From assembly GCF_018913465.1 (NCBI RefSeq), contig NZ_JABAPM010000005.1, positions 62,001 through 126,000 of the forward strand: a stretch of DNA of 64,000 nucleotides, written 5' to 3'. The DNA comes from Arcanobacterium phocae. GTDB taxonomy: Bacteria > Actinomycetota > Actinomycetes > Actinomycetales > Actinomycetaceae. Shown here piece by piece: positions 1-64,000 of this stretch. How positions within the stretch are numbered: the first letter of the stretch is position 1; each line of letters opens with the position of its first letter. The notes beneath the pieces are model-generated. The model had not been told where the DNA came from. It worked only from the letters and a program-made list of their open reading frames with translations, and searched no databases. A program made the translations under genes and the position numbers.

Positions 1-1
1 A

Positions 2-1723
2 TTTGAAGGCGTCTTGAACTATGTCAAGCGCAAGCACAATGAGACTGAATCCGAGTGGTCTAAAGAGCGGTTTGCTGGCTTTATGCGTGAAGTTGCGTGC
101 CCTGTTTGCCATGGTGCACGTCTGCGCCCTGAGGTTTTAGCCGTACGAGTTGGAGAACTCAATATCGCCGAACTCACGGACTTACCGATCGGTGAAGCTC
201 TGGACTACGTTACACATATTGAGCTTTCGGAACGATCCCAAAAAATTGCGGAACAAGTCTTGCGTGAGGTTATTGAACGGCTAACATTCCTGGTTTCTGT
301 TGGGTTGGACTATCTAACATTATCTCGCGCGGCTGGTACCTTGTCTGGTGGTGAAGCTCAACGAATCCGGCTAGCTACCCAGATTGGCTCTGGGCTCGTT
401 GGTGTACTGTATGTTCTCGACGAACCATCGATCGGGCTGCACCAGCGTGACAATGAAAAATTATTAGAAGCCTTGACTCGATTGCGCGATTTAGGCAATA
501 CCCTAATCGTGGTTGAGCACGACGAAGATACCATTCGACAAGCAGATTGGCTTGTTGATATTGGACCAGGCGCAGGGGAGCACGGCGGTGAGATTGTGTT
601 CTCTGGTAAGCCCGCAGATATCGTGAATGCGGAGCGTTCTATTACCGGTCAGTATTTAACAGGTAAACGCGTTATTGCAGTCCCGCAAGAACGGCGTAAG
701 GTTGATAAAAAGCGCCAGATTACCGTTACCGGAGCACAGGAGAACAATCTTCAGAACGTGACGGTAAAGTTCCCAATTGGCGTGTTTACCGCGGTCACTG
801 GGGTATCTGGGTCGGGCAAGTCATCGCTCGTCAACACAATTTTGTATAAAGTGTTGGCCAATCAGCTCAACCGCGCCCGGTCATTGCCTGGCCGGCACAA
901 GAAAGTCAGCGGTTTAGCGGACCTCGATAAGGTCGTGCACGTGGATCAGTCGCCGATTGGCCGTTCACCGCGATCGAATCCTGCTACCTACACCGGAATG
1001 TGGGATCCTATCCGTAAACTATTCGCCGAAACCCAAGAAGCAAAAGTACGCGGATATGGGCCGGGACGTTTTTCGTTCAATGTCAAAGGTGGGCGATGTG
1101 AAGCATGCTCCGGCGATGGCACTATTAAAATCGAAATGAACTTCCTGCCGGATGTGTATGTTCCCTGCGAAGTGTGCCATGGTGCGCGCTATAACAGCGA
1201 GACTCTCCAGGTTCACTACAAGGGCAAGAACGTTGCCGAAGTCCTCGATATGACGATTTCCGAGGCACGTGAGTTCTTCGGTAATGTCACCCGTATAGCA
1301 AAATATCTCGATATGCTTGAGCTTGTCGGTTTGGGATACGTCAGGCTAGGTCAGCCGGCCACCACGCTTTCCGGCGGTGAAGCACAGCGAGTGAAGCTCG
1401 CGTCCGAACTTCATCGTCGTTCAACCGGACGTACCGTCTACGTACTGGATGAGCCAACAACCGGGCTTCATTTCGAAGACGTGCGCAAACTCCTGAGCGT
1501 GTTGCAGTCGCTTACTGACAAGGGGAATACGGTTATTGTGATCGAGCACAATCTTGATGTCATCAAATCAGCAGATTGGGTTATTGATCTTGGTCCAGAA
1601 GGCGGAAAAGGCGGCGGTTTGGTGATTGCCGAAGGCACTCCGGAAGACGTTGCCGCGGTTCCCGAATCTCACACTGGTCGGTTCTTAAAACCGATCCTCG
1701 AATCGGCCACCTCTGAACGATAA
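2..1723 (+). CDS. uvrA: UvrABC excision nuclease subunit A (C-terminal part; 5' end outside window)
   Basis: UvrA is the damage-sensing ATPase of nucleotide excision repair; it loads UvrB on damaged DNA. The frame is open from base 2, so the gene begins before the window. Visible are a Cys-x-x-Cys zinc module near base 97 (CPVCHGARL), an ABC signature LSGGEAQR near 342, a second Walker A (GVSGSGKSS) near 799, a second Cys4 zinc module (CEAC...CEVC) near 1097-1180, and a second ABC signature LSGGEAQR near 1367. The stop lies two bases before uvrC, so the two repair genes are probably co-transcribed. Identity is clear; only the N-terminal part of the first ATPase domain is missing. Confidence 0.97.
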
Positions 1724-1725
1724 CA

Positions 1726-3699
1726 ATGGCAGATCCACAGAGCTATCGACCAACGGATATCCCTTCTAACCCTGGGGTTTACCGTTTTATCGATGACGAA
1801 GGTCGAGTTATTTACGTCGGTAAAGCATCGTCATTGCGTAACCGGCTCAGTAACTATTTCCAGGATCCCGCGCAGCTACATCCACGTACCCGGGCGATGG
1901 TGTTTACCGCCGTCGAGGTTAAATGGGTTGTCGTCGGCTCGGAAATCGAGGCACTAACCCTCGAATACGCCTGGATCAAGGAATTCGCACCACGCTTCAA
2001 CGTGATGTACCGCGACGATAAATCTTATCCGTATTTAGCCATCACGATGAGCGAACAGTTTCCACGTGTGCTTGTTACCCGTAACGCTCATCGGCGAAAA
2101 GACAAGTACTACGGTCCATACACGAAAGTCTGGGCCGTACGCGAAGCCCTCGATCTTCTCTTGCGTGTTTTCCCCATGCGTTCATGTACGAAAGGCGTTT
2201 TTAATAGTGCTCATCGAACGGGGCGTCCCTGCCTCAACGGTTACATAGACAAGTGTGCAGCTCCGTGTATTGGACGGATTAGCGAAACAGAGCATCGCCA
2301 AATTGCCAAGGATATGATCTCGTTCTTAGACGGCAGCGGCGAAAAACTGATTAAGCAAAAGACTGCTGAGATGAATCAAGCTGCCGCAGATTACGACTTC
2401 GAGCGCGCAGCAAGGTTACGAGATGACATCTCGGCTTTGACTACTGTTGCCGAACGCAACACTGTTGTTCTTGAGCACGATGTCGACGCCGATATTTTCG
2501 GTTTGGAGTTTGACGATCTTGAGGCATCAGTTCAAGTGTTTTTCGTTCGTGGCGGGCGGATCCGTGGACAGCGCGGCTGGGTCACCACGGTAGAAGACCT
2601 CGGTGAGCCCGAGCTGTTGAATCAGCTGTTATTGCAGGTCTACGGCATGTATGCGGCGTCGCCGTCGTCGTCAAAACGTAGCCACGCGCGGTCAGTGGAC
2701 GACGTCGAACACACCGCAACAGATGCGATCCCACGTGAGATTTGGGTACCGTCACAACCAACCGATAGTGAAGCACTCACGGCTTGGCTCAGCGAACTGC
2801 GTGGAGCTGGAGTGCGTATCCGGACTCCGCAACGCGGGCCCAAAGCACAACTAACTGAAACGGTTCATACCAATGCGGTCCAAGCGCTGCAACGGCATAA
2901 AATACAACGCGCTGGTGACATTACGGAACGTTCGCAGGCCCTCGAAGAGCTGCGAGATGGTCTGGGACTTGAGCGTGCTCCATTACGGATCGAATGTTAT
3001 GACATCTCGCATACTCAAGGGACCCACCAAGTCGGCTCAATGGTGGTTTTTGAAGATGCGTTAGCGAAAAAATCAGACTACCGGCATTTTATCGTGCGTG
3101 GTCCAGACGGTAACGGCGCCCGCGACGATACTGCCGCCATGGACGAAGTTTTACGACGTCGGCTCAGTCGCTTAACTGCAGGTGCACCGGCAGATGACGC
3201 CTCAGATGATGAGCCACTGACATCTGGTAACGATGTCACCGACAATAAGCCCCGCAGATTTGCTTACCGTCCTGATTTGATCGTAGTTGATGGTGGATTG
3301 CCACAGGTCAATGCGGCTCAACGAGTAGTCGATGAACTCGGGGCAGACGTCATGATTATTGGGCTGGCAAAGCGACTCGAAGAAATCTGGATACCAGGGG
3401 AGGAGTTCCCGGTTATTTTGTCGCGTTCGTCGCCGGCTCTACGACTGTTGCAATACTTGCGCGACGAGTCTCACCGTTTTGCGATTACTTTCCATCGCAA
3501 AAAACGAAGCAAGGCGATGACCAGATCGGCACTTGATGATGTGCCTGGCCTGGGACCGGCAAAGCAGAAAGCATTATTAAAGCATTTTGGATCGCTTGCG
3601 AAGATTAAGGCAGCCTCACGAGAAGAATTACTTAGGGCACCGGGCATCGGCCCAGCTCTGGCTGATGCGTTGTGCTCGCAACTAGCCAAAAATGATTAA
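1726..3699 (+). CDS. uvrC: UvrABC excision nuclease subunit C
   Basis: UvrC makes both incisions around a lesion in the UvrB-DNA complex. The 657 aa product has the N-terminal GIY-YIG nuclease (NPGVYRF ... VIYVGKASSLRNRL, about residues 13-40), a UvrB-interacting UVR helix near residue 210 (DYDFERAARLRDDI), the RNase H-like C-terminal nuclease (IECYDISHTQG, LIVVDGGLPQVNAA) and a terminal helix-hairpin-helix pair (VPGLGPAKQKALL, APGIGPALADAL). An acidic low-complexity insert (about residues 484-508) sits within the nuclease half, as is common in actinobacteria. It follows uvrA by two bases and its stop overlaps a possible early start of rapZ. Confidence 0.97.
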   Translation: MADPQSYRPTDIPSNPGVYRFIDDEGRVIYVGKASSLRNRLSNYFQDPAQLHPRTRAMVFTAVEVKWVVVGSEIEALTLEYAWIKEFAPRFNVMYRDDKSYPYLAITMSEQFPRVLVTRNAHRRKDKYYGPYTKVWAVREALDLLLRVFPMRSCTKGVFNSAHRTGRPCLNGYIDKCAAPCIGRISETEHRQIAKDMISFLDGSGEKLIKQKTAEMNQAAADYDFERAARLRDDISALTTVAERNTVVLEHDVDADIFGLEFDDLEASVQVFFVRGGRIRGQRGWVTTVEDLGEPELLNQLLLQVYGMYAASPSSSKRSHARSVDDVEHTATDAIPREIWVPSQPTDSEALTAWLSELRGAGVRIRTPQRGPKAQLTETVHTNAVQALQRHKIQRAGDITERSQALEELRDGLGLERAPLRIECYDISHTQGTHQVGSMVVFEDALAKKSDYRHFIVRGPDGNGARDDTAAMDEVLRRRLSRLTAGAPADDASDDEPLTSGNDVTDNKPRRFAYRPDLIVVDGGLPQVNAAQRVVDELGADVMIIGLAKRLEEIWIPGEEFPVILSRSSPALRLLQYLRDESHRFAITFHRKKRSKAMTRSALDDVPGLGPAKQKALLKHFGSLAKIKAASREELLRAPGIGPALADALCSQLAKND

Positions 3700-3718
3700 G
3701 AACTGGCAGGATAGTGAT

Positions 3719-4654
3719 ATGGACAACATCAACGACACCGCAAATATTCCCCTTGGCATCATGATTGACGATGCCACAGCTAAGCTCCCGGTAGCTGAGA
3801 TCCCAGAGATACTTATTATCACTGGTATGTCTGGCGCAGGCCGCTCAAAAGCTGCTGCGACCCTGGAAGATCTTGGCTGGTATGTCGTTGACAACCTTCC
3901 TCCCCGGCTTCTGTCTGCTCTTGCAGGACTGGTGTCACCAACTTCCGGTGTAAGACGTCTGGCCGCTGTGGTTGACGTGCGTTCCCGGGAATTCTTTCAA
4001 GAACTTGAAGGTGTTATGGAAACACTTCAAGATCACTCAGTGGATTACCGTATTCTTTTTCTCGATGCTTCCGACCAAGCGTTGATTCAACGCTACGAGT
4101 CAGTTCGCCGTCCACATCCGCTGCAAGGAGATGGCCGGTTGCTCGACGGCATCGCGCAAGAACGTGAAATACTTGCACCATTGCGCCGTCGTGCCGATAC
4201 CCTTATCGATACCAGTGATCTCTCAGTTCACGATTTATCACGCCAAATCCGGAAAGCTGTCGCATCTGTTTCGGATACTGACCCACACGTAACGGTCATG
4301 AGCTTTGGTTTCAAGTACGGCTTGCCGATGGATGCCGATCATGTGGCTGACGTACGCTTTTTGCCGAACCCTTATTGGGTAACTGAGTTGCGTAATTTAA
4401 CCGGCCGTGATGCTCCAGTGCGTGATTTCGTTCTAGGTATTGATGGCGCCAAAGAGTTTGGGACAAAATATGTTGAGCTCATTCACCCAATTTTGGATGG
4501 GTATGTTCGTGAGCTGAAACCTTATGTCACGATCGCAATCGGATGCACTGGAGGCAAACACCGCTCCGTCGCTATGACAGAATTCGTATCCGAACAACTT
4601 CGTGCTCTCGGCCATTCGGTACGTACCATCCACCGCGATCTAGGACGTGAGTAA
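3719..4654 (+). CDS. rapZ: RapZ-family nucleotide-binding protein
   Basis: RapZ/YvcJ proteins are P-loop ATP/GTP-binding proteins; in E. coli RapZ directs decay of the GlmZ sRNA, while the actinobacterial role is less defined. The 311 aa form chosen here starts at the ATG preceded by GGCAGGA seven bases upstream; an in-frame ATG at 3692 overlapping the uvrC stop lacks a ribosome site. Walker A reads GMSGAGRS with Arg in place of the usual Lys, which is typical of actinobacterial members. The C-terminal domain keeps the family motifs SFGFKYG, DVRFLPNPYW and GCTGGKHRSV. It belongs to the conserved rapZ-yvcK-whiA cluster and its stop overlaps yvcK by one base. Confidence 0.93.
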   Translation: MDNINDTANIPLGIMIDDATAKLPVAEIPEILIITGMSGAGRSKAAATLEDLGWYVVDNLPPRLLSALAGLVSPTSGVRRLAAVVDVRSREFFQELEGVMETLQDHSVDYRILFLDASDQALIQRYESVRRPHPLQGDGRLLDGIAQEREILAPLRRRADTLIDTSDLSVHDLSRQIRKAVASVSDTDPHVTVMSFGFKYGLPMDADHVADVRFLPNPYWVTELRNLTGRDAPVRDFVLGIDGAKEFGTKYVELIHPILDGYVRELKPYVTIAIGCTGGKHRSVAMTEFVSEQLRALGHSVRTIHRDLGRE

Positions 4655-5613
4655 TGGCAATATACAACGATGGCCCAACACGTGGGCCTAAAGTCGTTGC
4701 CCTAGGTGGTGGGCACGGCTTGTATGCAACGCTATCGGCGTTACGCATTTTAACGCCACGCATTACTGCTGTGGTGACGGTTGCCGATGACGGTGGGTCG
4801 TCTGGTCGTATTCGTGAAGAAATGGATGTCCTACCTCCGGGAGATTTACGTATGGCGCTGGCCGCGCTGTGCGATGATACCGAGTGGGGACAAACGTGGC
4901 GAGATGTTTTACAGTATCGATTTGAGTCGGAAGGACCCTTGGGTGGGCACGCAGTCGGGAACTTACTCATTGTTGCTACCTGGCATCTGCTGAACGATCA
5001 GCTTGACGGACTTGATCTAGTAGGACGACTTTTAGGAATACACGGTCGCGTAGTGCCAATGTCTACTGCTCCACTGCAAATTGAAGCGGACGTTCGTGAC
5101 GATTCGGGATTGACTACCTGCATTCGTGGACAAGCTGCAGTAGCAAAAGCTCATGCTTGTGTAGAACGTGTGGGGTTACTGCCGTCTAATCCACCTGCTC
5201 ATCCGGCTGCACTGGAAGCGATCGAAGAAGCCGATTGGATCATTTTCGGTCCAGGATCTTGGTTTACTTCGATTATTCCGCATTTATTAGTGCCCGAAAT
5301 ATATTCGGCATTGTGCCGTACAAAGGCCAAAAAGATCTTGGTCATGAATCTCGCACCAGACGCTGAAACATCGCATTTATTACCCAGCGAACTTATCGCA
5401 GCTTTTAAGAAGTATGCGCCGGACTTCATGATTGACCGAGTTATCGTTGATCCGACTTCGGCGACCAGCGATACAGCGTTATCGTCACAAGCTTATGGAT
5501 TAGGCGCAGAACCTTTTTATTATCACGTAGCGAAAAACGGCAATGCGGAAGTTCACGATCCGTTATTCCTAGCAACCGCTTTTCGTGAGGTTATTGATAG
5601 TTTTCCGCAATAG
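4654..5613 (+). CDS. yvcK: YvcK/GlmR family gluconeogenesis and cell-wall factor (CofD-like fold)
   Basis: YvcK-family proteins bind UDP-sugars and influence the balance of carbon toward cell-wall precursors; the mycobacterial orthologue is needed for normal cell shape. The 319 aa product opens with the glycine-rich LGGGHGLYATLSALR near residue 14 and continues with the family signature VADDGGSSGRIREE (about residues 43-56), GHAVGNLLI and FGPGSWFTSIIPHLL. Translation is coupled to rapZ through TAATG. It sits between rapZ and whiA, the usual order. Distinguished from F420-type CofD by this context and by the length. Confidence 0.93.
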   Translation: MAIYNDGPTRGPKVVALGGGHGLYATLSALRILTPRITAVVTVADDGGSSGRIREEMDVLPPGDLRMALAALCDDTEWGQTWRDVLQYRFESEGPLGGHAVGNLLIVATWHLLNDQLDGLDLVGRLLGIHGRVVPMSTAPLQIEADVRDDSGLTTCIRGQAAVAKAHACVERVGLLPSNPPAHPAALEAIEEADWIIFGPGSWFTSIIPHLLVPEIYSALCRTKAKKILVMNLAPDAETSHLLPSELIAAFKKYAPDFMIDRVIVDPTSATSDTALSSQAYGLGAEPFYYHVAKNGNAEVHDPLFLATAFREVIDSFPQ

Positions 5614-5634
5614 CTCCGCAGATAGTGGGTATGC

Positions 5635-5663
5635 TTGTACCATCAAAAAGTAAGTTTTACTAA
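5635..5663 (+). promoter_or_regulatory. weak candidate promoter for whiA
   Basis: TTGTAC at 5635-5640 followed 17 bases later by TACTAA at 5658-5663, ahead of whiA. The -35 is good, the -10 lacks the final T. A short inverted repeat (TTTTAC, five bases, GTAAAA) lies at 5655-5671, over the -10. Read by eye only. Confidence 0.3.
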
Positions 5664-5719
5664 GTGTAAAATGCCAGAATTATTCAATGCTGTTAACGAA
5701 AGCAGGGAAGGCGGAACAT

Positions 5720-6712
5720 ATGCCAGCTTTGACAACGTTTGTAAAGGACGAAATCTCAGCAGTATATCCAACAAACTTGTCTGCCATGGTGGCTGAGCTA
5801 TCTACAATGTTTCGGTTTGCTGGTGGTCTGCAGATTAATAGCGGAATTGTGTCTCTCCAAGCTGAGCTGACACACCCCGGTGCTACTCATCATCTCTCAG
5901 AGCTAGTGCGACGGGTGTACTCAATTGAGCCCGATGTCGTAGCAATTAACAAGCCCATGCGACAAGGAAATACGTATTTATTGCGAGTTGTAAATGAGGG
6001 GGAGCGGCTAGCACGACGCGCCGGCCTCCTGGATCTTAGAGGTCGCCCAGTTCGTGGTTTAGCTCCACAGATTGTCGGTGGATCGAAAGCTGACGCAGCG
6101 GCCGCTTGGCGTGGTGCTTTCTTAGCACGAGGTACATTACTAGAGCCTGGCCGAAATGCCGCTTTAGAAGTTACTTGCCCATCGATGGAAGCGGCGTATG
6201 CGATTGGCGGCTTAGCGCGCCGTCTTGATGTGCCGTATCGAGCGCGTGAATCACGAGGTGCTTTCCGTGCAGATATTCGAGAAGGCGACGCTATTTCTAC
6301 AATGCTCACGAGAATCGGCGCTCATGATGCTGTGCTGAAGTGGGAAGAACTACGCACTGAACGCGAGGTACATGGTCAAGCTAACCGGCTAGCTAATTTT
6401 GATGACGCAAATATGCGGCGCAGTGCTGATGCGGCAATCATAGCCGTCATTAGAGTAAAACGAGCATTTGAGATACTCGGTGATGATATTCCTGATAATC
6501 TGCGACAAGCCGGTGAATTTAGAATTAAGTATCCCGAAGATTCTTTGAATCTGCTTGGTGAACGACTAACACCACCAGCTACAAAAGATGCAGTAGCTGG
6601 GCGGTTGCGCCGCCTCAATACTATGGCAGATAAGCATGCTAGTGAATTAGGAATTCCTACCACGATGGATGCCGTACGCGAGCAGACAGGTGTCACGGAT
6701 CGCACACTCTAA
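5720..6712 (+). CDS. whiA: WhiA sporulation/cell-division transcription regulator
   Basis: WhiA is a DNA-binding protein with a LAGLIDADG homing-endonuclease-like fold and a C-terminal helix-turn-helix; in Streptomyces it works with WhiB on division genes, and it is conserved in non-sporulating Gram-positives. The start chosen is the ATG after AGGGAAGG (330 aa), giving the family N-terminus MPALTTFVKDEISAVYP; the longer frame from 5687 lacks a ribosome site. The LAGLIDADG-like section holds GGSKADAAAAWRGAFLARG, and the C-terminal HTH region reads LNLLGERLTPPATKDAVAGR. A gap of about 100 bases separates it from yvcK. Confidence 0.94.
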   Translation: MPALTTFVKDEISAVYPTNLSAMVAELSTMFRFAGGLQINSGIVSLQAELTHPGATHHLSELVRRVYSIEPDVVAINKPMRQGNTYLLRVVNEGERLARRAGLLDLRGRPVRGLAPQIVGGSKADAAAAWRGAFLARGTLLEPGRNAALEVTCPSMEAAYAIGGLARRLDVPYRARESRGAFRADIREGDAISTMLTRIGAHDAVLKWEELRTEREVHGQANRLANFDDANMRRSADAAIIAVIRVKRAFEILGDDIPDNLRQAGEFRIKYPEDSLNLLGERLTPPATKDAVAGRLRRLNTMADKHASELGIPTTMDAVREQTGVTDRTL

Positions 6713-6789
6713 GGCGGGCCCAAAGTCACTGGAATATCTACTATTCTGTGAAAACTTTCCAGAAATTTTCCCCTACGCGCGAAGTTACC

Positions 6790-6820
6790 TAGACAATAGG
6801 GGCAGAAAAACTTGTACAAT
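6790..6820 (+). promoter_or_regulatory. candidate promoter of the gap operon
   Basis: TACAAT at 6815-6820 is a good -10 box. TAGACA at 6790-6795 is one mismatch from TTGACA, but the spacer would be 19 bases. A start just after would place the small frame at 6864 and gap on one transcript. Confidence 0.35.
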
Positions 6821-6863
6821 AGAAAAGGATCGAACGCCACGTGTTTGAAAAGAAGGTGCGTTC

Positions 6864-7939
<1,076 letters not shown>

Positions 7940-7971
7940 TTTCTCAAGAATTGATTGAGTAATGACTAGCG

Positions 7972-8001
7972 GGCCCGGGCATACGTGAGTGTGCCCGGGC
8001 C
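7972..8001 (+). terminator. GC-rich hairpin between gap and pgk
   Basis: GGCCCGGGCA and TGCCCGGGCC form a perfect 10-bp stem around a 10-base loop, 32 bases after the gap stop. No T-run follows, so it may be a partial terminator, a pause or an mRNA-processing/stability element that sets the gap to pgk ratio. Confidence 0.5.
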
Positions 8002-8080
8002 TTGCAGTTGCCATATCAGACCCTCGAATTTACAACCGATGTCCATTGCGACATCATCGATTCACCACAGAAGGACATTT

Positions 8081-9274
8081 ATGAGGACTATTGACACGCT
8101 TGGCGATCTCGCCGGCAAGAAGGTTTTTGTGCGATCGGATTTCAACGTTCCGCTCGACGCCGATAAGAACATTACAGATGATGGCCGTATCAAGGCAGCG
8201 TTGCCTACAATTAAGCGTCTTGCCGATGCAGGTGCACGAGTTATCGTTGCTGCTCACCTCGGCCGTCCGAAGGGCAAAGTTAATCCTGATTTCTCGCTTG
8301 CTCCCGTAGCTAAGCGCCTCGGCGAGTTGCTCGGCAAGGACGTTGTACTCGCATCCGACACAATCGGCGAAAGCGCACATGCAGTCACCGCAGATATGGC
8401 AAATGGCGACATCGTTCTTTTAGAAAATGTCCGTTTCGATCCTCGCGAGTCCTCTAAGGTCGACTCTGAACGCGAAGAGCTAGCTGCCGAATACGCAAAA
8501 CTTGCTGATGCCTTCGTTTCTGACGGATTTGGCGTGGTACACCGCAAGCAAGCTTCGGTTTATGACATTGCTAAAGTCTTGCCATCAGCAGCCGGCGAAC
8601 TCGTTTTCAAGGAAATTGATTCGCTATCCAAGGCAACAGCTGAACCAGAGCGTCCATATACAGTCATTCTCGGTGGTGCTAAGGTCTCGGATAAGCTTGG
8701 CGTTATCGCTAACTTACTGGAAAAAGCTGATCGCTTGATTATCGGTGGCGGAATGGCCTACACCTTCCTTAAGGCCAAGGGCTACGAAGTCGGTGCATCT
8801 CTTCTAGAAGAAGATCAAGTTGAAACCGCCAAGTCTTTCATCGATAAGGCAGCTGAAAAGGGTATCGAGTTCCTGTTGCCGATTGATACAATCGTTGCTC
8901 CAGAATTCAAGGCAGATGCTCCTGCAACTGTCGTTGCAGCTGACGCTATCCCGGCAGACAAGATGGGTCTAGATATCGGTCCGAAGACTGCGGAACTCTT
9001 TGCGAATGCCATCGCATCATCGAAGACGGTAGCTTGGAACGGCCCAATGGGCGTTTTTGAGTTCGAAGCGTTCGCACAAGGCACTAAGGCTGTTGCTGCT
9101 GCACTCGAGTCAGCAGCTGGCTTCACAATCGTTGGTGGCGGCGATTCTGCTGCTGCTGTTCGTCTCCTCGGTTTCGATGAGACAAAGTTTAACCACATTT
9201 CCACCGGCGGTGGCGCATCTCTCGAATACCTCGAGGGTAAAGAGCTACCTGGTATTGCAGTTCTGGAGGACTGA
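8081..9274 (+). CDS. pgk: phosphoglycerate kinase
   Basis: Transfers the acyl phosphate of 1,3-bisphosphoglycerate to ADP in glycolysis. The chosen ATG follows AGAAGGA and gives 397 aa, the usual size, starting [15 protein letters not shown]. Conserved blocks are [10 protein letters not shown] (residues 18-27), AAHLGRPKG (55-63), a substrate Arg in [23 protein letters not shown], and the C-terminal GGGDSAAAV nucleotide loop. tpiA begins five bases after its stop, so the two are co-transcribed. Confidence 0.97.
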
Positions 9275-9279
9275 TAATT

Positions 9280-10059
9280 ATGACACGTACCCCAATTATG
9301 GCGGGCAACTGGAAGATGAACCTCGATCACCTCGAGGCAACCGCTCTGGTTCAGAAGCTTGGCTGGACTCTCAACGATCTCAAGCACGATTTTTCGTCAG
9401 TTGAGTGTGTTGTTGTTCCACCATTTACCGATATCCGCTCCGTCCAGACTCTCGTTGAGGCAGAAAACTTCAAGATCACCTACGGTGCACAGGACGTTTC
9501 CATCAACGACGAAGGCGCTTTCACCGGCGAAATCTCAACCGGTATGCTGAACAAGCTAGGCGTCACATACGTCGTCGTTGGTCACTCTGAGCGACGCGAG
9601 TACCACGGTGAAACAAACGAATTGATCGGCCAGAAGGCTAAGAAGGTTCTCGACGCTGGCATGACCCCAATCGTGTGCTGTGGTGAAGCCCTCGAAGTTC
9701 GTAAAGAAGGCACGCACGTTGCCTACGTCCTCGGTCAGATTGAAGCCATGTTTGCAAAGCTCACTGCAGAAGAAGTAGCAAAGCTTGTTGTTGCTTACGA
9801 GCCAATCTGGGCTATCGGCACCGGTGAAGTTGCAACGCCAGCTGACGCGCAAGAAGTGTGCGGTGCAATTCGCGGTAAGATCGCTGAGATGTTTGATGCC
9901 CCAACAGCTGAAGCTGTTCGTATCCAGTACGGTGGCTCGGTCAAGTCTTCGAATGTTGTTGAGATCATGGCACAGCCAGATGTTGACGGCGCACTTGTCG
10001 GCGGTGCTTCTCTCAAGGCAGAAGAATTTGCCAAGATTGTCACCTACAAGCAGGCATGA
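9280..10059 (+). CDS. tpiA: triose-phosphate isomerase
   Basis: Interconverts dihydroxyacetone phosphate and glyceraldehyde 3-phosphate. The 259 aa product begins [16 protein letters not shown], with the catalytic Lys in GNWKMN, the catalytic His in VVGHSERR, the catalytic Glu in [11 protein letters not shown] and the phosphate loop in YGGSVKSSN plus [16 protein letters not shown] ribosome site lies inside the end of pgk. A strong hairpin terminator follows. Confidence 0.98.
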
Positions 10060-10100
10060 TTTCGGCTTATACAGTTAAGTAGTCGTTTTCGTGACGAATC

Positions 10101-10131
10101 GCGCGGGTAAGAACTTTCTTCTTACCCGCGC
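10101..10131 (+). terminator. intrinsic terminator of gap-pgk-tpiA
   Basis: GCGCGGGTAAGAA and TTCTTACCCGCGC make a perfect 13-bp stem with a 5-base loop, followed by ATTCTTGT. It stands 41 bases after the tpiA stop. Confidence 0.85.
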
Positions 10132-10181
10132 ATTCTTGTATGCTGTAACAGGTACCTTATTCGTTAGAAAGAGTTCATATC

Positions 10182-10427
10182 GTGGCGATTCTCGAAATTA
10201 TCATCACCGTTTTGCTGGTTATCTCCAGTCTATTGCTTATCGGCTCGATCCTTTTGCATAAAGGACGCGGCGGCGGTATCTCAGATATGTTTGGCGGTGG
10301 TATTTCAACCGCAATGCGTTCATCTGGAGTCGCCGAGAAAAATCTTAACCGAATCACGGTTATTGTGGCATTGGTGTGGATTACCTGCGTAATCTTGCTT
10401 GGCTTGATTACCAAAGTAAATTTCTAA
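10182..10427 (+). CDS. secG: preprotein translocase subunit SecG
   Basis: SecG is the small auxiliary subunit of the SecYEG export channel. The 81 aa product starts at GTG and has two membrane spans (about residues 4-24 and 55-76) separated by a Gly-rich cytoplasmic loop with the family motif LLHKGRGGGISDMFGGG. Its place right after tpiA is the usual actinobacterial order. It lies between two terminators, so it probably has its own transcript. Confidence 0.95.
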   Translation: MAILEIIITVLLVISSLLLIGSILLHKGRGGGISDMFGGGISTAMRSSGVAEKNLNRITVIVALVWITCVILLGLITKVNF

Positions 10428-10444
10428 ACCCGTATTTGTTTTAA

Positions 10445-10482
10445 TAGTTGGGGCTAGGTCATAACTGACCTAGCCCCAACTA
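10445..10482. terminator. bidirectional terminator after secG
   Basis: A perfect 17-bp stem (10445-10461 with 10466-10482) around TAAC, core GGGGCTAGGTCA/TGACCTAGCCCC. It lies between the convergent secG and tkt. Confidence 0.85.
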
Positions 10483-10497
10483 TTACTCGCGTTCTGT

Positions 10498-10533
10498 GTG
10501 CGGTGCTGAAACGTAATCAAATCAGCACCGCAC
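10498..10533 (-). terminator. terminator of tkt
   Basis: GTGCGGTGCTGA and TCAGCACCGCAC form a 12-bp stem around a 12-base loop. It sits 8 bases beyond the tkt stop on the minus strand. It makes a tandem pair with the terminator to its left. Confidence 0.6.
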
Positions 10534-10540
10534 TAAACTT

Positions 10541-12625
10541 TTAGCCTACTTGCGACAATGACTTCTTTGCGGCAGCCGCGATATTTTCTGGAGTCATCCC
10601 GTATTCTTTCAGCAAGAAATTGCCGTTGGCAGATGCACCGTAATGATCAATACCGACTGCCACGCCAGCATCTCCAATGAGTGAACGCCAGCCGAATGTC
10701 GAGCCAGCTTCAACCGAGACACGAGCTTTTACGCTGTGGGGGAGAACCGACTCGCGATATTCAGACCCTTCAGCCTCAAACCATTCGATACATGGCATAG
10801 ATACAACACGAGCTCCAATGCCTTCAGTAGCTAATAGCGAACGAGCTTCAAGGGCAACTGCCACTTCAGAACCGGTTGCGATCAAGATGACATCTACTTT
10901 TTCGCTATCAGCCAATACATATCCACCACGCAAAACGCCTTCTGCAGAAGCGACTTCGTCGCGATCAAGAACCGGAAGGTTTTGGCGCGATAGCACAATA
11001 CCCGCTGGGTTGCTGTCTCGCTCCAGAATTCCGCGCCATGCGTATGCTGTTTCATTCGCATCTGCGGGTCGAACAATGTCTAGACCAGGAATTGCACGAT
11101 AGGACCACAAGTGCTCAATTGGCTGATGCGTTGGACCGTCCTCGCCAACTCCAACAGAGTCGTGTGTCCAAACAAAAATCGATGGCACATGCATGAGTGC
11201 TGCAAGGCGGACAGCGGGACGCATATAGTCAGAAAACACGAAGAAGGTTCCGCCGTATGGTCGGGTTAAGCCGTGTAGAGAAATACCATTAAGGATAGCT
11301 CCCATCGCGTGCTCACGAATACCGAAATGTAGGGTACGGCCATACTCGTTGCCGGCAAACAAACTGGATGAGCGACCAGCAGGCAGGAATGACGGTTCGC
11401 CAACCATAGTTGTGTTATTAGAACCAGCAAGGTCAGCTGAACCACCCCACAGCTCAGGTAACACGTCTTTAATTGCTGTCAAGACCTTGCCGGAGGCAGC
11501 ACGTGTCGCCATCGACGCACCCGCTTCGAATGACGGTAGCTTAGTCTCCCACCCCGATGGCAATTGGCGCTTAAGCATCCGCTCAAGTAGTCTTGCGTTT
11601 TCCGGATTTGATTCCTGCCACTGTGCGAAATCGTGGTCCCATCTTTCGTGTGCAGTTGCAGCTCGCTGCGCCGCGTTGGATCGTACGTATTCTAGGACCT
11701 CAGCAGGCATCTGGAAGTTTTCGTCCGGATCTAAACCAAGATTTTCTTTCAACCCACGGATCTCAGCTTCGCCCAAAGCAGAGCCATGTGAAGCTCCAGT
11801 ATTTTGCTTGGTGGGGCTCGGCCACGCAATAATCGTTGATAGCTTAATAATGGAAGGACGGTCCGTTACATTTTGGGCTTGTACGATAGCTTCGTAAAGC
11901 GCATCAAGATCTTCCTTATAGTCTCTGCCCGATTGCCGCCATGCCACGTGCTGGGTGTGCCAGCCGTATGCTTCGTAACGTGCCAATACGTCTTCACTTA
12001 AAGCAATGACTGTATTATCTTCGATCGAAATCTGATTATCGTCAAAGAAAAGAATCAGATTCCCTAGTTTCTGGGTGCCAGCAAGCGAGGAGGCTTCTGA
12101 TGTAATACCCTCTTCGAGGTCGCCTTCTCCACACACTGCGTAAACATAGTGGTCAAAGGGGCTTTCACCTTGCGCTGTATCCGGGTCCAATAAACCGCGT
12201 TCGCGTCGTGCAGCTATTGCCATACCGACAGCTGATGCAACCCCTTGCCCGAGTGGACCAGTAGTCATTTCGACGCCTGGCGTCCACCCATATTCCGGAT
12301 GCCCGGGAGTCTTAGATTCATAGGTTCGCAAGGCTTCTAGGTCTGTCATTTCTAGACCATAACCCGAATAGAAAAGTTGAGTATAAAGAGTTAATGATGA
12401 GTGTCCGATCGATAACACAAACCGATCGCGACCAAGCCAATGTGGATCTTGCGGATCGTGGCGCATAACTTTCTGGAATAACATGTACGCCAACGGGGCA
12501 AGCGAAATCGCAGTTCCGGGGTGACCGTTACCGGCTTTCTGTACAGCATCAGCGGCAAGAACACGCCCATATCGCACGGCTTGCTCATCTAAGTCTGTCC
12601 ATTTGAGTGATGTCATCTGACTCAT
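10541..12625 (-). CDS. tkt: transketolase
   Basis: Thiamine diphosphate enzyme of the pentose phosphate pathway that moves two-carbon units between sugar phosphates. The 694 aa product starts [20 protein letters not shown] after a CAGGAG ribosome site. Visible blocks are [16 protein letters not shown] (substrate His), [16 protein letters not shown], the ThDP-binding [13 protein letters not shown] ... DDNQISIED, and the pyrimidine-domain [12 protein letters not shown] with its catalytic Glu, then [16 protein letters not shown]. It is transcribed alone, divergently from xerD. Confidence 0.97.
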
Positions 12626-12714
12626 CTTTCTCCTGTGAATTACTATTCATATATAGGATATATGTTTTTAGCGTGCCAGGGGCTTATGGTTGGTACCTAT
12701 TTTTGGAGGCGAAT

Positions 12715-13647
12715 GTGACCTTTACTGATGAGTTCACGCGGGCGGTAGACAATTATCTTGCTCACTTGAGCGTCGAGCGCGCGCTCTCCAGCAATACTGT
12801 TGCCGCGTATCGCCGAGATTTAGGACTCTACCAGCAGCATTTGGAATCGCGTCAGGTAACGTCAATTGGCCATATTTGTCCTGAGGATTCCGCCTCTTTT
12901 GTTGAGTTTTTGCGCGATGGTAGTGCGGGCAAAGCCATGGCAACAACGTCGGTTGCCCGAATGGTGACCTCTATCCGTCGTTTTCATGCTTTTCTGGTTT
13001 CCGAAGGCATAACGACGACGGACCCGACTATTGACCTTCATCCACCCAAAATTGGAATGCGGTTACCCAAAGCAATCAGCGTTTCGGACATGCAACATTT
13101 ACTTGACGTTGTGGCTTCCGCGACCGATCCGATTGGTCTTCGAGACCACGCGCTCCTAGAGATTTTGTACGGCACAGGTGCACGAATCTCAGAGGCTGTA
13201 GGCCTAGCTGCGGACGATATCGATCTGGATAACGCATCTATTCGACTTTTTGGCAAAGGACGCAAGGAACGAATTTTGCCATTGGGCAAATACGCAATAG
13301 ATGCGATTGAGAGCTATCTTGTGCGAGGTCGGCCGTCGCTGGCCGCCCGTAGTTCCATCGGTTCGTCGTCGTTATTCCTCAATAAACGAGGTAAGCCGTT
13401 GTCCCGGCAAAGCGCATGGGGAATTATTCAACAGGTTGCCGAGGAAGCCCAGTTACCGCATATCACTCCGCACACGTTCCGGCATTCTTTCGCCACTCAT
13501 CTGTTGCAGGGCGGGGCAGATGTGCGTGTTGTTCAAGAGATGCTCGGGCATTCTTCGGTGACGACAACGCAAATTTATACAATGGTGACGCGGGAGACAC
13601 TGAAAGAAATCTATGCAACAGCCCATCCACGTGCATGGCACGAGTGA
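12715..13647 (+). CDS. xerD: tyrosine recombinase XerD
   Basis: Site-specific recombinase that resolves chromosome dimers with XerC at dif. The GTG at 12715 after GGAGG gives 310 aa, the family size; an open frame runs back to 12607 but has no ribosome site. The N-terminal SAM-like domain includes LSSNTVAAYRRDL. The catalytic residues are all present: R157 (GTGARISE), K181 (FGKGRKER), H253 and R256 (HTFRHSFATHLL), H279 (LGHSS) and nucleophile Y288 (TQIYT). It heads the cluster with parA, scpA and scpB, so its job is chromosome maintenance rather than mobility. Confidence 0.95.
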   Translation: MTFTDEFTRAVDNYLAHLSVERALSSNTVAAYRRDLGLYQQHLESRQVTSIGHICPEDSASFVEFLRDGSAGKAMATTSVARMVTSIRRFHAFLVSEGITTTDPTIDLHPPKIGMRLPKAISVSDMQHLLDVVASATDPIGLRDHALLEILYGTGARISEAVGLAADDIDLDNASIRLFGKGRKERILPLGKYAIDAIESYLVRGRPSLAARSSIGSSSLFLNKRGKPLSRQSAWGIIQQVAEEAQLPHITPHTFRHSFATHLLQGGADVRVVQEMLGHSSVTTTQIYTMVTRETLKEIYATAHPRAWHE

Positions 13648-13667
13648 TTTTCCGGTAGATTAGTACT

Positions 13668-14522
13668 GTGACTGCAGAACAACCATCATTGATTAATATC
13701 GGATCGGAACGGGATTTCCCTCTTCCGCAGGAATTGCATGCCCACGGCCCGGCACGGATTATTGCTATGTGCAACCAAAAAGGCGGAGTCGGCAAGACAA
13801 CAACATCAATCAATCTTGCCGCGGCCCTAGCAGAATACGGCCGTAAAGTGCTGATAGTTGATTTTGACCCGCAAGGTGCAGCATCGGCTGGTTTGGGCGT
13901 GAATGCGATGGCGTTAGATCGCACGATCTACGATGAAATGGTCGCTACGAAGCCGGATATCACCCAAATTATTCACCATACTTCAACGCCTAATCTTGAT
14001 GTGGCACCGGCAAATATCGAATTGTCAGCTGCGGAAATTCAGCTCATTAACGAGGTAGCACGCGAACAGTCTTTGATGCGAGTGTTGCGTCCTGTGATGG
14101 ATGTTTATGATGTCATCATTGTGGACTGCCAACCGTCTCTTGGTTTGTTGACCGTTAACGCATTGACTGCAGCTCATGGCGTTATTATTCCGTTGGAAGC
14201 CGAGTATTTTGCGATGCGTGGAGTGGCTTTGCTAGTTGAGCAAATTGAACGGGTTCAAGACCGCTTGAATCCTCGATTGCATATCGACGGCGTCCTCCTC
14301 ACTATGGTCGATACCCGAACTTTGCATGCGCGCGAAGTCATTTCGCTTATCAAGGAGCGCTTTGGAGACCAAGTGTTCGATACCATGATCGGCCGTACAG
14401 TGAAGTTCCCGGATGCGACGATCGCTGCCGAACCAATCACGACGTTTGCTCCTGGTCATGCTGGCGCGAAAGCGTACTTGCGGCTGGCACGTGAACTGAT
14501 TTCTCGTGGCGGTAGCGCCTGA
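13668..14522 (+). CDS. ParA-family chromosome-partitioning ATPase
   Basis: ParA/Soj-type deviant Walker ATPase. The 284 aa product starts at GTG 20 bases after xerD. It has a 33-residue N-terminal tail, then the deviant Walker A CNQKGGVGKTTTSINLA near residue 37 with the signature Lys, DFDPQGAASAGLG as switch I, and VDCQPSLGLLTVNAL as Walker B. No parB follows. This xerD-linked ParA paralogue beside scpA/scpB is common in actinobacteria, so it is likely distinct from the ParA encoded at the origin with ParB. Its exact role is unknown. Confidence 0.9.
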   Translation: MTAEQPSLINIGSERDFPLPQELHAHGPARIIAMCNQKGGVGKTTTSINLAAALAEYGRKVLIVDFDPQGAASAGLGVNAMALDRTIYDEMVATKPDITQIIHHTSTPNLDVAPANIELSAAEIQLINEVAREQSLMRVLRPVMDVYDVIIVDCQPSLGLLTVNALTAAHGVIIPLEAEYFAMRGVALLVEQIERVQDRLNPRLHIDGVLLTMVDTRTLHAREVISLIKERFGDQVFDTMIGRTVKFPDATIAAEPITTFAPGHAGAKAYLRLARELISRGGSA

Positions 14523-14532
14523 TTAAACGCTG

Positions 14533-15345
14533 ATGTCTGCACACGAGGATCTTTTTTCAAACGGGTCGAGCTTCGCGGTCAATTTAGACGTGTTCTCTGG
14601 CCCGTTTGACGTACTCTTGTCGTTGATTGGTAAGCATAAACTCGATGTGACAGATGTTGCGTTGTCTCAGGTTACAGATGAATTTATCGCGTTTATTCAG
14701 CGCCAAGACAGTGCAGTTTTGGAACACATGAGTGAATTCGTCGTCGTTGCTGCAACGCTCCTTGATATTAAAGCTGCTCGGTTACTTCCTCGTACCAACG
14801 ATGACGACGACGAACTCGAGGCTATATTTGAAGCTCGCGACCTATTATTCGCGAAATTATTGCAGTACCGCGCGTTCAAAAAGGTCGCCGCGGAATTGGC
14901 TCAGAAGATGAGTGTACAATCGTTGAGTTTTCCGCGTGATGTACCGCTTGAGGAGTCTTTCCGTAGTATTTTGCCAGAGGTTGATCTGCGTCTGGGGACA
15001 GTGGATCTGGCTATTTTGGCTGCAGGAGCGCTGTTCCGCCGGCCCGATGAGGTCATGATTGATCATATTCACGATCCACTTGTTCCCGTGGCTTCTCAAA
15101 TTACGGTGATTCGGGAACGTCTTGCTCATGGCGAACGCGTTTCATTTTCACAGCTATGCGCGGATGCCCGAAATGTGCCGACGGTGGTTTCACGCTTCTT
15201 GGCGGTTTTAGAGATGCTACGTAATGGGGAAGTGGAGATAGACCAAGAAGGTCCTTTGCAGCCCCTATTTATCGTTCGCGTTGCACTGGATAATGCGGTA
15301 GGCTGGGAATCTATCGATCGCAGTGATGCAGAACGGAGTACTTAA
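14533..15345 (+). CDS. scpA: segregation and condensation protein A
   Basis: ScpA is the kleisin that bridges the SMC dimer heads and binds ScpB, forming bacterial condensin. The 270 aa product shows the kleisin N-terminal signature VFSGPFDVLLSLIGKHKLDV (residues 20-39), then EFVVVAATLLDIKAARLLP, and a winged-helix C-terminus (VSFSQLCADA ... FLAVLEMLRNGEVEIDQ). Its stop overlaps the scpB start (TAATG), consistent with paired production. Confidence 0.94.
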   Translation: MSAHEDLFSNGSSFAVNLDVFSGPFDVLLSLIGKHKLDVTDVALSQVTDEFIAFIQRQDSAVLEHMSEFVVVAATLLDIKAARLLPRTNDDDDELEAIFEARDLLFAKLLQYRAFKKVAAELAQKMSVQSLSFPRDVPLEESFRSILPEVDLRLGTVDLAILAAGALFRRPDEVMIDHIHDPLVPVASQITVIRERLAHGERVSFSQLCADARNVPTVVSRFLAVLEMLRNGEVEIDQEGPLQPLFIVRVALDNAVGWESIDRSDAERST

Positions 15346-15908
15346 TGAATGACGATACATACTATCGTGGCGCTCTTGAAGCGATTTTAATGGTTGTTTC
15401 CGAACCAGTTACCGCCGTACAACTGGCATCAGTATTAGATGCGAGCCCAGCAGATATTGAATCAATGCTCGCCTCAATGGCTACTGAGTATTCGCATGAT
15501 GAGCCGCCTAGAGGTTTTCAGTTACGGAAAGTTGGCGGCGGATGGCGTTTTTATTCAGACCCACGATACGCTGACGTTGTTAGTAAGTTTGTCACTTCTG
15601 GTCACTCAGCCAAACTGTCGGTGCAAGCTTTAGAAACATTGGCCGTTATTGCCTACCGCCAACCAGTGACTCGCGCGCAAATCGCTGCTATCCGAGGCGT
15701 CGATGTCGATTCTGTGGTTCGTACGTTGCAAACCCGCGGCCTTGTTCGTCCAGCCGGGACAGCCCCAGATTCCAGCGCAGTTTTGTATGAAACAACAGAA
15801 TTATTTTTAGAAAAAATGGGAATGAATTCCCTCGAAGAACTTGCCCCATTGGCACCTTATTTGCCTGATGATGAAGAGTTTGACGATGTAGTAAAGGAGA
15901 TGGCATGA
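15345..15908 (+). CDS. scpB: segregation and condensation protein B
   Basis: ScpB dimers bind the ScpA kleisin in the SMC complex. The 187 aa product has two winged-helix domains: the first opens YRGALEAILMVVSEPVTAVQ, the second contains LSVQALETLAVIAYRQPVTR and IRGVDVDSVVRTLQTRGLV, both family hallmarks. An acidic C-terminus follows. The stop overlaps the start of rluB (ATGA). Confidence 0.95.
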   Translation: MNDDTYYRGALEAILMVVSEPVTAVQLASVLDASPADIESMLASMATEYSHDEPPRGFQLRKVGGGWRFYSDPRYADVVSKFVTSGHSAKLSVQALETLAVIAYRQPVTRAQIAAIRGVDVDSVVRTLQTRGLVRPAGTAPDSSAVLYETTELFLEKMGMNSLEELAPLAPYLPDDEEFDDVVKEMA

Positions 15909-16660
15909 GCCGAAAAACCCAAGATCTTCACGATCCAACCGGCGAACGTCTACAAAAGGTGTTGGCCCACGCAGGTGTGGCTTCCCGCCGCGCAGCTGAG
16001 GATATGATCCAAGCTGGCCGCGTCAGCGTTGACGGCGTGATTGTGCGCCAGCTCGGTATTCGAGTTGATCCAAAGTCCGCCGTTATCCACGTTGATGGTG
16101 ATCGCGTTCAGTTGGATCAAGATTTAATTACTGTTGCCTTGTACAAACCACCGGGGGTTGTTTCGACGATGTCGGATGACCAAGGGCGTAAGACATTGGC
16201 AGATTATGTTGAGGATTATCCGCAACGCTTAGTTCATGTAGGACGACTCGATATTGACACTGAGGGTCTTATTCTCTTATCAAACGACGGCGAACTCGTT
16301 CATCGATTGACTCACCCATCCTACGAGGTGCCCAAGACGTATATTGCCCGAGTTGAAGGTTCTGTTACTCGCGGTTTGCAAAAGGTGATGGAAAAAGGAA
16401 TCACCTTGGAAGACGGGCCAGTTCATGCAGATCGTTTTATCATCCGCGAGGTAGCTCGAAAGAATTCGATCGTGGAAATCACTCTGCATTCGGGACGCAA
16501 CCGGGTTGTGCGCCGGATGATGGAAGAAGTTGGGCACCCGGTGATGGAACTCGTACGTATGCAGTTCGGCAACATTGTTGCTGGACATTTGAAGCCAGGC
16601 CAGGTTCGCCAGATTGCTGGATCGGAACTTGGTGCGTTGATGTCGATGGTAGGTATGTGA
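15905..16660 (+). CDS. rluB: rRNA pseudouridine synthase, RsuA/RluB family
   Basis: Converts uridine to pseudouridine in rRNA, probably position 2605 of 23S by analogy with RluB. The 251 aa product has an N-terminal S4 RNA-binding domain (GERLQKVLAHAGVASRRAAE, residues 14-33) and a catalytic domain with the aspartate motif GRLDIDTEGLILLSNDG, plus LHSGRNRVVRRMMEEVGHPV near the end. The RluB assignment over RsuA rests on the conserved scpB-rluB-cmk-der order. Confidence 0.9.
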   Translation: MSRKTQDLHDPTGERLQKVLAHAGVASRRAAEDMIQAGRVSVDGVIVRQLGIRVDPKSAVIHVDGDRVQLDQDLITVALYKPPGVVSTMSDDQGRKTLADYVEDYPQRLVHVGRLDIDTEGLILLSNDGELVHRLTHPSYEVPKTYIARVEGSVTRGLQKVMEKGITLEDGPVHADRFIIREVARKNSIVEITLHSGRNRVVRRMMEEVGHPVMELVRMQFGNIVAGHLKPGQVRQIAGSELGALMSMVGM

Positions 16661-17358
16661 TGACAGCTTTACGTATTGCAATTGATGGACCGTCTGGTTC
16701 TGGTAAATCAACGGTCGCTCGCAAAGTCGCTCAAGAACTTGGGTTAGGCTATTTAGACACGGGTGCTATGTACCGGGCCGCTACCTGGTGGGCACTGCAC
16801 GAGAACGTTAATCTGGATGACCCTGACGCGGTACTTGCCGCAACTCAGTCCATGCCGTTAGAGATTGTGCTTGACCCACAAGCCCAACGTTTTGTGTGCG
16901 GTGGAGAGGATATTACTTCTGCTATTAGAACATCTGACCTTTCTAAGGTCGTATCTAAAGTTGCGGTGAATATTCCAGTGCGCAAGGAAATGCTACGTCG
17001 CCAGCGCGCAATTATTGAGTCTCAGGATTCCGCAGATTCGTATTCAGCTGGACGAGGCATTGTTGCTGAAGGTCGCGATATTACAACGGTTGTTGCGCCG
17101 GATGCACAGGTGCGTGTTCTACTAACCGCATCTGAGGAAGCACGGTTGGCGCGGCGTGCATTAGAAGTGCGGGGTAGTGCTGACGCGACCGCACTTGCAC
17201 AAACACGCGATGAAGTAATTCGCCGCGATCGAGATGATTCCACAGTTTCAGAATTTATGACGGCACAAGACGGCGTTACAACGATCGATTCTTCAAACTT
17301 AGGGATCGATGACGTTGTCTCTGCAGTGTTGCAGCTGGTTGCGGAGGCACGTTCATGA
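16660..17358 (+). CDS. cmk: cytidylate kinase
   Basis: Phosphorylates CMP and dCMP. The 232 aa form starts at the ATG overlapping the rluB stop; a GTG one codon earlier is also possible. The P-loop [17 protein letters not shown] lies at residues 8-24, followed by [18 protein letters not shown] and the family motif [20 protein letters not shown] closing Arg-rich lid ([12 protein letters not shown]) is visible. It is translationally coupled to both rluB and der. Confidence 0.95.
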
Positions 17359-18869
17359 GCGACGAGTACGTTTTTGACGATTCCTTTGATATTAACGCAG
17401 AATTCACCGAGGTTACTGAGGACGACGTCGAGGAAGCGAACCAAGCCGATGTGATGCGCTCGTTCTTGGACGATTTTGAGCTCGACGACGAAGACCGTGC
17501 CCTCCTAGATGGCGAGGTTGAGCTTGCTCCAGTTACCGAGCAATGGGGCAAGCCGGTCTTAGCTATTCTTGGACGACCCAATGTTGGTAAGTCAACATTA
17601 GTGAACCGTATCGTCGGCAAGCGGGTAGCAGTTGTTCAAGACACTCCAGGTGTCACCCGCGATCGCGTCAAGTACGACGCTGAGTGGGCAGGTGTTGATT
17701 TTACAATTATGGATACTGGTGGTTGGGAAGCCGCTGTTGAGGGTATCGATAAGTCAGTTTCTGAATCTTCAGAAATGGCGATCAATGAAGCCGACGTCGT
17801 CATGCTCGTCGTCGATGCAACAGTGGGTGCCACTGATACTGATGAACGCATGGTTCGGTTACTTCGCCGCAGTGGTAAGCCAGTCATTTTAGCAGCGAAT
17901 AAGGTGGATTCTCCGCAAGGTGAGGCTGACGCGGCGGCATTATGGAATCTAGGTTTAGGCGAGCCATACCCGATTTCTGCGTTGCATGGACGCGGTACCG
18001 GAGATTTACTCCATGCTGCTGTCAAGATGCTTCCTGAAGTCTCTGAAGTGGCGCTTGCTCGCCCGGATCAAGGCCCGCGCAGGATAGCACTCGTTGGACG
18101 ACCAAATGTTGGAAAATCATCGCTCCTGAATAAGCTCGCTGGTGCTGACCGCGTTGTTGTTAATGAGTTAGCTGGCACAACGCGCGACCCAGTCGACGAA
18201 GTTATCGAGCTAGATGGTCAACCGTGGACTTTCGTCGATACTGCAGGCGTTCGTCGTCGCGTTCATCTCACTAAAGGTGCCGACTATTACGCAACCTTGC
18301 GCACCCAGTCTGCAATTGAAAAAGCCGAACTTGGCCTCGTACTCATGGATGCTTCTGAACCTATTGCGGAACAAGATATTCGCGTGTTGCAACAAGTGAT
18401 TGATACTGGACGCGCCGTCGTCGTCGTCATGAACAAGTGGGACCTAGTTGAAGAGGAACGACGCGTAGAGCTTGATCGTGAGTTCGAACGCGAACTTGTC
18501 CAGATTCAGTGGGCGGAGCGAATCAACCTGTCAGCAAAAACTGGTTGGCATACTAACCGACTGACTAGAGCGATGAACACTGCACTCGAATCATGGGATA
18601 AGCGCATCCCAACTGGAAAGCTCAACGCATTTTTAGGAGAACTACAGGCAGCGAATCCGCATCCGGTGCGTTCGGGCAAGCAGCCGCGCATCTTGTTTGC
18701 GACCCAGGTCGCTAATCGTCCGCCACGCTTCGTGCTGTTTACTTCCGGATTCTTCGATCACGGCTACCGTCGTTTTATCGAAAACCGGTTACGTCGCGAG
18801 TTCGGATTCATTGGCTCGCCGGTAGAAATATCGGTGCGCCCACGCCAAAAGCGAGCACGAAAGAAGTAA
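17355..18869 (+). CDS. der: ribosome-associated GTPase Der (EngA)
   Basis: Essential tandem GTPase acting in assembly of the 50S subunit. The 504 aa product has a highly acidic N-terminal extension of about 65 residues, common in actinobacteria, then two G domains: G1 [14 protein letters not shown] with DTGGWE and NKVD, and G1 [14 protein letters not shown] with DTAGVRR and NKWDLV. The C-terminal KH-like domain carries [18 protein letters not shown]. Its start overlaps the cmk stop, and a strong hairpin follows its own stop. Confidence 0.97.
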
Positions 18870-18878
18870 GGTATGCTA

Positions 18879-18909
18879 GTGTGAGGGGCAAATTTTCAGC
18901 CCCTCACAC
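18879..18909. terminator. bidirectional terminator between der and the HEPN gene
   Basis: GTGTGAGGGGC and GCCCCTCACAC form a perfect 11-bp stem around a 9-base AT-rich loop, between convergent genes. Confidence 0.75.
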
Positions 18910-18927
18910 CTAAGGCAAACGCAGAAG

Positions 18928-20409
18928 TCACTCGTCGTCATCATCGTCAGCGCCATCTAAAGCTCTGACCACTCGCAACATTTGCCGAATTTCTTCACGC
19001 TTCGATTCCTCAATTGGATCTTGGGACCAGTGAGCTAGTTCATTCCGTATCTCGCGTATTCTATCAAGCATGTCTGTAAACATGTCTTGTGGCACACTAT
19101 TCCAACCGAAAAGTTCCCATTGTTGCTGATTTTTTAGATTATTTACATAATATCCAAGAGACGGATTACTACGTGACGATTGCCCTGTCTCCAACTCGGA
19201 CAGGACTTTCTGTTTATACTGTCTTCTAATTCGTAATTCTATTTCCTCTATCTGCGAAAGTGGTTCTCTTTCTTTTCCGAAGAAATCCGTTAAATCACTA
19301 GCAGTTACAATGCCAGAAAGATCATTATTATCACCTAGAACAAGTACAAATCCACGATCAGAGATTTCTTCTACCTTACTCTGTAAATCATTATGCAGAT
19401 ATACGAGTGGAGTATCCGCTTCCATCACATCTTTTACAAGCTTTGGGTCACTATTAGACAGGCTATTACAAATTGATCTCCATGAAATGGTACCGCGTAG
19501 TGCGCCTTCATCAAGAACGGGTAGCTGTGAGAAGTTATATCTCATCATCAAGAACATCGCTTCCTTGAGCAAGGTTTCTTGTGAGACCGATATTACATTA
19601 GTCGTTGCGCTTGGAATAACAGAAAATGTAAATTTCGTAAACTGCGAAGATTTGGATTCTTCATGCTGATCCTCCTTAAGGCTCTCTGCTGCATGAGAAT
19701 TTAACGTTTTGATTCCAATAAGAGAATCTAGAGTGCCTTCTGCTATCGGCGATACTGTAGTTAAATCATTATCTGTGAGGACAGACTCTATATCAGCAAT
19801 AGCACTTGGACTACGTCGCTCTAAATTAAATATTTCCAAAAGACTCCGAATAGGAATTTCAACTGGCACACTTTCTTTTAAGGATTTAATAGTATACTGA
19901 TCGTCCCCACCGCGACCAGCATCCATCCCCCCGAGAGACACGGCTAGTAATCGTTTATACGCGTTAACCCTACCGATACGAGCCACTGTAAGCAAAGTCC
20001 CGAGCGATTGCCTTAAGTCTGGTTTAATTCTATTTTTATCAACTCCTTTATCCTTCCATTCAACTTTTCTGGAGTGTCGAAAACCACTTATATCATCACT
20101 TTCGTCATATATATATTCCCCTGAGACTATCCCTATTGCGTACTTGTCTAAATTCTTGAGTGGCAGGACTATTAGGTCACCAATCTGCATTTCGTTTTTA
20201 AATTTATTCAACTGCCCCGCCCAGTTGCCGATTAAATGATTGCTTTCCTCCGGGAAGGAATTTCTGACAATATCCCTTACCTCGTCAAAACTTCGAGCCT
20301 GTGAAATATCACCAACTCCGGGCCAGTTAACGTAAATCCTACCCGAATTAAGAGAATTCTCTTCGTTTTCGCCCGCACCGCCAGCTCTAACCACCCATGC
20401 ATTTTCCAT
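18928..20409 (-). CDS. predicted PUA/EVE-like (Mrr N-terminal type) + CBS pair + HEPN protein, putative defence effector
   Basis: The 493 aa form starts at the ATG preceded by AAGGATG; the open frame extends 16 codons further without a ribosome site. Three parts can be read. Residues 1-155 (WVVRAGGAGENEE ... QIGDLIVLPLKN ... GFRHSRKVEWKD ... DLRQSLGTLLTV) match the N-terminal module of many Mrr-like restriction enzymes, a PUA/EVE-type fold thought to read modified bases. Residues 262-378 form a CBS pair, an adenine-nucleotide sensor (DLSGIVTASDLTDFF). Residues 385-485 look like a Swt1-type HEPN domain with the RNase motif R455-NELA-H460 (EIRNELAHW). An acidic tail ends the protein. The Mrr nuclease domain itself is absent. 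The gene is visibly more AT-rich than its neighbours, stands alone and flanks decayed mobile DNA, which suggests transfer. Domain calls are from memory of family patterns; antiviral function is inference. Confidence 0.7.
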   Translation of the reverse strand: MENAWVVRAGGAGENEENSLNSGRIYVNWPGVGDISQARSFDEVRDIVRNSFPEESNHLIGNWAGQLNKFKNEMQIGDLIVLPLKNLDKYAIGIVSGEYIYDESDDISGFRHSRKVEWKDKGVDKNRIKPDLRQSLGTLLTVARIGRVNAYKRLLAVSLGGMDAGRGGDDQYTIKSLKESVPVEIPIRSLLEIFNLERRSPSAIADIESVLTDNDLTTVSPIAEGTLDSLIGIKTLNSHAAESLKEDQHEESKSSQFTKFTFSVIPSATTNVISVSQETLLKEAMFLMMRYNFSQLPVLDEGALRGTISWRSICNSLSNSDPKLVKDVMEADTPLVYLHNDLQSKVEEISDRGFVLVLGDNNDLSGIVTASDLTDFFGKEREPLSQIEEIELRIRRQYKQKVLSELETGQSSRSNPSLGYYVNNLKNQQQWELFGWNSVPQDMFTDMLDRIREIRNELAHWSQDPIEESKREEIRQMLRVVRALDGADDDDDE

Positions 20410-20496
20410 ATTTACATCCTTGTTTAGCAGAATAATAGAAACAATTAAACTATACACTACAAAATGCGCTATTTCCTCGTAATAGAGATTACAACT

Positions 20497-20502
20497 ATTA
20501 TA
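20497..20502 (-). promoter_or_regulatory. candidate -10 box for the HEPN gene
   Basis: A perfect TATAAT on the minus strand, about 88 bases upstream of the start codon, in an AT-rich stretch. No convincing -35 box stands at the right distance. Confidence 0.3.
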
Positions 20503-21156
20503 TTTTAAAAGAGAAGATCACCTAAGGAGCTATAACGTGAACTATACCGTTAAGTCGGCCAATTGAGTAAACTAAGGGCAAATAGAACCGTCAAGTCACT
20601 AACCAAGCAGCACTTCTGTGCGACTATAGAATTTTGCTATAGTTAATTAGGAAGTGGGAATAATGTCCACTTTCGTTAATGTATGCTAAATTGATTGGTA
20701 CGATAGTTAATCCGGCCCGTAATAATAGTGCTGAGGTTGCGCTCTAACGAATACTAAGACCTTTTAAACATTTACTTGCCACTAGATGCGATGAAAAGCT
20801 CGAAGATCGCCTGTTGCAACTCTTTAAGCGAATTCCAAAATCTACAATACGTAACACATAATTGAGATGCCCTAGGTTTGCTTCCTAGTCGTTTACTCCA
20901 GCTCCTATTAGCTTTGGAAGTGTCAGCGTCATTTTCTGTCTCGAGCGGGAAACAATGGTTGAGACGACTGGGTTCCGTCACAGGCAGTCCACTCAAAAAA
21001 GTCAAGATCTCAATATCAAGTACATCGCACCACTTGCGAGTGCGGATTAGCGCGTTCCCCTATGAGCCATCGACTATCTTAGCCAACGCACTACAGTAAC
21101 AATCCCAAACTATTCTTCTCGATGGTGCAATAATCACATCCGATACCCACTCATTA

Positions 21157-21375
21157 TAAACGAGTTAACACGTACTAGCGATCATCATCGGAATAGTGTA
21201 CTAGCCTTCTTGTTTCACTCGTCCTGACGATCGCTTTGTGAACTGCTGCGTACCAAGACTTCAGTGCTCATGAAATCCACACCGACCTTTCCATAATCTT
21301 GCGTAAGACTACGTCAGTAACGAAAGTAGCAGATACATGGCTTTGAAAGGCGTCCATCTAGGTTATATCTGCAAA
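21157..21375 (-). pseudogene. decayed IS3-family-like transposase fragment
   Basis: One minus-strand frame of 73 codons with three internal stops keeps the spacing of an IS3-type integrase core: FADIT, MDAF, VSATFVTDVVL, then TRRLVHYSDDDR, stop, YVLTRL. These resemble the family blocks DxTY, DAFSR, V-x-TDLVLDAL, LVHHSDxGxQY and RL. Frameshifts remove the flanks and no terminal repeats were found. The match is by eye against remembered family patterns. Confidence 0.45.
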
Positions 21376-21392
21376 CCCACAACCGGCATGAT

Positions 21393-21563
21393 CTACTGGC
21401 GCGAAACTCCCAACAAATAGGGCTCAGACCGGTCTATTTCAGCTCTCCTTGACAAGGCGCGATCAGCAACCCGGGCTTTAGCTCTTACCCGATTGTTCCA
21501 CTCAGCACGCGAGTCTGAATGTCTGTCCCCTGTAATCTTGAACTCAGCTAGGACAAGCGTATA
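21393..21563 (-). pseudogene. unidentified coding remnant
   Basis: A 56-codon stop-free run on the minus strand (beginning about YTLVLAEFKITGDRHSDS, containing SRAEWNNRVRAKARVA and ALSRRAEIDRSEP) ends at a TAG. It has no start codon with a ribosome site and lies in a different frame from the transposase-like piece next to it. The composition is protein-like, but the family is not recognised. Confidence 0.3.
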
Positions 21564-21685
21564 TCATTTTTCAATCCCTATGCCCAGGAAAGTGCCGAAT
21601 CCTCACTTACTTTGGGCAGTTAACATCACACGCATGAACTCAATAGAAAAACGATACCTACACTAATCAACCAACTGGATCATTT

Positions 21686-22109
21686 TCAACAGTTAAGTTC
21701 CAGTTCCGATGTGAAAAGGTCGAAGTTGTCTTCGAGAACTTGTTTGTATCGTGCAACTCCTAGTTTTCTCACTGTAGCCTTGAATGCAATACAATCAGAT
21801 CTTCTTTAGTTCCAGAATTCCGACTTGCCTGTCTGGTTCTCGAGCTCACTGGGAAGCCGAGCATAGCGAGACCAGTAGTTTCAGAGCCACATTCTAGCAC
21901 GTAACATTCATTGAGAGTCCCTCTGCGATAATCCGATCCGTTGTCTCTTTATCATATTTCGTAAACATAGCCCAAACTTCCTCGTCCACCTAACGGAAAA
22001 GCCCAGCATACTTCGCATCAAGAGTTTTATGCCAATAACCCGCAAGCCCTCGCGTATTTGAACTCGCTAACCGCCCCCACCCACTACGACAACTAACTTG
22101 AACGAATCT
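21686..22109 (-). pseudogene. unidentified, frameshifted and stop-interrupted gene remnant
   Basis: Two successive minus-strand frames read like one decayed protein. 22109-21894 gives LAGYWHKTLDAKYAGLFR, a TAG at 21990-21992, then VDEEVWAMFTKYDKETTDR and IIAEGLSMNVTC before a stop. A second frame, to 21686, gives LPSELENQTGKSEFWN, a stop, then DCIAFKATVRKLGVARYK and QVLEDNFDLFTSELELNC. I do not recognise the family. The two stretches may also be separate genes. Confidence 0.35.
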
Positions 22110-22193
22110 AAGTGACGCACAATTTCGCTACATTGAACTATGTGCTCTGCAAACACGGTGATTCTTGATAGTTCCGACGAAAACTCATGGAAA

Positions 22194-23399
22194 TCAGTAC
22201 GCTTCGAAGTGTTCTCGGCTCATGAATGCTCCGTGACCAGTTTCCTCATTCCAACAGCTAAGTCCGCTTTCTTCCGATGCACAAACAAAGTTTCCAAAAT
22301 ATAATACTTGACCATAGTTAAGAATTTGTGGTTTACTCCCGGGCTCGCAATATCCTTCCATATAGCAAAAACCATCATGTTTAGCTCCACCATATTCAGG
22401 AATCATATCGCCGTAGCCAAAAGAAATAATCGGGGAACCACCATGCACCGGATCTATATTTATTGGCTGGACTGGAGGATTATCTTTCCATGAAGAAACA
22501 TTGCAATTCATAAGGTCGGGTTCATTATCAGTAACAATAATGTCGCATCCAATATTTTTACTCGGGGTAACAAAGGACGCAGTCTTCATCCCTCCATATG
22601 GAGACTCAATTACTGACTCAGCTGGCTGCGCATTAGCTGGACGCGGTCCGCCTGCTAACACAGAAGAATGTTCCGATGGCGGATTATTGCGTGCTTCCGC
22701 CTGTGATGAGCCGGAACTGACGGCATTTTCTCGCACTGCAACATATGGAGTGACATCCACCGGCGTTAATCGACCAACTCCAATGCCCGCAAGCATCACA
22801 ATACGATCATTATCGGGGTCTAAACCGATGGAACTATTAACCAAAGGATTGTCTGGTTGAGTATTCTTAGGGATCAAAATGAGAGCAGTACCGTGCACCG
22901 CACCGGACTCTGCTGGAGGCCATTGTAATGAGACGCTATTGCTATCGTGATGTACAAAGGCGGTACGGTTGTCGTCATTGACTTCGGGCGGCAATTGAGA
23001 CGACTGCGTTGTTACGGTTAATCCGTCAAGTTCCAGATAGAGCGTATGATCCTCATACCAACGCAGGATATTACCGCTAATTACAATTTCGCGTCCTTGT
23101 TTTCCAATCCACCGTCCCTGGGCAGATGAAAAGTCTCCCTTTGCTAATGCTTCAGAGTCAAAGACACGAGCTTCTGGATCGGTTGGTTGGCCATCATTCT
23201 CGACCTTTACTGGTTCTCTTTGTAATGAGTTACTTTCCTTGTCACCATCTCGAGAAGAAACTGAGTTTAGCCAGACAGCTAGAGCTGAACAAGCAACCAA
23301 TACCGCCAGGATTGCCAACAACAAATTTCGTATAGTATTAGGGCTACTTTGACTGCTAGGAGACACCGGCGCGCTCCCAGCTGGTTGTTGGGTTGGCAT
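22194..23399 (-). CDS. membrane-anchored extracellular protein, DUF6636-like C-terminus
   Basis: The 401 aa product starts MPTQQPAGSAPVSPSS after AAGGAAG. A short cytoplasmic tail is followed by one membrane span (LLLAILAVLVACSALAVWL, about residues 26-45), and the rest should be outside the cell. The C-terminal ~120 residues begin SFVTPSKNIGCDI and hold six cysteines (IGCD, MNCN, GFCYMEGYCEP, FVCAS, LSCWN) and GHGAFMSREHF, resembling the Cys-rich actinobacterial DUF6636-type domain (TPSGNIGC...). The middle (about residues 70-230) is unrecognised, with a low-complexity Ser/Asn/Pro linker before the terminal domain. Function unknown. It stands between the gene graveyard and tRNA-Pro. Confidence 0.75.
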   Translation of the reverse strand: MPTQQPAGSAPVSPSSQSSPNTIRNLLLAILAVLVACSALAVWLNSVSSRDGDKESNSLQREPVKVENDGQPTDPEARVFDSEALAKGDFSSAQGRWIGKQGREIVISGNILRWYEDHTLYLELDGLTVTTQSSQLPPEVNDDNRTAFVHHDSNSVSLQWPPAESGAVHGTALILIPKNTQPDNPLVNSSIGLDPDNDRIVMLAGIGVGRLTPVDVTPYVAVRENAVSSGSSQAEARNNPPSEHSSVLAGGPRPANAQPAESVIESPYGGMKTASFVTPSKNIGCDIIVTDNEPDLMNCNVSSWKDNPPVQPINIDPVHGGSPIISFGYGDMIPEYGGAKHDGFCYMEGYCEPGSKPQILNYGQVLYFGNFVCASEESGLSCWNEETGHGAFMSREHFEAY

Positions 23400-23442
23400 C
23401 CTATATCACTTCCTTACTAGGGATTCTGCCAAGAAATATAGT

Positions 23443-23483
23443 AAAACCGGCTCCACCAGTTTTCGTTGTGGTGGAGCCGTTTT
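23443..23483. terminator. terminator between the secreted-protein gene and tRNA-Pro
   Basis: CGGCTCCACCA (23448-23458) pairs with TGGTGGAGCCG (23469-23479) around a 10-base loop, flanked by A-runs on one side and T-runs on the other. It lies just past the tRNA 3' end on the minus strand. Confidence 0.8.
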
Positions 23484-23490
23484 CTCTATG

Positions 23491-23564
<74 letters not shown>

Positions 23565-23694
23565 GTCGCTTAAATGCAACGTTTCAAGATTACAACACAG
23601 ACCGGTTCTACGCCAATGACACGCCTGAGAAAACCACGATATCGTCGTCGTCAATAATTAGGTTCCCAGCCATGGCAGTGGCAGAATGGGATGT

Positions 23695-26226
23695 ATGAAT
23701 ACCGAAAATCTCTCTCGTTCCGAAGCTCGTGCGCGCTCTGAAGCCCTTGAGGTCACTAAACATATTATTGACCTCAACGTAACGGAGGCGCCGGCACAAA
23801 CAGATACGTTTACAGTTACGTCGCGCATCGATATCACTGTGCGCAAGCCGATCGAAACATTCGTTGACTTTATCGGTACTCAAGCGCGTCTAAGCATCGA
23901 TGGGGAAGCAGTTGATCCACGATTCGACGGCGCGCGCGTTTACCTGCCCAAGCTACAACCAGGCACTCACCGACTCACTATTGACGGCGTGGGACAGTAC
24001 TCAACCACCGGGGAAGGTTTACACCGTTTCCGCGACCCGCAAGATGGCCAGACCTACCTCTACACGCAATTCGAGCCGGCAGACGCACGTCGAGTATTCC
24101 CTAACTTCGAGCAGCCAGATTTGAAAACTCACTTCCATATTTCTATCGCGGCCCCGGCTGAATGGACTATATTATCCAACAGCGTAGAAAATCATCGCCA
24201 GGCCATCGGCGCAAACTCGCTCGGAACTGAATGCGTTGAAGTCACTTTCGTACCAACGCAACGGCAATCTACATATTTAACAGCTTTCATCGCCGGACCA
24301 TACACCGCTTTCCGCGACACCGCTGACACTGCTCAAGGAACAATTGATCTCGGTTTCTATTGCCGGGCAACCTTAGCGGAGCATTTTGACTTAGAAGATA
24401 TCTCCACTGTAACGAAGCAGGGTCTCAACACCTTCCCGGCCGCATTCGGGTGCGAATATCCATGGGGCAAATATGATTCGGTATTCGTACCAGAGTACAA
24501 CTTAGGCGCCATGGAAAATCCAGGCTGCGTTACTTTCTCCGAAGATCACTACATTTTCCAGGGCCTAGCAACCCGTGCTCAACGCGCAACCCGCGCAAAC
24601 ACAATCCTGCACGAAATGTCGCACATGTGGTTTGGCGACTACACCACACCAGTATGGTGGGACGATCTGTGGCTCAAGGAATCGTTTGCCGAATTTATGG
24701 GTGCGTGGGCGAGTGCTAAAGCAACTCAGTACACCGAAGCCTGGGTTGATTTCGCTGGGGCTCGGCTCAATTGGGCGTTGCGCACCGACCAGCTCCCAAC
24801 AACCCATCCGATCGTGGCCGACATCCCAGACCTAGAAGCGGCTGACCAAGCATTTGACGGTATTACCTACGCCAAGGGTGCCGCTGTGTTGCGCCAGCTC
24901 GTGACGTTCGTGGGCGAAGATAAGTTCTTTGCCGGGCTACGTGAGTACTTTGCTCAGCATTCTTTTGCTAACGCGACTTTGGACGATCTTCTTACGGCTC
25001 TCGAATCCTCATCAGGGCGCGATCTACATGAGTGGGCTGATGAATGGTTGCACACCACCGGCGTTTCCACCGTGATGGTTGAGCGCACTACGGAAGGTGC
25101 ACGATTGTCCCAGATCGGAACCGACAGCGTATCTGGACAGCCGATTCGTCGCCCTCACCGGATCCGCGTATCTGGTTTTGCGCTCACCGATGGCATCTTA
25201 CAACGGGTTTCTTCGTACGACGTCGATCTGCGCGACTCCGTCGTCGTCTCCTGGAATGAGATCGGGGGAGAAGACGTCGATCTTATTTTGCCGAACGATG
25301 ATGCCCTGTCCTATCTGAAAGTAGCATTCGATGCGCGTTCACTCGACTCAGCGTTGCATAACAAGATCGGTGAACCACTGTCACGTTCCGTGGTCTCGGG
25401 ACAGCTGTGGCAAATGGTGTACGACGGCTTACTACAGCCCGGAAGCTACGCGGCCTTTGTTGCCCGCGAGCCGCTATTATCCTCAGCTTCGTTGTTATCG
25501 CAACGCACTATGTCCGTCATGCAGGCAATGCGTTATTTCCTTGCCGGACGCAAACGCGATGAGTCACTTAATGAATTCTTCGATATTGCGCTAGCAGCAC
25601 GCGCGCAAGCAGCAGAGGGCTCGGATCCATTCACAATCTGGACTCGCACCCTTGCCACCATTGGCGCGATGTTGCCACACCGCGATGCTGATATTGTCAA
25701 GACGTTGAAGGAAACGAGCGATACCGATCTGCGATGGATGCTTCTGACGGCGCGGGCTGCATCAGGTGCAATTGATGCGGCAGAACTGGATGCTGAACTT
25801 GAACGTACCGGCACAGCGTCCGACGTCGTCGCGCATCTACGCGCACTGGCTTCACGCCCAGGAACACGTCAGGAGACGCTCGACAAACTCCTCAATACTA
25901 AGCTCTCCAATGATCATCTGTCTGCTCTGATTGATGGGTTTACGCAGTATCTCCATGCTGATGAAGCACGCACTGCTTTGCCTGATTATTTCGATCGGAT
26001 CGAGGATATCTGGCGCACACAGTCCCAAGAATTGGCTGAACGGCTTATCTACGGTTTATATCCGCACTCCGATCTAGAGCCAGGAACACTCCCAGAAAAT
26101 AATGCAGATATTCAGGTTGCTACAGAATGGCTAGACAAAGCTTCGCAAGCCCCTGCCGCACTTCGTAAAATCATCCTAGATAAACGTGACTTCCATATCC
26201 GTTCGTTACGCAATCAAGCACACTGA
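23695..26226 (+). CDS. pepN: aminopeptidase N (M1 family metallopeptidase)
   Basis: Zinc aminopeptidase that removes N-terminal residues from peptides in the cytoplasm; no signal peptide is seen. Start is uncertain: ATG at 23695 gives MNTENLSRSEARARSEAL (843 aa) and ATG at 23686 adds three residues; neither has a clear ribosome site. The substrate motif GAMENPG lies at about residue 271 and the zinc site HEMSHMWFGDY at about residue 306, with the third ligand in LKESFAEFMG. A long alpha-helical C-terminal ERAP1-like domain follows, giving the usual size for actinobacterial PepN. Confidence 0.95.
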   Translation: MNTENLSRSEARARSEALEVTKHIIDLNVTEAPAQTDTFTVTSRIDITVRKPIETFVDFIGTQARLSIDGEAVDPRFDGARVYLPKLQPGTHRLTIDGVGQYSTTGEGLHRFRDPQDGQTYLYTQFEPADARRVFPNFEQPDLKTHFHISIAAPAEWTILSNSVENHRQAIGANSLGTECVEVTFVPTQRQSTYLTAFIAGPYTAFRDTADTAQGTIDLGFYCRATLAEHFDLEDISTVTKQGLNTFPAAFGCEYPWGKYDSVFVPEYNLGAMENPGCVTFSEDHYIFQGLATRAQRATRANTILHEMSHMWFGDYTTPVWWDDLWLKESFAEFMGAWASAKATQYTEAWVDFAGARLNWALRTDQLPTTHPIVADIPDLEAADQAFDGITYAKGAAVLRQLVTFVGEDKFFAGLREYFAQHSFANATLDDLLTALESSSGRDLHEWADEWLHTTGVSTVMVERTTEGARLSQIGTDSVSGQPIRRPHRIRVSGFALTDGILQRVSSYDVDLRDSVVVSWNEIGGEDVDLILPNDDALSYLKVAFDARSLDSALHNKIGEPLSRSVVSGQLWQMVYDGLLQPGSYAAFVAREPLLSSASLLSQRTMSVMQAMRYFLAGRKRDESLNEFFDIALAARAQAAEGSDPFTIWTRTLATIGAMLPHRDADIVKTLKETSDTDLRWMLLTARAASGAIDAAELDAELERTGTASDVVAHLRALASRPGTRQETLDKLLNTKLSNDHLSALIDGFTQYLHADEARTALPDYFDRIEDIWRTQSQELAERLIYGLYPHSDLEPGTLPENNADIQVATEWLDKASQAPAALRKIILDKRDFHIRSLRNQAH

Positions 26227-26301
26227 GATTATTCATCTGGGAATGACTCTAGGAACAAACCTAAGCTAAGATATGTTATATAAATGTGACACAAGGAGAA
26301 G

Positions 26302-26757
26302 ATGATGGATAACGAGTTCAACACCCGAGATCAGTGGCAAGATCCAACTGCGACGTCACGATTCAGTGCTATCTCGCAGCATCCTGATGCTCCACTTGCT
26401 GGCCGTGGCCTAGACGCCGAAGACATTGCAACCATCAATGCATTACCGGAGTCGTCTGCTATTCTTATCGCATTGAACGGACCAAATGTTGGCGCACGTT
26501 TTTTGCTCAACGCTGATAACGTTCTTGTCGGTCGTCACATTAAGGCTGATATCTTCCTTGATGACGTTACTGTTTCGCGTAAACACGCTCTCTTCGCCCG
26601 TACACCAGAAGGTTTCGTAGTGCGTGATCAAAACTCGCTTAACGGCACGTACGTCAACATGAAGCAGGTTGATGAAGCGGCTCTGTGCGATGGGGATGAA
26701 GTTCGTATTGGCAAATACCAGCTTACTTTCTATAGCTCACCAAAGGCGGCTCAATGA
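26302..26757 (+). CDS. garA: GarA/OdhI-like FHA-domain protein
   Basis: GarA (OdhI in Corynebacterium) is a small FHA protein that, depending on threonine phosphorylation, inhibits 2-oxoglutarate dehydrogenase and adjusts glutamate metabolism. The 151 aa product starts after AAGGAG. The FHA domain (residues 60-147) carries VLVGRHIKADIFLDD, TVSRKHALF and QNSLNGTYVN, including the phosphothreonine-binding Arg, Ser and Asn. The N-terminal tail has TATSRFSA in place of the familiar ETTS phospho-site, so its control may differ. The link to two MerR genes downstream supports the call. Its stop overlaps the next start. Confidence 0.85.
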   Translation: MMDNEFNTRDQWQDPTATSRFSAISQHPDAPLAGRGLDAEDIATINALPESSAILIALNGPNVGARFLLNADNVLVGRHIKADIFLDDVTVSRKHALFARTPEGFVVRDQNSLNGTYVNMKQVDEAALCDGDEVRIGKYQLTFYSSPKAAQ

Positions 26758-27509
26758 GCGCTGATAGAGCACAGCATTCTGAACTTTCGCCGGCTACAAC
26801 ATTATCGTGGCCGCAGGATGTTTCGCATGAGGGAACCTTAAAAATTGGGGAGGTTATTGATTTACTTTCTCGCGAGTTCCCGTTTCTGGCTGCATCAAAA
26901 ATTCGCTATTTTGAGTCCCAGAACTTGATTGAGCCGCAGCGCACTGCCTCTAATCAGAGGTTGTTTTCGCTGGCCGACGTCGAACGCTTACGTTTCATTC
27001 TTATTGAACAGCGCGATCGCTATGTAGCGTTGCCGCAGATCAAAGAGATGCTACGTCAACTTGATATGGGCGAGGGGAGTGCAGATCATCCTGGCAGAAT
27101 GCGAGCAGTAGGTGAGAACGAAGTTTCTAAGCCGAGTCCCGGAACACGTTTGCATATCCATGAACTTGCAGCATTAGTTGGTGCTTCGTATTCAGATATT
27201 GAGCGTTTGATTGATGCGAAGGTTCTAACACCTGATTCACGCGGCAGGCTGACAGCGCAGGCAGTGGATATTGTTCGATATGTCCTGTTATTAGAAGAGA
27301 AGGGGATGGATATTCGTCAATTGCGTGCTGTTCGTCATTCCGCTCATTCTCACGCAGCTCACGTGGTTTCAATGCTTGCTACCGAGCGGGCGAAGAACAC
27401 TCCACTGGCGAAAGAGCGAGTTATTGCAGAATCTGGTGAATTTGCAACATTAATTACAAACTTCTATCGAGCATTATTGCTGGAAAGTATAGACGTCGAG
27501 CTCCGATAA
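26754..27509 (+). CDS. ftsR: MerR-family regulator, FtsR-like
   Basis: FtsR in Corynebacterium activates ftsZ. The 251 aa product has a MerR-type HTH beginning LKIGEVIDLLSREFPFLAAS and KIRYFESQNLIEPQRT (about residues 30-63), where the Phe-Pro insertion is typical of the GarA-linked family. A second half (residues 130-250) looks like another HTH-like segment, HELAALVGASYSDIERLIDA. No metal-binding cysteines are present, unlike true MerR. It overlaps the FHA gene by ATGA. The FtsR assignment rests on synteny and the N-terminal pattern. Confidence 0.75.
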   Translation: MSADRAQHSELSPATTLSWPQDVSHEGTLKIGEVIDLLSREFPFLAASKIRYFESQNLIEPQRTASNQRLFSLADVERLRFILIEQRDRYVALPQIKEMLRQLDMGEGSADHPGRMRAVGENEVSKPSPGTRLHIHELAALVGASYSDIERLIDAKVLTPDSRGRLTAQAVDIVRYVLLLEEKGMDIRQLRAVRHSAHSHAAHVVSMLATERAKNTPLAKERVIAESGEFATLITNFYRALLLESIDVELR

Positions 27510-27633
27510 CCAAAAGTTCAAGGAGAACTTGAGACACGGCACAGCGACACGCCGAAAAAACTTCAAGGATGTCGTTGGCAAATGCCTCGCAGAGGAATAG
27601 TCTATAAGAAGTAACATTCCATGAGGAGGGTCC

Positions 27634-28197
27634 GTGACTGACGGAACTGCACACAGCACACACCCACAGCGTGCACAACAAATGCTGTTCGGGGACACAT
27701 TGCCAGATCTTGACACTGAAACAGGTTACCGAGGTCCGGCGGTATGCCGAGCTATCGGCATTACTTATCGACAGTTAGACCATTGGGCACGTACTGGGGT
27801 AGTTGAACCGTCAATCCAAAATGCACTTGGCTCTGGGTCACAGCGTTTGTATTCGTTCCGTGACGTGCTTGTTCTCAAGATCGTTAAGCGGTTGCTAGAT
27901 ACCGGCGTTTCGTTGCAACAGATTCGCGTAGCAATAACACAGCTTGCTGAATATGGTGTTGATGATCTTTCATCAGTGACATTAATGTCCGACGGCGCAT
28001 CGGTTTACTTGTGCACATCAAACGATGAAGTCATTGATCTGATCAATGGCGGCCAGGGAGTATTCGGTATTGCGCTAGGCAAGGTATGGCGCGAAGTTGA
28101 AGGTTCGCTGAGTGAAATTCCAACGATGCGCGCACACGATGAAGTTGTTGACGAACTTGCTGCTCGGCGCAAAGCACGGCTCGCTTCCGCAAACTAA
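27634..28197 (+). CDS. MerR-family regulator (second of the GarA-linked pair)
   Basis: The 187 aa product begins at GTG after GAGGAGGG. The HTH lies at about residues 30-75 (GYRGPAVCRAIGITYRQLDH, ARTGVVEPS), followed by FRDVLVLKIVKRLLDTGVSL and QQIRVAITQL, the usual MerR coiled region. It corresponds in position to the second MerR gene downstream of garA in mycobacteria. The DUF151 bifunctional-nuclease gene that usually separates the two MerR genes is absent. Target genes are unknown. A strong terminator follows. Confidence 0.8.
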   Translation: MTDGTAHSTHPQRAQQMLFGDTLPDLDTETGYRGPAVCRAIGITYRQLDHWARTGVVEPSIQNALGSGSQRLYSFRDVLVLKIVKRLLDTGVSLQQIRVAITQLAEYGVDDLSSVTLMSDGASVYLCTSNDEVIDLINGGQGVFGIALGKVWREVEGSLSEIPTMRAHDEVVDELAARRKARLASAN

Positions 28198-28206
28198 TGG
28201 CGTTCA

Positions 28207-28246
28207 GAAATACCTCAGCACACGGAGTGCTGGGGTATTTCTTTTT
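28207..28246 (+). terminator. intrinsic terminator after the second merR
   Basis: GAAATACCTCAGCAC pairs with GTGCTGGGGTATTTC (15 bp, one G-U) around a 5-base loop, followed by TTTTT. Classical rho-independent form. Confidence 0.92.
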
Positions 28247-28293
28247 GTTGGCACACGTGTCAACAGGTAAAGCAATAAACAAGTGTAAGAGGA

Positions 28294-28348
28294 GTGGGAA
28301 ACAACTATCAATATTCCCACCCATTTAATTTGACATAATGTACATTAT
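28294..28348 (+). promoter_or_regulatory. symmetric elements upstream of rbpA
   Basis: GTGGGAA...TTCCCAC (28294-28320, 13-base loop) is followed by TTGACA at 28330-28335, which runs into a perfect 14-base palindrome ATAATGTACATTAT (28335-28348). The palindrome touching a -35-like box suggests an operator, but no good -10 box is seen at the right distance. Confidence 0.4.
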
Positions 28349-28447
28349 CGGATCATCGCTACAACTGATATCGCGCCCTATCAAGCATTAAATACCCCTC
28401 TTGTACCGCCTGATAAACTATATTCAACAATCTCTGAAAGGCTAATA

Positions 28448-28804
28448 ATGGTAGAACGTTCGTTACGCGGAATGAAAATCGGCGCTAACTCACTCGAATC
28501 AGATATCGGCGTAGCGCTAGTCGAACGCCATGACGAAACATACTTGTGTGAACGTGGACATCGCTTCACAGTGACCCTTGCACAGGATGCCGAAGTCCCA
28601 GCCACCTGGGAATGCAGATGCGGCGCTGAAGCGAAACTAGTTGGTGACCACGGCGAAGATGGTGAAGAAAAAGTTGTTAAACCAGCTCGTACTCACTGGG
28701 ATATGCTCTTGGAACGACGCTCTGAAGAAGAACTACAAGTCTTGTTAAACGAACGGCTTGAGTTACTACGCACTGGTCGTCTTTATTCTCGTCGGCATTC
28801 GTAA
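28448..28804 (+). CDS. rbpA: RNA polymerase-binding protein RbpA
   Basis: RbpA is an actinobacteria-specific activator that stabilises the principal sigma factor and open complexes. The 118 aa product has the conserved N-terminal RSLRGMKIGANSLESD, the zinc-fold core Y-LCERGHRF...WECRCGAEA (residues about 37-61), a basic linker, and the sigma-interaction helix RTHWDMLLERRSEEELQVLL (about residues 80-99). The start follows AAAGG. Single gene, convergent with lnt. Confidence 0.97.
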   Translation: MVERSLRGMKIGANSLESDIGVALVERHDETYLCERGHRFTVTLAQDAEVPATWECRCGAEAKLVGDHGEDGEEKVVKPARTHWDMLLERRSEEELQVLLNERLELLRTGRLYSRRHS

Positions 28805-28810
28805 TTCATT

Positions 28811-28848
28811 ACGCCGGCGCAGCATCCTAGCGATTATTGCGCCGGCGT
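28811..28848. terminator. bidirectional terminator between rbpA and lnt
   Basis: ACGCCGGCGCA pairs with TGCGCCGGCGT (11 bp), followed by GAAAAA on the plus strand. The lnt stop codon lies in the 16-base loop, so both genes share the hairpin. Confidence 0.7.
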
Positions 28849-30335
28849 GAAAAACCCGCTAATACAAACGTGAGAACTGCCAGTATATGACCACAGTAGT
28901 AGCGATATGTTGCTGTGCGCGTTGCAAAAGTTAGCTCGTGCCGAAGCATTACTGGCAGCGTGACTGCATGTTGTTCAGCCAATTTCGTTGTATATCTGAC
29001 CACTCCATTCGGATCTATTAAACCACTAACACCAGTAGTTGACACTTGGATGGCGCTCCTGCCATGCTCGACCGCTCGAAAGCGTGTCATCTCAAACTGC
29101 TGGTACGGCTCTCCAGAATCCCCAAATGATGCATTATTCGTTGGAACAACGATAATATCTGCCGGTGCAGAATTTCCCATCACACCAGCAGCAACGATGT
29201 CATCATAAGCAACCTCAAAGCAAATTGGAGTAGCCATACGCAACTCGCCAGTAGCCGTGGTAACAGCCAACTGCGCCAAGCTCTCCCCTGGCAGCATGTC
29301 AATGTGAACTTGTTCGATCAGCTCTGCGGTAGTGTTTGAGAGGTCGGATAAGAATGATCGTAGCGGAATATACTCGCCAAATGGTACTGGATGCTGTTTT
29401 GAATATCGCGCGGTAATGGAACCGCTTGGCTCAACAACGAGATAATCATTGTATCTGCCATTATCCAGATACTGTTGCGTTCCTAAAACGATTGGTACGC
29501 CCAACTGGTGGGACATCTCGTTGATGAGTTCTTGGGCTTCTGGGTCTGTTCTAATGTCTCTATCGGACGTCGACTCTGGGAAGACGACGAGATCTGCTTT
29601 ATTGAGAGTTCTTGCCATCTGAGCGTGATTACGTGTCACTTGTAGTGCTCTGAGCCATCCATCCGGAATCTCAGTTTTTGTAGGCGAGTTTCCTTGAACA
29701 ATACCAACGTTAACGGTTGCTTCTGGTTTACCGCCGATCGGCGAAAACAACGGTGCGCAAAAAAGCAGGCATGCCAAAGCAAGCGAAGAAGCCGCTCGAT
29801 ACGGATTCTTTCTAAGCGTGCAAATGGAACTTGCTATCAAAATTGATACTGCGCTCACTGCTAATGCAACTAATAACGTGGATCCGATGGGTGCTAAACG
29901 AATAAATGGACTGTCGTTCATTGCGAAGGCAATCTTCCCCCATGGCATGCCGCCAAATGGCATTATCCCGCGAAGATGTTCGATACTAGCCCACGCTACG
30001 GCACCACTAATCCACGCATAAATATGGGGTAAATAAGAGATTTGACTCCAAACCACCGAAAGAACAACTAGGAACAGAGATTGGCTCACTGCGAGAGCTA
30101 TCAAAGCCAACGTGGAATTAGCTGATGTTGCTGCCCAATCTAGGTGCGGTATAAAAAAGCACAAGCCCCATAGAAATCCGAAGATTATTGAACGCGGAAT
30201 AGTCGTTCGATAAACGCTGATCCATAGCGTTCCAAGGGACAGAAAAACTAGTGGCCACCACGATACTGGAGCTTGTGCTAGCCACATGAGCAATCCACTA
30301 CCACTGGCAAGCACAGCACGTATTAGAAAAGACAT
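28827..30335 (-). CDS. lnt: apolipoprotein N-acyltransferase
   Basis: Adds the third acyl chain to the N-terminal Cys of lipoproteins. The form starting at 30335 (502 aa, MSFLIRAVLASGSGLLMWLA) has GTGGAG six bases upstream; an in-frame ATG at 30374 adds 13 residues and is also possible. Several membrane spans fill the first ~200 residues, followed by the nitrilase-like domain with all three catalytic residues: Glu in LVVFPESTS, Lys in YSKQHPVPFGEY and Cys in TPICFEVAYDD. A final span is at the C-terminus. The gene stands between helY and rbpA; a polyprenol-monophosphomannose synthase fusion, seen in mycobacteria, is absent. Confidence 0.93.
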   Translation of the reverse strand: MSFLIRAVLASGSGLLMWLAQAPVSWWPLVFLSLGTLWISVYRTTIPRSIIFGFLWGLCFFIPHLDWAATSANSTLALIALAVSQSLFLVVLSVVWSQISYLPHIYAWISGAVAWASIEHLRGIMPFGGMPWGKIAFAMNDSPFIRLAPIGSTLLVALAVSAVSILIASSICTLRKNPYRAASSLALACLLFCAPLFSPIGGKPEATVNVGIVQGNSPTKTEIPDGWLRALQVTRNHAQMARTLNKADLVVFPESTSDRDIRTDPEAQELINEMSHQLGVPIVLGTQQYLDNGRYNDYLVVEPSGSITARYSKQHPVPFGEYIPLRSFLSDLSNTTAELIEQVHIDMLPGESLAQLAVTTATGELRMATPICFEVAYDDIVAAGVMGNSAPADIIVVPTNNASFGDSGEPYQQFEMTRFRAVEHGRSAIQVSTTGVSGLIDPNGVVRYTTKLAEQHAVTLPVMLRHELTFATRTATYRYYCGHILAVLTFVLAGFSRRRNNR

Positions 30336-30564
30336 CCGATTCTCCACACTCTGAGTATAGGCAAAGGCTCCCATCCGCGAACCTCGGACCGACCGTTAGA
30401 GTCGTTTTCTATCGAACGCAAATGAGAGCCTTGCTTACATCTGAAGTGTATAAGCATCAGCCTAATTGACAAGATTACTGACATCCAACTTCAACAAGTT
30501 GTCAAATTTTACTGTTATCAGTTTCGCCCTAATTCCCAATACTGTGCCATATTTCACACATAAC

Positions 30565-33162
30565 TTAGTTCCAGTCCCAGCGGCGCAATAGTTCTCGTGC
30601 TTGATATGCCTTCTCCCCTAACCAGATATCTTTGCCGATCTCAACCAGCTGTCCCAAAATATCAATTAACCGTCGATTAGCATTGATCAAATCGCCCACA
30701 GCTACCTTAGAAAGACTGACAGCGGTTTCCAAATCAGCTCCGCTTGCCAACAAGGTAAAGGCATCGATTCCGCCTGACGTTGGTATCCCCGTGCGAACGA
30801 TCCCAGCTGCCGATTCGCGGCTAACCAAATCTTCCATGTTAGCCTCGATGCGTCGCCATGCAGCTCTCAGCTGAGGATTGCCGGGCGCCCGGGAAGAAAA
30901 GCGACGATCGCACAACAATGCAGAGCATATTCCGGCAAATTGAGCGGGCGATAGTTGCTCGAAAATAGGCTCAGACATACACATGACCGTCAACGCATCT
31001 GCTTCGCTGTGAATACCACGGAGCAGTGCTCCCCCAGGTCCAAGCCGCACTTGCCCCTCTTTGACGTGGAGATAACCTAATTTAGTGAGCACGCTGAGCG
31101 TAGCATCGAATTCTCGTGCTACGGACCCGTCATACGAGTCGCGTAACTCCATCAGCTCACGGCGTCGATCCATCAAGGTAACATACTGCGCAGCTTGTCG
31201 CTGATGTACAGCGCGATCCGGACATGAATGAACCGGGTGTGCCTCTACTATAGGAGTGGCGTTCACTGCGTATTTGTCCCAGGACTTTTGCAGATCTTCG
31301 TCAAGCCCTAGATCTACTCGTTCTTCAACTGCAGCGTTAATCGCCACCGCAAAATCTTCACGTACTCGCCAGTCTCGAATCGAACGTCCGAACGGTACAT
31401 CGATAAACCCAATCTCGCGCATTTGCGAGGACAAATCATCTTGCCGCAACCAGAAAAGATCACCGTAGACATCAATAATCCGGATTCGTCGACCGGATAC
31501 AGATAGCGCAATTCCATAATTCACGTCGCCATCAACCGCAAATGCATAAAGCATTCCCGTCACCACGTTATTCCACGAGTCTTGGATATCACGTTTGTAC
31601 GCTTCTTTGGCGCGCCGACGTTGCGCCTTAGACGCCCGCCCGGCAGCTTTCAACACTGTCACATAGTCTGTCACTGAGCCGTGCTCGCATATCCCGTCCA
31701 GCTCGTGTTCCTCGGTCGCTAGTCGAGCTTCAACCCGCGCCAGTTTTGCTTCAATCTCACCTAAATCCGCATTTTTCTGATACTGCGCAAAAGAACGTCC
31801 CATAATGGCACGGGCTTCATCGATGCTGTGGTAGCTCAGCAGATTGACCACGGTGTTATATGAGGGGAAGAACTTCGAAACCAGCGGATCTACATGTCCC
31901 GAACCGATATGCGCTAGATAGTCCACATCTAGTTCTGGAGTTGCCACGACGACGGCGTTACCGTGCGTATCCTTACCGCGTCGCCCAGCTCGGCCAATCA
32001 ATTGGGTATATTCCGTGGCTGAGAGCGGAACGAAATCTTCGCCGTTCCATTTGATGAGATCTTCAATAACAACGGTCCGTACCGGCATATCGATCCCTAG
32101 AGCAAGCGTCCCCGTGGCATACACCAGTTTCAGGAGGCCCGCATCCATGAGTTGTTCTGCGAGTTCCTTTAACGCAGGAAACATACCGGCATGGTGAGCT
32201 GTGTATCCGCGGCTCATCGCCTTCGCCCAAAATCCTAACCGAATTGTTCGAGCGTCAGTACTACTCAGATTTTTCCGAAGTATATCGGTACGACGCCGGA
32301 TCTCAGCCGCCTCAGCTTTGGATGTTAGAACTACATCAGCATCCAGCAAATCGGAGACTGCGGTATCACATCCTTTACGCGAAAACACAAAATGGATCAC
32401 AGGAAGCATATCGCGTTCGCTTAATGTGCGTAATACCTTCCGACGTCGTCCAGCAGCATTGCCACGACGTCGTCGCGGATCAGATGGCTGGCGATTATTC
32501 GAAACGTACGCAACCGTGCCATCAGATTCGAACAACGGGACTAGCGATCGGTTGGTCGCAACAAACTGTTCTAACGGCACTGGACGTACCGTACTTGTTA
32601 CGATTTCAGTAGTTCCACGAATAGAGCGAAGCCAGCTTGCAAACTCGTCAATATTCGCTACGGTTGCCGAAAGCGATACGAGCCGAACCGAACGCGGCAA
32701 CTGCAGAATGACTTCTTCCCATACCGGACCACGAAATGGATCACCAAGGAAATGGACTTCGTCCAACACCACGTAACCGATATCATCGACGTCGGAATCG
32801 CGGGTGAGCAGCATATTGCGAACGACCTCGGTGGTAACCACGAGGATTTGCGCATCCCGATTGATCACCACGTCACCGGTAATCAGACCGACATATTCTT
32901 CGCCATAGCGCTGCTGTAAATCCTTAAACTTCTGGTTCGATAACGCCTTAATCGGAGCTGTGTAGATACACCGCGAGGAGGTCGCTAATGCGCACTCAAC
33001 AGCACATTCGGCAACAACAGTTTTACCGGCCCCCGTAGGCGCACTAACAAAAACGTCTTTTCCCCGAGCGAGAGCGTTTAGCGCCTGAAGCTGAAAGTCA
33101 TCAAGGAAAATCCCCCGATCAGCATATTGATCGACGATATGTTTAACAACAAGATCTAACAC
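30565..33162 (-). CDS. helY: Mtr4/Ski2-type DEAD/DEAH-box helicase, HelY
   Basis: Large actinobacterial superfamily 2 helicase related to eukaryotic Mtr4/Ski2; RNA turnover or processing is the likely role. The 865 aa product starts at GTG. Motifs in order: Walker A SAPTGAGKTVVAE (residue ~40), TAPIKALSNQKF (Ia), VLDEVHFLGDPFRGP (motif II), LSATVAN (III), and YTQLIGRAGRRGKD (VI). The C-terminal half carries the DSHCT-type region (LVSKFFPSYNTVVNLLS, LRAAWRRIEANMEDL). It lies nine bases after pafC, the same linkage as in mycobacteria, where helY and pafBC are near each other. Confidence 0.93.
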   Translation of the reverse strand: MLDLVVKHIVDQYADRGIFLDDFQLQALNALARGKDVFVSAPTGAGKTVVAECAVECALATSSRCIYTAPIKALSNQKFKDLQQRYGEEYVGLITGDVVINRDAQILVVTTEVVRNMLLTRDSDVDDIGYVVLDEVHFLGDPFRGPVWEEVILQLPRSVRLVSLSATVANIDEFASWLRSIRGTTEIVTSTVRPVPLEQFVATNRSLVPLFESDGTVAYVSNNRQPSDPRRRRGNAAGRRRKVLRTLSERDMLPVIHFVFSRKGCDTAVSDLLDADVVLTSKAEAAEIRRRTDILRKNLSSTDARTIRLGFWAKAMSRGYTAHHAGMFPALKELAEQLMDAGLLKLVYATGTLALGIDMPVRTVVIEDLIKWNGEDFVPLSATEYTQLIGRAGRRGKDTHGNAVVVATPELDVDYLAHIGSGHVDPLVSKFFPSYNTVVNLLSYHSIDEARAIMGRSFAQYQKNADLGEIEAKLARVEARLATEEHELDGICEHGSVTDYVTVLKAAGRASKAQRRRAKEAYKRDIQDSWNNVVTGMLYAFAVDGDVNYGIALSVSGRRIRIIDVYGDLFWLRQDDLSSQMREIGFIDVPFGRSIRDWRVREDFAVAINAAVEERVDLGLDEDLQKSWDKYAVNATPIVEAHPVHSCPDRAVHQRQAAQYVTLMDRRRELMELRDSYDGSVAREFDATLSVLTKLGYLHVKEGQVRLGPGGALLRGIHSEADALTVMCMSEPIFEQLSPAQFAGICSALLCDRRFSSRAPGNPQLRAAWRRIEANMEDLVSRESAAGIVRTGIPTSGGIDAFTLLASGADLETAVSLSKVAVGDLINANRRLIDILGQLVEIGKDIWLGEKAYQARELLRRWDWN

Positions 33163-33171
33163 AGATTAACC

Positions 33172-34077
33172 CTAAACTTTCTCAATACGTTCTACAGTTG
33201 GCCCGAGCCGAACAAGCAACGATAACAGCCACTGTTCTGAGCGTACCGGTAATTCAATAACGTCGTAGTCATCCTCCTGGCGAAGAGTTGCCCCCGGTAC
33301 TTCTTCTGCTACCCAGCGTGCCCCAGAGTGACACCATAGCTGAATATGATAGCCCTCGACCTCAGTATCTTTTTCAGCTGTAGATTTCATTCGGCGCGCA
33401 AAGCGAGCCGAAATACGGTCATCACACAGTTGCGCATCTGATATCCGGTCAAACCGATACCGCCGGACCTCGCCTGCCTCATTTGCCGCGATAAGTAAAG
33501 GGTACGGAACATAGGAAATATCAACAGGCGAAACAATAACAGTCGACATATATGGCTGATCTTTTCCACGCTTCCAATAATCTATAGCGATCTTGTGCTG
33601 CGTGGCCAACGCCTCGTGCACGGCATCGAGAACTACTGGTGGAGCTTGTAACTGCGGAGCAGGCCATAAGACAGAACCATAGCCGTGCGCCTCAACAGCC
33701 TCAGCAATGCGCTCGCGGACGGCAGCAAGTGCCTCCGCCTCATATCGCGAGGACGAGGACATAGCCACGTCCGTCGCTCCCAGTAATGCCACTACCTCTG
33801 GTAAAGACAGCCCGGACAACGGCTCACTGTCAATTTGAGAAACCCGTACCAACGAGTCGACAGATACGTCTTCGTCGTCGATCCAGACGTCGAAAGGCGT
33901 TTCAAAAAATGAACCGGCAACCAGCTCCACCGTCGATAGTTGCGCAATTTCTTGCGCCATATCCTGCCACGATATCCCGAACCGGTCTGCTAATTCGCCC
34001 ACTGTAACGTTAGGCTCGCGTAGCAAAAAATCCGCAAGAGCACGCTTGCGGGCTAATGATAGATCACCGAAGCTCAT
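33172..34077 (-). CDS. pafC: WYL-domain regulator PafC
   Basis: PafB and PafC form the heterodimer (or fusion) that activates the LexA/RecA-independent DNA-damage response of actinobacteria. The ATG at 34077 after AGGAGG gives 301 aa (MSFGDLSLARKRALADFLL); it overlaps the end of pafB by 14 bases. The N-terminal HTH reads TVGELADRFGISWQDMAQEI (about residues 26-45), the WYL domain ALATQHKIAIDYWKRGKDQ ... VSPVDISYVPYPLLIAAN, with a C-terminal WCX extension. The WYL signature is changed to VPYPLL, normal for PafC. Confidence 0.88.
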   Translation of the reverse strand: MSFGDLSLARKRALADFLLREPNVTVGELADRFGISWQDMAQEIAQLSTVELVAGSFFETPFDVWIDDEDVSVDSLVRVSQIDSEPLSGLSLPEVVALLGATDVAMSSSSRYEAEALAAVRERIAEAVEAHGYGSVLWPAPQLQAPPVVLDAVHEALATQHKIAIDYWKRGKDQPYMSTVIVSPVDISYVPYPLLIAANEAGEVRRYRFDRISDAQLCDDRISARFARRMKSTAEKDTEVEGYHIQLWCHSGARWVAEEVPGATLRQEDDYDVIELPVRSEQWLLSLLVRLGPTVERIEKV

Positions 34078-34969
34078 CGAGAACCTCCTGCGCATGGGCT
34101 AACCGATCAGCGATATCGTCGCGTAGCCATTCCGGTTCTAGAACGTCAACCGCCGAGCCGTGGAAAACGATGTCGTCGATCATATCCCAACGATCAACCG
34201 CTAAGAACTCCACGATAACACCACCGTTACGACGGCCAACAATACGGCCACGGCGAGCTAACGGCATCGCCGGATCGGAAACAAAAAGCCGGACATCAAT
34301 CGTATTGAGGTCAGAATCAATAGTTGGTTGCTGGTCATAGAGAAAGCCAGATTCGAGAACTCGAACTGAACCGATAACGCGGGTAAGTCTAAACGTTCGT
34401 ACGTCGCCATCCGCTTTAGACTTATTTCGTTGAACAACTGCCCCAGAGACGTAAAAGGCACCAAAATGTACTTCAATGCGCCACGGCTCAATCACATAAC
34501 GGGCTGGTGAGCCTTGCCGAGAATAATTGAATCGAATCTGACGCCGCGTCACAATAGCTTGAGCCACATCAACAACGCTGTCCCCCACGGGGACCTTGAT
34601 CCGATATGGATTAATAGCACCAGAAACTAGCCCATTCCCCAGTGCTTTTGTTGCGCCGAACTGAGCGAATGCCTCAACGTTATTCCGCCGTTTGGTGCCT
34701 AGGACTCTCCGCAACGCGCCTACATCAACTCCAGACAAATCAATAGGGATAGTCCCGGACTTATCGAGCTGGTAGCGATACTGAGAATCCACCACAATCA
34801 CGTTTCCAGATTGTCGGAGTATCTGAATATCGCGCTCAATCATGCGTTGTAAGGCAATTCCTGAGTGCTCACGATATGCCGGAAGCTCAGCAATGCGGGC
34901 AGCCGAAACTGCCGAGCGAGACAACAAAGTGAGAAGAGTAAAACGACGTTCTTCAGCAGACGTAGGCAT
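34064..34969 (-). CDS. pafB: WYL-domain regulator PafB
   Basis: Partner of PafC in the damage-responsive transcription activator that is thought to sense single-stranded DNA through its WYL domain. The 301 aa product has an N-terminal winged HTH (RRFTLLTLLSRSAVSAARIA ... RMIERDIQILRQSG, residues 8-55) and a WYL domain RRQIRFNYSRQGSPARYVIE plus PWRIEVHFGAFYVSGAV. Transcribed first in pafB-pafC-helY and divergent from the DUF3866 gene by 30 bases. Confidence 0.88.
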   Translation of the reverse strand: MPTSAEERRFTLLTLLSRSAVSAARIAELPAYREHSGIALQRMIERDIQILRQSGNVIVVDSQYRYQLDKSGTIPIDLSGVDVGALRRVLGTKRRNNVEAFAQFGATKALGNGLVSGAINPYRIKVPVGDSVVDVAQAIVTRRQIRFNYSRQGSPARYVIEPWRIEVHFGAFYVSGAVVQRNKSKADGDVRTFRLTRVIGSVRVLESGFLYDQQPTIDSDLNTIDVRLFVSDPAMPLARRGRIVGRRNGGVIVEFLAVDRWDMIDDIVFHGSAVDVLEPEWLRDDIADRLAHAQEVLDELR

Positions 34970-34999
34970 ACTCCTACTCTAGTGCACTATGGTTAAGAC

Positions 35000-36109
35000 A
35001 TGATGATCTACAGACAAGGCGTTATTCTCACACTTCGTCGCAGCTGGAGTGCGGCGGCCGAATATCTCGTACAACTAGATGACGGACGCGAAGTCAAAGC
35101 ATTAGGTTATGTACCAATCGTCGGTGAGTTATCAGCCGGCGATCGGGTTATTTTATCTGCCTCCGCCTATGAACGTGGGTTGGGCACCGGTGGATATATG
35201 ATGATCGTCCTAGCCCCTGAACACTTGCCTGCAGATCCCCCGCCGCAGCCGGGTCACATCGTTAAAGCTCGCTATCTGCCGCAACAGTTCATGGTACAAG
35301 GGGTTGATGAACAAGAATCTCCGCACCATGATCTACTGGAAAACGCCGATTCGATTGACAGTATGCCCGTCGTCGTAGCTGACCTACATTCTGCGCTACC
35401 TGCAATTACTATCGGTATTCGCTCACGTAAGCCAGAAGCCCGAATCGCCTACATTATGACCGACGGTGGTGCACTACCAGCATGGTTCTCTATGGCAGCC
35501 GCTGGTTTACGCCAAGAAGGACATATCGTAGGCACGATCACGTGCGGTCAAGCTTTTGGCGGTGACTTAGAAGCAGTCAATGTACACAGTGCACTCTTAG
35601 CTGCCCGGCACGTCTGGCAAGCAGACATAGCCATCGTGGCACAGGGACCCGGAAACCTTGGAACTGGAACGCGTTGGGGATTCTCTGGAGTCGCCTGCGG
35701 CGATGCCCTGAACGCTGTCGAAACTTTAGGCGGAATTCCAATTGCGTGCGTACGGATGTCGAATGCCGATCAACGCGGACGACACTACGGAGTTTCACAC
35801 CATACGCTGCGAGTCCTGCGTGATGTCGTAAAGGTCAATTGCTATGTGCCACTTCCCCAGTCCACCACTTTGCCTAAGGATCTGATTCCGCGATCCTGGT
35901 TTGACGTCGTCGATGCTCAAACCCGCGAACTGGAATCATATCGGCATGTCACACTCGCTAGCGTAAACTGTGACGGTTTATACGAGGCTCTGACACATTC
36001 GCCAGTTGGTTTGCGCACAATGGGCCGCACACTGGATGAGGACGTTTCATCCTTCATCGCAGCAGCGGCCGCTGGTCGTTATGCTACTGGTATGATCCAG
36101 CCAGATTGA
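35000..36109 (+). CDS. DUF3866-family protein of unknown function
   Basis: The 369 aa product matches my memory of the actinobacterial DUF3866 family. It opens with a small OB/SH3-like barrel (about residues 1-75, RQGVILTLRRSWSAAAEYLV, GDRVILSASAYERGLGTGG). A Rossmann-like body follows with IAYIMTDGGALPAWFSMA, GHIVGTITCGQAFGGDLEAV, IVAQGPGNLGTGTRWGFSG and HYGVSHHTLRVL; the last two are strongly conserved-looking and could bind a ligand. No catalytic assignment is possible. It is divergent from pafB and ends three bases before the convergent ribY stop. Confidence 0.8.
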   Translation: MMIYRQGVILTLRRSWSAAAEYLVQLDDGREVKALGYVPIVGELSAGDRVILSASAYERGLGTGGYMMIVLAPEHLPADPPPQPGHIVKARYLPQQFMVQGVDEQESPHHDLLENADSIDSMPVVVADLHSALPAITIGIRSRKPEARIAYIMTDGGALPAWFSMAAAGLRQEGHIVGTITCGQAFGGDLEAVNVHSALLAARHVWQADIAIVAQGPGNLGTGTRWGFSGVACGDALNAVETLGGIPIACVRMSNADQRGRHYGVSHHTLRVLRDVVKVNCYVPLPQSTTLPKDLIPRSWFDVVDAQTRELESYRHVTLASVNCDGLYEALTHSPVGLRTMGRTLDEDVSSFIAAAAAGRYATGMIQPD

Positions 36110-36112
36110 TGA

Positions 36113-37129
36113 CTACTTGTTTGCAGAGCTGAGTTTAACAACCTCAGCGGTGAATGTGCTTAGTGGTGGTACTGCTTTGTCAACAATCCCAGATTCAGCT
36201 AAGAAAGTGCTCATCTTTTCCCATAGCTGAGAATCTTGGTGACCAAATTCGCTGTCGCTGGTATACAACTTGAGGGTGGCATCAAAAACTTTACGGCCCA
36301 ACGCACGTTGATCTGGGTCTGTTAGAGGTGGAACATGCTTAGCAATAATATCCATTGCAGCATCAGGATCCTTTATTGATTCGTTGACACCACGTTCGAT
36401 CGCAGACAGCACACGAGCATAGACTTGTGGATTAAGATTCGACTTCAACGATCCTAAGCCCACTCCTACTAGTGGCATCTGGCCGCCTTTAACCATCGGA
36501 ATTTCGACGACGTCGAGACCAGCGTTTTCTATCGCAATTGAATCATTGTTATTAAAGCCGATGATAGCGTCAACTTGGTGACCAGCCATTGCAGCTGCTT
36601 GCGTGTAACCGATGTATTCCACGGTCATCTTGTCTTTCAGGCCGTAGCTTTCTTCCATTGCCAGCAGGCTGTAATAGTTTTCGCCATACGGACCAGGAAG
36701 CCCAACTTTTTTGCCAACCAAATCAGCTGGCGTTTTAATCCCTGAATCGGCTGTCGTAATCAGCGTCACCGGATATTTCTGATAGAGCGTCGCCCAGTTA
36801 ACAACATCAAGACCTTGAGTCCTGGCTTGCATCATTTCGGTAGCCCCAGCAAAAACAACGTCTTCTTCTCCAGCCTCAAGCGCTCCGAAGAGGGCTTCTT
36901 GTGCACCGTGATGCCGCAAGGTTACATCCAGGCCTTCGTCTGCAAAATATCCTTTATCCAGTGCCACGTAGAGCGGTCCAAACTGTACATCGGGAATGTA
37001 TGTCAGTCCGATGGTCACTTTATCGGGCTCAGTGTTTTTTGGTTGAGCTTGCTCAGCAGGTGCTTGACTGCAGCCAGTCATAATTAACGCAGCAGTGACT
37101 GCGCTGATGAGGGCTAATAATTTTTTCAT
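36113..37129 (-). CDS. ribY: riboflavin-type ABC transporter substrate-binding lipoprotein (NMT1/THI5-like)
   Basis: The 338 aa product has a lipoprotein signal (MKKLLALISAVTAALIMTGC, Cys at residue 20), then a periplasmic-binding fold of the NMT1/THI5 family: VTIGLTYIPDVQFGPLYVAL, KGYFADEGLDVTL, GEEDVVFAGATEMMQAR, DLVGKKVGLPGPYG. That family binds thiamine precursors, sulfonates or riboflavin. The FMN riboswitch upstream of the permease decides for riboflavin uptake (RibXY type). It follows the permease by 11 bases. There is no ATPase gene beside it. Ligand is inferred from the riboswitch, not from residues. Confidence 0.75.
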   Translation of the reverse strand: MKKLLALISAVTAALIMTGCSQAPAEQAQPKNTEPDKVTIGLTYIPDVQFGPLYVALDKGYFADEGLDVTLRHHGAQEALFGALEAGEEDVVFAGATEMMQARTQGLDVVNWATLYQKYPVTLITTADSGIKTPADLVGKKVGLPGPYGENYYSLLAMEESYGLKDKMTVEYIGYTQAAAMAGHQVDAIIGFNNNDSIAIENAGLDVVEIPMVKGGQMPLVGVGLGSLKSNLNPQVYARVLSAIERGVNESIKDPDAAMDIIAKHVPPLTDPDQRALGRKVFDATLKLYTSDSEFGHQDSQLWEKMSTFLAESGIVDKAVPPLSTFTAEVVKLSSANK

Positions 37130-37140
37130 GGTGCTTCCTT

Positions 37141-37893
37141 TTATGAAACTATGGCAAGCACACGGGTTTCAACAGCCCGTAATGCGAGATATATGCCAAC
37201 AGCTAGCAGAGCCAATAATGTGATTGTGGCAAACATTCCTGGCGCATCAGTTAGGTGTTGCGCAGTGGATAATTCGATACCGAGTCCCCGTTGCCCACCG
37301 ATGACAAATTCGCCAACGACTGCCCCGGTTACTGACAGCGTAAAACCGGTACGGACACCAGCGAGAATTCCGGGCAATGCAAGTGGAAACTCAATATCCT
37401 TCATTAGCCGAATACCATGCGCACCGTCTAACCTAGCGGCATCAATAATGTCTGTGTCTACGTCGCGAACACCTACTGCGGTATTGATAATGATGGGGAA
37501 AATAACCATCAAAATACATAAGATCACAATCGGCGTCGTTCCGTATCCGACCCACAAAACTAGTAACGGCGCAAAAGCAACTGCAGGAATTGCTTGTGAC
37601 GCAGCCAGATATGGCTCTAAAGCAGCGCTGAATGGCGCAAAATGGGTAATGCCAAAGCCTACGGGAATGCCGATAAGCGCAGCTATAAGAGATCCAATAA
37701 CTGCGACATGTAGCGTTTGCCAAGCTGACGATAACAAGTATCCGTCATTTAGCCCGTGGATAAGACGGACAAAGACATCGCTCGGATCGGGCAACGCAAA
37801 CGTACTAACGAGTTCAAAATAGGAAACGCATAGCCACAGCACAAGAAGTAGTATCGCAACCGCTAGCGGCGCAATAACTCTATTGCCTCGCAT
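37141..37893 (-). CDS. ribX: riboflavin-type ABC transporter permease
   Basis: Membrane subunit of the importer with the downstream lipoprotein. The ATG at 37893 after GGGGAAGGAAG gives 250 aa (MRGNRVIAPLAVAILLLVLW); a longer frame to 37935 overlaps the expression hairpin. Six membrane spans and the ATPase-contact EAA loop (EFPLALPGILAGVRTGFTLS) are seen, as in binding-protein-dependent permeases of the SsuC/TauC/ThiX group. The FMN riboswitch ends about 60 bases upstream, and its ribosome site is paired in a hairpin at 37903-37920, so translation is likely shut off when FMN is plentiful. Confidence 0.78.
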   Translation of the reverse strand: MRGNRVIAPLAVAILLLVLWLCVSYFELVSTFALPDPSDVFVRLIHGLNDGYLLSSAWQTLHVAVIGSLIAALIGIPVGFGITHFAPFSAALEPYLAASQAIPAVAFAPLLVLWVGYGTTPIVILCILMVIFPIIINTAVGVRDVDTDIIDAARLDGAHGIRLMKDIEFPLALPGILAGVRTGFTLSVTGAVVGEFVIGGQRGLGIELSTAQHLTDAPGMFATITLLALLAVGIYLALRAVETRVLAIVS

Positions 37894-37902
37894 ATCTTCC
37901 TT

Positions 37903-37920
37903 CCCCAGTAGGCACCGGGG
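37903..37920 (-). promoter_or_regulatory. hairpin masking the ribX ribosome site
   Basis: On the minus strand CCCCGGT pairs with ACTGGGG (7 bp, one G-U) with a 4-base loop, and the second arm runs into the GGGGAAGGAAG ribosome site. This fits a riboswitch that acts on translation. Confidence 0.55.
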
Positions 37921-37953
37921 ATAACGCAAATACACCTCATTGAGGCATCCACG

Positions 37954-38066
37954 TTGCTCCTACCATCCGGACTTTAACCGTCGGTTTGGGAATTCCACCC
38001 AATCAACCACTTTCGTGGGTCGCGGACTATAACCGCCGGTTCAGACTTACACTGACCCCGGAGCAC
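37954..38066 (-). ncRNA. FMN riboswitch (RFN element)
   Basis: The minus strand shows the RFN landmarks in order: closing stem TGCTCC...GGAGCA, AACCGGCGGTTATAGTCCGC, a variable ACCCACGAAAGTGGT hairpin, GGTGGAATTCCCAAACCGAC, GACGGTTAAAGTCCGGATGG. The element senses FMN and lies 60 bases before the riboflavin-importer permease. Confidence 0.95.
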
Positions 38067-38114
38067 GTAACTACTATTATTCCACGTTTCTCGTTTAAGA
38101 GCCAATAGCTATGC

Positions 38115-38777
38115 TCAGTGAACGTGCGCTGAAGCAAGGGAACGTAATGCATCAATCTCCGCATGCGTATCTGGTGATCGATACACCGCTGAACCAGCAA
38201 CAAATGTATCTGCTCCAGCTTTAGCAGCGTGCTCGATGGTAGAACGTGATACTCCGCCATCAACCTGAATCCATACGTCTAAACCAGATTTGCGCACTGC
38301 TTCACGAGTCCGTTCCACCTTAGGCATCATCGACTTAATGAAAGATTGCCCGCCAAATCCTGGTTCTACGGTCATGATCAGAATCATGTCGAACTCATCT
38401 AAAATTTCCAGATACGGCTCGATTGCAGTTGCTGGTTTTACTGCGAGTCCTGCCCTAGCTCCCATTGCCCGCAACTCGCGAGCTAGACGTAACGGTGCCT
38501 GAGCAGCCTCCGCATGGAACGTCACCGATTGTGCACCAGCTTCAACGAATGTAGGCGCCCAGCGGTCGGGATCTTCAATCATCAAATGAGTATCAATCGG
38601 AATCGGAGATACGCGAGAAATAGCTTCCACAATTGGTGCGCCCATGGTCAGATTTGGCACAAAGTGGTTGTCCATCACGTCAACATGCGCCCAATCGGCA
38701 TTCGAGATTTTGTCTAGTTCAGCTGTTAACTGCGAGAAGTCACAGTTCAAGATTGACGGGCTGATTCGGATTCCCAT
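38115..38777 (-). CDS. rpe: ribulose-phosphate 3-epimerase
   Basis: Interconverts ribulose 5-phosphate and xylulose 5-phosphate. The 220 aa TIM-barrel product has [13 protein letters not shown] (residues 5-17), the metal-binding [40 protein letters not shown] with its phosphate loop, and [12 protein letters not shown]. It is next to rsmB and fmt, the usual actinobacterial order. The riboflavin locus is its downstream neighbour, with its own riboswitch control. Confidence 0.96.
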
Positions 38778-38813
38778 AATATCTCCATTATTCGGTGAGC
38801 AGGTCTAAGCGGA

Positions 38814-40271
38814 TTATGACGAATAGGGTTGTTTTGCAATAAGGCTAAGGAACATTGCATCCGAGTTATGAATATCCGGCCAGAGTTGAAGTTCCCCGTT
38901 ACTGCCAGATAGTTCAACCAGCGACTCCCCAGATGCGATCGCTGGTGTATCTAGTTTGACCGCGTCCGGATGGTTTGCCATAAATTCCTCAACTATTGCT
39001 GATGTTTCAGTCAAATACGGCGAGCAGGTTGAGTAGCCGAGTACTCCGCCAGACCGTAATGCTTTCCATCCAGCTTCCAGTAGTTCAGCTTGAATGACTG
39101 CCAGATCCAGAGCATCTCCGGCTTGTTTACGCCAACGAGCTTCAGGACGACGTCGTAACGCACCAATACCGGTACACGGCACATCGATCAGGATACGAGC
39201 ATAACCGTTGGTCGGCACTAGATCCGTGTGTTCCGGCGAACCGAAATCTCGCCCATCTCCCTGGCGAACAGAGACAATATCGTCCCATGGCTGAATCGAA
39301 TCAAGCACAAGCACTAGCCGATGCGGATGAAGCTCATTGGCATGGATCTGGCTACCGCGGTCCACTGCCAACGCAGCTAACGTCGCAGTTTTACCGCCTG
39401 GACCAGCACACATATCAAGCCAGATATCGTCTTCTGTCTCAATAGGGGCACCAGCTAGCGCACGAGCAACAAGCTGCGAGCCTTCATCTTGCACCCCCGC
39501 AAGTCGATCCTTAACCGCAAATACCCGGTAAGGATCGCCGCCATGCAAAACGACAGAGGAGTCGACCAACTGGCCTTCAGCAGACCCCATGTGGCCACGA
39601 GAAATGTCTTCACGCAGGTCTTCTACGCTGATACCGCGAGCAGCAAGGGTCACAGCCGCTGGGGTGTTATCAGCTTCGAGAACCCGCAGAATGTCCTTAT
39701 GCGCTCTACCGTGATGGCGCAAGGCTTTATCGAGAGCACGCACGATCCACTGCGGATGCGAATACCATGTAGACAAGAAAGCAACTGTATTAACTTTGCC
39801 TCCAGCATCCGCCTTGAGCTGCTCTTTCCACTGAGCTAGCGAGCGTTCGCTTACTCGTCGTAGAACAGCGTTAACAAAACCAGCAACGCCCTGCGACAAC
39901 TCATTGCGAGCAATCACAACTGTTTCGTTAATTGCGGCATGCGCCGGGGTACTAAAATCCAGCAACTGGTGGGCCCCCATGCGAAGCAACACACGAACTG
40001 CACTATCAAGATCCGCAATCGAACGATCACTAATGCAATGGGAAAGTATGGCATCCCATCGTCCTTGCAGACGCAAAGTGCCGTAGCAGAGATTAGTCGC
40101 ATAAGCTGCATCCTGCTTGTTCAGATGAGCACGACGAATTTCACGAGGCAAAACTAGATTAGCGTATGCCTCTTCTTCTTCAACTGCCATGAGCACATCA
40201 AAAACGACGAGCCGGGCACGATCAGATTTACCACGTCCGGGTTTCCAATTTGTTGGGCGGTGCGAGTTCAC
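38814..40271 (-). CDS. rsmB: 16S rRNA (cytosine-967-C5)-methyltransferase RsmB
   Basis: Uses S-adenosylmethionine to methylate C967 of 16S rRNA. The 485 aa product has an N-terminal NusB-like domain (RARLVVFDVLMAVEEEEAYA, residues 18-37, and GFVNAVLRRV) and a C-terminal methyltransferase with the cofactor loop DMCAGPGGKTATLAAL and the two catalytic cysteines in DVPCTGIGALRRRPEARW and GYSTCSPYLTE. It overlaps the end of fmt by four bases. Confidence 0.95.
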   Translation of the reverse strand: MNSHRPTNWKPGRGKSDRARLVVFDVLMAVEEEEAYANLVLPREIRRAHLNKQDAAYATNLCYGTLRLQGRWDAILSHCISDRSIADLDSAVRVLLRMGAHQLLDFSTPAHAAINETVVIARNELSQGVAGFVNAVLRRVSERSLAQWKEQLKADAGGKVNTVAFLSTWYSHPQWIVRALDKALRHHGRAHKDILRVLEADNTPAAVTLAARGISVEDLREDISRGHMGSAEGQLVDSSVVLHGGDPYRVFAVKDRLAGVQDEGSQLVARALAGAPIETEDDIWLDMCAGPGGKTATLAALAVDRGSQIHANELHPHRLVLVLDSIQPWDDIVSVRQGDGRDFGSPEHTDLVPTNGYARILIDVPCTGIGALRRRPEARWRKQAGDALDLAVIQAELLEAGWKALRSGGVLGYSTCSPYLTETSAIVEEFMANHPDAVKLDTPAIASGESLVELSGSNGELQLWPDIHNSDAMFLSLIAKQPYSS

Positions 40272-41194
40272 TCGTGATCATCTCCCGTTTCAAAAGCTGG
40301 ATCGTCATCATTTAAGCCACGAGCCCAGGCTGTTGCCAGCATGGTCTTCTTCCCTGCTGGAGTAACTGTGGTGAGCTCGATCGCAGTTGTTGATGTTCCA
40401 ACAAGTATCTGCTTGCCAATGACGATCTTGCCAGGTTCTATTCCGTCCACTGACGTTATTCGAACCTGACCAAGCTTAATTCGTTGACCGTTATAGCGAG
40501 TCCACGGACCAGGCTCAGGAGTATAGCCACGAATACGAGAATCAATCACGTGGGCCGGCATGGTGAAGTCGACCCGCGAATGTTTCGTCGATAACTGTGG
40601 CGCTAAGGTAACATCGCCTTGCTGCACGTGCGATTGTGCTGTGCCAGACTCTAAGGATTGGAATACCCGCGCAAGCTGATGAGCACCGGAATCCGAAAGA
40701 ATATCCAACAGTTCGCCGGCGGTATGATTACCGATTTCGTGTTCTTCAACGTCATAAATTGGACCAGTATCAAGACCAGCCTCAATCTGGAATACTGATG
40801 TGCCAGTAACGGTATCGCCCGCTGCTATCGCATACTGAACCGGTGCTGCCCCACGCCAACGTGGCAATAAAGAATAATGCAAATTTATCCAGCCATGGGT
40901 TGGCAGTTGAAGCAGATTTTGCGGAATCAACAATCCGTAGGCAACGACGGCGATCGCTTCCGGAGCAAGTGCCGTGAGTTGTTCTTCAATATCGTCACCG
41001 CGTAACGATCTCGGTGTCAAAACCGGAATGCCGAGTTGCTCGGCAACCTGATGGACTGGTGATTGGGTTAAAATTTTCTTCCGCCCCACTGGAGCCGGGG
41101 CCCGAGTGAGCACAGCAACAACCTCATGATCTTCCATAAGCCGATGCAAAGACGGTAAGGCAGTAGCAGGAGTTCCAGCAAAAATAATACGCAC
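40268..41194 (-). CDS. fmt: methionyl-tRNA formyltransferase
   Basis: Formylates initiator Met-tRNA with 10-formyltetrahydrofolate. The 308 aa product starts MRIIFAGTPATALPSLHRL. The formyl-donor region holds VVAYGLLIPQNLL and the catalytic block WINLHYSLLPRWRGAAPVQY with Asn, His and, later, Asp in the expected positions, then the C-terminal OB-fold domain (GPWTRYNGQRIKLGQV). It is translationally coupled to rsmB. Confidence 0.96.
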   Translation of the reverse strand: MRIIFAGTPATALPSLHRLMEDHEVVAVLTRAPAPVGRKKILTQSPVHQVAEQLGIPVLTPRSLRGDDIEEQLTALAPEAIAVVAYGLLIPQNLLQLPTHGWINLHYSLLPRWRGAAPVQYAIAAGDTVTGTSVFQIEAGLDTGPIYDVEEHEIGNHTAGELLDILSDSGAHQLARVFQSLESGTAQSHVQQGDVTLAPQLSTKHSRVDFTMPAHVIDSRIRGYTPEPGPWTRYNGQRIKLGQVRITSVDGIEPGKIVIGKQILVGTSTTAIELTTVTPAGKKTMLATAWARGLNDDDPAFETGDDHE

Positions 41195-41234
41195 GTCGCT
41201 ATTTTATCTTTCTTTAGTAAGTAACCTCAATGGT

Positions 41235-43307
41235 TCACACTGATGTGTCCATCTTGATAATGATTCGGCCGAGTTTATTCAGTGATACGTTTCGATAAGC
41301 GCGAGACAGTATCTCTGTAATAACTGATCTATCATGCTCGGGAAATGACAGATACAACTGCCTATCTCCATCTTGTTCGCCTGGATAAGGCCCAACAATT
41401 CGCATTCCAGGGATAAGCTCCTCAGCACCTGTTCCTAATAATACGGCAAGCGACTGTTGTTGGCTGGCTAATCCAGCGTCCCCAGCTAACGCCTGTACAA
41501 TCGCCAAAAAATGACGCAATGCATCAATTGATCCCGTCACCTGAGCCCAGACATATGCCGGCGGTAACGATAATTCTTCGCGTTCCCGCAAGGCACGTGT
41601 TCCCCACCCATGCATATCCCAATTCTTTACCGTAAGTAGCAGTGAAGCAGGAACATCGCCAACGACGAGCAACTGGCCACCAGCAACGGACGGCTGAATC
41701 GTCGTCGAAATATGTGCAAGTTTGCGCAGGAAATGGACCTCAGCATCCAAGCTTTCAGAGCGCAACATGAATCCCGCATCTAATACAATTCCAGCCGCAT
41801 ATCCATGTTCTGGTTTCGGAATCTGTCCTGGGGTCGAAATGACGATTCGGTGTTCCGCGCTGGACGGCGAAAATGACTCGCCTACACCAGCGACATGAAT
41901 TGGAGTATCACGAAAAGCGCGACCAATTTCGTGCGCCGTGCGATGCGAACCAATACGAGCTGGCTTAAGACGATGACTGTGACAGTGGCGGCAAGTGAAA
42001 TCAGCAATAAGAGTACCGCAGCGAGAACAGCGCGGTGGCTGATCTGGACCAGAAATCGTCAACGTTCCGTCACAGACATGACACGTAGCGAGTTCCCGAC
42101 ATCGCGCACATGCGATGATGGGAATATAGCCAGTGCGCGGAACAATAATAGCTACATCTCCGCGTTCCAGCCCAGCACGTGCAACAGTGAAAACCGACGA
42201 CGGCATCCGCGACCAGTGCTCACCTTCATAGGCTAACGAAGATGCAGGCAGTACCTGAGGTCCCGCACTGCGGTCACGCCTCGCCTGCGGAACAATCGCC
42301 TGCATGTGCGTCGTCGTCATATACGCTAATTCAACTGATGGCCCATAATTCAAAGCGAGGAAACTACAATCTGCTACTGAGCTACGTAACGCGAGTAAAT
42401 CGCGAGTATGAATATACGGGCTATGGGGCTCGATATGTGCACGATGATGATCATCTAAAAGAGCAACCAAACCAAGATTTTGAACTGGCATCCAGGCCGC
42501 GCTACGGGTCCCAATGACGAGCTTCGTCACACCAGATTTGATCTCTAAAAACTGGCGATAACGTTCTTCAGGATTCTGCTCCGAAAGTACGGTCGCGACA
42601 CGAATACCTAGTGAACGCGCTAGCGCTGATGCATACGTTTTTGCTTGTTGAGCAGTCGGAACAACAAAAATTGCTCCTTGTCCCTGGCTAAGCACCGTCC
42701 GCAAGGGTTGCTCAATAGTATCAAGTACGCGATCAATACTTCGCATATAAATAACAGCTTGAGACGAGTGTGCAGAGCGCAAATTTTCCAAAAAATCTAG
42801 GCCACCGGTATAGGCGTCCCACGGATAGGTCTGCTCGTTGTTTACAGCTGTTGACTGGACATACTCAGTTTCTAAAAAATTCTTCTCGGCTCGTGCATGG
42901 CGCTGTGGAATAGCGAGCCGTAAACAGCTTGACACTGACGATGCTTGACGCCGAGACACTAACTGCGCCAACTTATAGACCATTGGGTCAAGCACTGGAT
43001 GCGGAGAAACCACCCGACGCAACGGCCGGAGAGTCGAAACATATTCTGTACTATCTGTACGATCAACAATAAATCCTTGTACCCGGCCAGATCCAAAATC
43101 AACCATGACTCGACTACCAACCGCGACATCAGCAAACTTTTCCGGAATCTCATAATCGAACAACGAGTCACCATGAACATGCGGTGAATCCACAACAACG
43201 CGCGCAACAGGTTTCGGAACGCCAGAAGTAATCGTTACCGAATGACGTTCTAGGTGCAACAATTCATTTTGCTGTGAATACTCAGGTAAAGAAAACAAGT
43301 CGCTCAT
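41235..43307 (-). CDS. priA: PriA-like primosomal protein, helicase motifs lost
   Basis: PriA restarts stalled replication forks. The 690 aa product has the 3'-DNA-binding N-terminal domain (PVARVVVDSPHVHGDSLFDY, VMVDFGSGRVQGFIVD) and the zinc-binding Cys clusters (CARCRELATCHVC, CSRC, CRHC, about residues 415-455). It lacks a Walker A P-loop, and the DEEH-type motif reads LLDDHHRAHI. Such helicase-dead PriA is typical of actinobacteria, so a structural loading role is likely. It lies between metK and fmt in the usual order. Confidence 0.88.
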   Translation of the reverse strand: MSDLFSLPEYSQQNELLHLERHSVTITSGVPKPVARVVVDSPHVHGDSLFDYEIPEKFADVAVGSRVMVDFGSGRVQGFIVDRTDSTEYVSTLRPLRRVVSPHPVLDPMVYKLAQLVSRRQASSVSSCLRLAIPQRHARAEKNFLETEYVQSTAVNNEQTYPWDAYTGGLDFLENLRSAHSSQAVIYMRSIDRVLDTIEQPLRTVLSQGQGAIFVVPTAQQAKTYASALARSLGIRVATVLSEQNPEERYRQFLEIKSGVTKLVIGTRSAAWMPVQNLGLVALLDDHHRAHIEPHSPYIHTRDLLALRSSVADCSFLALNYGPSVELAYMTTTHMQAIVPQARRDRSAGPQVLPASSLAYEGEHWSRMPSSVFTVARAGLERGDVAIIVPRTGYIPIIACARCRELATCHVCDGTLTISGPDQPPRCSRCGTLIADFTCRHCHSHRLKPARIGSHRTAHEIGRAFRDTPIHVAGVGESFSPSSAEHRIVISTPGQIPKPEHGYAAGIVLDAGFMLRSESLDAEVHFLRKLAHISTTIQPSVAGGQLLVVGDVPASLLLTVKNWDMHGWGTRALREREELSLPPAYVWAQVTGSIDALRHFLAIVQALAGDAGLASQQQSLAVLLGTGAEELIPGMRIVGPYPGEQDGDRQLYLSFPEHDRSVITEILSRAYRNVSLNKLGRIIIKMDTSV

Positions 43308-43352
43308 AATTAATAGTCAATCATATGCCTCCACCATCATGATGTAAACAGA

Positions 43353-43384
43353 TTGATGCACCTAGCGAAGGCTAGGTGCATCAA
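43353..43384 (-). terminator. terminator of metK
   Basis: TTGATGCACCTAGC pairs perfectly with GCTAGGTGCATCAA (14 bp) with a 4-base loop, 12 bases after the metK stop. Confidence 0.85.
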
Positions 43385-43396
43385 CAAAACATCTCA

Positions 43397-44596
43397 TTAC
43401 AGCAGTCCAGCAGCCGCCCGTAACTGCTCAACGCGATCAGTCTTTTCCCACGTAAACTCGGGCAATTCGCGACCAAAATGGCCATAGTTTGAGGTGAGCG
43501 CATATATCGGACGCAGGAGGTCAAGGTCTTTGATAATGGCAGCTGGGCGCAGATCGAACACGCTCTTTACTGCAGCAGAGATAACGTTCTCAGCGACCTT
43601 ATTTGTTCCAAATGTTTCTACCCGAATAGAGACTGGGCGAGCTTTTCCGATCGCATAGGCAACCTGAACCTCACACCGGTCAGCAAGACCCGCAGCAACA
43701 ACATTCTTCGCTACCCAACGGGCAGCATACGATGCAGATCGATCAACTTTCGATGGGTCTTTACCAGAGAAAGCACCGCCACCGTGCCGCGCCATACCAC
43801 CATATGTATCGACGATAATCTTGCGCCCGGTAACACCAGCGTCTCCCATCGGACCACCAATTTCAAACCGGCCCGAAGGATTGACCAAGAACTGAACATT
43901 CTCGTAGGATACATGTCCAGCATGCTCAGCCAAAACTGGACGAATAACATGTTCAATGACCGCCTCTTGGATGTCACGCAACGTAATATCCGGGTCATGC
44001 TGAGTCGACACAACAATCGTATCGATACTTACTGGGACTACACCATCATAATTAACAGTGACCTGAGTTTTACCATCCGGGCGTAACCCAGCGACGATGC
44101 CTTGTTTACGAACAAAAGTGAGTCGCTCAGATAACCGATGCGCCAAGAAAATTGGTAGTGGCATTAAGGTCGCCGTCTCATTGGATGCGTAACCAAACAT
44201 GAGGCCTTGGTCTCCCGCACCCTGCCGATCAAGTTCGTCGGTTTCCTCGCCGGAACGAACTTCGAGTGAGGTATCCACTGATCCAGCGATGTCCGGCGAC
44301 TGCTGATCAATTGAGACAGAAATACCGCACGAGGCACCGTCAAAACCAATTTGCGACGAAGTGTAGCCGATATCTTTAATCGCGGCGCGCGCAATATCCA
44401 GAATTTCAACATAGCCTTCAGTGGTCACTTCACCTGCCACGTGAACAAGTCCCGTCGTCACCATAGTCTCAACAGCTACTCGCGATTGAGGGTCCTGAGC
44501 CAACAGGGCGTCAAGGATTGAATCAGCGATTTTGTCGCATACTTTGTCTGGATGACCTTCGGTCACCGATTCCGAAGTAAAAGGCTGTAGCGTCAT
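43397..44596 (-). CDS. metK: S-adenosylmethionine synthetase
   Basis: Makes S-adenosylmethionine from methionine and ATP. The 399 aa product has [20 protein letters not shown] near residue 8 (substrate His), [15 protein letters not shown], the phosphate loop [20 protein letters not shown], the [20 protein letters not shown] loop, and [11 protein letters not shown]. No SAM riboswitch is seen in the short upstream gap. It lies downstream of coaBC. Confidence 0.97.
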
Positions 44597-44655
44597 TCGA
44601 GTGTTCTTTCTTCCTTATAGTATTGCGCAAACCGTCCGGTTGCGATGTCAACAAG

Positions 44656-45933
44656 CTATTTCGTTATCTGGTTTTCTATCGTAGACACAATGGCTTGAGC
44701 AACCGTTGGTTTATTCCCCTGATGAGTGTCTACCAGTTTTCCTTGGCCGGTTACGACTGAAACCCGTGTATGTACATCACCAAAACCGATGTCTTCACCG
44801 ACTTGATTGATGACGAGTAAATCGGCACCCTTTCTGCGGGCTTTGGCAATACCGTACTCGATATATGTCTGATTTTCGTCACCTGTCTCAGCAGCGAAAC
44901 CAACAATGTATTGCCCAGATTTCTGGCGATGTGCCGCAAGCTCACGCAAAATATCAGGATTAGCTTTTAATTCGAGCTGGAAATTTTCACTACGCTTGAT
45001 CTTCGTTTGGGACTGCACGACATGAAAATCGCCAATCGCAGCGGCCATGATCATGACATCGGCTGTTGGAGATAACCGTTGCATTTCAACTTGAACGTCA
45101 TGTGCACTTACCGCGGAGACAATCTCAATTCCTGGTTGACACCGTGCACGGACATCGGTAGCTAAATTGGCGCCCACGAGGATGACGCGGTGTCCATTGC
45201 GATAAGCCGCATTAGCGAGTTCGACCCCCATAATCCCCGAAGAATTGTTCGCAATATAGCGCACTGGATCTATAGCTTCCCGGGTCCCGCCAGCAGAAAT
45301 AACCCATGTCCCATCGGCATCTGTATTGCCCCGTTCTGCGTCGAAACTACGGTCTTGCAATAGCGCGATCGCGCGTTCCGCAATTGTTTCCGGCTCGCTC
45401 ATACGCCCGACACCAGTATCTTTACCGGTGAGCTGTCCGGCTTCTGGACCAATCAATTCCCATCCTTGCTGACGCAAGAGTTCAACGTTTGCTTGTGTTG
45501 CTGGATGTTCCCACATTTGGGTATGCATTGCTGGCGCAATTAATCGCGGGCATGTTGCGACAAGTGCTGAAGCCGTTAACAAGTTATCGGCAATACCGTG
45601 GGCGAATTTAGCAATTGTGTTTGCCGTTGCTGGAGCCACCACGAAAAGGTCAGCACGTGCACCAGTATTAACATGTACCACTGCATGAGCATCTTCCGAT
45701 ACGTGCACATGTACGGGATTTCCGGAGATTGCTTCCCAAGTTGTTATACCGACCATCTCCAGTGCAGCGGGAGTAGGAACGACGACGACGTCCGCACCCC
45801 ACTGCCGCAACCTACGAACAGCAGTTACTGCTTTGTAAGCAGCGATGCCTCCCGTAACGCCAAATAATATTCGAGGCGTATGAGACAAGCCTCCCAATTG
45901 GGAGGCTCGTAGATTGACGTTACCGCCCATCAT
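44656..45933 (-). CDS. coaBC: bifunctional CoaBC (phosphopantothenoylcysteine synthetase/decarboxylase)
   Basis: Carries out two steps of coenzyme A synthesis: ligation of cysteine to phosphopantothenate (CoaB, C-terminal) and decarboxylation (CoaC, N-terminal). The 425 aa product starts at ATG 45933 overlapping the rpoZ stop, with a second ATG one codon later. The CoaC half shows FGVTGGIAAYKAV, FMN-binding ATANTIAKFAHGIADNLLTA and the PAMHTQMWEHPATQANVELL block. The CoaB half shows SAGGTREAIDPVRYIANNSS and the cofactor lysine loop KIKRSENFQLELKANPDIL. Confidence 0.95.
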   Translation of the reverse strand: MMGGNVNLRASQLGGLSHTPRILFGVTGGIAAYKAVTAVRRLRQWGADVVVVPTPAALEMVGITTWEAISGNPVHVHVSEDAHAVVHVNTGARADLFVVAPATANTIAKFAHGIADNLLTASALVATCPRLIAPAMHTQMWEHPATQANVELLRQQGWELIGPEAGQLTGKDTGVGRMSEPETIAERAIALLQDRSFDAERGNTDADGTWVISAGGTREAIDPVRYIANNSSGIMGVELANAAYRNGHRVILVGANLATDVRARCQPGIEIVSAVSAHDVQVEMQRLSPTADVMIMAAAIGDFHVVQSQTKIKRSENFQLELKANPDILRELAAHRQKSGQYIVGFAAETGDENQTYIEYGIAKARRKGADLLVINQVGEDIGFGDVHTRVSVVTGQGKLVDTHQGNKPTVAQAIVSTIENQITK

Positions 45934-46196
45934 TACTCTCGGGTGAACTTAAGCTTATCGTCAGCAACTTCTTGGAGCGCCACCGATAACGGCTTGTCTT
46001 CGGGTGAAGCAGAGACAAGCGGACCAATGCTCGTGATGTTGCCATCACCAGACTTGAGTTCTTGACGGTAGGAGTTGATTTGGCGTGCCCGAGCGGCTCC
46101 AAAAACAGCCAACGTGTACTTCGAATCAACCTTTTCTAACAAGTTGTCGATTGCCGGGGACGTGATGCCCTCTGGGTTGGCGGTGGTTCCAGACAT
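45933..46196 (-). CDS. rpoZ: RNA polymerase omega subunit
   Basis: Small subunit that assists assembly of RNA polymerase. The 87 aa product has the family core ITSPAIDNLLEKVDSKYTLA and FGAARARQINSYRQELK (about residues 11-48). It sits in gmk-rpoZ-coaBC-metK, the common actinobacterial order. Its stop overlaps the start of coaBC. Confidence 0.94.
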   Translation of the reverse strand: MSGTTANPEGITSPAIDNLLEKVDSKYTLAVFGAARARQINSYRQELKSGDGNITSIGPLVSASPEDKPLSVALQEVADDKLKFTRE

Positions 46197-46242
46197 ATAT
46201 ACCTCTTCTATGGTTGGATCAGCCGGGTTCTTATACAGGTTC

Positions 46243-46815
46243 TTATTTTACCGCGGATTGCAACAAAATTTGCAGTAGCGCTTCGGTGGCATTAGCCACT
46301 GTATCGTTAATAATAACGTAGTCGAATTCATCTTGGGCGGCTAACTCAGTACGAGCAGTAGCCAGGCGTCGTTCCTGTTCTTCCTCGCCTTCCGTGCCAC
46401 GCCCTTTAAGGCGTTGTTCAAGTTCTTCCCATGATGGTGGTGCGATAAATATTTGCTGAGCTTCTGGCATCGCTTTGCGCACTTGCCGAGCGCCATCCAA
46501 ATCGAGTTCGAGAATGACATGTTGCCCTCTGGCCATTGCTTCTTCTACCGGCTTTCTGGGAGTTCCATACCGGTGAACTTTATGCACTATGGCCCACTCC
46601 AGCATGCCGTCATTAGCTACCAACTCATCAAACTCTTCTGGCGTCACGAAATAATAGTGAGTTCCATCGATTTCGCCGGGACGAGGAGCCCGTGTTGTAG
46701 CAGATACGGAATACCAAAGGCTAGGATCTTTTGCCAAAACTTCTTTAAGGACAGTACCTTTACCCACCGCAGTAGGCCCACAAACGACAAATGCTTTACC
46801 GTGAAAATCAGTCAT
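46243..46815 (-). CDS. gmk: guanylate kinase
   Basis: Phosphorylates GMP to GDP. The 190 aa product has the P-loop VVCGPTAVGKGTVLKEV (residues 10-26), the GMP-binding SVSATTRAPRPGEIDGTHYY segment, and LELDLDGARQVRK. First gene of gmk-rpoZ-coaBC-metK, separated from nusB by a terminator. Confidence 0.97.
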   Translation of the reverse strand: MTDFHGKAFVVCGPTAVGKGTVLKEVLAKDPSLWYSVSATTRAPRPGEIDGTHYYFVTPEEFDELVANDGMLEWAIVHKVHRYGTPRKPVEEAMARGQHVILELDLDGARQVRKAMPEAQQIFIAPPSWEELEQRLKGRGTEGEEEQERRLATARTELAAQDEFDYVIINDTVANATEALLQILLQSAVK

Positions 46816-46899
46816 AGCTATTATCGTGCCAGAATCTGATTACGACACCAATGCGTGGCTAAGTGGTGTGATTGGTTACCTATCGACTAGCCGCAATGA

Positions 46900-46937
46900 A
46901 AAGTGAGCCAAGAACAGATTTGTTCTTGGCTCACTTT
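46900..46937 (-). terminator. terminator after nusB
   Basis: AAAGTGAGCCAAGAACA pairs perfectly over 17 bp with TGTTCTTGGCTCACTTT around GATT; on the minus strand it ends in TTTTCATT. It closes the aroE-to-nusB run. Confidence 0.92.
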
Positions 46938-46952
46938 ACGTACAAAAGACGT

Positions 46953-47420
46953 TTACCGCCCCGATGTTTCCTCAGCACGAATCTCTGCGATTCGGTTAAG
47001 TACTCCCATCGTGAAACCTACTGCTTTATCTGTGGAGAAATCGCGCACAAGTGACGTAATTTCCTTAACAACGATTGCTACTGGCACATCCAGGTACATT
47101 ATCTCAGTCGCACCAATTCGTAAAAGATTACGATCTACGATGCTCATACGAGAAAGCGACCATTGCGGCGAAGCAGCCTCAATCATTGAATCGACATCAT
47201 CTGCCCACTCAACATAGGTGGACACAATGAGTTGCCCATATTCTTGAATCGGTTGTTGCGAAGCAGAAATCTGGCTACGCTCAGCTAACAAAGTAGCTAA
47301 ATCTTCACCAGCGTCCCGCACATCAGCTTCATAAAGAACATCAAGCGCACGTTGCCGCTGCAATGAGCGACCTTTCCGACGTTTATTCCGCCGGTCATGA
47401 GAACGTTCTTCAGCAGTCAT
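46953..47420 (-). CDS. nusB: transcription antitermination factor NusB
   Basis: RNA-binding protein that acts with NusE (S10) in rRNA antitermination. The 155 aa helical product shows RQRALDVLYEADVRDAG (about residues 22-38), MSIVDRNLLRIGATEIMYL and VPVAIVVKEITSLVRDFST, then a GVLNRI helix. Its start overlaps the efp stop, as in many actinobacteria. Confidence 0.95.
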   Translation of the reverse strand: MTAEERSHDRRNKRRKGRSLQRQRALDVLYEADVRDAGEDLATLLAERSQISASQQPIQEYGQLIVSTYVEWADDVDSMIEAASPQWSLSRMSIVDRNLLRIGATEIMYLDVPVAIVVKEITSLVRDFSTDKAVGFTMGVLNRIAEIRAEETSGR

Positions 47421-47977
47421 CAGGCGCGATTAATGTACTCGCCGGTACGGGTGTCAACCTTGATTTTGGTTCCCTGCTCTAGGAAGAGAGGAACCTGTAG
47501 TTCGTAACCGGTTTCTACTGTTGCTGGCTTGGTGCCGGAATTAGAACGGTCGCCCTGCAAACCTGGCTCCGTGTAAGTTACCTCTAGAACAACGGAAGCT
47601 GGCAATTCGATGAACAGTACAGCACCTTCGTGCATAGCAACGATGGCGTTGGAGTTCTCGAGCATGTAGTTCTTCGCGTCACCAACGACTTCAGCGCTTA
47701 CGGGGAGTTGCTCGTAGGTATCGAGATCCATAAAAATGAAGTCGCTACCATCGTTGTATAGGTACTGCATATCGCGACGGTCTACGGTAGCTGTCTCGAC
47801 TTTCACGCCAGCGTTGAATGTCTTATCAACATTCTTACCGGAAAGCACATTCTTCAGCTTCGTACGAACGAATGCTGGGCCCTTACCCGGCTTCACATGC
47901 TGAAACTCAACAACTTGCCAAAGCTGGTTGTCGATTTTAAGCACCATACCATTTTTGAGATCGTTTGTGGTTGCCAC
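47420..47977 (-). CDS. efp: elongation factor P
   Basis: Relieves ribosome stalling at proline stretches. The 185 aa product has three beta-barrel domains. The tip loop reads [10 protein letters not shown], with the Lys that is modified in some bacteria at about residue 32. The C-terminal signature [16 protein letters not shown] is present. No modification enzymes are seen nearby. Confidence 0.97.
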
Positions 47978-48033
47978 GTTTTTCCAATCTGTAGCGTCAA
48001 TGATTCCTTTTGGATTTTAACTGTTTTTCTTGG

Positions 48034-48594
48034 CTAACTTGGTGAAGATGCGCTATTTATGAGCATAATTACGTGTTTAGGCACCGCATCTACCATCTCT
48101 GCAAGAGTATAACCTGTAGTGTCTAGCGTCCAATCGGCGTATTTCTGGTACTGCGGCATTCGCTCATTGAGCCACATTCTCAGTTCTTTCCGAGGTAACA
48201 CGATGTTCGTTGCTCGTGGCCCGAATAGTCCTAATCGTTTGACCAGTTCTGCAACAGAACACTCTAAACTCAAAACAAAAACACGTTCTTCACGTTTAAC
48301 ATCAAACACCATCGATGATAAATATTCATGCTCGAAAAAATCAGCCGGGAGGGCTACCGCAAAGTCTGTTTCTGGTTCTGCTGCAATATCGGTGAATAAG
48401 TCCCGTACAAGGTCGCCAACGAGAACGTGTCTCTGTGAGCACGGAATCTCAGTAAAAAGATCTTCGTTTGACACGCCAAGTTGCTCAGCCACAATCGTAT
48501 CAGCATCAGCCACTGTGTAACCATGGGTTTCCAGACCAGCTAAGAGTGTCGTTTTCCCGGCACCGTCAGGGCCAATAATCACAATAGCGGTCAT
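48034..48594 (-). CDS. shikimate kinase-like P-loop protein, substrate motifs lost
   Basis: The 186 aa form starts at the ATG overlapping the aroKB stop (ATGA); an in-frame ATG at 48612 is less likely. The P-loop is IIGPDGAGKTTLLAGLE (residues ~5-21), with DADTIVAEQLG in the place of the shikimate kinase DxD motif. The Gly-Gly-Gly substrate loop and second Arg of real shikimate kinases are absent (ALPADFF there instead), while a LID-like stretch FGPRATNIVLPRKELRMWL remains. It looks like a diverged shikimate kinase paralogue following a real one. Whether it phosphorylates anything is unknown. Confidence 0.7.
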   Translation of the reverse strand: MTAIVIIGPDGAGKTTLLAGLETHGYTVADADTIVAEQLGVSNEDLFTEIPCSQRHVLVGDLVRDLFTDIAAEPETDFAVALPADFFEHEYLSSMVFDVKREERVFVLSLECSVAELVKRLGLFGPRATNIVLPRKELRMWLNERMPQYQKYADWTLDTTGYTLAEMVDAVPKHVIMLINSASSPS

Positions 48595-50141
48595 GGTCGG
48601 ATACTCTCCCATGCAGAATCTAGCATTTCTTGGGAAGGCTCACGAATAATATGCATATTTCGTTCCGTATCGACGACGACGAAGCGCAACTGTCCGTCTC
48701 TAACTTTTTTGTCACTGCGCATTGCGCGCTCGATCTGTTCTCGCTTATCAGCGGGGTACGTCGTCGGCAATCCTAACTGCTCTAAGATGCACCTGTGCTC
48801 TGTCACGAAATCTGGCGTTGCGTAACCAGCACTAACGGCCAGCGAAGCCGCGAAAATACAACCTACCGCTACGGCTTGACCATGTTTCCAAGAATAGTTT
48901 TCTACCAGCTCAATCGCGTGCCCCAAAGTATGCCCATAATTGAGTACCTGACGCAAACTTGATTCACGTAAATCCTGACTTACCACATCGGCCTTCACTC
49001 GAATAGCTCGCGCAATGAGTTCGTGAAGATCATAGCTAGGCTGGGCCAGCATTGTAGAGATATTCTGGTCGGCAATAAAACCACACTTGGCGACTTCAGC
49101 TAACCCACTCTGACGTTGTTCTTCCGGCAATGTTCCAAGTACATCGAGATCGCAGAATACATACGACGGCGGCCAGAATGTACCAACGAGATTCTTTCCT
49201 TGAGCCGTATTGATAGCTGTCTTTCCCCCGACCGCAGCATCTACCATTCCCAAAATCGTCGTCGGTACGGAAACCAACCGAATACCGCGCATCCAGGTGG
49301 AAGCGAAAAAACCAGCAACGTCGGTTGTTGCCCCACCGCCAACTGCCAGCACCACGGCATCTCTGCCAAGATGTGCTTGGCCTGCGATATCCCATAATTG
49401 TTCGATTGTGTCCGATGATTTTGCTTTTTCACCATCAGGGACTTCAACGGCGACAGAATGCAAACCAGCTAACGTGATCTGTTCATCAATCCGGCCAACA
49501 TAGCTAGTCAGATGAGGACTATGGATGAGCATGACTTTACTTGCTGGACGCAACGCGCGGACTATCCGTGGCACTAGGTCAGTCCCAACAACGACATCGT
49601 AAGGGTTTGGTCCATCAACTGTTATCTGTGTTTGTGATTGTCCGAGTTTATCTAATACGTTTCCTACCACAACATTCAGCCCACGTTCATCTGACATCAC
49701 GATATCTGACGCAACCTCATAGTAAAATTCACTACGTTCTTGACGCAGGCGTGCAACTGAGGCTGCGATATCATCACCGAGAACTGGCCGGACTGTGCGG
49801 GAACGACGCAGTCGCGAAACAAGGACTTCGTCCGCTACATCGATATAAAAAACACGCTCCCGAGTTAATATCCGTCGCGTCTGAGAATTCAGCAGAGCGC
49901 CACCGCCGATAGACAGGATTCCAGTGCGTAGCTCACAAGCCTCTTTAATAACCTCGTGCTCAAGCTGACGAAAATGGTCTGCTCCAAAAGTTGCAAAAAT
50001 ATCAGAAATCGACATGCCTGCGCGTTGACTTATCAAACGGTCGGAATCGGTGAACTCTTCGTGCAAACGGTTGGCAACAATTCGACCAACGGTAGTCTTT
50101 CCGGCACCTGGCATGCCCACGATAACAGCGCGCAGACTCAT
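48591..50141 (-). CDS. aroKB: shikimate kinase / 3-dehydroquinate synthase fusion
   Basis: Bifunctional enzyme of the shikimate pathway. Residues 1-165 are shikimate kinase: P-loop VGMPGAGKTTVGRIVAN, DSDRLI, FRQLEHEVI with its Arg, and the SIGGGALLN loop. Residues about 175-516 are the NAD-dependent 3-dehydroquinate synthase: VPDGEKAKSSDTIEQLWD, VLAVGGGATTDVAGFFASTW, PTTILGMVDAAVGGKTAINT, and the zinc ligands in NYGHTLGHAIE and SWKHGQAVAVG. The two are usually separate neighbours; here one reading frame joins them without a stop. It overlaps aroC by four bases. Confidence 0.95.
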   Translation of the reverse strand: MSLRAVIVGMPGAGKTTVGRIVANRLHEEFTDSDRLISQRAGMSISDIFATFGADHFRQLEHEVIKEACELRTGILSIGGGALLNSQTRRILTRERVFYIDVADEVLVSRLRRSRTVRPVLGDDIAASVARLRQERSEFYYEVASDIVMSDERGLNVVVGNVLDKLGQSQTQITVDGPNPYDVVVGTDLVPRIVRALRPASKVMLIHSPHLTSYVGRIDEQITLAGLHSVAVEVPDGEKAKSSDTIEQLWDIAGQAHLGRDAVVLAVGGGATTDVAGFFASTWMRGIRLVSVPTTILGMVDAAVGGKTAINTAQGKNLVGTFWPPSYVFCDLDVLGTLPEEQRQSGLAEVAKCGFIADQNISTMLAQPSYDLHELIARAIRVKADVVSQDLRESSLRQVLNYGHTLGHAIELVENYSWKHGQAVAVGCIFAASLAVSAGYATPDFVTEHRCILEQLGLPTTYPADKREQIERAMRSDKKVRDGQLRFVVVDTERNMHIIREPSQEMLDSAWESIRP

Positions 50142-51361
50142 AACCCCAACTCGTTTTCAAAAAAAGCCCCATGCTGGTCAGCCAAATTTTCCAGATGTAT
50201 CTGGATGTCTTGTAGATGGTTACCTGACGCTCGCTCTAACACTGCCGATGCCAGTGTTAATGCCAACATAGACTCTGCGATAACTGTTGCAGGTACAACT
50301 GCGCTAGTGTCGGAGCGCTGGTGGTTAGCCGCTACTGGCTCTCCCGTTGCAAGGTCAACGGTTTTTAGGGCGTGTGGGACGGTCGGGATAGGTTTAACAG
50401 CAATACGAACAACAACTGGTTCCCCGTTAGTCATCCCGCCTTCTATTCCCCCGGCATGGTTCGATTCACGAGTAATCATCCCATGTTCTAGTGCGAGTTC
50501 GTCATGAGCGATAGAACCTCCCCTTATAGCATTGGCAAATCCATCCCCTATTTCAACACCTTTAACTGCAGGTATAGACATCATCGCTTGTGCTATTTGG
50601 CCGTCAAGCCGTTCACTCCACACAGTGTATGTGCCAAGAGCTGGCGGCACGTTCCAAGCAATTGCTTCGGCTATGCCACCAATAGTGTCCCCTGTTTTTC
50701 GAGCGTAGTCTATCTGTTCCATAAAAAGCCGCTCGGAATGCGGATCCGAAGCTCGCACTGGCGAAGCCTCGATAGTCTGGATGTCAGCTAGAGTAATCGT
50801 CTTGTTTACCGCGGTAGCAGTCCCTAAAGCCACCACACGCCCAGCAATCACAATACCAGCTACTTGTCGCAGAAATTCTTTCGCAACATAGCCGAGTGCA
50901 ACCCGGGCAGCAGTTTCACGAGCGGACGCGCGTTCTAACACATTTCGTAAATCGTCAAAGCGGAACTTTATTGCCCCAGCATAATCAGCGTGACCGGGCC
51001 GCGGACGAGTTAGCTTTTTATTCCTTGCTAGTTCGTGAGAGTCTCCACTACCAGAATACTTTCGCAACTCGGCCGGGTCTACGACGTCGGGACTCATAAC
51101 AGTTTCCCAACGCGGCCACTCACTATTATCTATTTCAATAGCAATCGGACTCCCGAGAGTTTTCCCATGCCGAACTCCCGAAATTATTCGGCAGGAATCT
51201 TGCTCAAATTTTTGTCGCGCACCTCGACCATATCCAGTCCGCCGTCGTCGCAACTCCGCTGCTAGCCCAACGGTAGAAATCTCAATCCCCGCGGGCATGC
51301 CTTCTATAATTGCGACGAGGCGGCAACCATGTGACTCACCTGCTGTACTCCAACGCATCAT
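50138..51361 (-). CDS. aroC: chorismate synthase
   Basis: Last step of the shikimate pathway, making chorismate with reduced FMN. The start ATG at 51361 overlaps the prepilin peptidase stop (ATGA), giving 407 aa (MMRWSTAGESHGCRLVAIIE); a longer frame from 51412 is not favoured. FMN/substrate blocks seen are GESHG at the start, RRRRTGYGRGARQKFEQD, SGSGDSHELARNKKLTRPRP and GHADYAGAIKF, and the C-terminal GGIEGGMTNGEPVVVRIAVK. Its stop overlaps the start of aroKB. Confidence 0.96.
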   Translation of the reverse strand: MMRWSTAGESHGCRLVAIIEGMPAGIEISTVGLAAELRRRRTGYGRGARQKFEQDSCRIISGVRHGKTLGSPIAIEIDNSEWPRWETVMSPDVVDPAELRKYSGSGDSHELARNKKLTRPRPGHADYAGAIKFRFDDLRNVLERASARETAARVALGYVAKEFLRQVAGIVIAGRVVALGTATAVNKTITLADIQTIEASPVRASDPHSERLFMEQIDYARKTGDTIGGIAEAIAWNVPPALGTYTVWSERLDGQIAQAMMSIPAVKGVEIGDGFANAIRGGSIAHDELALEHGMITRESNHAGGIEGGMTNGEPVVVRIAVKPIPTVPHALKTVDLATGEPVAANHQRSDTSAVVPATVIAESMLALTLASAVLERASGNHLQDIQIHLENLADQHGAFFENELGL

Positions 51362-51927
51362 ATAACCGATTGTGCCAAAGATAATGAACTCATGCTTGCC
51401 CAGACGCTCCATGAAGCACCTACAAGAAACGGTCCGAAGGGCACTGATGAGTCAAAATGCAGTCTACGAAACACCAGTCCAACCAGGCTGATAGCCCCGG
51501 CACATATAGTAGCTACAACGAAACACGCTACCGCCTCACGTCCGTGAAAGAAGCACATAGCAACCAAAAGCCGCACATCGCCTCTCCCCACATATCGTCC
51601 ACCTGAAATCACGGATGCAAGCCCTAGCGGAACGCATACTAGTATCAAAGATTGTGCAACCTGTTGCCACCATGACCAGTCGAGACCATAAATACATAGC
51701 CCATAAGCTATCGCAGCTACTAGCGCGGCGTTGGTAACCCAAACAATAAGGGTATGGGTATACGCATCGACGACGGCATTTGCGAAAAGCAAACCGTAAA
51801 ACACGCCAATTGCTAGTGCAGATATTGAGTAACCATCGCTGAGAATAGCGAGACCAATACTCACACAAGCGCTAAACATTCCAGCATAATTCGAAAACTG
51901 GATCATCTTCTTGTCCACAGGACACAT
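51358..51927 (-). CDS. A24-family prepilin peptidase-like membrane protein
   Basis: The 189 aa product has about six membrane spans and the A24 aspartates in VVDAYTHTL and GRGDVRLLVAM (GxGDxK-like motif with Arg instead of Lys). It lacks the N-terminal methylase/zinc domain of full-length PilD, as in short archaeal-type or actinobacterial Tad peptidases. No pilin genes are near. It lies inside the aro operon between aroE-like and aroC and is coupled to aroC (ATGA). The exact start (51927 or a Met seven codons later) is unsure. Confidence 0.75.
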   Translation of the reverse strand: MCPVDKKMIQFSNYAGMFSACVSIGLAILSDGYSISALAIGVFYGLLFANAVVDAYTHTLIVWVTNAALVAAIAYGLCIYGLDWSWWQQVAQSLILVCVPLGLASVISGGRYVGRGDVRLLVAMCFFHGREAVACFVVATICAGAISLVGLVFRRLHFDSSVPFGPFLVGASWSVWASMSSLSLAQSVI

Positions 51928-51945
51928 ATTAAGACGAAAGAAAAA

Positions 51946-52668
51946 TCACCCTATTTTGTTATCCACAGTCTCTTGGATTATGTGGAAAGGAAGGTCGATT
52001 CCCGAAGAAAGTAGAATCACTTCTCGCAAATATCCCACTAAAAACTGGGGAAATAGCAAGCTGTTGTGTGCAGTTAAAGAATGTCGGTACAACCGGAGAA
52101 CAGATGCGGACGCCGGAAGCATAGGGATGCGTTCAGCAACGGCACAATCTGTGTCGACAATAGTATCGGTATCGCGGATTTGAACCTGTTCTGGACGCCG
52201 AAATTGAACGTCGACGCCCATATTGTGTGCAGCCGCAACAGCAGAGCCAGGCCCACCACATGGGTCGCTAACGATAACAATTTCGTCATAGCTTAGTTCA
52301 ACGGCGCTTGCTATTGTTGCCCCTGCATTGTAACCACCACCGAGGATTAAAATACGGTCCGCATCAGCAATAGCTAAGCCACGGAGTGCTGAAGACACTG
52401 CCCGCGAAACGACGGAGAAGCCAATAAGCATTGAGCTGCTACCAGTGGGCTGGCGGACCAACAGATCACAAGCACCCGTAAGTTTCGCCATACCGTCTAA
52501 AAGATCAGCTTTATCATTGCCTAGCACTCTTGTAGGAGCCCAAATAGACTGAATATTCGGATCTATTGCGCATGCATTAAGCTCACTAAAATCAACATGC
52601 CGACTACCAGAAACAAGGCTACTAAAAATATCGTATAGCCAGGACGGGCCAATAAATCCATGTGTCAT
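51946..52668 (-). CDS. degenerate shikimate dehydrogenase-like protein
   Basis: The 240 aa product sits where aroE normally is, after mltG and before aroC. The Rossmann part is recognisable (RILILGGGYNAGATIASAVE with VSDP after it, about residues 105-140). The N-terminal substrate domain is reduced, though: the catalytic Lys motif (NVTxPxK) is not found, and the following Asp motif (NTDxxG) reads PTGSSSMLIGFS. It is shorter than the usual 270-290 aa. Either a working but very diverged AroE, a protein with another role, or a decaying gene; a second aroE elsewhere is possible. Confidence 0.6.
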   Translation of the reverse strand: MTHGFIGPSWLYDIFSSLVSGSRHVDFSELNACAIDPNIQSIWAPTRVLGNDKADLLDGMAKLTGACDLLVRQPTGSSSMLIGFSVVSRAVSSALRGLAIADADRILILGGGYNAGATIASAVELSYDEIVIVSDPCGGPGSAVAAAHNMGVDVQFRRPEQVQIRDTDTIVDTDCAVAERIPMLPASASVLRLYRHSLTAHNSLLFPQFLVGYLREVILLSSGIDLPFHIIQETVDNKIG

Positions 52669-53789
52669 TAGCTATGCGGATGCTCCGAATACCATTTACG
52701 CAACACTTCAACGTTCTTCGAATGATCGTCAATGTTGTTGGCAAATAGAGTTTCGCCAGTGTCTAAATTAGTCGTAACAAAGAATAACCAGTCACCCGCT
52801 GGCGGATTTGCAGTTGCTTCGATAACCTTCAAGCTCGGATTCGAAATGGGTGTTGGCGGTAAACCAGCATTCAAGTAGGTGTTATAAGGATTGTCATTTT
52901 TTAGCTCATCTTCGGTAGGAATGCCACCAAATCTGCCAACTCCATACAACGTAGTCGAATCCATTTGGAGCTTGCCATTGACTTGGCTGTCATCCACTAA
53001 ACGATTCTCGATAACTCTCGCGACTTGGCCGTAATAGTCTGGCCAATTAACTTCACGCTCCACAATCGATGCCACAATAATTGTACGTTGCCATTGGTCT
53101 CGTGGAAGATCAATCTTCTCTAAACCATGGATACGGTTAGCAACCATATCTGAAACAACTTCTTGCACAGTAGCATTGGTTCGAACAGTGTAGGTAGCTG
53201 GAGCTAACCAACCTTCTGCGTTCCCTTGAGCTTCATCAGGTAGCCCAATAGCCTTAGGATCATCAACGATCTTTTCAACATCTTCTATAGGCTTGTCCAT
53301 TGTGTTGGCGATCCGCTCAATAACTTGTTTCTTAGCAAAGCCTTCCGGGATCGTGATTTTTAGTTCAGCCCGACTGGCTGGATCGAGCAAAGCAGAAACT
53401 GCACCTTGTCCAGACATCTTCATCTTAAGCTTGTACGCACCAGGCTGGATTGATGCAGAGCGCGGATCTGAGTTGAACGCATCAACAAATGCCCGCTGCG
53501 AAGCTACAACATCTGCGTCAAGCAAAATTTTTGCCATCACAGAGCCAGAAGCACCTTCAGGTATTTCTAAAACAACTTCGCCACTACCGGGCCCGGCATA
53601 GTCCGTCACAGACTGACTATTGATCAAGCTCTTCACATAGGGAACAGCTACAACGGTTGCAGCGACCACCAAGACGCACGTAACAAACAGAACAATCGCC
53701 GATCGAATCCGCTTCTTTCGCCGATAAGCACGTCGAGTCTTTGTCGGTTTCTTACGGTCGGTATCTAACGTCGTGAAAACTTCAGACAC
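52668..53789 (-). CDS. mltG: endolytic transglycosylase MltG
   Basis: Cuts nascent peptidoglycan glycan strands at the membrane, acting as a chain-length terminator. The 373 aa product has a basic cytoplasmic N-terminus (RRAYRRKKRIRS), one membrane span (AIVLFVTCVLVVAATVVAVP, about residues 31-50), a LysM-like domain, and the YceG catalytic region with the essential Glu in IVASIVEREVNWPDYYGQVA. The conserved GLPPTPISNPS and FFVTTNLDTGETLFANN blocks follow. Its stop overlaps the next start by one base. Confidence 0.94.
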   Translation of the reverse strand: MSEVFTTLDTDRKKPTKTRRAYRRKKRIRSAIVLFVTCVLVVAATVVAVPYVKSLINSQSVTDYAGPGSGEVVLEIPEGASGSVMAKILLDADVVASQRAFVDAFNSDPRSASIQPGAYKLKMKMSGQGAVSALLDPASRAELKITIPEGFAKKQVIERIANTMDKPIEDVEKIVDDPKAIGLPDEAQGNAEGWLAPATYTVRTNATVQEVVSDMVANRIHGLEKIDLPRDQWQRTIIVASIVEREVNWPDYYGQVARVIENRLVDDSQVNGKLQMDSTTLYGVGRFGGIPTEDELKNDNPYNTYLNAGLPPTPISNPSLKVIEATANPPAGDWLFFVTTNLDTGETLFANNIDDHSKNVEVLRKWYSEHPHS

Positions 53790-54251
53790 TCATCTCTCCT
53801 GCATCTCAATACGTTCCCCTGGAGGAAATCCAGTTGCGCGTTCCTGCGCCAGCGCACTCTCTAAAATAATAACCGCTGCGACCTGATCCACAACACTTCG
53901 ATGAGTAATCTCTTTACGCCCAGCCTCATGCAGAAGATTATGAGCAGTCACTGTACTCAACCGTTCATCAACTAAACACACCTGAACAGGCGCAATCCTG
54001 CGAGCTAGTTGTTTTGCCCAACGCCGTGCATTTCGCGCTGATTTCCCCTCCGAACCATCCATGTTCAAAGGTAAACCGACTATAACTTCAAGTGCGTCAA
54101 GTTCCGCCACTAGGGCAATAACCGACGTGAAATCATCCTTGTAGCGCCGATAGGTGGCAACAGGTGTGGCAAGGATGCCGGAGGTGTCGCTACGTGCGAC
54201 ACCAACCCGCACCTCACCAACATCGACTGCAATACGTGCACCTACTCGCAT
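53790..54251 (-). CDS. ruvX: RuvX/YqgF-type Holliday junction resolvase homologue
   Basis: RNase H-like nuclease implicated in pre-16S rRNA processing and in DNA junction resolution. The 153 aa product begins MRVGARIAVDVGEVRVGVAR with the first catalytic Asp in AVDVGEVRVGVA, then GLPLNMDGSEGKSARNARRW, the second site in LVDERLSTVTAHNLL and the last in VDQVAAVIILESAL. It is next to alaS and mltG, as usual in actinobacteria. Confidence 0.94.
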   Translation of the reverse strand: MRVGARIAVDVGEVRVGVARSDTSGILATPVATYRRYKDDFTSVIALVAELDALEVIVGLPLNMDGSEGKSARNARRWAKQLARRIAPVQVCLVDERLSTVTAHNLLHEAGRKEITHRSVVDQVAAVIILESALAQERATGFPPGERIEMQER

Positions 54252-54269
54252 GATGAAACTTTCGTCATC

Positions 54270-56939
54270 CTAGCGTTGTTGGATCGCAGATACGATAGCA
54301 TCGAATGCTGCATCAATCTTGCTAGCATCGGTACCGCCGCCTTGAGCCATATCAGGCTTGCCGCCGCCGCCACCGCCAAGAATCTTTGCAGCTGTAGAAA
54401 CAAGAACACCTGCCTTAATTCCCAAGGAACGTGCTTCATCACTTGTCGCGATAACAATTGTCGGCCTTCCCTTGGCCACACCGGTTAGTGCGACCACAGA
54501 TGGAACCTGCCCTAAACGATCACGGAGATTCATCACTGCAACACGAACATCATCAGCAGAAGCAACGTCTCCTAGATTATGGGTAATAACCGTCACTCCA
54601 GCGATTTCTTTGCGCTTGTCTATAACAGATGCCAGTTGCGAAAGCATCTTCTCTTTACGCAGCTCCGCGAGCTCCTTATCCGCAGACTTGAGACGCCCAA
54701 GAAGAGCATCAATATGCTCTGGCAACTCTTCAGGACGGACATGAGTCAAGGTCGACAGCTGAGAAACAAGTGCACGCTCGCGAGCTTCTGCAGCATAAGC
54801 CCCCTGCCCTACCAAAGCTTCAATTCGCCGGACTCCAGAGCCAATGGACGATTCACCCAATACGCTTACCAAGCCGAGAGCGCCGGAAGCCTTAACATGG
54901 GTGCCTGCACACAGTTCACGAGACCAATCTCCGCCGATAGAGACAACACGAACTTCAGTCCCGTATTTTTCACCAAAGAGTGCCATAGCACCAGAAGCAC
55001 GAGCAGCATCGAGACTCATGACCTCGTCAGTGACTGCAAGATTCTCTTGCAGCCGCTCATTGACACGCGACTCAATGTCACTAAGAATCGTAGCCGGAAC
55101 CTGTTGCCCATGGCGGAAGTCAAAACGTAAGCGCGAAGGCGAGTTCTCCGAGCCAGCCTGAGTAGCGTCTTCGCCAAGATATTCGTGTAAAGCCTTATGC
55201 ACCATATGGGTAGCAGTATGTGCACGCGCAATCTGTTCTCTGCGCACTACATCAATGGCTGAATATACTGCGTCATCCAGAGCGATGGATCCTTCGCTTA
55301 GCGTGCCACGGTGAACGAAGAGTCCCTTAATAGGCATCTGAACATCTGTAACATCAACTATTCCCCCGCCAGCGACCGTAATACGACCGTGGTCTGCCAA
55401 TTGGCCACCTTGCTCAGCCCAAAATGGGGTCTGATCCAAAATAATATCAACCTGAGCTGGAGCCTCGACTGCTCCAACGGATACACCGTCCTGTAGCAAT
55501 CCAACAACTTTGCCATCTGCTAAATAATCGGTATATCCGAGGAAACGAGTATCCCCACCATTGGCTTGAATCTCGTGATAGACAGTGGCATCCACATGAC
55601 CGGTTTTCTTCGCTTGTGCATCCGCACGGGCACGGTCTTTCTGCTCTTGCATTAGACGGCGGAAGCCCTTTTCGTCAACTGATATTCCTTTTTCTGAAGC
55701 CATTTCCAAGGTCAGATCAATCGGGAATCCGTAGGTATCGTGCAAAGTGAACGCAGCATCTCCAGGAAGCTGAGCTCCATCCTCTTTAGCTTTCGCAGCA
55801 GCCTGCTCAAAAATCTGGGTGCCTGCAGTCAATGTACGACGGAACGCCTGTTCTTCTCCATATGCAATCTGCGAGATCTGTGCAAAATTTTCTTCCAGCA
55901 CCGGATACGAATCTTTCATCGCATCCTTGGTTACCGGAAGTAGCTGAGGGTAGGCGACATCGCTGTATCCGAGTAGACGCACTGAGCGAACCGCACGTCG
56001 AATCAAGCGTCGGAGGACGTATCCCCTACCATCATTACCAGGACGCACGCCATCGGCAATGAGCATCATCGAAGAACGAACGTGATCAGCGACCACACGC
56101 ATGAGAATATCATCGTCTTCATTCTGCCCATAGGTCTTACCGGTAATTCTCTCAACTGCTTGAATTACAGGGTAAACTTCATCTGTTTCATACATATTGT
56201 TTTTACCTTGCAATAGGTAAGCAATACGTTCTAGACCAGCACCGGTATCAATAGCAGTTTGATCTAGTTCACCAAGAATTGGGAAGTTCTTTCCTTCGCC
56301 CTCACCTCGTAAGTACTGGTCGAAAACAAGGTTCCAGATTTCGAGATAACGATCACCACCGGGATCAACATTTCCGCCGACGGCTTCAGGACCGAACTCC
56401 GGACCACGATCGTAATGGATCTCCGCACACGAACCAGCAGGCCCGGGCTGTCCAGTAGACCAGAAAATTTCCTCTCGAGTCAGTTTGACAATATGACCTG
56501 GATCGAGGCCGATCACTTTCGTCATATGTTCGAACGAGACTTCGTCTTCTTCCCAAATCGTTACCCACAGACGGTCTTTGTCGAGTCCATACCCGCCTTC
56601 TTCAACCGACGACGTCAGCAAGCCGAATGCAAGATCCAACGCACCCTCTTTGAAGTAGTCTCCAAAAGAGAAATTGCCACACATCTGAAAGAACGTACCG
56701 TGACGAGTAGTTCGACCGACGTTATCTATGTCGTTTGTACGAATACATTTTTGTACCGAAGCTATACGAGGATATGGAGACTTTTCGGTACCGATAATAT
56801 AAGGAGTAAACGGCACCATTCCAGCAATAGTAAACAGAATAGAAGGATCTGGAGATATGAGTGAAACTGACTCAGCGATATGGTGGCCATGCTTAGCAAA
56901 GTAATCCAACCAACGTTGACGAATCTCAGCAGTGCGCAT
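54270..56939 (-). CDS. alaS: alanyl-tRNA synthetase
   Basis: Charges tRNA-Ala. The 889 aa product has the class II catalytic domain (SISPDPSILFTIAGMVPF-like block, motif 2 GRTTRHGTFFQMCGNFSFGD, motif 3 in IDTGAGLERIAYLLQG), an editing domain with the zinc motif HTATHMVHKAL and ELCAGTHVKASGALG, and the C-terminal oligomerisation region with GGGGGGKPDMAQGGG. All zinc ligands for editing are present. It precedes ruvX by 18 bases. Confidence 0.97.
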   Translation of the reverse strand: MRTAEIRQRWLDYFAKHGHHIAESVSLISPDPSILFTIAGMVPFTPYIIGTEKSPYPRIASVQKCIRTNDIDNVGRTTRHGTFFQMCGNFSFGDYFKEGALDLAFGLLTSSVEEGGYGLDKDRLWVTIWEEDEVSFEHMTKVIGLDPGHIVKLTREEIFWSTGQPGPAGSCAEIHYDRGPEFGPEAVGGNVDPGGDRYLEIWNLVFDQYLRGEGEGKNFPILGELDQTAIDTGAGLERIAYLLQGKNNMYETDEVYPVIQAVERITGKTYGQNEDDDILMRVVADHVRSSMMLIADGVRPGNDGRGYVLRRLIRRAVRSVRLLGYSDVAYPQLLPVTKDAMKDSYPVLEENFAQISQIAYGEEQAFRRTLTAGTQIFEQAAAKAKEDGAQLPGDAAFTLHDTYGFPIDLTLEMASEKGISVDEKGFRRLMQEQKDRARADAQAKKTGHVDATVYHEIQANGGDTRFLGYTDYLADGKVVGLLQDGVSVGAVEAPAQVDIILDQTPFWAEQGGQLADHGRITVAGGGIVDVTDVQMPIKGLFVHRGTLSEGSIALDDAVYSAIDVVRREQIARAHTATHMVHKALHEYLGEDATQAGSENSPSRLRFDFRHGQQVPATILSDIESRVNERLQENLAVTDEVMSLDAARASGAMALFGEKYGTEVRVVSIGGDWSRELCAGTHVKASGALGLVSVLGESSIGSGVRRIEALVGQGAYAAEARERALVSQLSTLTHVRPEELPEHIDALLGRLKSADKELAELRKEKMLSQLASVIDKRKEIAGVTVITHNLGDVASADDVRVAVMNLRDRLGQVPSVVALTGVAKGRPTIVIATSDEARSLGIKAGVLVSTAAKILGGGGGGKPDMAQGGGTDASKIDAAFDAIVSAIQQR

Positions 56940-57052
56940 AATGACAATTCCTTATAATTACGATGCCGCGGTTTACGGCGATACTAGCTAGTAGTTTACC
57001 GGTCATCCGGCTAGTGTTACAGATCTTAAGATGTGGTGGTATACACGGAATA

Positions 57053-57086
57053 AAAACGCGCCACGGCATGAACCATGGCGCGTTTT
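57053..57086 (-). terminator. terminator of rpsD
   Basis: AAAACGCGCCA pairs with TGGCGCGTTTT (11 bp) around a 12-base loop, and the minus strand ends in TTTTTATTCC. It lies 14 bases beyond the rpsD stop. Confidence 0.9.
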
Positions 57087-57099
57087 AAAATGCTTACGA

Positions 57100-57720
57100 T
57101 CAGCGCGAGTAGAATTCGACGACCATCTGAACATCACAGGTGATCGGAACTTCCGCACGCTTTGGACGGCGGATCAATTCAAAGCGAAGCTTTTCAAGTT
57201 CAACCTTCATGTACTCTGGAACAGCTGGGAGCACTGAAGCATGCTGACCCTGAGCTGCAGCAAGGAATTGAGCAGATGCCTGCGAACGTGGCTTAACCTG
57301 AACGACCTGTCCTGGCTTTACCCGGAACGACGGGCGGTCAACCAACTTGCCGTCAACGAGAATGTGACGGTGAACTACAACCTGACGAGCCTGTGCAATG
57401 GTACGTGCAAAACCAGCACGTAGAACAAGCGCATCAAGACGCATTTCGAGTAGCTCAACTAGGTTCTCACCAGACATACCCTCAATACGACGAGCTTCGT
57501 CCCAAACCTTGCGAAGTTGTGCCTCACGAATACCGTACTGTGCACGCAGGCGCTGCTTTTCCTTCAAACGAACCGAGTAGTCAGATTCCTTAACTCGGCC
57601 ACGTCCATGCTCACCTGGACGGTAGGGACGACGCTGCATGTAACGCTCTGCCTTTGGGGTAAGAGCGAGACCTAGTGCGCGCGACTTGCGCACGAGTTTA
57701 CGGGCACGATTAGTTGCCAT
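57100..57720 (-). CDS. rpsD: 30S ribosomal protein S4
   Basis: Primary 16S rRNA-binding protein and, in several bacteria, a translational repressor of its own mRNA. The start ATG after AGGAGA gives 206 aa (MATNRARKLVRKSRALGLAL); the open frame extends nine codons further. The S4 domain reads RLDALVLRAGFARTIAQARQ and HRHILVDGKLVDRPSFRVKP (about residues 95-140). It stands alone here instead of with the alpha operon, which is common in actinobacteria. The leader contains several perfect hairpins. Confidence 0.96.
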   Translation of the reverse strand: MATNRARKLVRKSRALGLALTPKAERYMQRRPYRPGEHGRGRVKESDYSVRLKEKQRLRAQYGIREAQLRKVWDEARRIEGMSGENLVELLEMRLDALVLRAGFARTIAQARQVVVHRHILVDGKLVDRPSFRVKPGQVVQVKPRSQASAQFLAAAQGQHASVLPAVPEYMKVELEKLRFELIRRPKRAEVPITCDVQMVVEFYSR

Positions 57721-57746
57721 TATTTTCTCCTGTCGATAAATTAGCA

Positions 57747-57810
57747 CTCAGACTAATCTGAGCGGGGCCACCGCAACGGCTAAGACCCCAGGCGTTGCGA
57801 GAAACGCAAC
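57747..57810 (-). promoter_or_regulatory. structured leader upstream of rpsD
   Basis: Two perfect inverted repeats: CTCAGA-CTAA-TCTGAG (57747-57762) and GTTGCG-AGAAA-CGCAAC (57794-57810), with GGGGCC...GACCCC between them also able to pair in part. S4 is a known autogenous repressor elsewhere, so this may be its binding site, or in part the rarA terminator region. Confidence 0.4.
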
Positions 57811-57828
57811 CTGACAAGGATAGCACGT

Positions 57829-59157
57829 TCAACTCCTCAAAATCTTGTTAATACGCGCTAGCCGAGAGGTGATTTGAGCCTCGAAACCGCGTCCTGAGGG
57901 AACGTAATATTGTTTTTCTTCCAGCTCATCTGGTAGATAATCTTGCTTGACCACACCAGCTGGATCATCGTGGGGATAAATGTAATTAGTATTCTGGCTG
58001 ACGCTCTTTGCAGCCACTCTAGATGCAGTCACACTCTGATCGCGTAAATGCGCTGGCACCTGTCCAATATTTCCGGCACGAACATCAGCGATTGCTTGGT
58101 TAATTGCGAGATAGGCCCGATTAGATTTAGGAGCAGTTGCCAAATGAACAACTGCTCCTGCAAGAATAATGCGTGCTTCCGGCATGCCGACCAAAGCTAC
58201 CGCCTGCGCTGCTGCAGTTGCTGTTTGTAATGCTGATGGGTCTGCCATGCCTATATCCTCAGCCGCGCTAATCATTATTCTGCGCGCGATGAACCTAGGG
58301 TCTTCCCCAGCTTCAAGCATTCGCGCTAAATAGTGGATTGCGGCGTCTACGTCTGAGCCACGGATGGATTTTATAAATGCGGAGATAACGTCATAGTGTT
58401 GATCTCCATTTTTGCCGTATCTCACTGCGTGTACGTCAATCGCGTGTTCCACATCAGACAAGGTAATATGCCGATTACCAGCAGAACCAGCAGCCTCCAA
58501 TATGGTCAATGCACGGCGACCATCTGCACCTGCCAACCGAACTATATGATCACGTGCATCTTCATCGAGGAGTATATGCCCGCCATATCCACGCTCATCA
58601 CAAACAGCGCGATCCAATAGAGTCGCAATATTGTCTGAGCTTAATGGACGTAGAGTAAGTAGGAGCGAGCGAGACAACAGCGGCGCAATGACCGAAAAAC
58701 TAGGATTTTCTGTGGTCGCAGCAACTAGAATAACCCAACCGTTTTCAACAGCCGGAAGCAATGCATCTTGCTGGGACTTGGAAAACCGATGAACTTCGTC
58801 GATAAAAAGCACCGTCTCTTCACCATGCACTGCCAGCAAATTCCGGGCCTGTTCAATATTGGCCCGTACCTGGGAAACCCCAGCAGACACTGCCGAAATT
58901 TCTACAAAATGCCGATTACTTGACTGAGCGACCAGATAGGCCAGTGTGGTTTTTCCAATTCCGGGTGGCCCCCACAGGATAACCGAACTCGGCATACCTG
59001 TTGTGCCAGGCTCAATCAAGCGACGGAGGGGTTGCCCTTCGCCGAGTAAGTGCTCCTGCCCCACGACTTCCGCTATGCTTCTTGGACGCATACGCACTGC
59101 AAGCGGGGAATGCACGCTTTGTTGGTCCGCTACTGATGACGATTCAAAAAGATCCAC
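57829..59157 (-). CDS. rarA: replication-associated recombination protein RarA (MgsA)
   Basis: AAA+ ATPase related to clamp loaders, active at stalled forks. The GTG at 59157 gives 442 aa (M)[14 protein letters not shown], the usual RarA N-terminus and size; the open frame runs on to 59274 but overlaps the divergent promoter region. Motifs: [19 protein letters not shown] (Walker A), [15 protein letters not shown] (Walker B and sensor context), [19 protein letters not shown] (sensor 1 region), [14 protein letters not shown], and the C-terminal oligomer domain [20 protein letters not shown]. Divergent from the MMPL gene. Confidence 0.95.
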
Positions 59158-59253
59158 GTCTCTAACCTTACCGAACCTAAATAAACAATTCGTCATTAGC
59201 ATAAAGCTAGGAAGAAACCACCAGCTAAACGTAATTTGTGCCACAATAAAAGT

Positions 59254-61683
59254 ATGTTTACGTGGTTGGGTCAAAAAGTTTCTTATAGGCCAAAAACAGT
59301 TATCGCACTGTGGGTCATTCTCGCATTAGTTGGGGCATTTGGAGCGTTGTTAGGATTCGGACAAGGTAACCTGTTAGCCCGAATGAATTCATCAGAATCC
59401 ATGATCCCAGGCTCTGAATCAGACAAAGTACTCGAAGTTGCTGGCGCAGCGGGACAAGGCGAGAATATCGTTGTCCTCGTAGAGAACGTTTCAGCTGAGG
59501 AAGCAGAGTCCGAACTAGCAGATTTTCGCGCTGGCGTTCTAGATCTCCCCCATGTCACCAGTGTTAACGACCCTATCAACGTTAATAATCAATTTGTTGC
59601 TGAGCTCGACAAACAGCTCAAGTCTGCAGTGGAAGAAAGCATTGCAAATAACCAAACATTGATCGATGCAGCCGTAGCGGCAGCACTTGAATCGTCACGC
59701 GATGTGCTATCTCAGGCGCGTGCGTTCGGTGGTGAACAGGCTGAACGCCAAGCTCGAGAAGCTATTATTTCCCAAGCTACAGATCAAGCACGGACAAAAA
59801 TCTCTGAGAAAGTTACTACCGAAGCCAAACAACGGATGGCAGCATTGCAAAATCCATCCGATTCCTTCAAAAATGGACAGAACTTCGTTGCGGTTGTTCA
59901 GCTAGCTCCCGGACACTATCCAGACACTGTAGCCGACGTCGATAAATCAGTAACTGATTTGCAAACCGGGCTTCGTACACATCACCCTGATGCAAAAGCC
60001 GGAGCGCTTTCGATGACTTTAGCCAAAGATGTCATCTTGGAACAAACTGCAGAAGATCTCGTCACTGGAGAAATAGTTGGTCTGCCAATCGCGCTTATCC
60101 TACTAATCATAGTTTTTGGCGGTATTATTGCTGCTGGTCTTCCGCTTGGTTCTGCACTAGTGTCCATAGCCATTGGTTTGGGCATGGTCTGGGGTCTAAC
60201 CTTTATAACGAATGTTGACAATTTTATTCTCAACATAGTTTCCCTTATTGGACTCGCTCTCTCTATTGATTATGGTCTGCTAATCGTGTCCCGCTACCGA
60301 GAAGAGATCGCCAAAAGAGTTACCAGTTCAGAAGATCCCTTGTTGCAAGAGCACGTTATTGAAGCAGTTCAAACAACAATTGCCTCGGCAGGACGTACTG
60401 TAGCTTTTTCTGCACTTACCATCGCATTTGCCATAAGCGGACTTATGGTTATGAATGCCCCTATGCTGCGTATGATCGCTATCGGCGGAGTAATAGTTAC
60501 GATACTCGCAGTTACAACCGCAGTAACGCTCGTCCCTGCATTGATTGTGGTGTCGGGTAAAAAACTTGCTCTACCGGCAAAACTTTCACAGGTACCGGTC
60601 ATGCGGTCACTTTTTAAACTCGTTGGAGATTCAGCGTCCGATCGTGGCGCTTTTTCGGCGCTTGCCCGATGGGTTCATCGTTATCCGTGGCCAGTAATGG
60701 TCACAACACTGGTGATTCTGGCAGTGGTAGCCGCACCAATTTTCACTGTTTCATTGCGGTCGAATTTCATCGAGTATCTTCCAAGTGACTCACGTGAAAA
60801 AGAGGTCTCAGCAGTTATTGAACGCGACTTCCCCGACTTTGCTACCCCGTCTGGCACCATTCTTGCAGAAACAGACGAAAAATCAGCACTACCATTCGTG
60901 AAACAGATCGAAACAATTCCCGGAGTTACCCAGGTACATTCCCCTCAAGTTATCGACGACGGAGTACTTATCAATTTCAATGTCGATTCAGCCGATCCTG
61001 TAGGACCAGCAGTTACCAAGGTAGTACAACAAATACGTGACCTCGATACCAGTTACCCGCACTACGTTGGTGGTGCGGCCGCGCTCCAAATGGACTTCAA
61101 CGCATCTAATAGAGTTGATGCCCCGTTGGCATTGGGCATCGTCGCTTTGGCAGTAATCGTCTTGCTCTTCTTTATGACTGGATCTGTTGTAGCACCATTC
61201 ACAGCACTAATTATCAATGGCCTATCGCTTCTCGCGGGGCTAGGAGGCGGAGCCTTCCTATTTAATAATGGATACTTGGGCCTCCCCCAAACCAACGGAC
61301 TTGAAACTTTTGTAGTAGCATCCGCGATCGCATTTGGTTTTGGTTTAGCTATGGATTATGAGGTCTTTCTACTGGCGAGAATCAAAGAATTTTGGGACGA
61401 CGGCGAATCCAACGACTTAGCTGTTGAACATGGATTGCAGCGTTCAGGCCGAATAATTACCTCCGCAGCAGCAATTATTGTTGCAGTCTTTATCGGATTC
61501 GTTTTCGGAGACCTAATTGCGGTAAAACAAATCGGAGTGGTTCTGGCAATTATCGTGATAGTTGACGCAACGATCGTGCGTTTACTATTGGTTCCAGCAA
61601 CGATGACAATCCTCGGTAAATGGAACTGGTGGGCGCCGCGCCCGCTAAGAAAACTACACAAGCGGTTTGGAATAAAGCACTAA
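59254..61683 (+). CDS. MMPL-family RND transporter
   Basis: Large membrane exporter; actinobacterial MMPL proteins often move lipids or drugs. The 809 aa form begins [20 protein letters not shown]; an in-frame ATG at 59236 adds six residues. Span 1 is at residues 14-34, then a ~200-residue external domain, spans 2-6 ([20 protein letters not shown] ... [20 protein letters not shown]), a second external domain, and spans 7-12 with [20 protein letters not shown]. The paired DYG and DYE motifs carry the proton-relay Asp residues. There is no ribosome site before the ATG and CACAAT sits 7-12 bases upstream, so the mRNA may be leaderless. The stop overlaps the convergent gene by four bases. Substrate unknown. 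Confidence 0.85.
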
Positions 61684-62438
61684 CCTAATTCTACAAAAGG
61701 TTCACGGCGTCCATGAATCAATGAGGCGCCGTGAGTCATTCCAATGCGTTCATATAGCTTACGTGCGGGGTTATTCCACGCCCACATGGTAAATTGCACT
61801 GTTTCTAAGCTGGATAAAAGCTGATTGATTGCTCCCACCATTATCGCAGCAGCATAGCCTTTACCACGATACGCAGGTTTCGTCCCTAGACCGTGTAGAT
61901 AGGCGTGCTTCGCAAAAGTATCATAGCCAACAACAGCCACAATGGTGTCATTTTCTCGCAGAATGAACCATGATAACGATTCAAAGAAACTGTGCGCTTC
62001 GCTCAACGGATTCGACTCGTATAACACAGCTCGAATCTGAGAAGACATCGCTGCTAGTTCTAACGAGCCGTGAGGAAGATGCTCTACTCGTTGGGCACCC
62101 GGCACCGGAAAAAGCTCTGATTCTGCATAATAAAAATCCCAGCCCCAGCCAAAAGACGGCCCAAAATAGTCCTTCATGTCGTCAGTTAAAGCAACATAAA
62201 GGCTCGTCGACATCAACGTCCACTCCGGCCGAGGGAATGAGCTACGAACTATTTCTAGCTGTTTGATCGATTGATCAATCTCGCCATAAATGGCTAAACT
62301 CAGTTTTCCACGATTCGGCCCGTATAGGACAGCGCATCTTTCATCTTCATATGTATATAATGGCTTTTCATCGCCCCACTCGTGGCGAACACACAATTGC
62401 CACATAGGAGTGTTGACGCCACTACCTCGAAACATCAT
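61680..62438 (-). CDS. GNAT-family N-acetyltransferase
   Basis: The 252 aa product has an N-terminal domain of about 130 residues that I do not recognise, with GPSFGWGWDFYYAE, and a C-terminal GNAT domain (about residues 135-240): SWFILRENDTIVAVVGYDTF, HGLGTKPAYRGKGYAAAIMV with the acetyl-CoA loop R-G-K-G-Y-A, and MWAWNNPARKLYERIGMTHG. The acceptor is unknown. It follows the L,D-transpeptidase gene by 15 bases, so the two may be co-expressed. Two ATG codons at the start make the exact N-terminus uncertain by one residue. Confidence 0.8.
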   Translation of the reverse strand: MMFRGSGVNTPMWQLCVRHEWGDEKPLYTYEDERCAVLYGPNRGKLSLAIYGEIDQSIKQLEIVRSSFPRPEWTLMSTSLYVALTDDMKDYFGPSFGWGWDFYYAESELFPVPGAQRVEHLPHGSLELAAMSSQIRAVLYESNPLSEAHSFFESLSWFILRENDTIVAVVGYDTFAKHAYLHGLGTKPAYRGKGYAAAIMVGAINQLLSSLETVQFTMWAWNNPARKLYERIGMTHGASLIHGRREPFVELG

Positions 62439-62453
62439 CGTCGCAAATGCGTA

Positions 62454-63881
62454 TTAGTAATGCGAGAGGACGACCGTCCCTATGGGAGCCCAATCGAAGA
62501 GTGTGTGCGCATCATCAACTGACATATTCAGACATCCGTGGGAACCATGGTCTCCAGCATGATAACCAAAACTACTAAACCAGGGCGCCCCATGGATCGC
62601 ATAGTCACCATGGAAATACATAACCCATGGGACATTAGGGACATGGTAAGTACTTCCGTCAAGGTTCCGACCAGTCATATTTTGTTGTGCAACCTTATGC
62701 CAAACTTTGAATTCACCAGTGACTGTAGGAGTATTAGTTGATCCTGGAACAAAAAGTGCTGGGCCACGTACTTGCGTAGCACCTTCGTATCCTATTGCAC
62801 TGAAGTTTGATAAGTTGACATCAATCCATTTTTCGCCTTCAGCAGCAAGATATGGAAGATTCTCAGCTCCCGCAGCGACAACTTTTTCTTCCCAAGTTTT
62901 CTCACCCTCAGTCACTTCAGTGACTGCAGCTGTTGGCTGACTTGCGATAAAATTGGTGGCAATTTGCTGGACTATATCGTCGATATTTGTAACAGTCTTT
63001 TTGCCGTGAGGCTCCGTTTTTACTTTAAGGATTTCACCTGATGCACTCTTATAGCGCATACCGACTACAGCCTCAGCTTCTAGCGGTTTAGACGATTCGG
63101 TGACCCATTTTGATACTGTCTCTCGGTCAATCTCAGGCTCGCCGTCGACGACTTTAATCCACGATGCCTTGGTAACGGCGTCTGCCACTAAAGTCTCATT
63201 CCCTACTACGAGTGTTACTTCAGTTGCGACAATATCGTTAGCTGTTTTTGCAATTTGTTTAAGTTCTTCACTCGGATCTTTAGCTGGAAGATCTACGGTC
63301 TTAACTTTAACTGAGATAGTTTTCTGGGCATGCGCAAGTACATTGGCAACACGCTTGACTTCTTTTGCTGGAACTCCCTGTCCATCTGTTCCAGGAACGA
63401 CGACGAAGGTATCATCTTTAAGTTCAACATGCGGATCCGTTGGAGGAGTAATTGATTCTTGACCTTCGGTTAAAGAGCGAGCAAACTTTTCAATTTTCTC
63501 AACATCTACGAACGCTAGTACAGGGTCCACAGACGGCTTCGTAAATACCGATGTCAAATAATCCCCGACAGAACGATGCTTAGTTAATGCAGCAGAGGTA
63601 GTTTTTGAAACGTCCAACGACGCGCCCAGGGTAGCTAAATTCGCAGTTACATCGTTAACACCCTGACCGCCAATTTTTGCAGAAATAGTGCGTACATTAG
63701 ATGTTAGCTTGGACTCGATTTCCGATTTGCTCATACCGCCGACGTTAAGATCGCCGATGTGTGTTTGAGGTAGCGCTCTGCCTGATATTGCAAAATAGCT
63801 TACATAGGTAACTATGGCTATCAAAATAACGCCACTTAGACCTAAAGTTCCGAAGAGAGCCAACCGTTTTTTCGTCATCAT
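62454..63881 (-). CDS. L,D-transpeptidase with N-terminal peptidoglycan-binding repeats
   Basis: Makes 3-3 crosslinks in peptidoglycan or anchors proteins outside the membrane. The 475 aa product has a short tail, one membrane span (LFGTLGLSGVILIAIVTYVS, about residues 9-28), then two domains of about 100-120 residues resembling PG_binding_4/VanW-linked repeats (HIGDLNVGGMSKSEIESKL and GNETLVADAVTKASWIKVVD). The C-terminal YkuD domain keeps all catalytic residues: YAIHGAPWFSSFGYHAGDHG and SHGCLNMSVDDAHTLFDW with Cys near residue 454. Substrate spectrum is not visible. Confidence 0.92.
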   Translation of the reverse strand: MMTKKRLALFGTLGLSGVILIAIVTYVSYFAISGRALPQTHIGDLNVGGMSKSEIESKLTSNVRTISAKIGGQGVNDVTANLATLGASLDVSKTTSAALTKHRSVGDYLTSVFTKPSVDPVLAFVDVEKIEKFARSLTEGQESITPPTDPHVELKDDTFVVVPGTDGQGVPAKEVKRVANVLAHAQKTISVKVKTVDLPAKDPSEELKQIAKTANDIVATEVTLVVGNETLVADAVTKASWIKVVDGEPEIDRETVSKWVTESSKPLEAEAVVGMRYKSASGEILKVKTEPHGKKTVTNIDDIVQQIATNFIASQPTAAVTEVTEGEKTWEEKVVAAGAENLPYLAAEGEKWIDVNLSNFSAIGYEGATQVRGPALFVPGSTNTPTVTGEFKVWHKVAQQNMTGRNLDGSTYHVPNVPWVMYFHGDYAIHGAPWFSSFGYHAGDHGSHGCLNMSVDDAHTLFDWAPIGTVVLSHY

Positions 63882-63903
63882 TTACCTCGACATCAACTTG
63901 ACT

Positions 63904-63943
63904 CTAGTGTGTGGTGCATCATTTCCGATACACCACACACTAG
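63904..63943 (-). terminator. hairpin after the partial gene at the window end
   Basis: CTAGTGTGTGGTG pairs perfectly (13 bp) with CACCACACACTAG around a 14-base loop. No clear T-run follows on the minus strand. Confidence 0.55.
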
Positions 63944-63958
63944 TAATTGAAAATGCTA

Positions 63959-64000
63959 CTACTTTGTTTCAGCTTTCGCCATCGGAGTAGATTTCTCTGT
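63959..64000 (-). CDS. C-terminal end of a minus-strand gene (partial)
   Basis: Thirteen codons and a TAG stop are open to the window edge (ending ...TEKSTPMAKAETK), followed by the hairpin at 63904-63943. Too short to identify; it is a Lys/Ala/Glu-rich tail. Confidence 0.4.
   Translation of the reverse strand, partial: TEKSTPMAKAETK

Follow-up and report, generated by a model that had tools for sequence, protein, structure and literature searches.

How can an importer be energised when the operon that encodes it has no ATPase gene? This question is raised by a two-gene locus of Arcanobacterium phocae that lies within the stretch of 64,000 nucleotides analysed here (the window), part of a genome of 1.86 Mb (G000) whose completeness is given as 100. 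The two genes are of the RibXY type, which has been described as lacking an ATPase gene since 2013, according to the available portions of the papers concerned (PMC3766115; also PMC4418817). In the same portions, RibXY of Roseiflexus castenholzii is said to compensate for a missing rib operon (PMC3766115, PMC4418817).

All elements of the locus are located on the minus strand, in the 5' to 3' order rpe, RFN element, ribX and ribY. The upstream neighbour, rpe (38115..38777), is recognised by TIGR01163 above the cut-off. The aptamer of the FMN riboswitch, or RFN element (37951..38069), matches RF00050 over the full length of the model (1-138), with a cmscan score of 93.8 bits against a gathering score of 66.2 (E 2.7e-20), and is the single match to this family across the whole genome. 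Downstream and on the same strand, ribX (37141..37893) encodes a NitT-type ABC permease of 250 amino acids (PF00528, BPD_transp_1, E 2.4e-27), and ribY (36113..37129) encodes a substrate-binding lipoprotein of 338 amino acids with the NMT1/THI5 fold (PF09084, E 5.4e-35). The ORF finder places the start of ribX at a GTG at 37935, which we rejected because it falls within the leader; the start is the ATG at 37893, which is preceded by a good Shine-Dalgarno sequence, the ribosome site GGGGAAGGAAG, and yields the 250 amino acids. The complete RFN element ahead of a permease and an NMT1/THI5-like protein, as described in the initial annotation, is thus borne out, and so is the RibXY-type identity proposed there: an RFN element, a COG0600-type permease and a COG0715-type binding protein (classes derived from the Pfam and NCBIfam matches) form a single unit. 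We conclude that this is a RibXY unit of the ordinary sort, well conserved and belonging to an already published kind of riboflavin importer. In 29 of the 36 ribXY regions that we mapped (drawn from L083-L130, roughly one for each genus with some extras), rpe lies upstream in the same orientation, so that rpe-RFN-ribX-ribY represents a conserved context. In many of the mapped regions, a DUF3866 gene is found close to ribXY; here it faces ribY from the plus strand (window 35000-36109), and we know of no link of DUF3866 to flavins.

The leader of ribX folds, in order, into the aptamer, a first hairpin and a sequestor. The first expression-platform hairpin (37925..37953, minus strand), obtained by folding the 60 bases before the start codon, touches the last three bases of the aptamer, and the sequestor UCCCCGGU-GCCU-ACUGGGGA (37902..37921, minus strand) covers the start of the Shine-Dalgarno sequence, pairing the first bases of the ribosome site. 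The fold of the whole leader has a z of -2.35. A sequestor hairpin over the ribosome site was also found in the leaders of seven congeners (L036-L040, L042 and L124), and similar hairpins precede ribX in many relatives, if not in all. When 34 of the 58 unique family leaders were scored, the other 24 being left out because they contain no in-frame ATG with a Shine-Dalgarno word, the mean z was -1.17, with 19 leaders below -1, six below -2 and four above 0. A candidate anti-sequestor consists of GGUAGG at the 3' end of the aptamer, which could pair with CCUACU around the hairpin loop, a fit that holds by eye within the genus. The initial annotation attributed control to a hairpin over the ribosome site of ribX, and this now appears probable, given the sequestor on that site and its presence in the congeners; we therefore view translational control of ribX as likely here and as not uniform across the family. 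The ribX leader of another genome (L088, G005) seems, by eye, to be built differently: upstream of ribX it reads CCCCCGGG...CCGGGGG and then TTTTGTCTTTG, which resembles the hairpin and T run of a transcription terminator and would replace the sequestor that is usual elsewhere.

Does this organism depend on riboflavin uptake? We detected no match for ribH or ribB in the genome and one match for a RibF-type FAD synthase. Because the two biosynthetic genes were not found while the FAD synthase is present, uptake is probably needed, and the organism seems unable to make riboflavin. The initial annotation had also advised searching for the rib biosynthesis operon; that search was run in part, covering ribH, ribB and the RibF-type FAD synthase. 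Across the family, RibY-like matches were found in 190 of 200 genomes, some of the weak ones probably being other binding proteins, the RFN element in 120 of 121, and ribH in 31 of 121. In genera g12, g27, g28 and g34, the mapped regions show RFN-ribD...ribH, and the respective genomes have no RibY matches or only weak ones. The gene order rpe-ribG, which we take to be that of M. tuberculosis, raises the idea that ribXY replaced a rib operon at the rpe site; this idea is unsupported because the mapped rib operons of prototrophs in the family are located elsewhere (hrcA-dnaJ follows ribH in L095, L114, L115 and L122). Two further arrangements were observed. One genome (G072), with no ribH match, contains a second FMN riboswitch (100 bits) before a lone riboflavin-synthase-like gene, of the ribE type by BLAST (L104, 5621-6451). 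In genus g23 (L110, L125 and L126, from G022, G119 and G052, respectively), ribXY and a rib biosynthesis operon are no more than about 12 kb apart, and each of the two has a separate FMN riboswitch.

The ligand of RibY is not settled by its fold. The AlphaFold2 model of RibY (mean pLDDT 91.9) most closely resembles a binder of an HMP derivative (3ix1, Z 30.5) and a thiamin binder (4nmy, Z 29.6); the invariant Cys20 is read as the lipobox cysteine. Because thiamin or its precursors are the ligands of the solved folds closest to RibY, one could propose a different cargo for the importer, such as a thiamin precursor, and a different purpose for the switch. We consider this highly improbable, given that an FMN switch precedes the pair in many genera, that the organism is probably a riboflavin auxotroph, and that homologues are reported to bind flavins or to move riboflavin in the available portions of two papers (PMC4418817; PMC11039241). 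By analogy with these homologues, and in view of the riboswitch and the probable auxotrophy, we infer that RibY binds riboflavin.

We then have to account for the energy source. As the initial annotation stated, the importer unit includes no ATPase gene: none is present in the ribXY unit, and on the contig more than 76 kb separate it from the closest good ABC_tran match, a figure that omits weak ABC_tran matches within a single ORF of 968 aa at a distance of about 36 kb. A scan of genome contigs yielded 345 RibX loci, of which we took the best 80, all assigned by their titles to actinobacteria or to MAGs of actinobacteria (Actinomycetaceae genera, Georgenia, Propionibacteriaceae, Pseudoclavibacter and Streptomyces), mostly with about 5 kb of flank per side and some with less. 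An ORF with ABC ATPase motifs was absent from the flanks in 79 of these 80; the exception is L143, with an ABC ATPase-type ORF, and L180 has a partial BLAST match, both on the opposite strand. The genome under study contains 73 ABC_tran matches. None of its eleven ATPase proteins that were scanned against NCBIfam is of the NitT class, and a scan of the whole genome with ntrCD gave a best score of 183 bits, for a PotA-subfamily protein (above its cut-off) that lies beside its own permeases; a NitT ATPase elsewhere in the genome was therefore rejected, none having scored as such. Within the family, ntrCD scores above 190 bits were obtained in 32 of 121 genomes, all 32 of which also have a strong RibY match (E < 1e-45). 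Such RibY matches occur in 107 genomes (nine genomes with none and five with weak ones being excluded), and in 75 of these no such ATPase was found. The threshold of 190 bits is a soft one: it was placed by eye in a narrow gap in the scores (187 to 192 bits), and a full-length match in G019 reaches 182.8 bits.

RibX is NitT-type by profile, fold and tree, and stands outside CUT1 on each of these three counts. Its best NCBIfam models are SaoP and TauC, with no sugar permease among its 16, and the nearest folds to its AlphaFold2 model (mean pLDDT 92) are CmpB (Z 24.7), OpuA (24.4) and NrtB (23.2), followed by SugA (17.6) and MalG (15.2). In the tree, RibX groups with NitT permeases, separate from 11 CUT1-like permeases of the same genome with support of 100/99; these 11 were chosen by the DG motif discussed below, and all 11 later obtained their highest scores with CUT1 models. 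We also considered, and rejected, the presence of another NitT permease system in the genome: RibX matches only two other permeases (28% and 25%), which we interpret as OpuB-like and CUT1-like.

In type I permeases, the EAA loop is the docking site for the ATPase. The EAA loop and coupling helix of RibX (residues 147-158; 37420..37455, minus strand), delineated by alignment and model, contain AARLDGA, with D156 and G157; the loop reads DAARLDGA and thus matches the CUT1 motif EAAxxDG with D in place of E at the first residue. In the AlphaFold2 model, a short helix (147-155) lies between two long helices and is followed by D156-G157. Charged residues of the coupling helix, including a highly conserved aspartate, are predicted to touch the ATPase, according to the available portion of PMC8603345. 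DG is present in all 80 RibX loci (the best 80 of 345); the four residues before it read AAxx in 79 of them and AGxx in one (L201). In alignment A1, the aspartate occurs in 23 of 23 sequences and DG in 22 (L105 reads DT), with A152, A153 and D156 invariant. In contrast, DG was found in none of 37 NitT permease rows that, in a profile alignment within the same family, lie near their own ATPase. These rows come from 20 regions around ntrCD-like ATPases plus L097, L110 and L126, with the ATPase on the same strand within about 2.1 kb and, for L126, just beyond the end of the region. Similarly, none of six plasmid relatives with an adjacent or nearby ATPase gene, taken among the matches listed of 1752 matching records, has DG (they read YGA, MGA, LRA or YNL). 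Among solved permeases, DG is present in SugB, AlgM2 and MalG and missing from NrtB, CmpB, OpuA and PotC. In the tree, RibX and the remaining NitT permeases are each set apart by a branch of modest support (71/76 and 79/93), and it is accordingly possible either that DG was gained in RibX or that it was lost in the rest; instead of being a selected dock, the motif may be an old trait that RibX has kept while the other NitT permeases lost it.

Within the genome, this motif goes with the absence of a neighbouring ATPase gene. Of 33 permease matches, 15 have DG, 15 do not (as determined with a regular expression) and in three the motif was unread. None of the 15 DG permeases has an ABC ATPase match on the same strand within 2.5 kb, and all 15 non-DG permeases do, as do the three unread ones (Fisher p 1.3e-8; the count used 65 of the 73 ATPase matches, the eight weakest, which are at least 35 kb from any DG permease, being omitted). 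Among the 14 DG permeases other than RibX, 13 were scanned, and all 13 scored best with CUT1 models (UgpA, UgpE, MalF, MalG, GlcT and GlcU); the one left out of the scan is L256 (ESAELDGA). The split thus largely reflects the presence of DG in CUT1 permeases, and RibX, which is not a CUT1 permease, joins their side.

These data bear on the possibility that RibXY is energised by another ATPase of the cell, either one belonging to a different importer, for example a PotA-, ProV- or PhnT2-like protein, or the unplaced orphan G000:C7:22774. Several type I ATPases are indeed present in the genome; ATPases that score as NitT-class occur in the 32 family genomes mentioned above, adjoining ribXY in G013, G022 and G052; and an ATPase gene, ribZ, accompanies ribXY in a few Chloroflexi, according to the available portion of PMC4418817. 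However, the importer ATPases that lie beside permeases in this genome pair with permeases that lack DG, and the C7 orphan scores best with heme/ECF-type models, passing no cut-off among the 25 shown. Moreover, where a NitT operon lies beside ribXY, its own permeases are without DG whereas RibX has it. We therefore regard an ATPase of this kind as a possible but rather unlikely motor. Separately, in L097, L110 and L126, a NitT-type ABC importer is divergent from RFN-ribXY, and no second Rfam element was found beside the NitT importer.

The initial annotation had suggested a search for an orphan ATPase gene, and one was found outside the window. The genome contains a single ATPase of the MsiK/UgpC type (G000:C8:19848-20972; NF008653, 463.7 bits against 432), and no permease match is present on its contig. 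Strong MsiK matches (best E <= 1e-150) were obtained in 112 of 121 family genomes. At 1e-150, no match was obtained in the remaining nine (G006, G014, G036, G040, G045, G063, G064, G069 and G087), drafts of at least 70 contigs, three of which (G014, G063 and G087) contain partial matches with 64-89% identity and the other six only weaker ones; seven of the nine carry both an RFN match and a RibY match. G045 is listed as 98% complete and has RFN and RibY, with a weak MsiK match (best E 8.8e-68). Among 21 genomes behind the RibX loci, 16 of which are titled as Propionibacteriaceae or their genera, Pseudoclavibacter or Streptomyces, and two of which (G208 and G209) seem to be duplicates of G041 and G008, with identical coordinates, MsiK is present at 61% identity or more in 19 and lacking in G212 and G217, both MAGs. 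Genomes that lack RibXY have MsiK as well, so that co-occurrence does not point to MsiK in particular. In the available portion of PMC7658222, multitask ATPases are reported for CUT1 sugar importers only, and neither MalK nor YcjV can replace MsmX; therefore, one CUT1 ATPase does not suit every CUT1 permease. From the motif pattern in the sequences, we lean, if only slightly, towards the view that the multitask sugar ATPase MsiK also powers the import of vitamin B2, via a CUT1-type coupling helix on the NitT-type RibX.

E. coli has CUT1 ATPases, MalK and UgpC. In the available portion of PMC4418817, ribXY of C. aurantiacus alone let an E. coli riboflavin auxotroph grow, which, together with the 79 of 80 RibX loci without an ABC ATPase-motif ORF in their flanks, would be compatible with RibXY being a secondary or facilitated carrier that needs no ATPase. 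Nevertheless, the loop that docks the ATPase is strongly conserved, down to the invariant A152, A153 and D156. Furthermore, the E. coli host supplies CUT1 ATPases of its own, and because it has MalK and UgpC, its growth fits MsiK as the motor. An importer that works without an ATPase thus appears improbable.

Taken together, these results translate into a simple scheme for flavin supply. When FMN is scarce, the leader would leave the ribosome site of ribX open. RibY would capture riboflavin outside the cell and a homodimer of RibX would carry it inward, energised through the AAxxDG motif by MsiK, the orphan CUT1-class ATPase that would be common to sugar importers; the RibF-type FAD synthase would then convert riboflavin into FMN and FAD. 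At high FMN levels, the aptamer would close and the hairpin at 37902-37921 would hide the ribosome site. The reading as a whole, that is, an FMN-switched RibXY riboflavin importer in a probable auxotroph, with MsiK as the most likely ATPase, we consider moderately probable. The contribution of the present analysis is a specific, testable candidate ATPase for RibXY: the motif pattern turns the ATPase gap into one named candidate, which can be tested by simple genetics. Our literature search, among the matches listed, returned no title linking MsiK to riboflavin and no paper treating RibXY together with a multitask ATPase, and a search for a RibY riboflavin transporter with an ATPase found no paper. 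If the proposal is true, a shared sugar ATPase would serve a vitamin importer, beyond the sugar-only clients described in the available portion of PMC7658222. By the same token, the flavin supply in many actinobacteria, including auxotrophs such as the one studied here, would depend on an ATPase of sugar uptake.

How does this system compare with those already known? CUT1 sugar importers with a multitask ATPase (MsiK, MsmX or MsmK) share with it the ATPase-less operon and the coupling motif, EAAxxDGA in their case; unlike theirs, the permease here is NitT-type and the substrate is a vitamin. The NitT type (NrtBCD/CmpBCD, SsuABC, TauABC and ThiXYZ) provides the closest permease folds (CmpB and NrtB) and the family of the binding protein, whereas each NitT system sampled here comes with an ATPase gene of its own and without the DG motif. 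RibXY of the Streptomyces roseoflavin (rosB) cluster (PMC11039241; L262) is likewise without an importer ATPase in the stretch seen; its RibX is 50% identical over 85% and carries the motif NAARVDGV, but the pair is located within an antibiotic cluster rather than after rpe. The roseoflavin-cluster RibX on the Streptomyces camelliae plasmid (L262, 4112-4672) has an internal start in its annotation, and its N terminus looks too short. RibXY of Chloroflexi and Actinobacteria is alike in having an FMN riboswitch, a permease with an NMT1/THI5-like binding protein and no ATPase gene, as given in the available portions of PMC3766115 and PMC4418817. The locus described here shows no essential difference from these systems, to which our analysis adds the DG motif and a named candidate ATPase.
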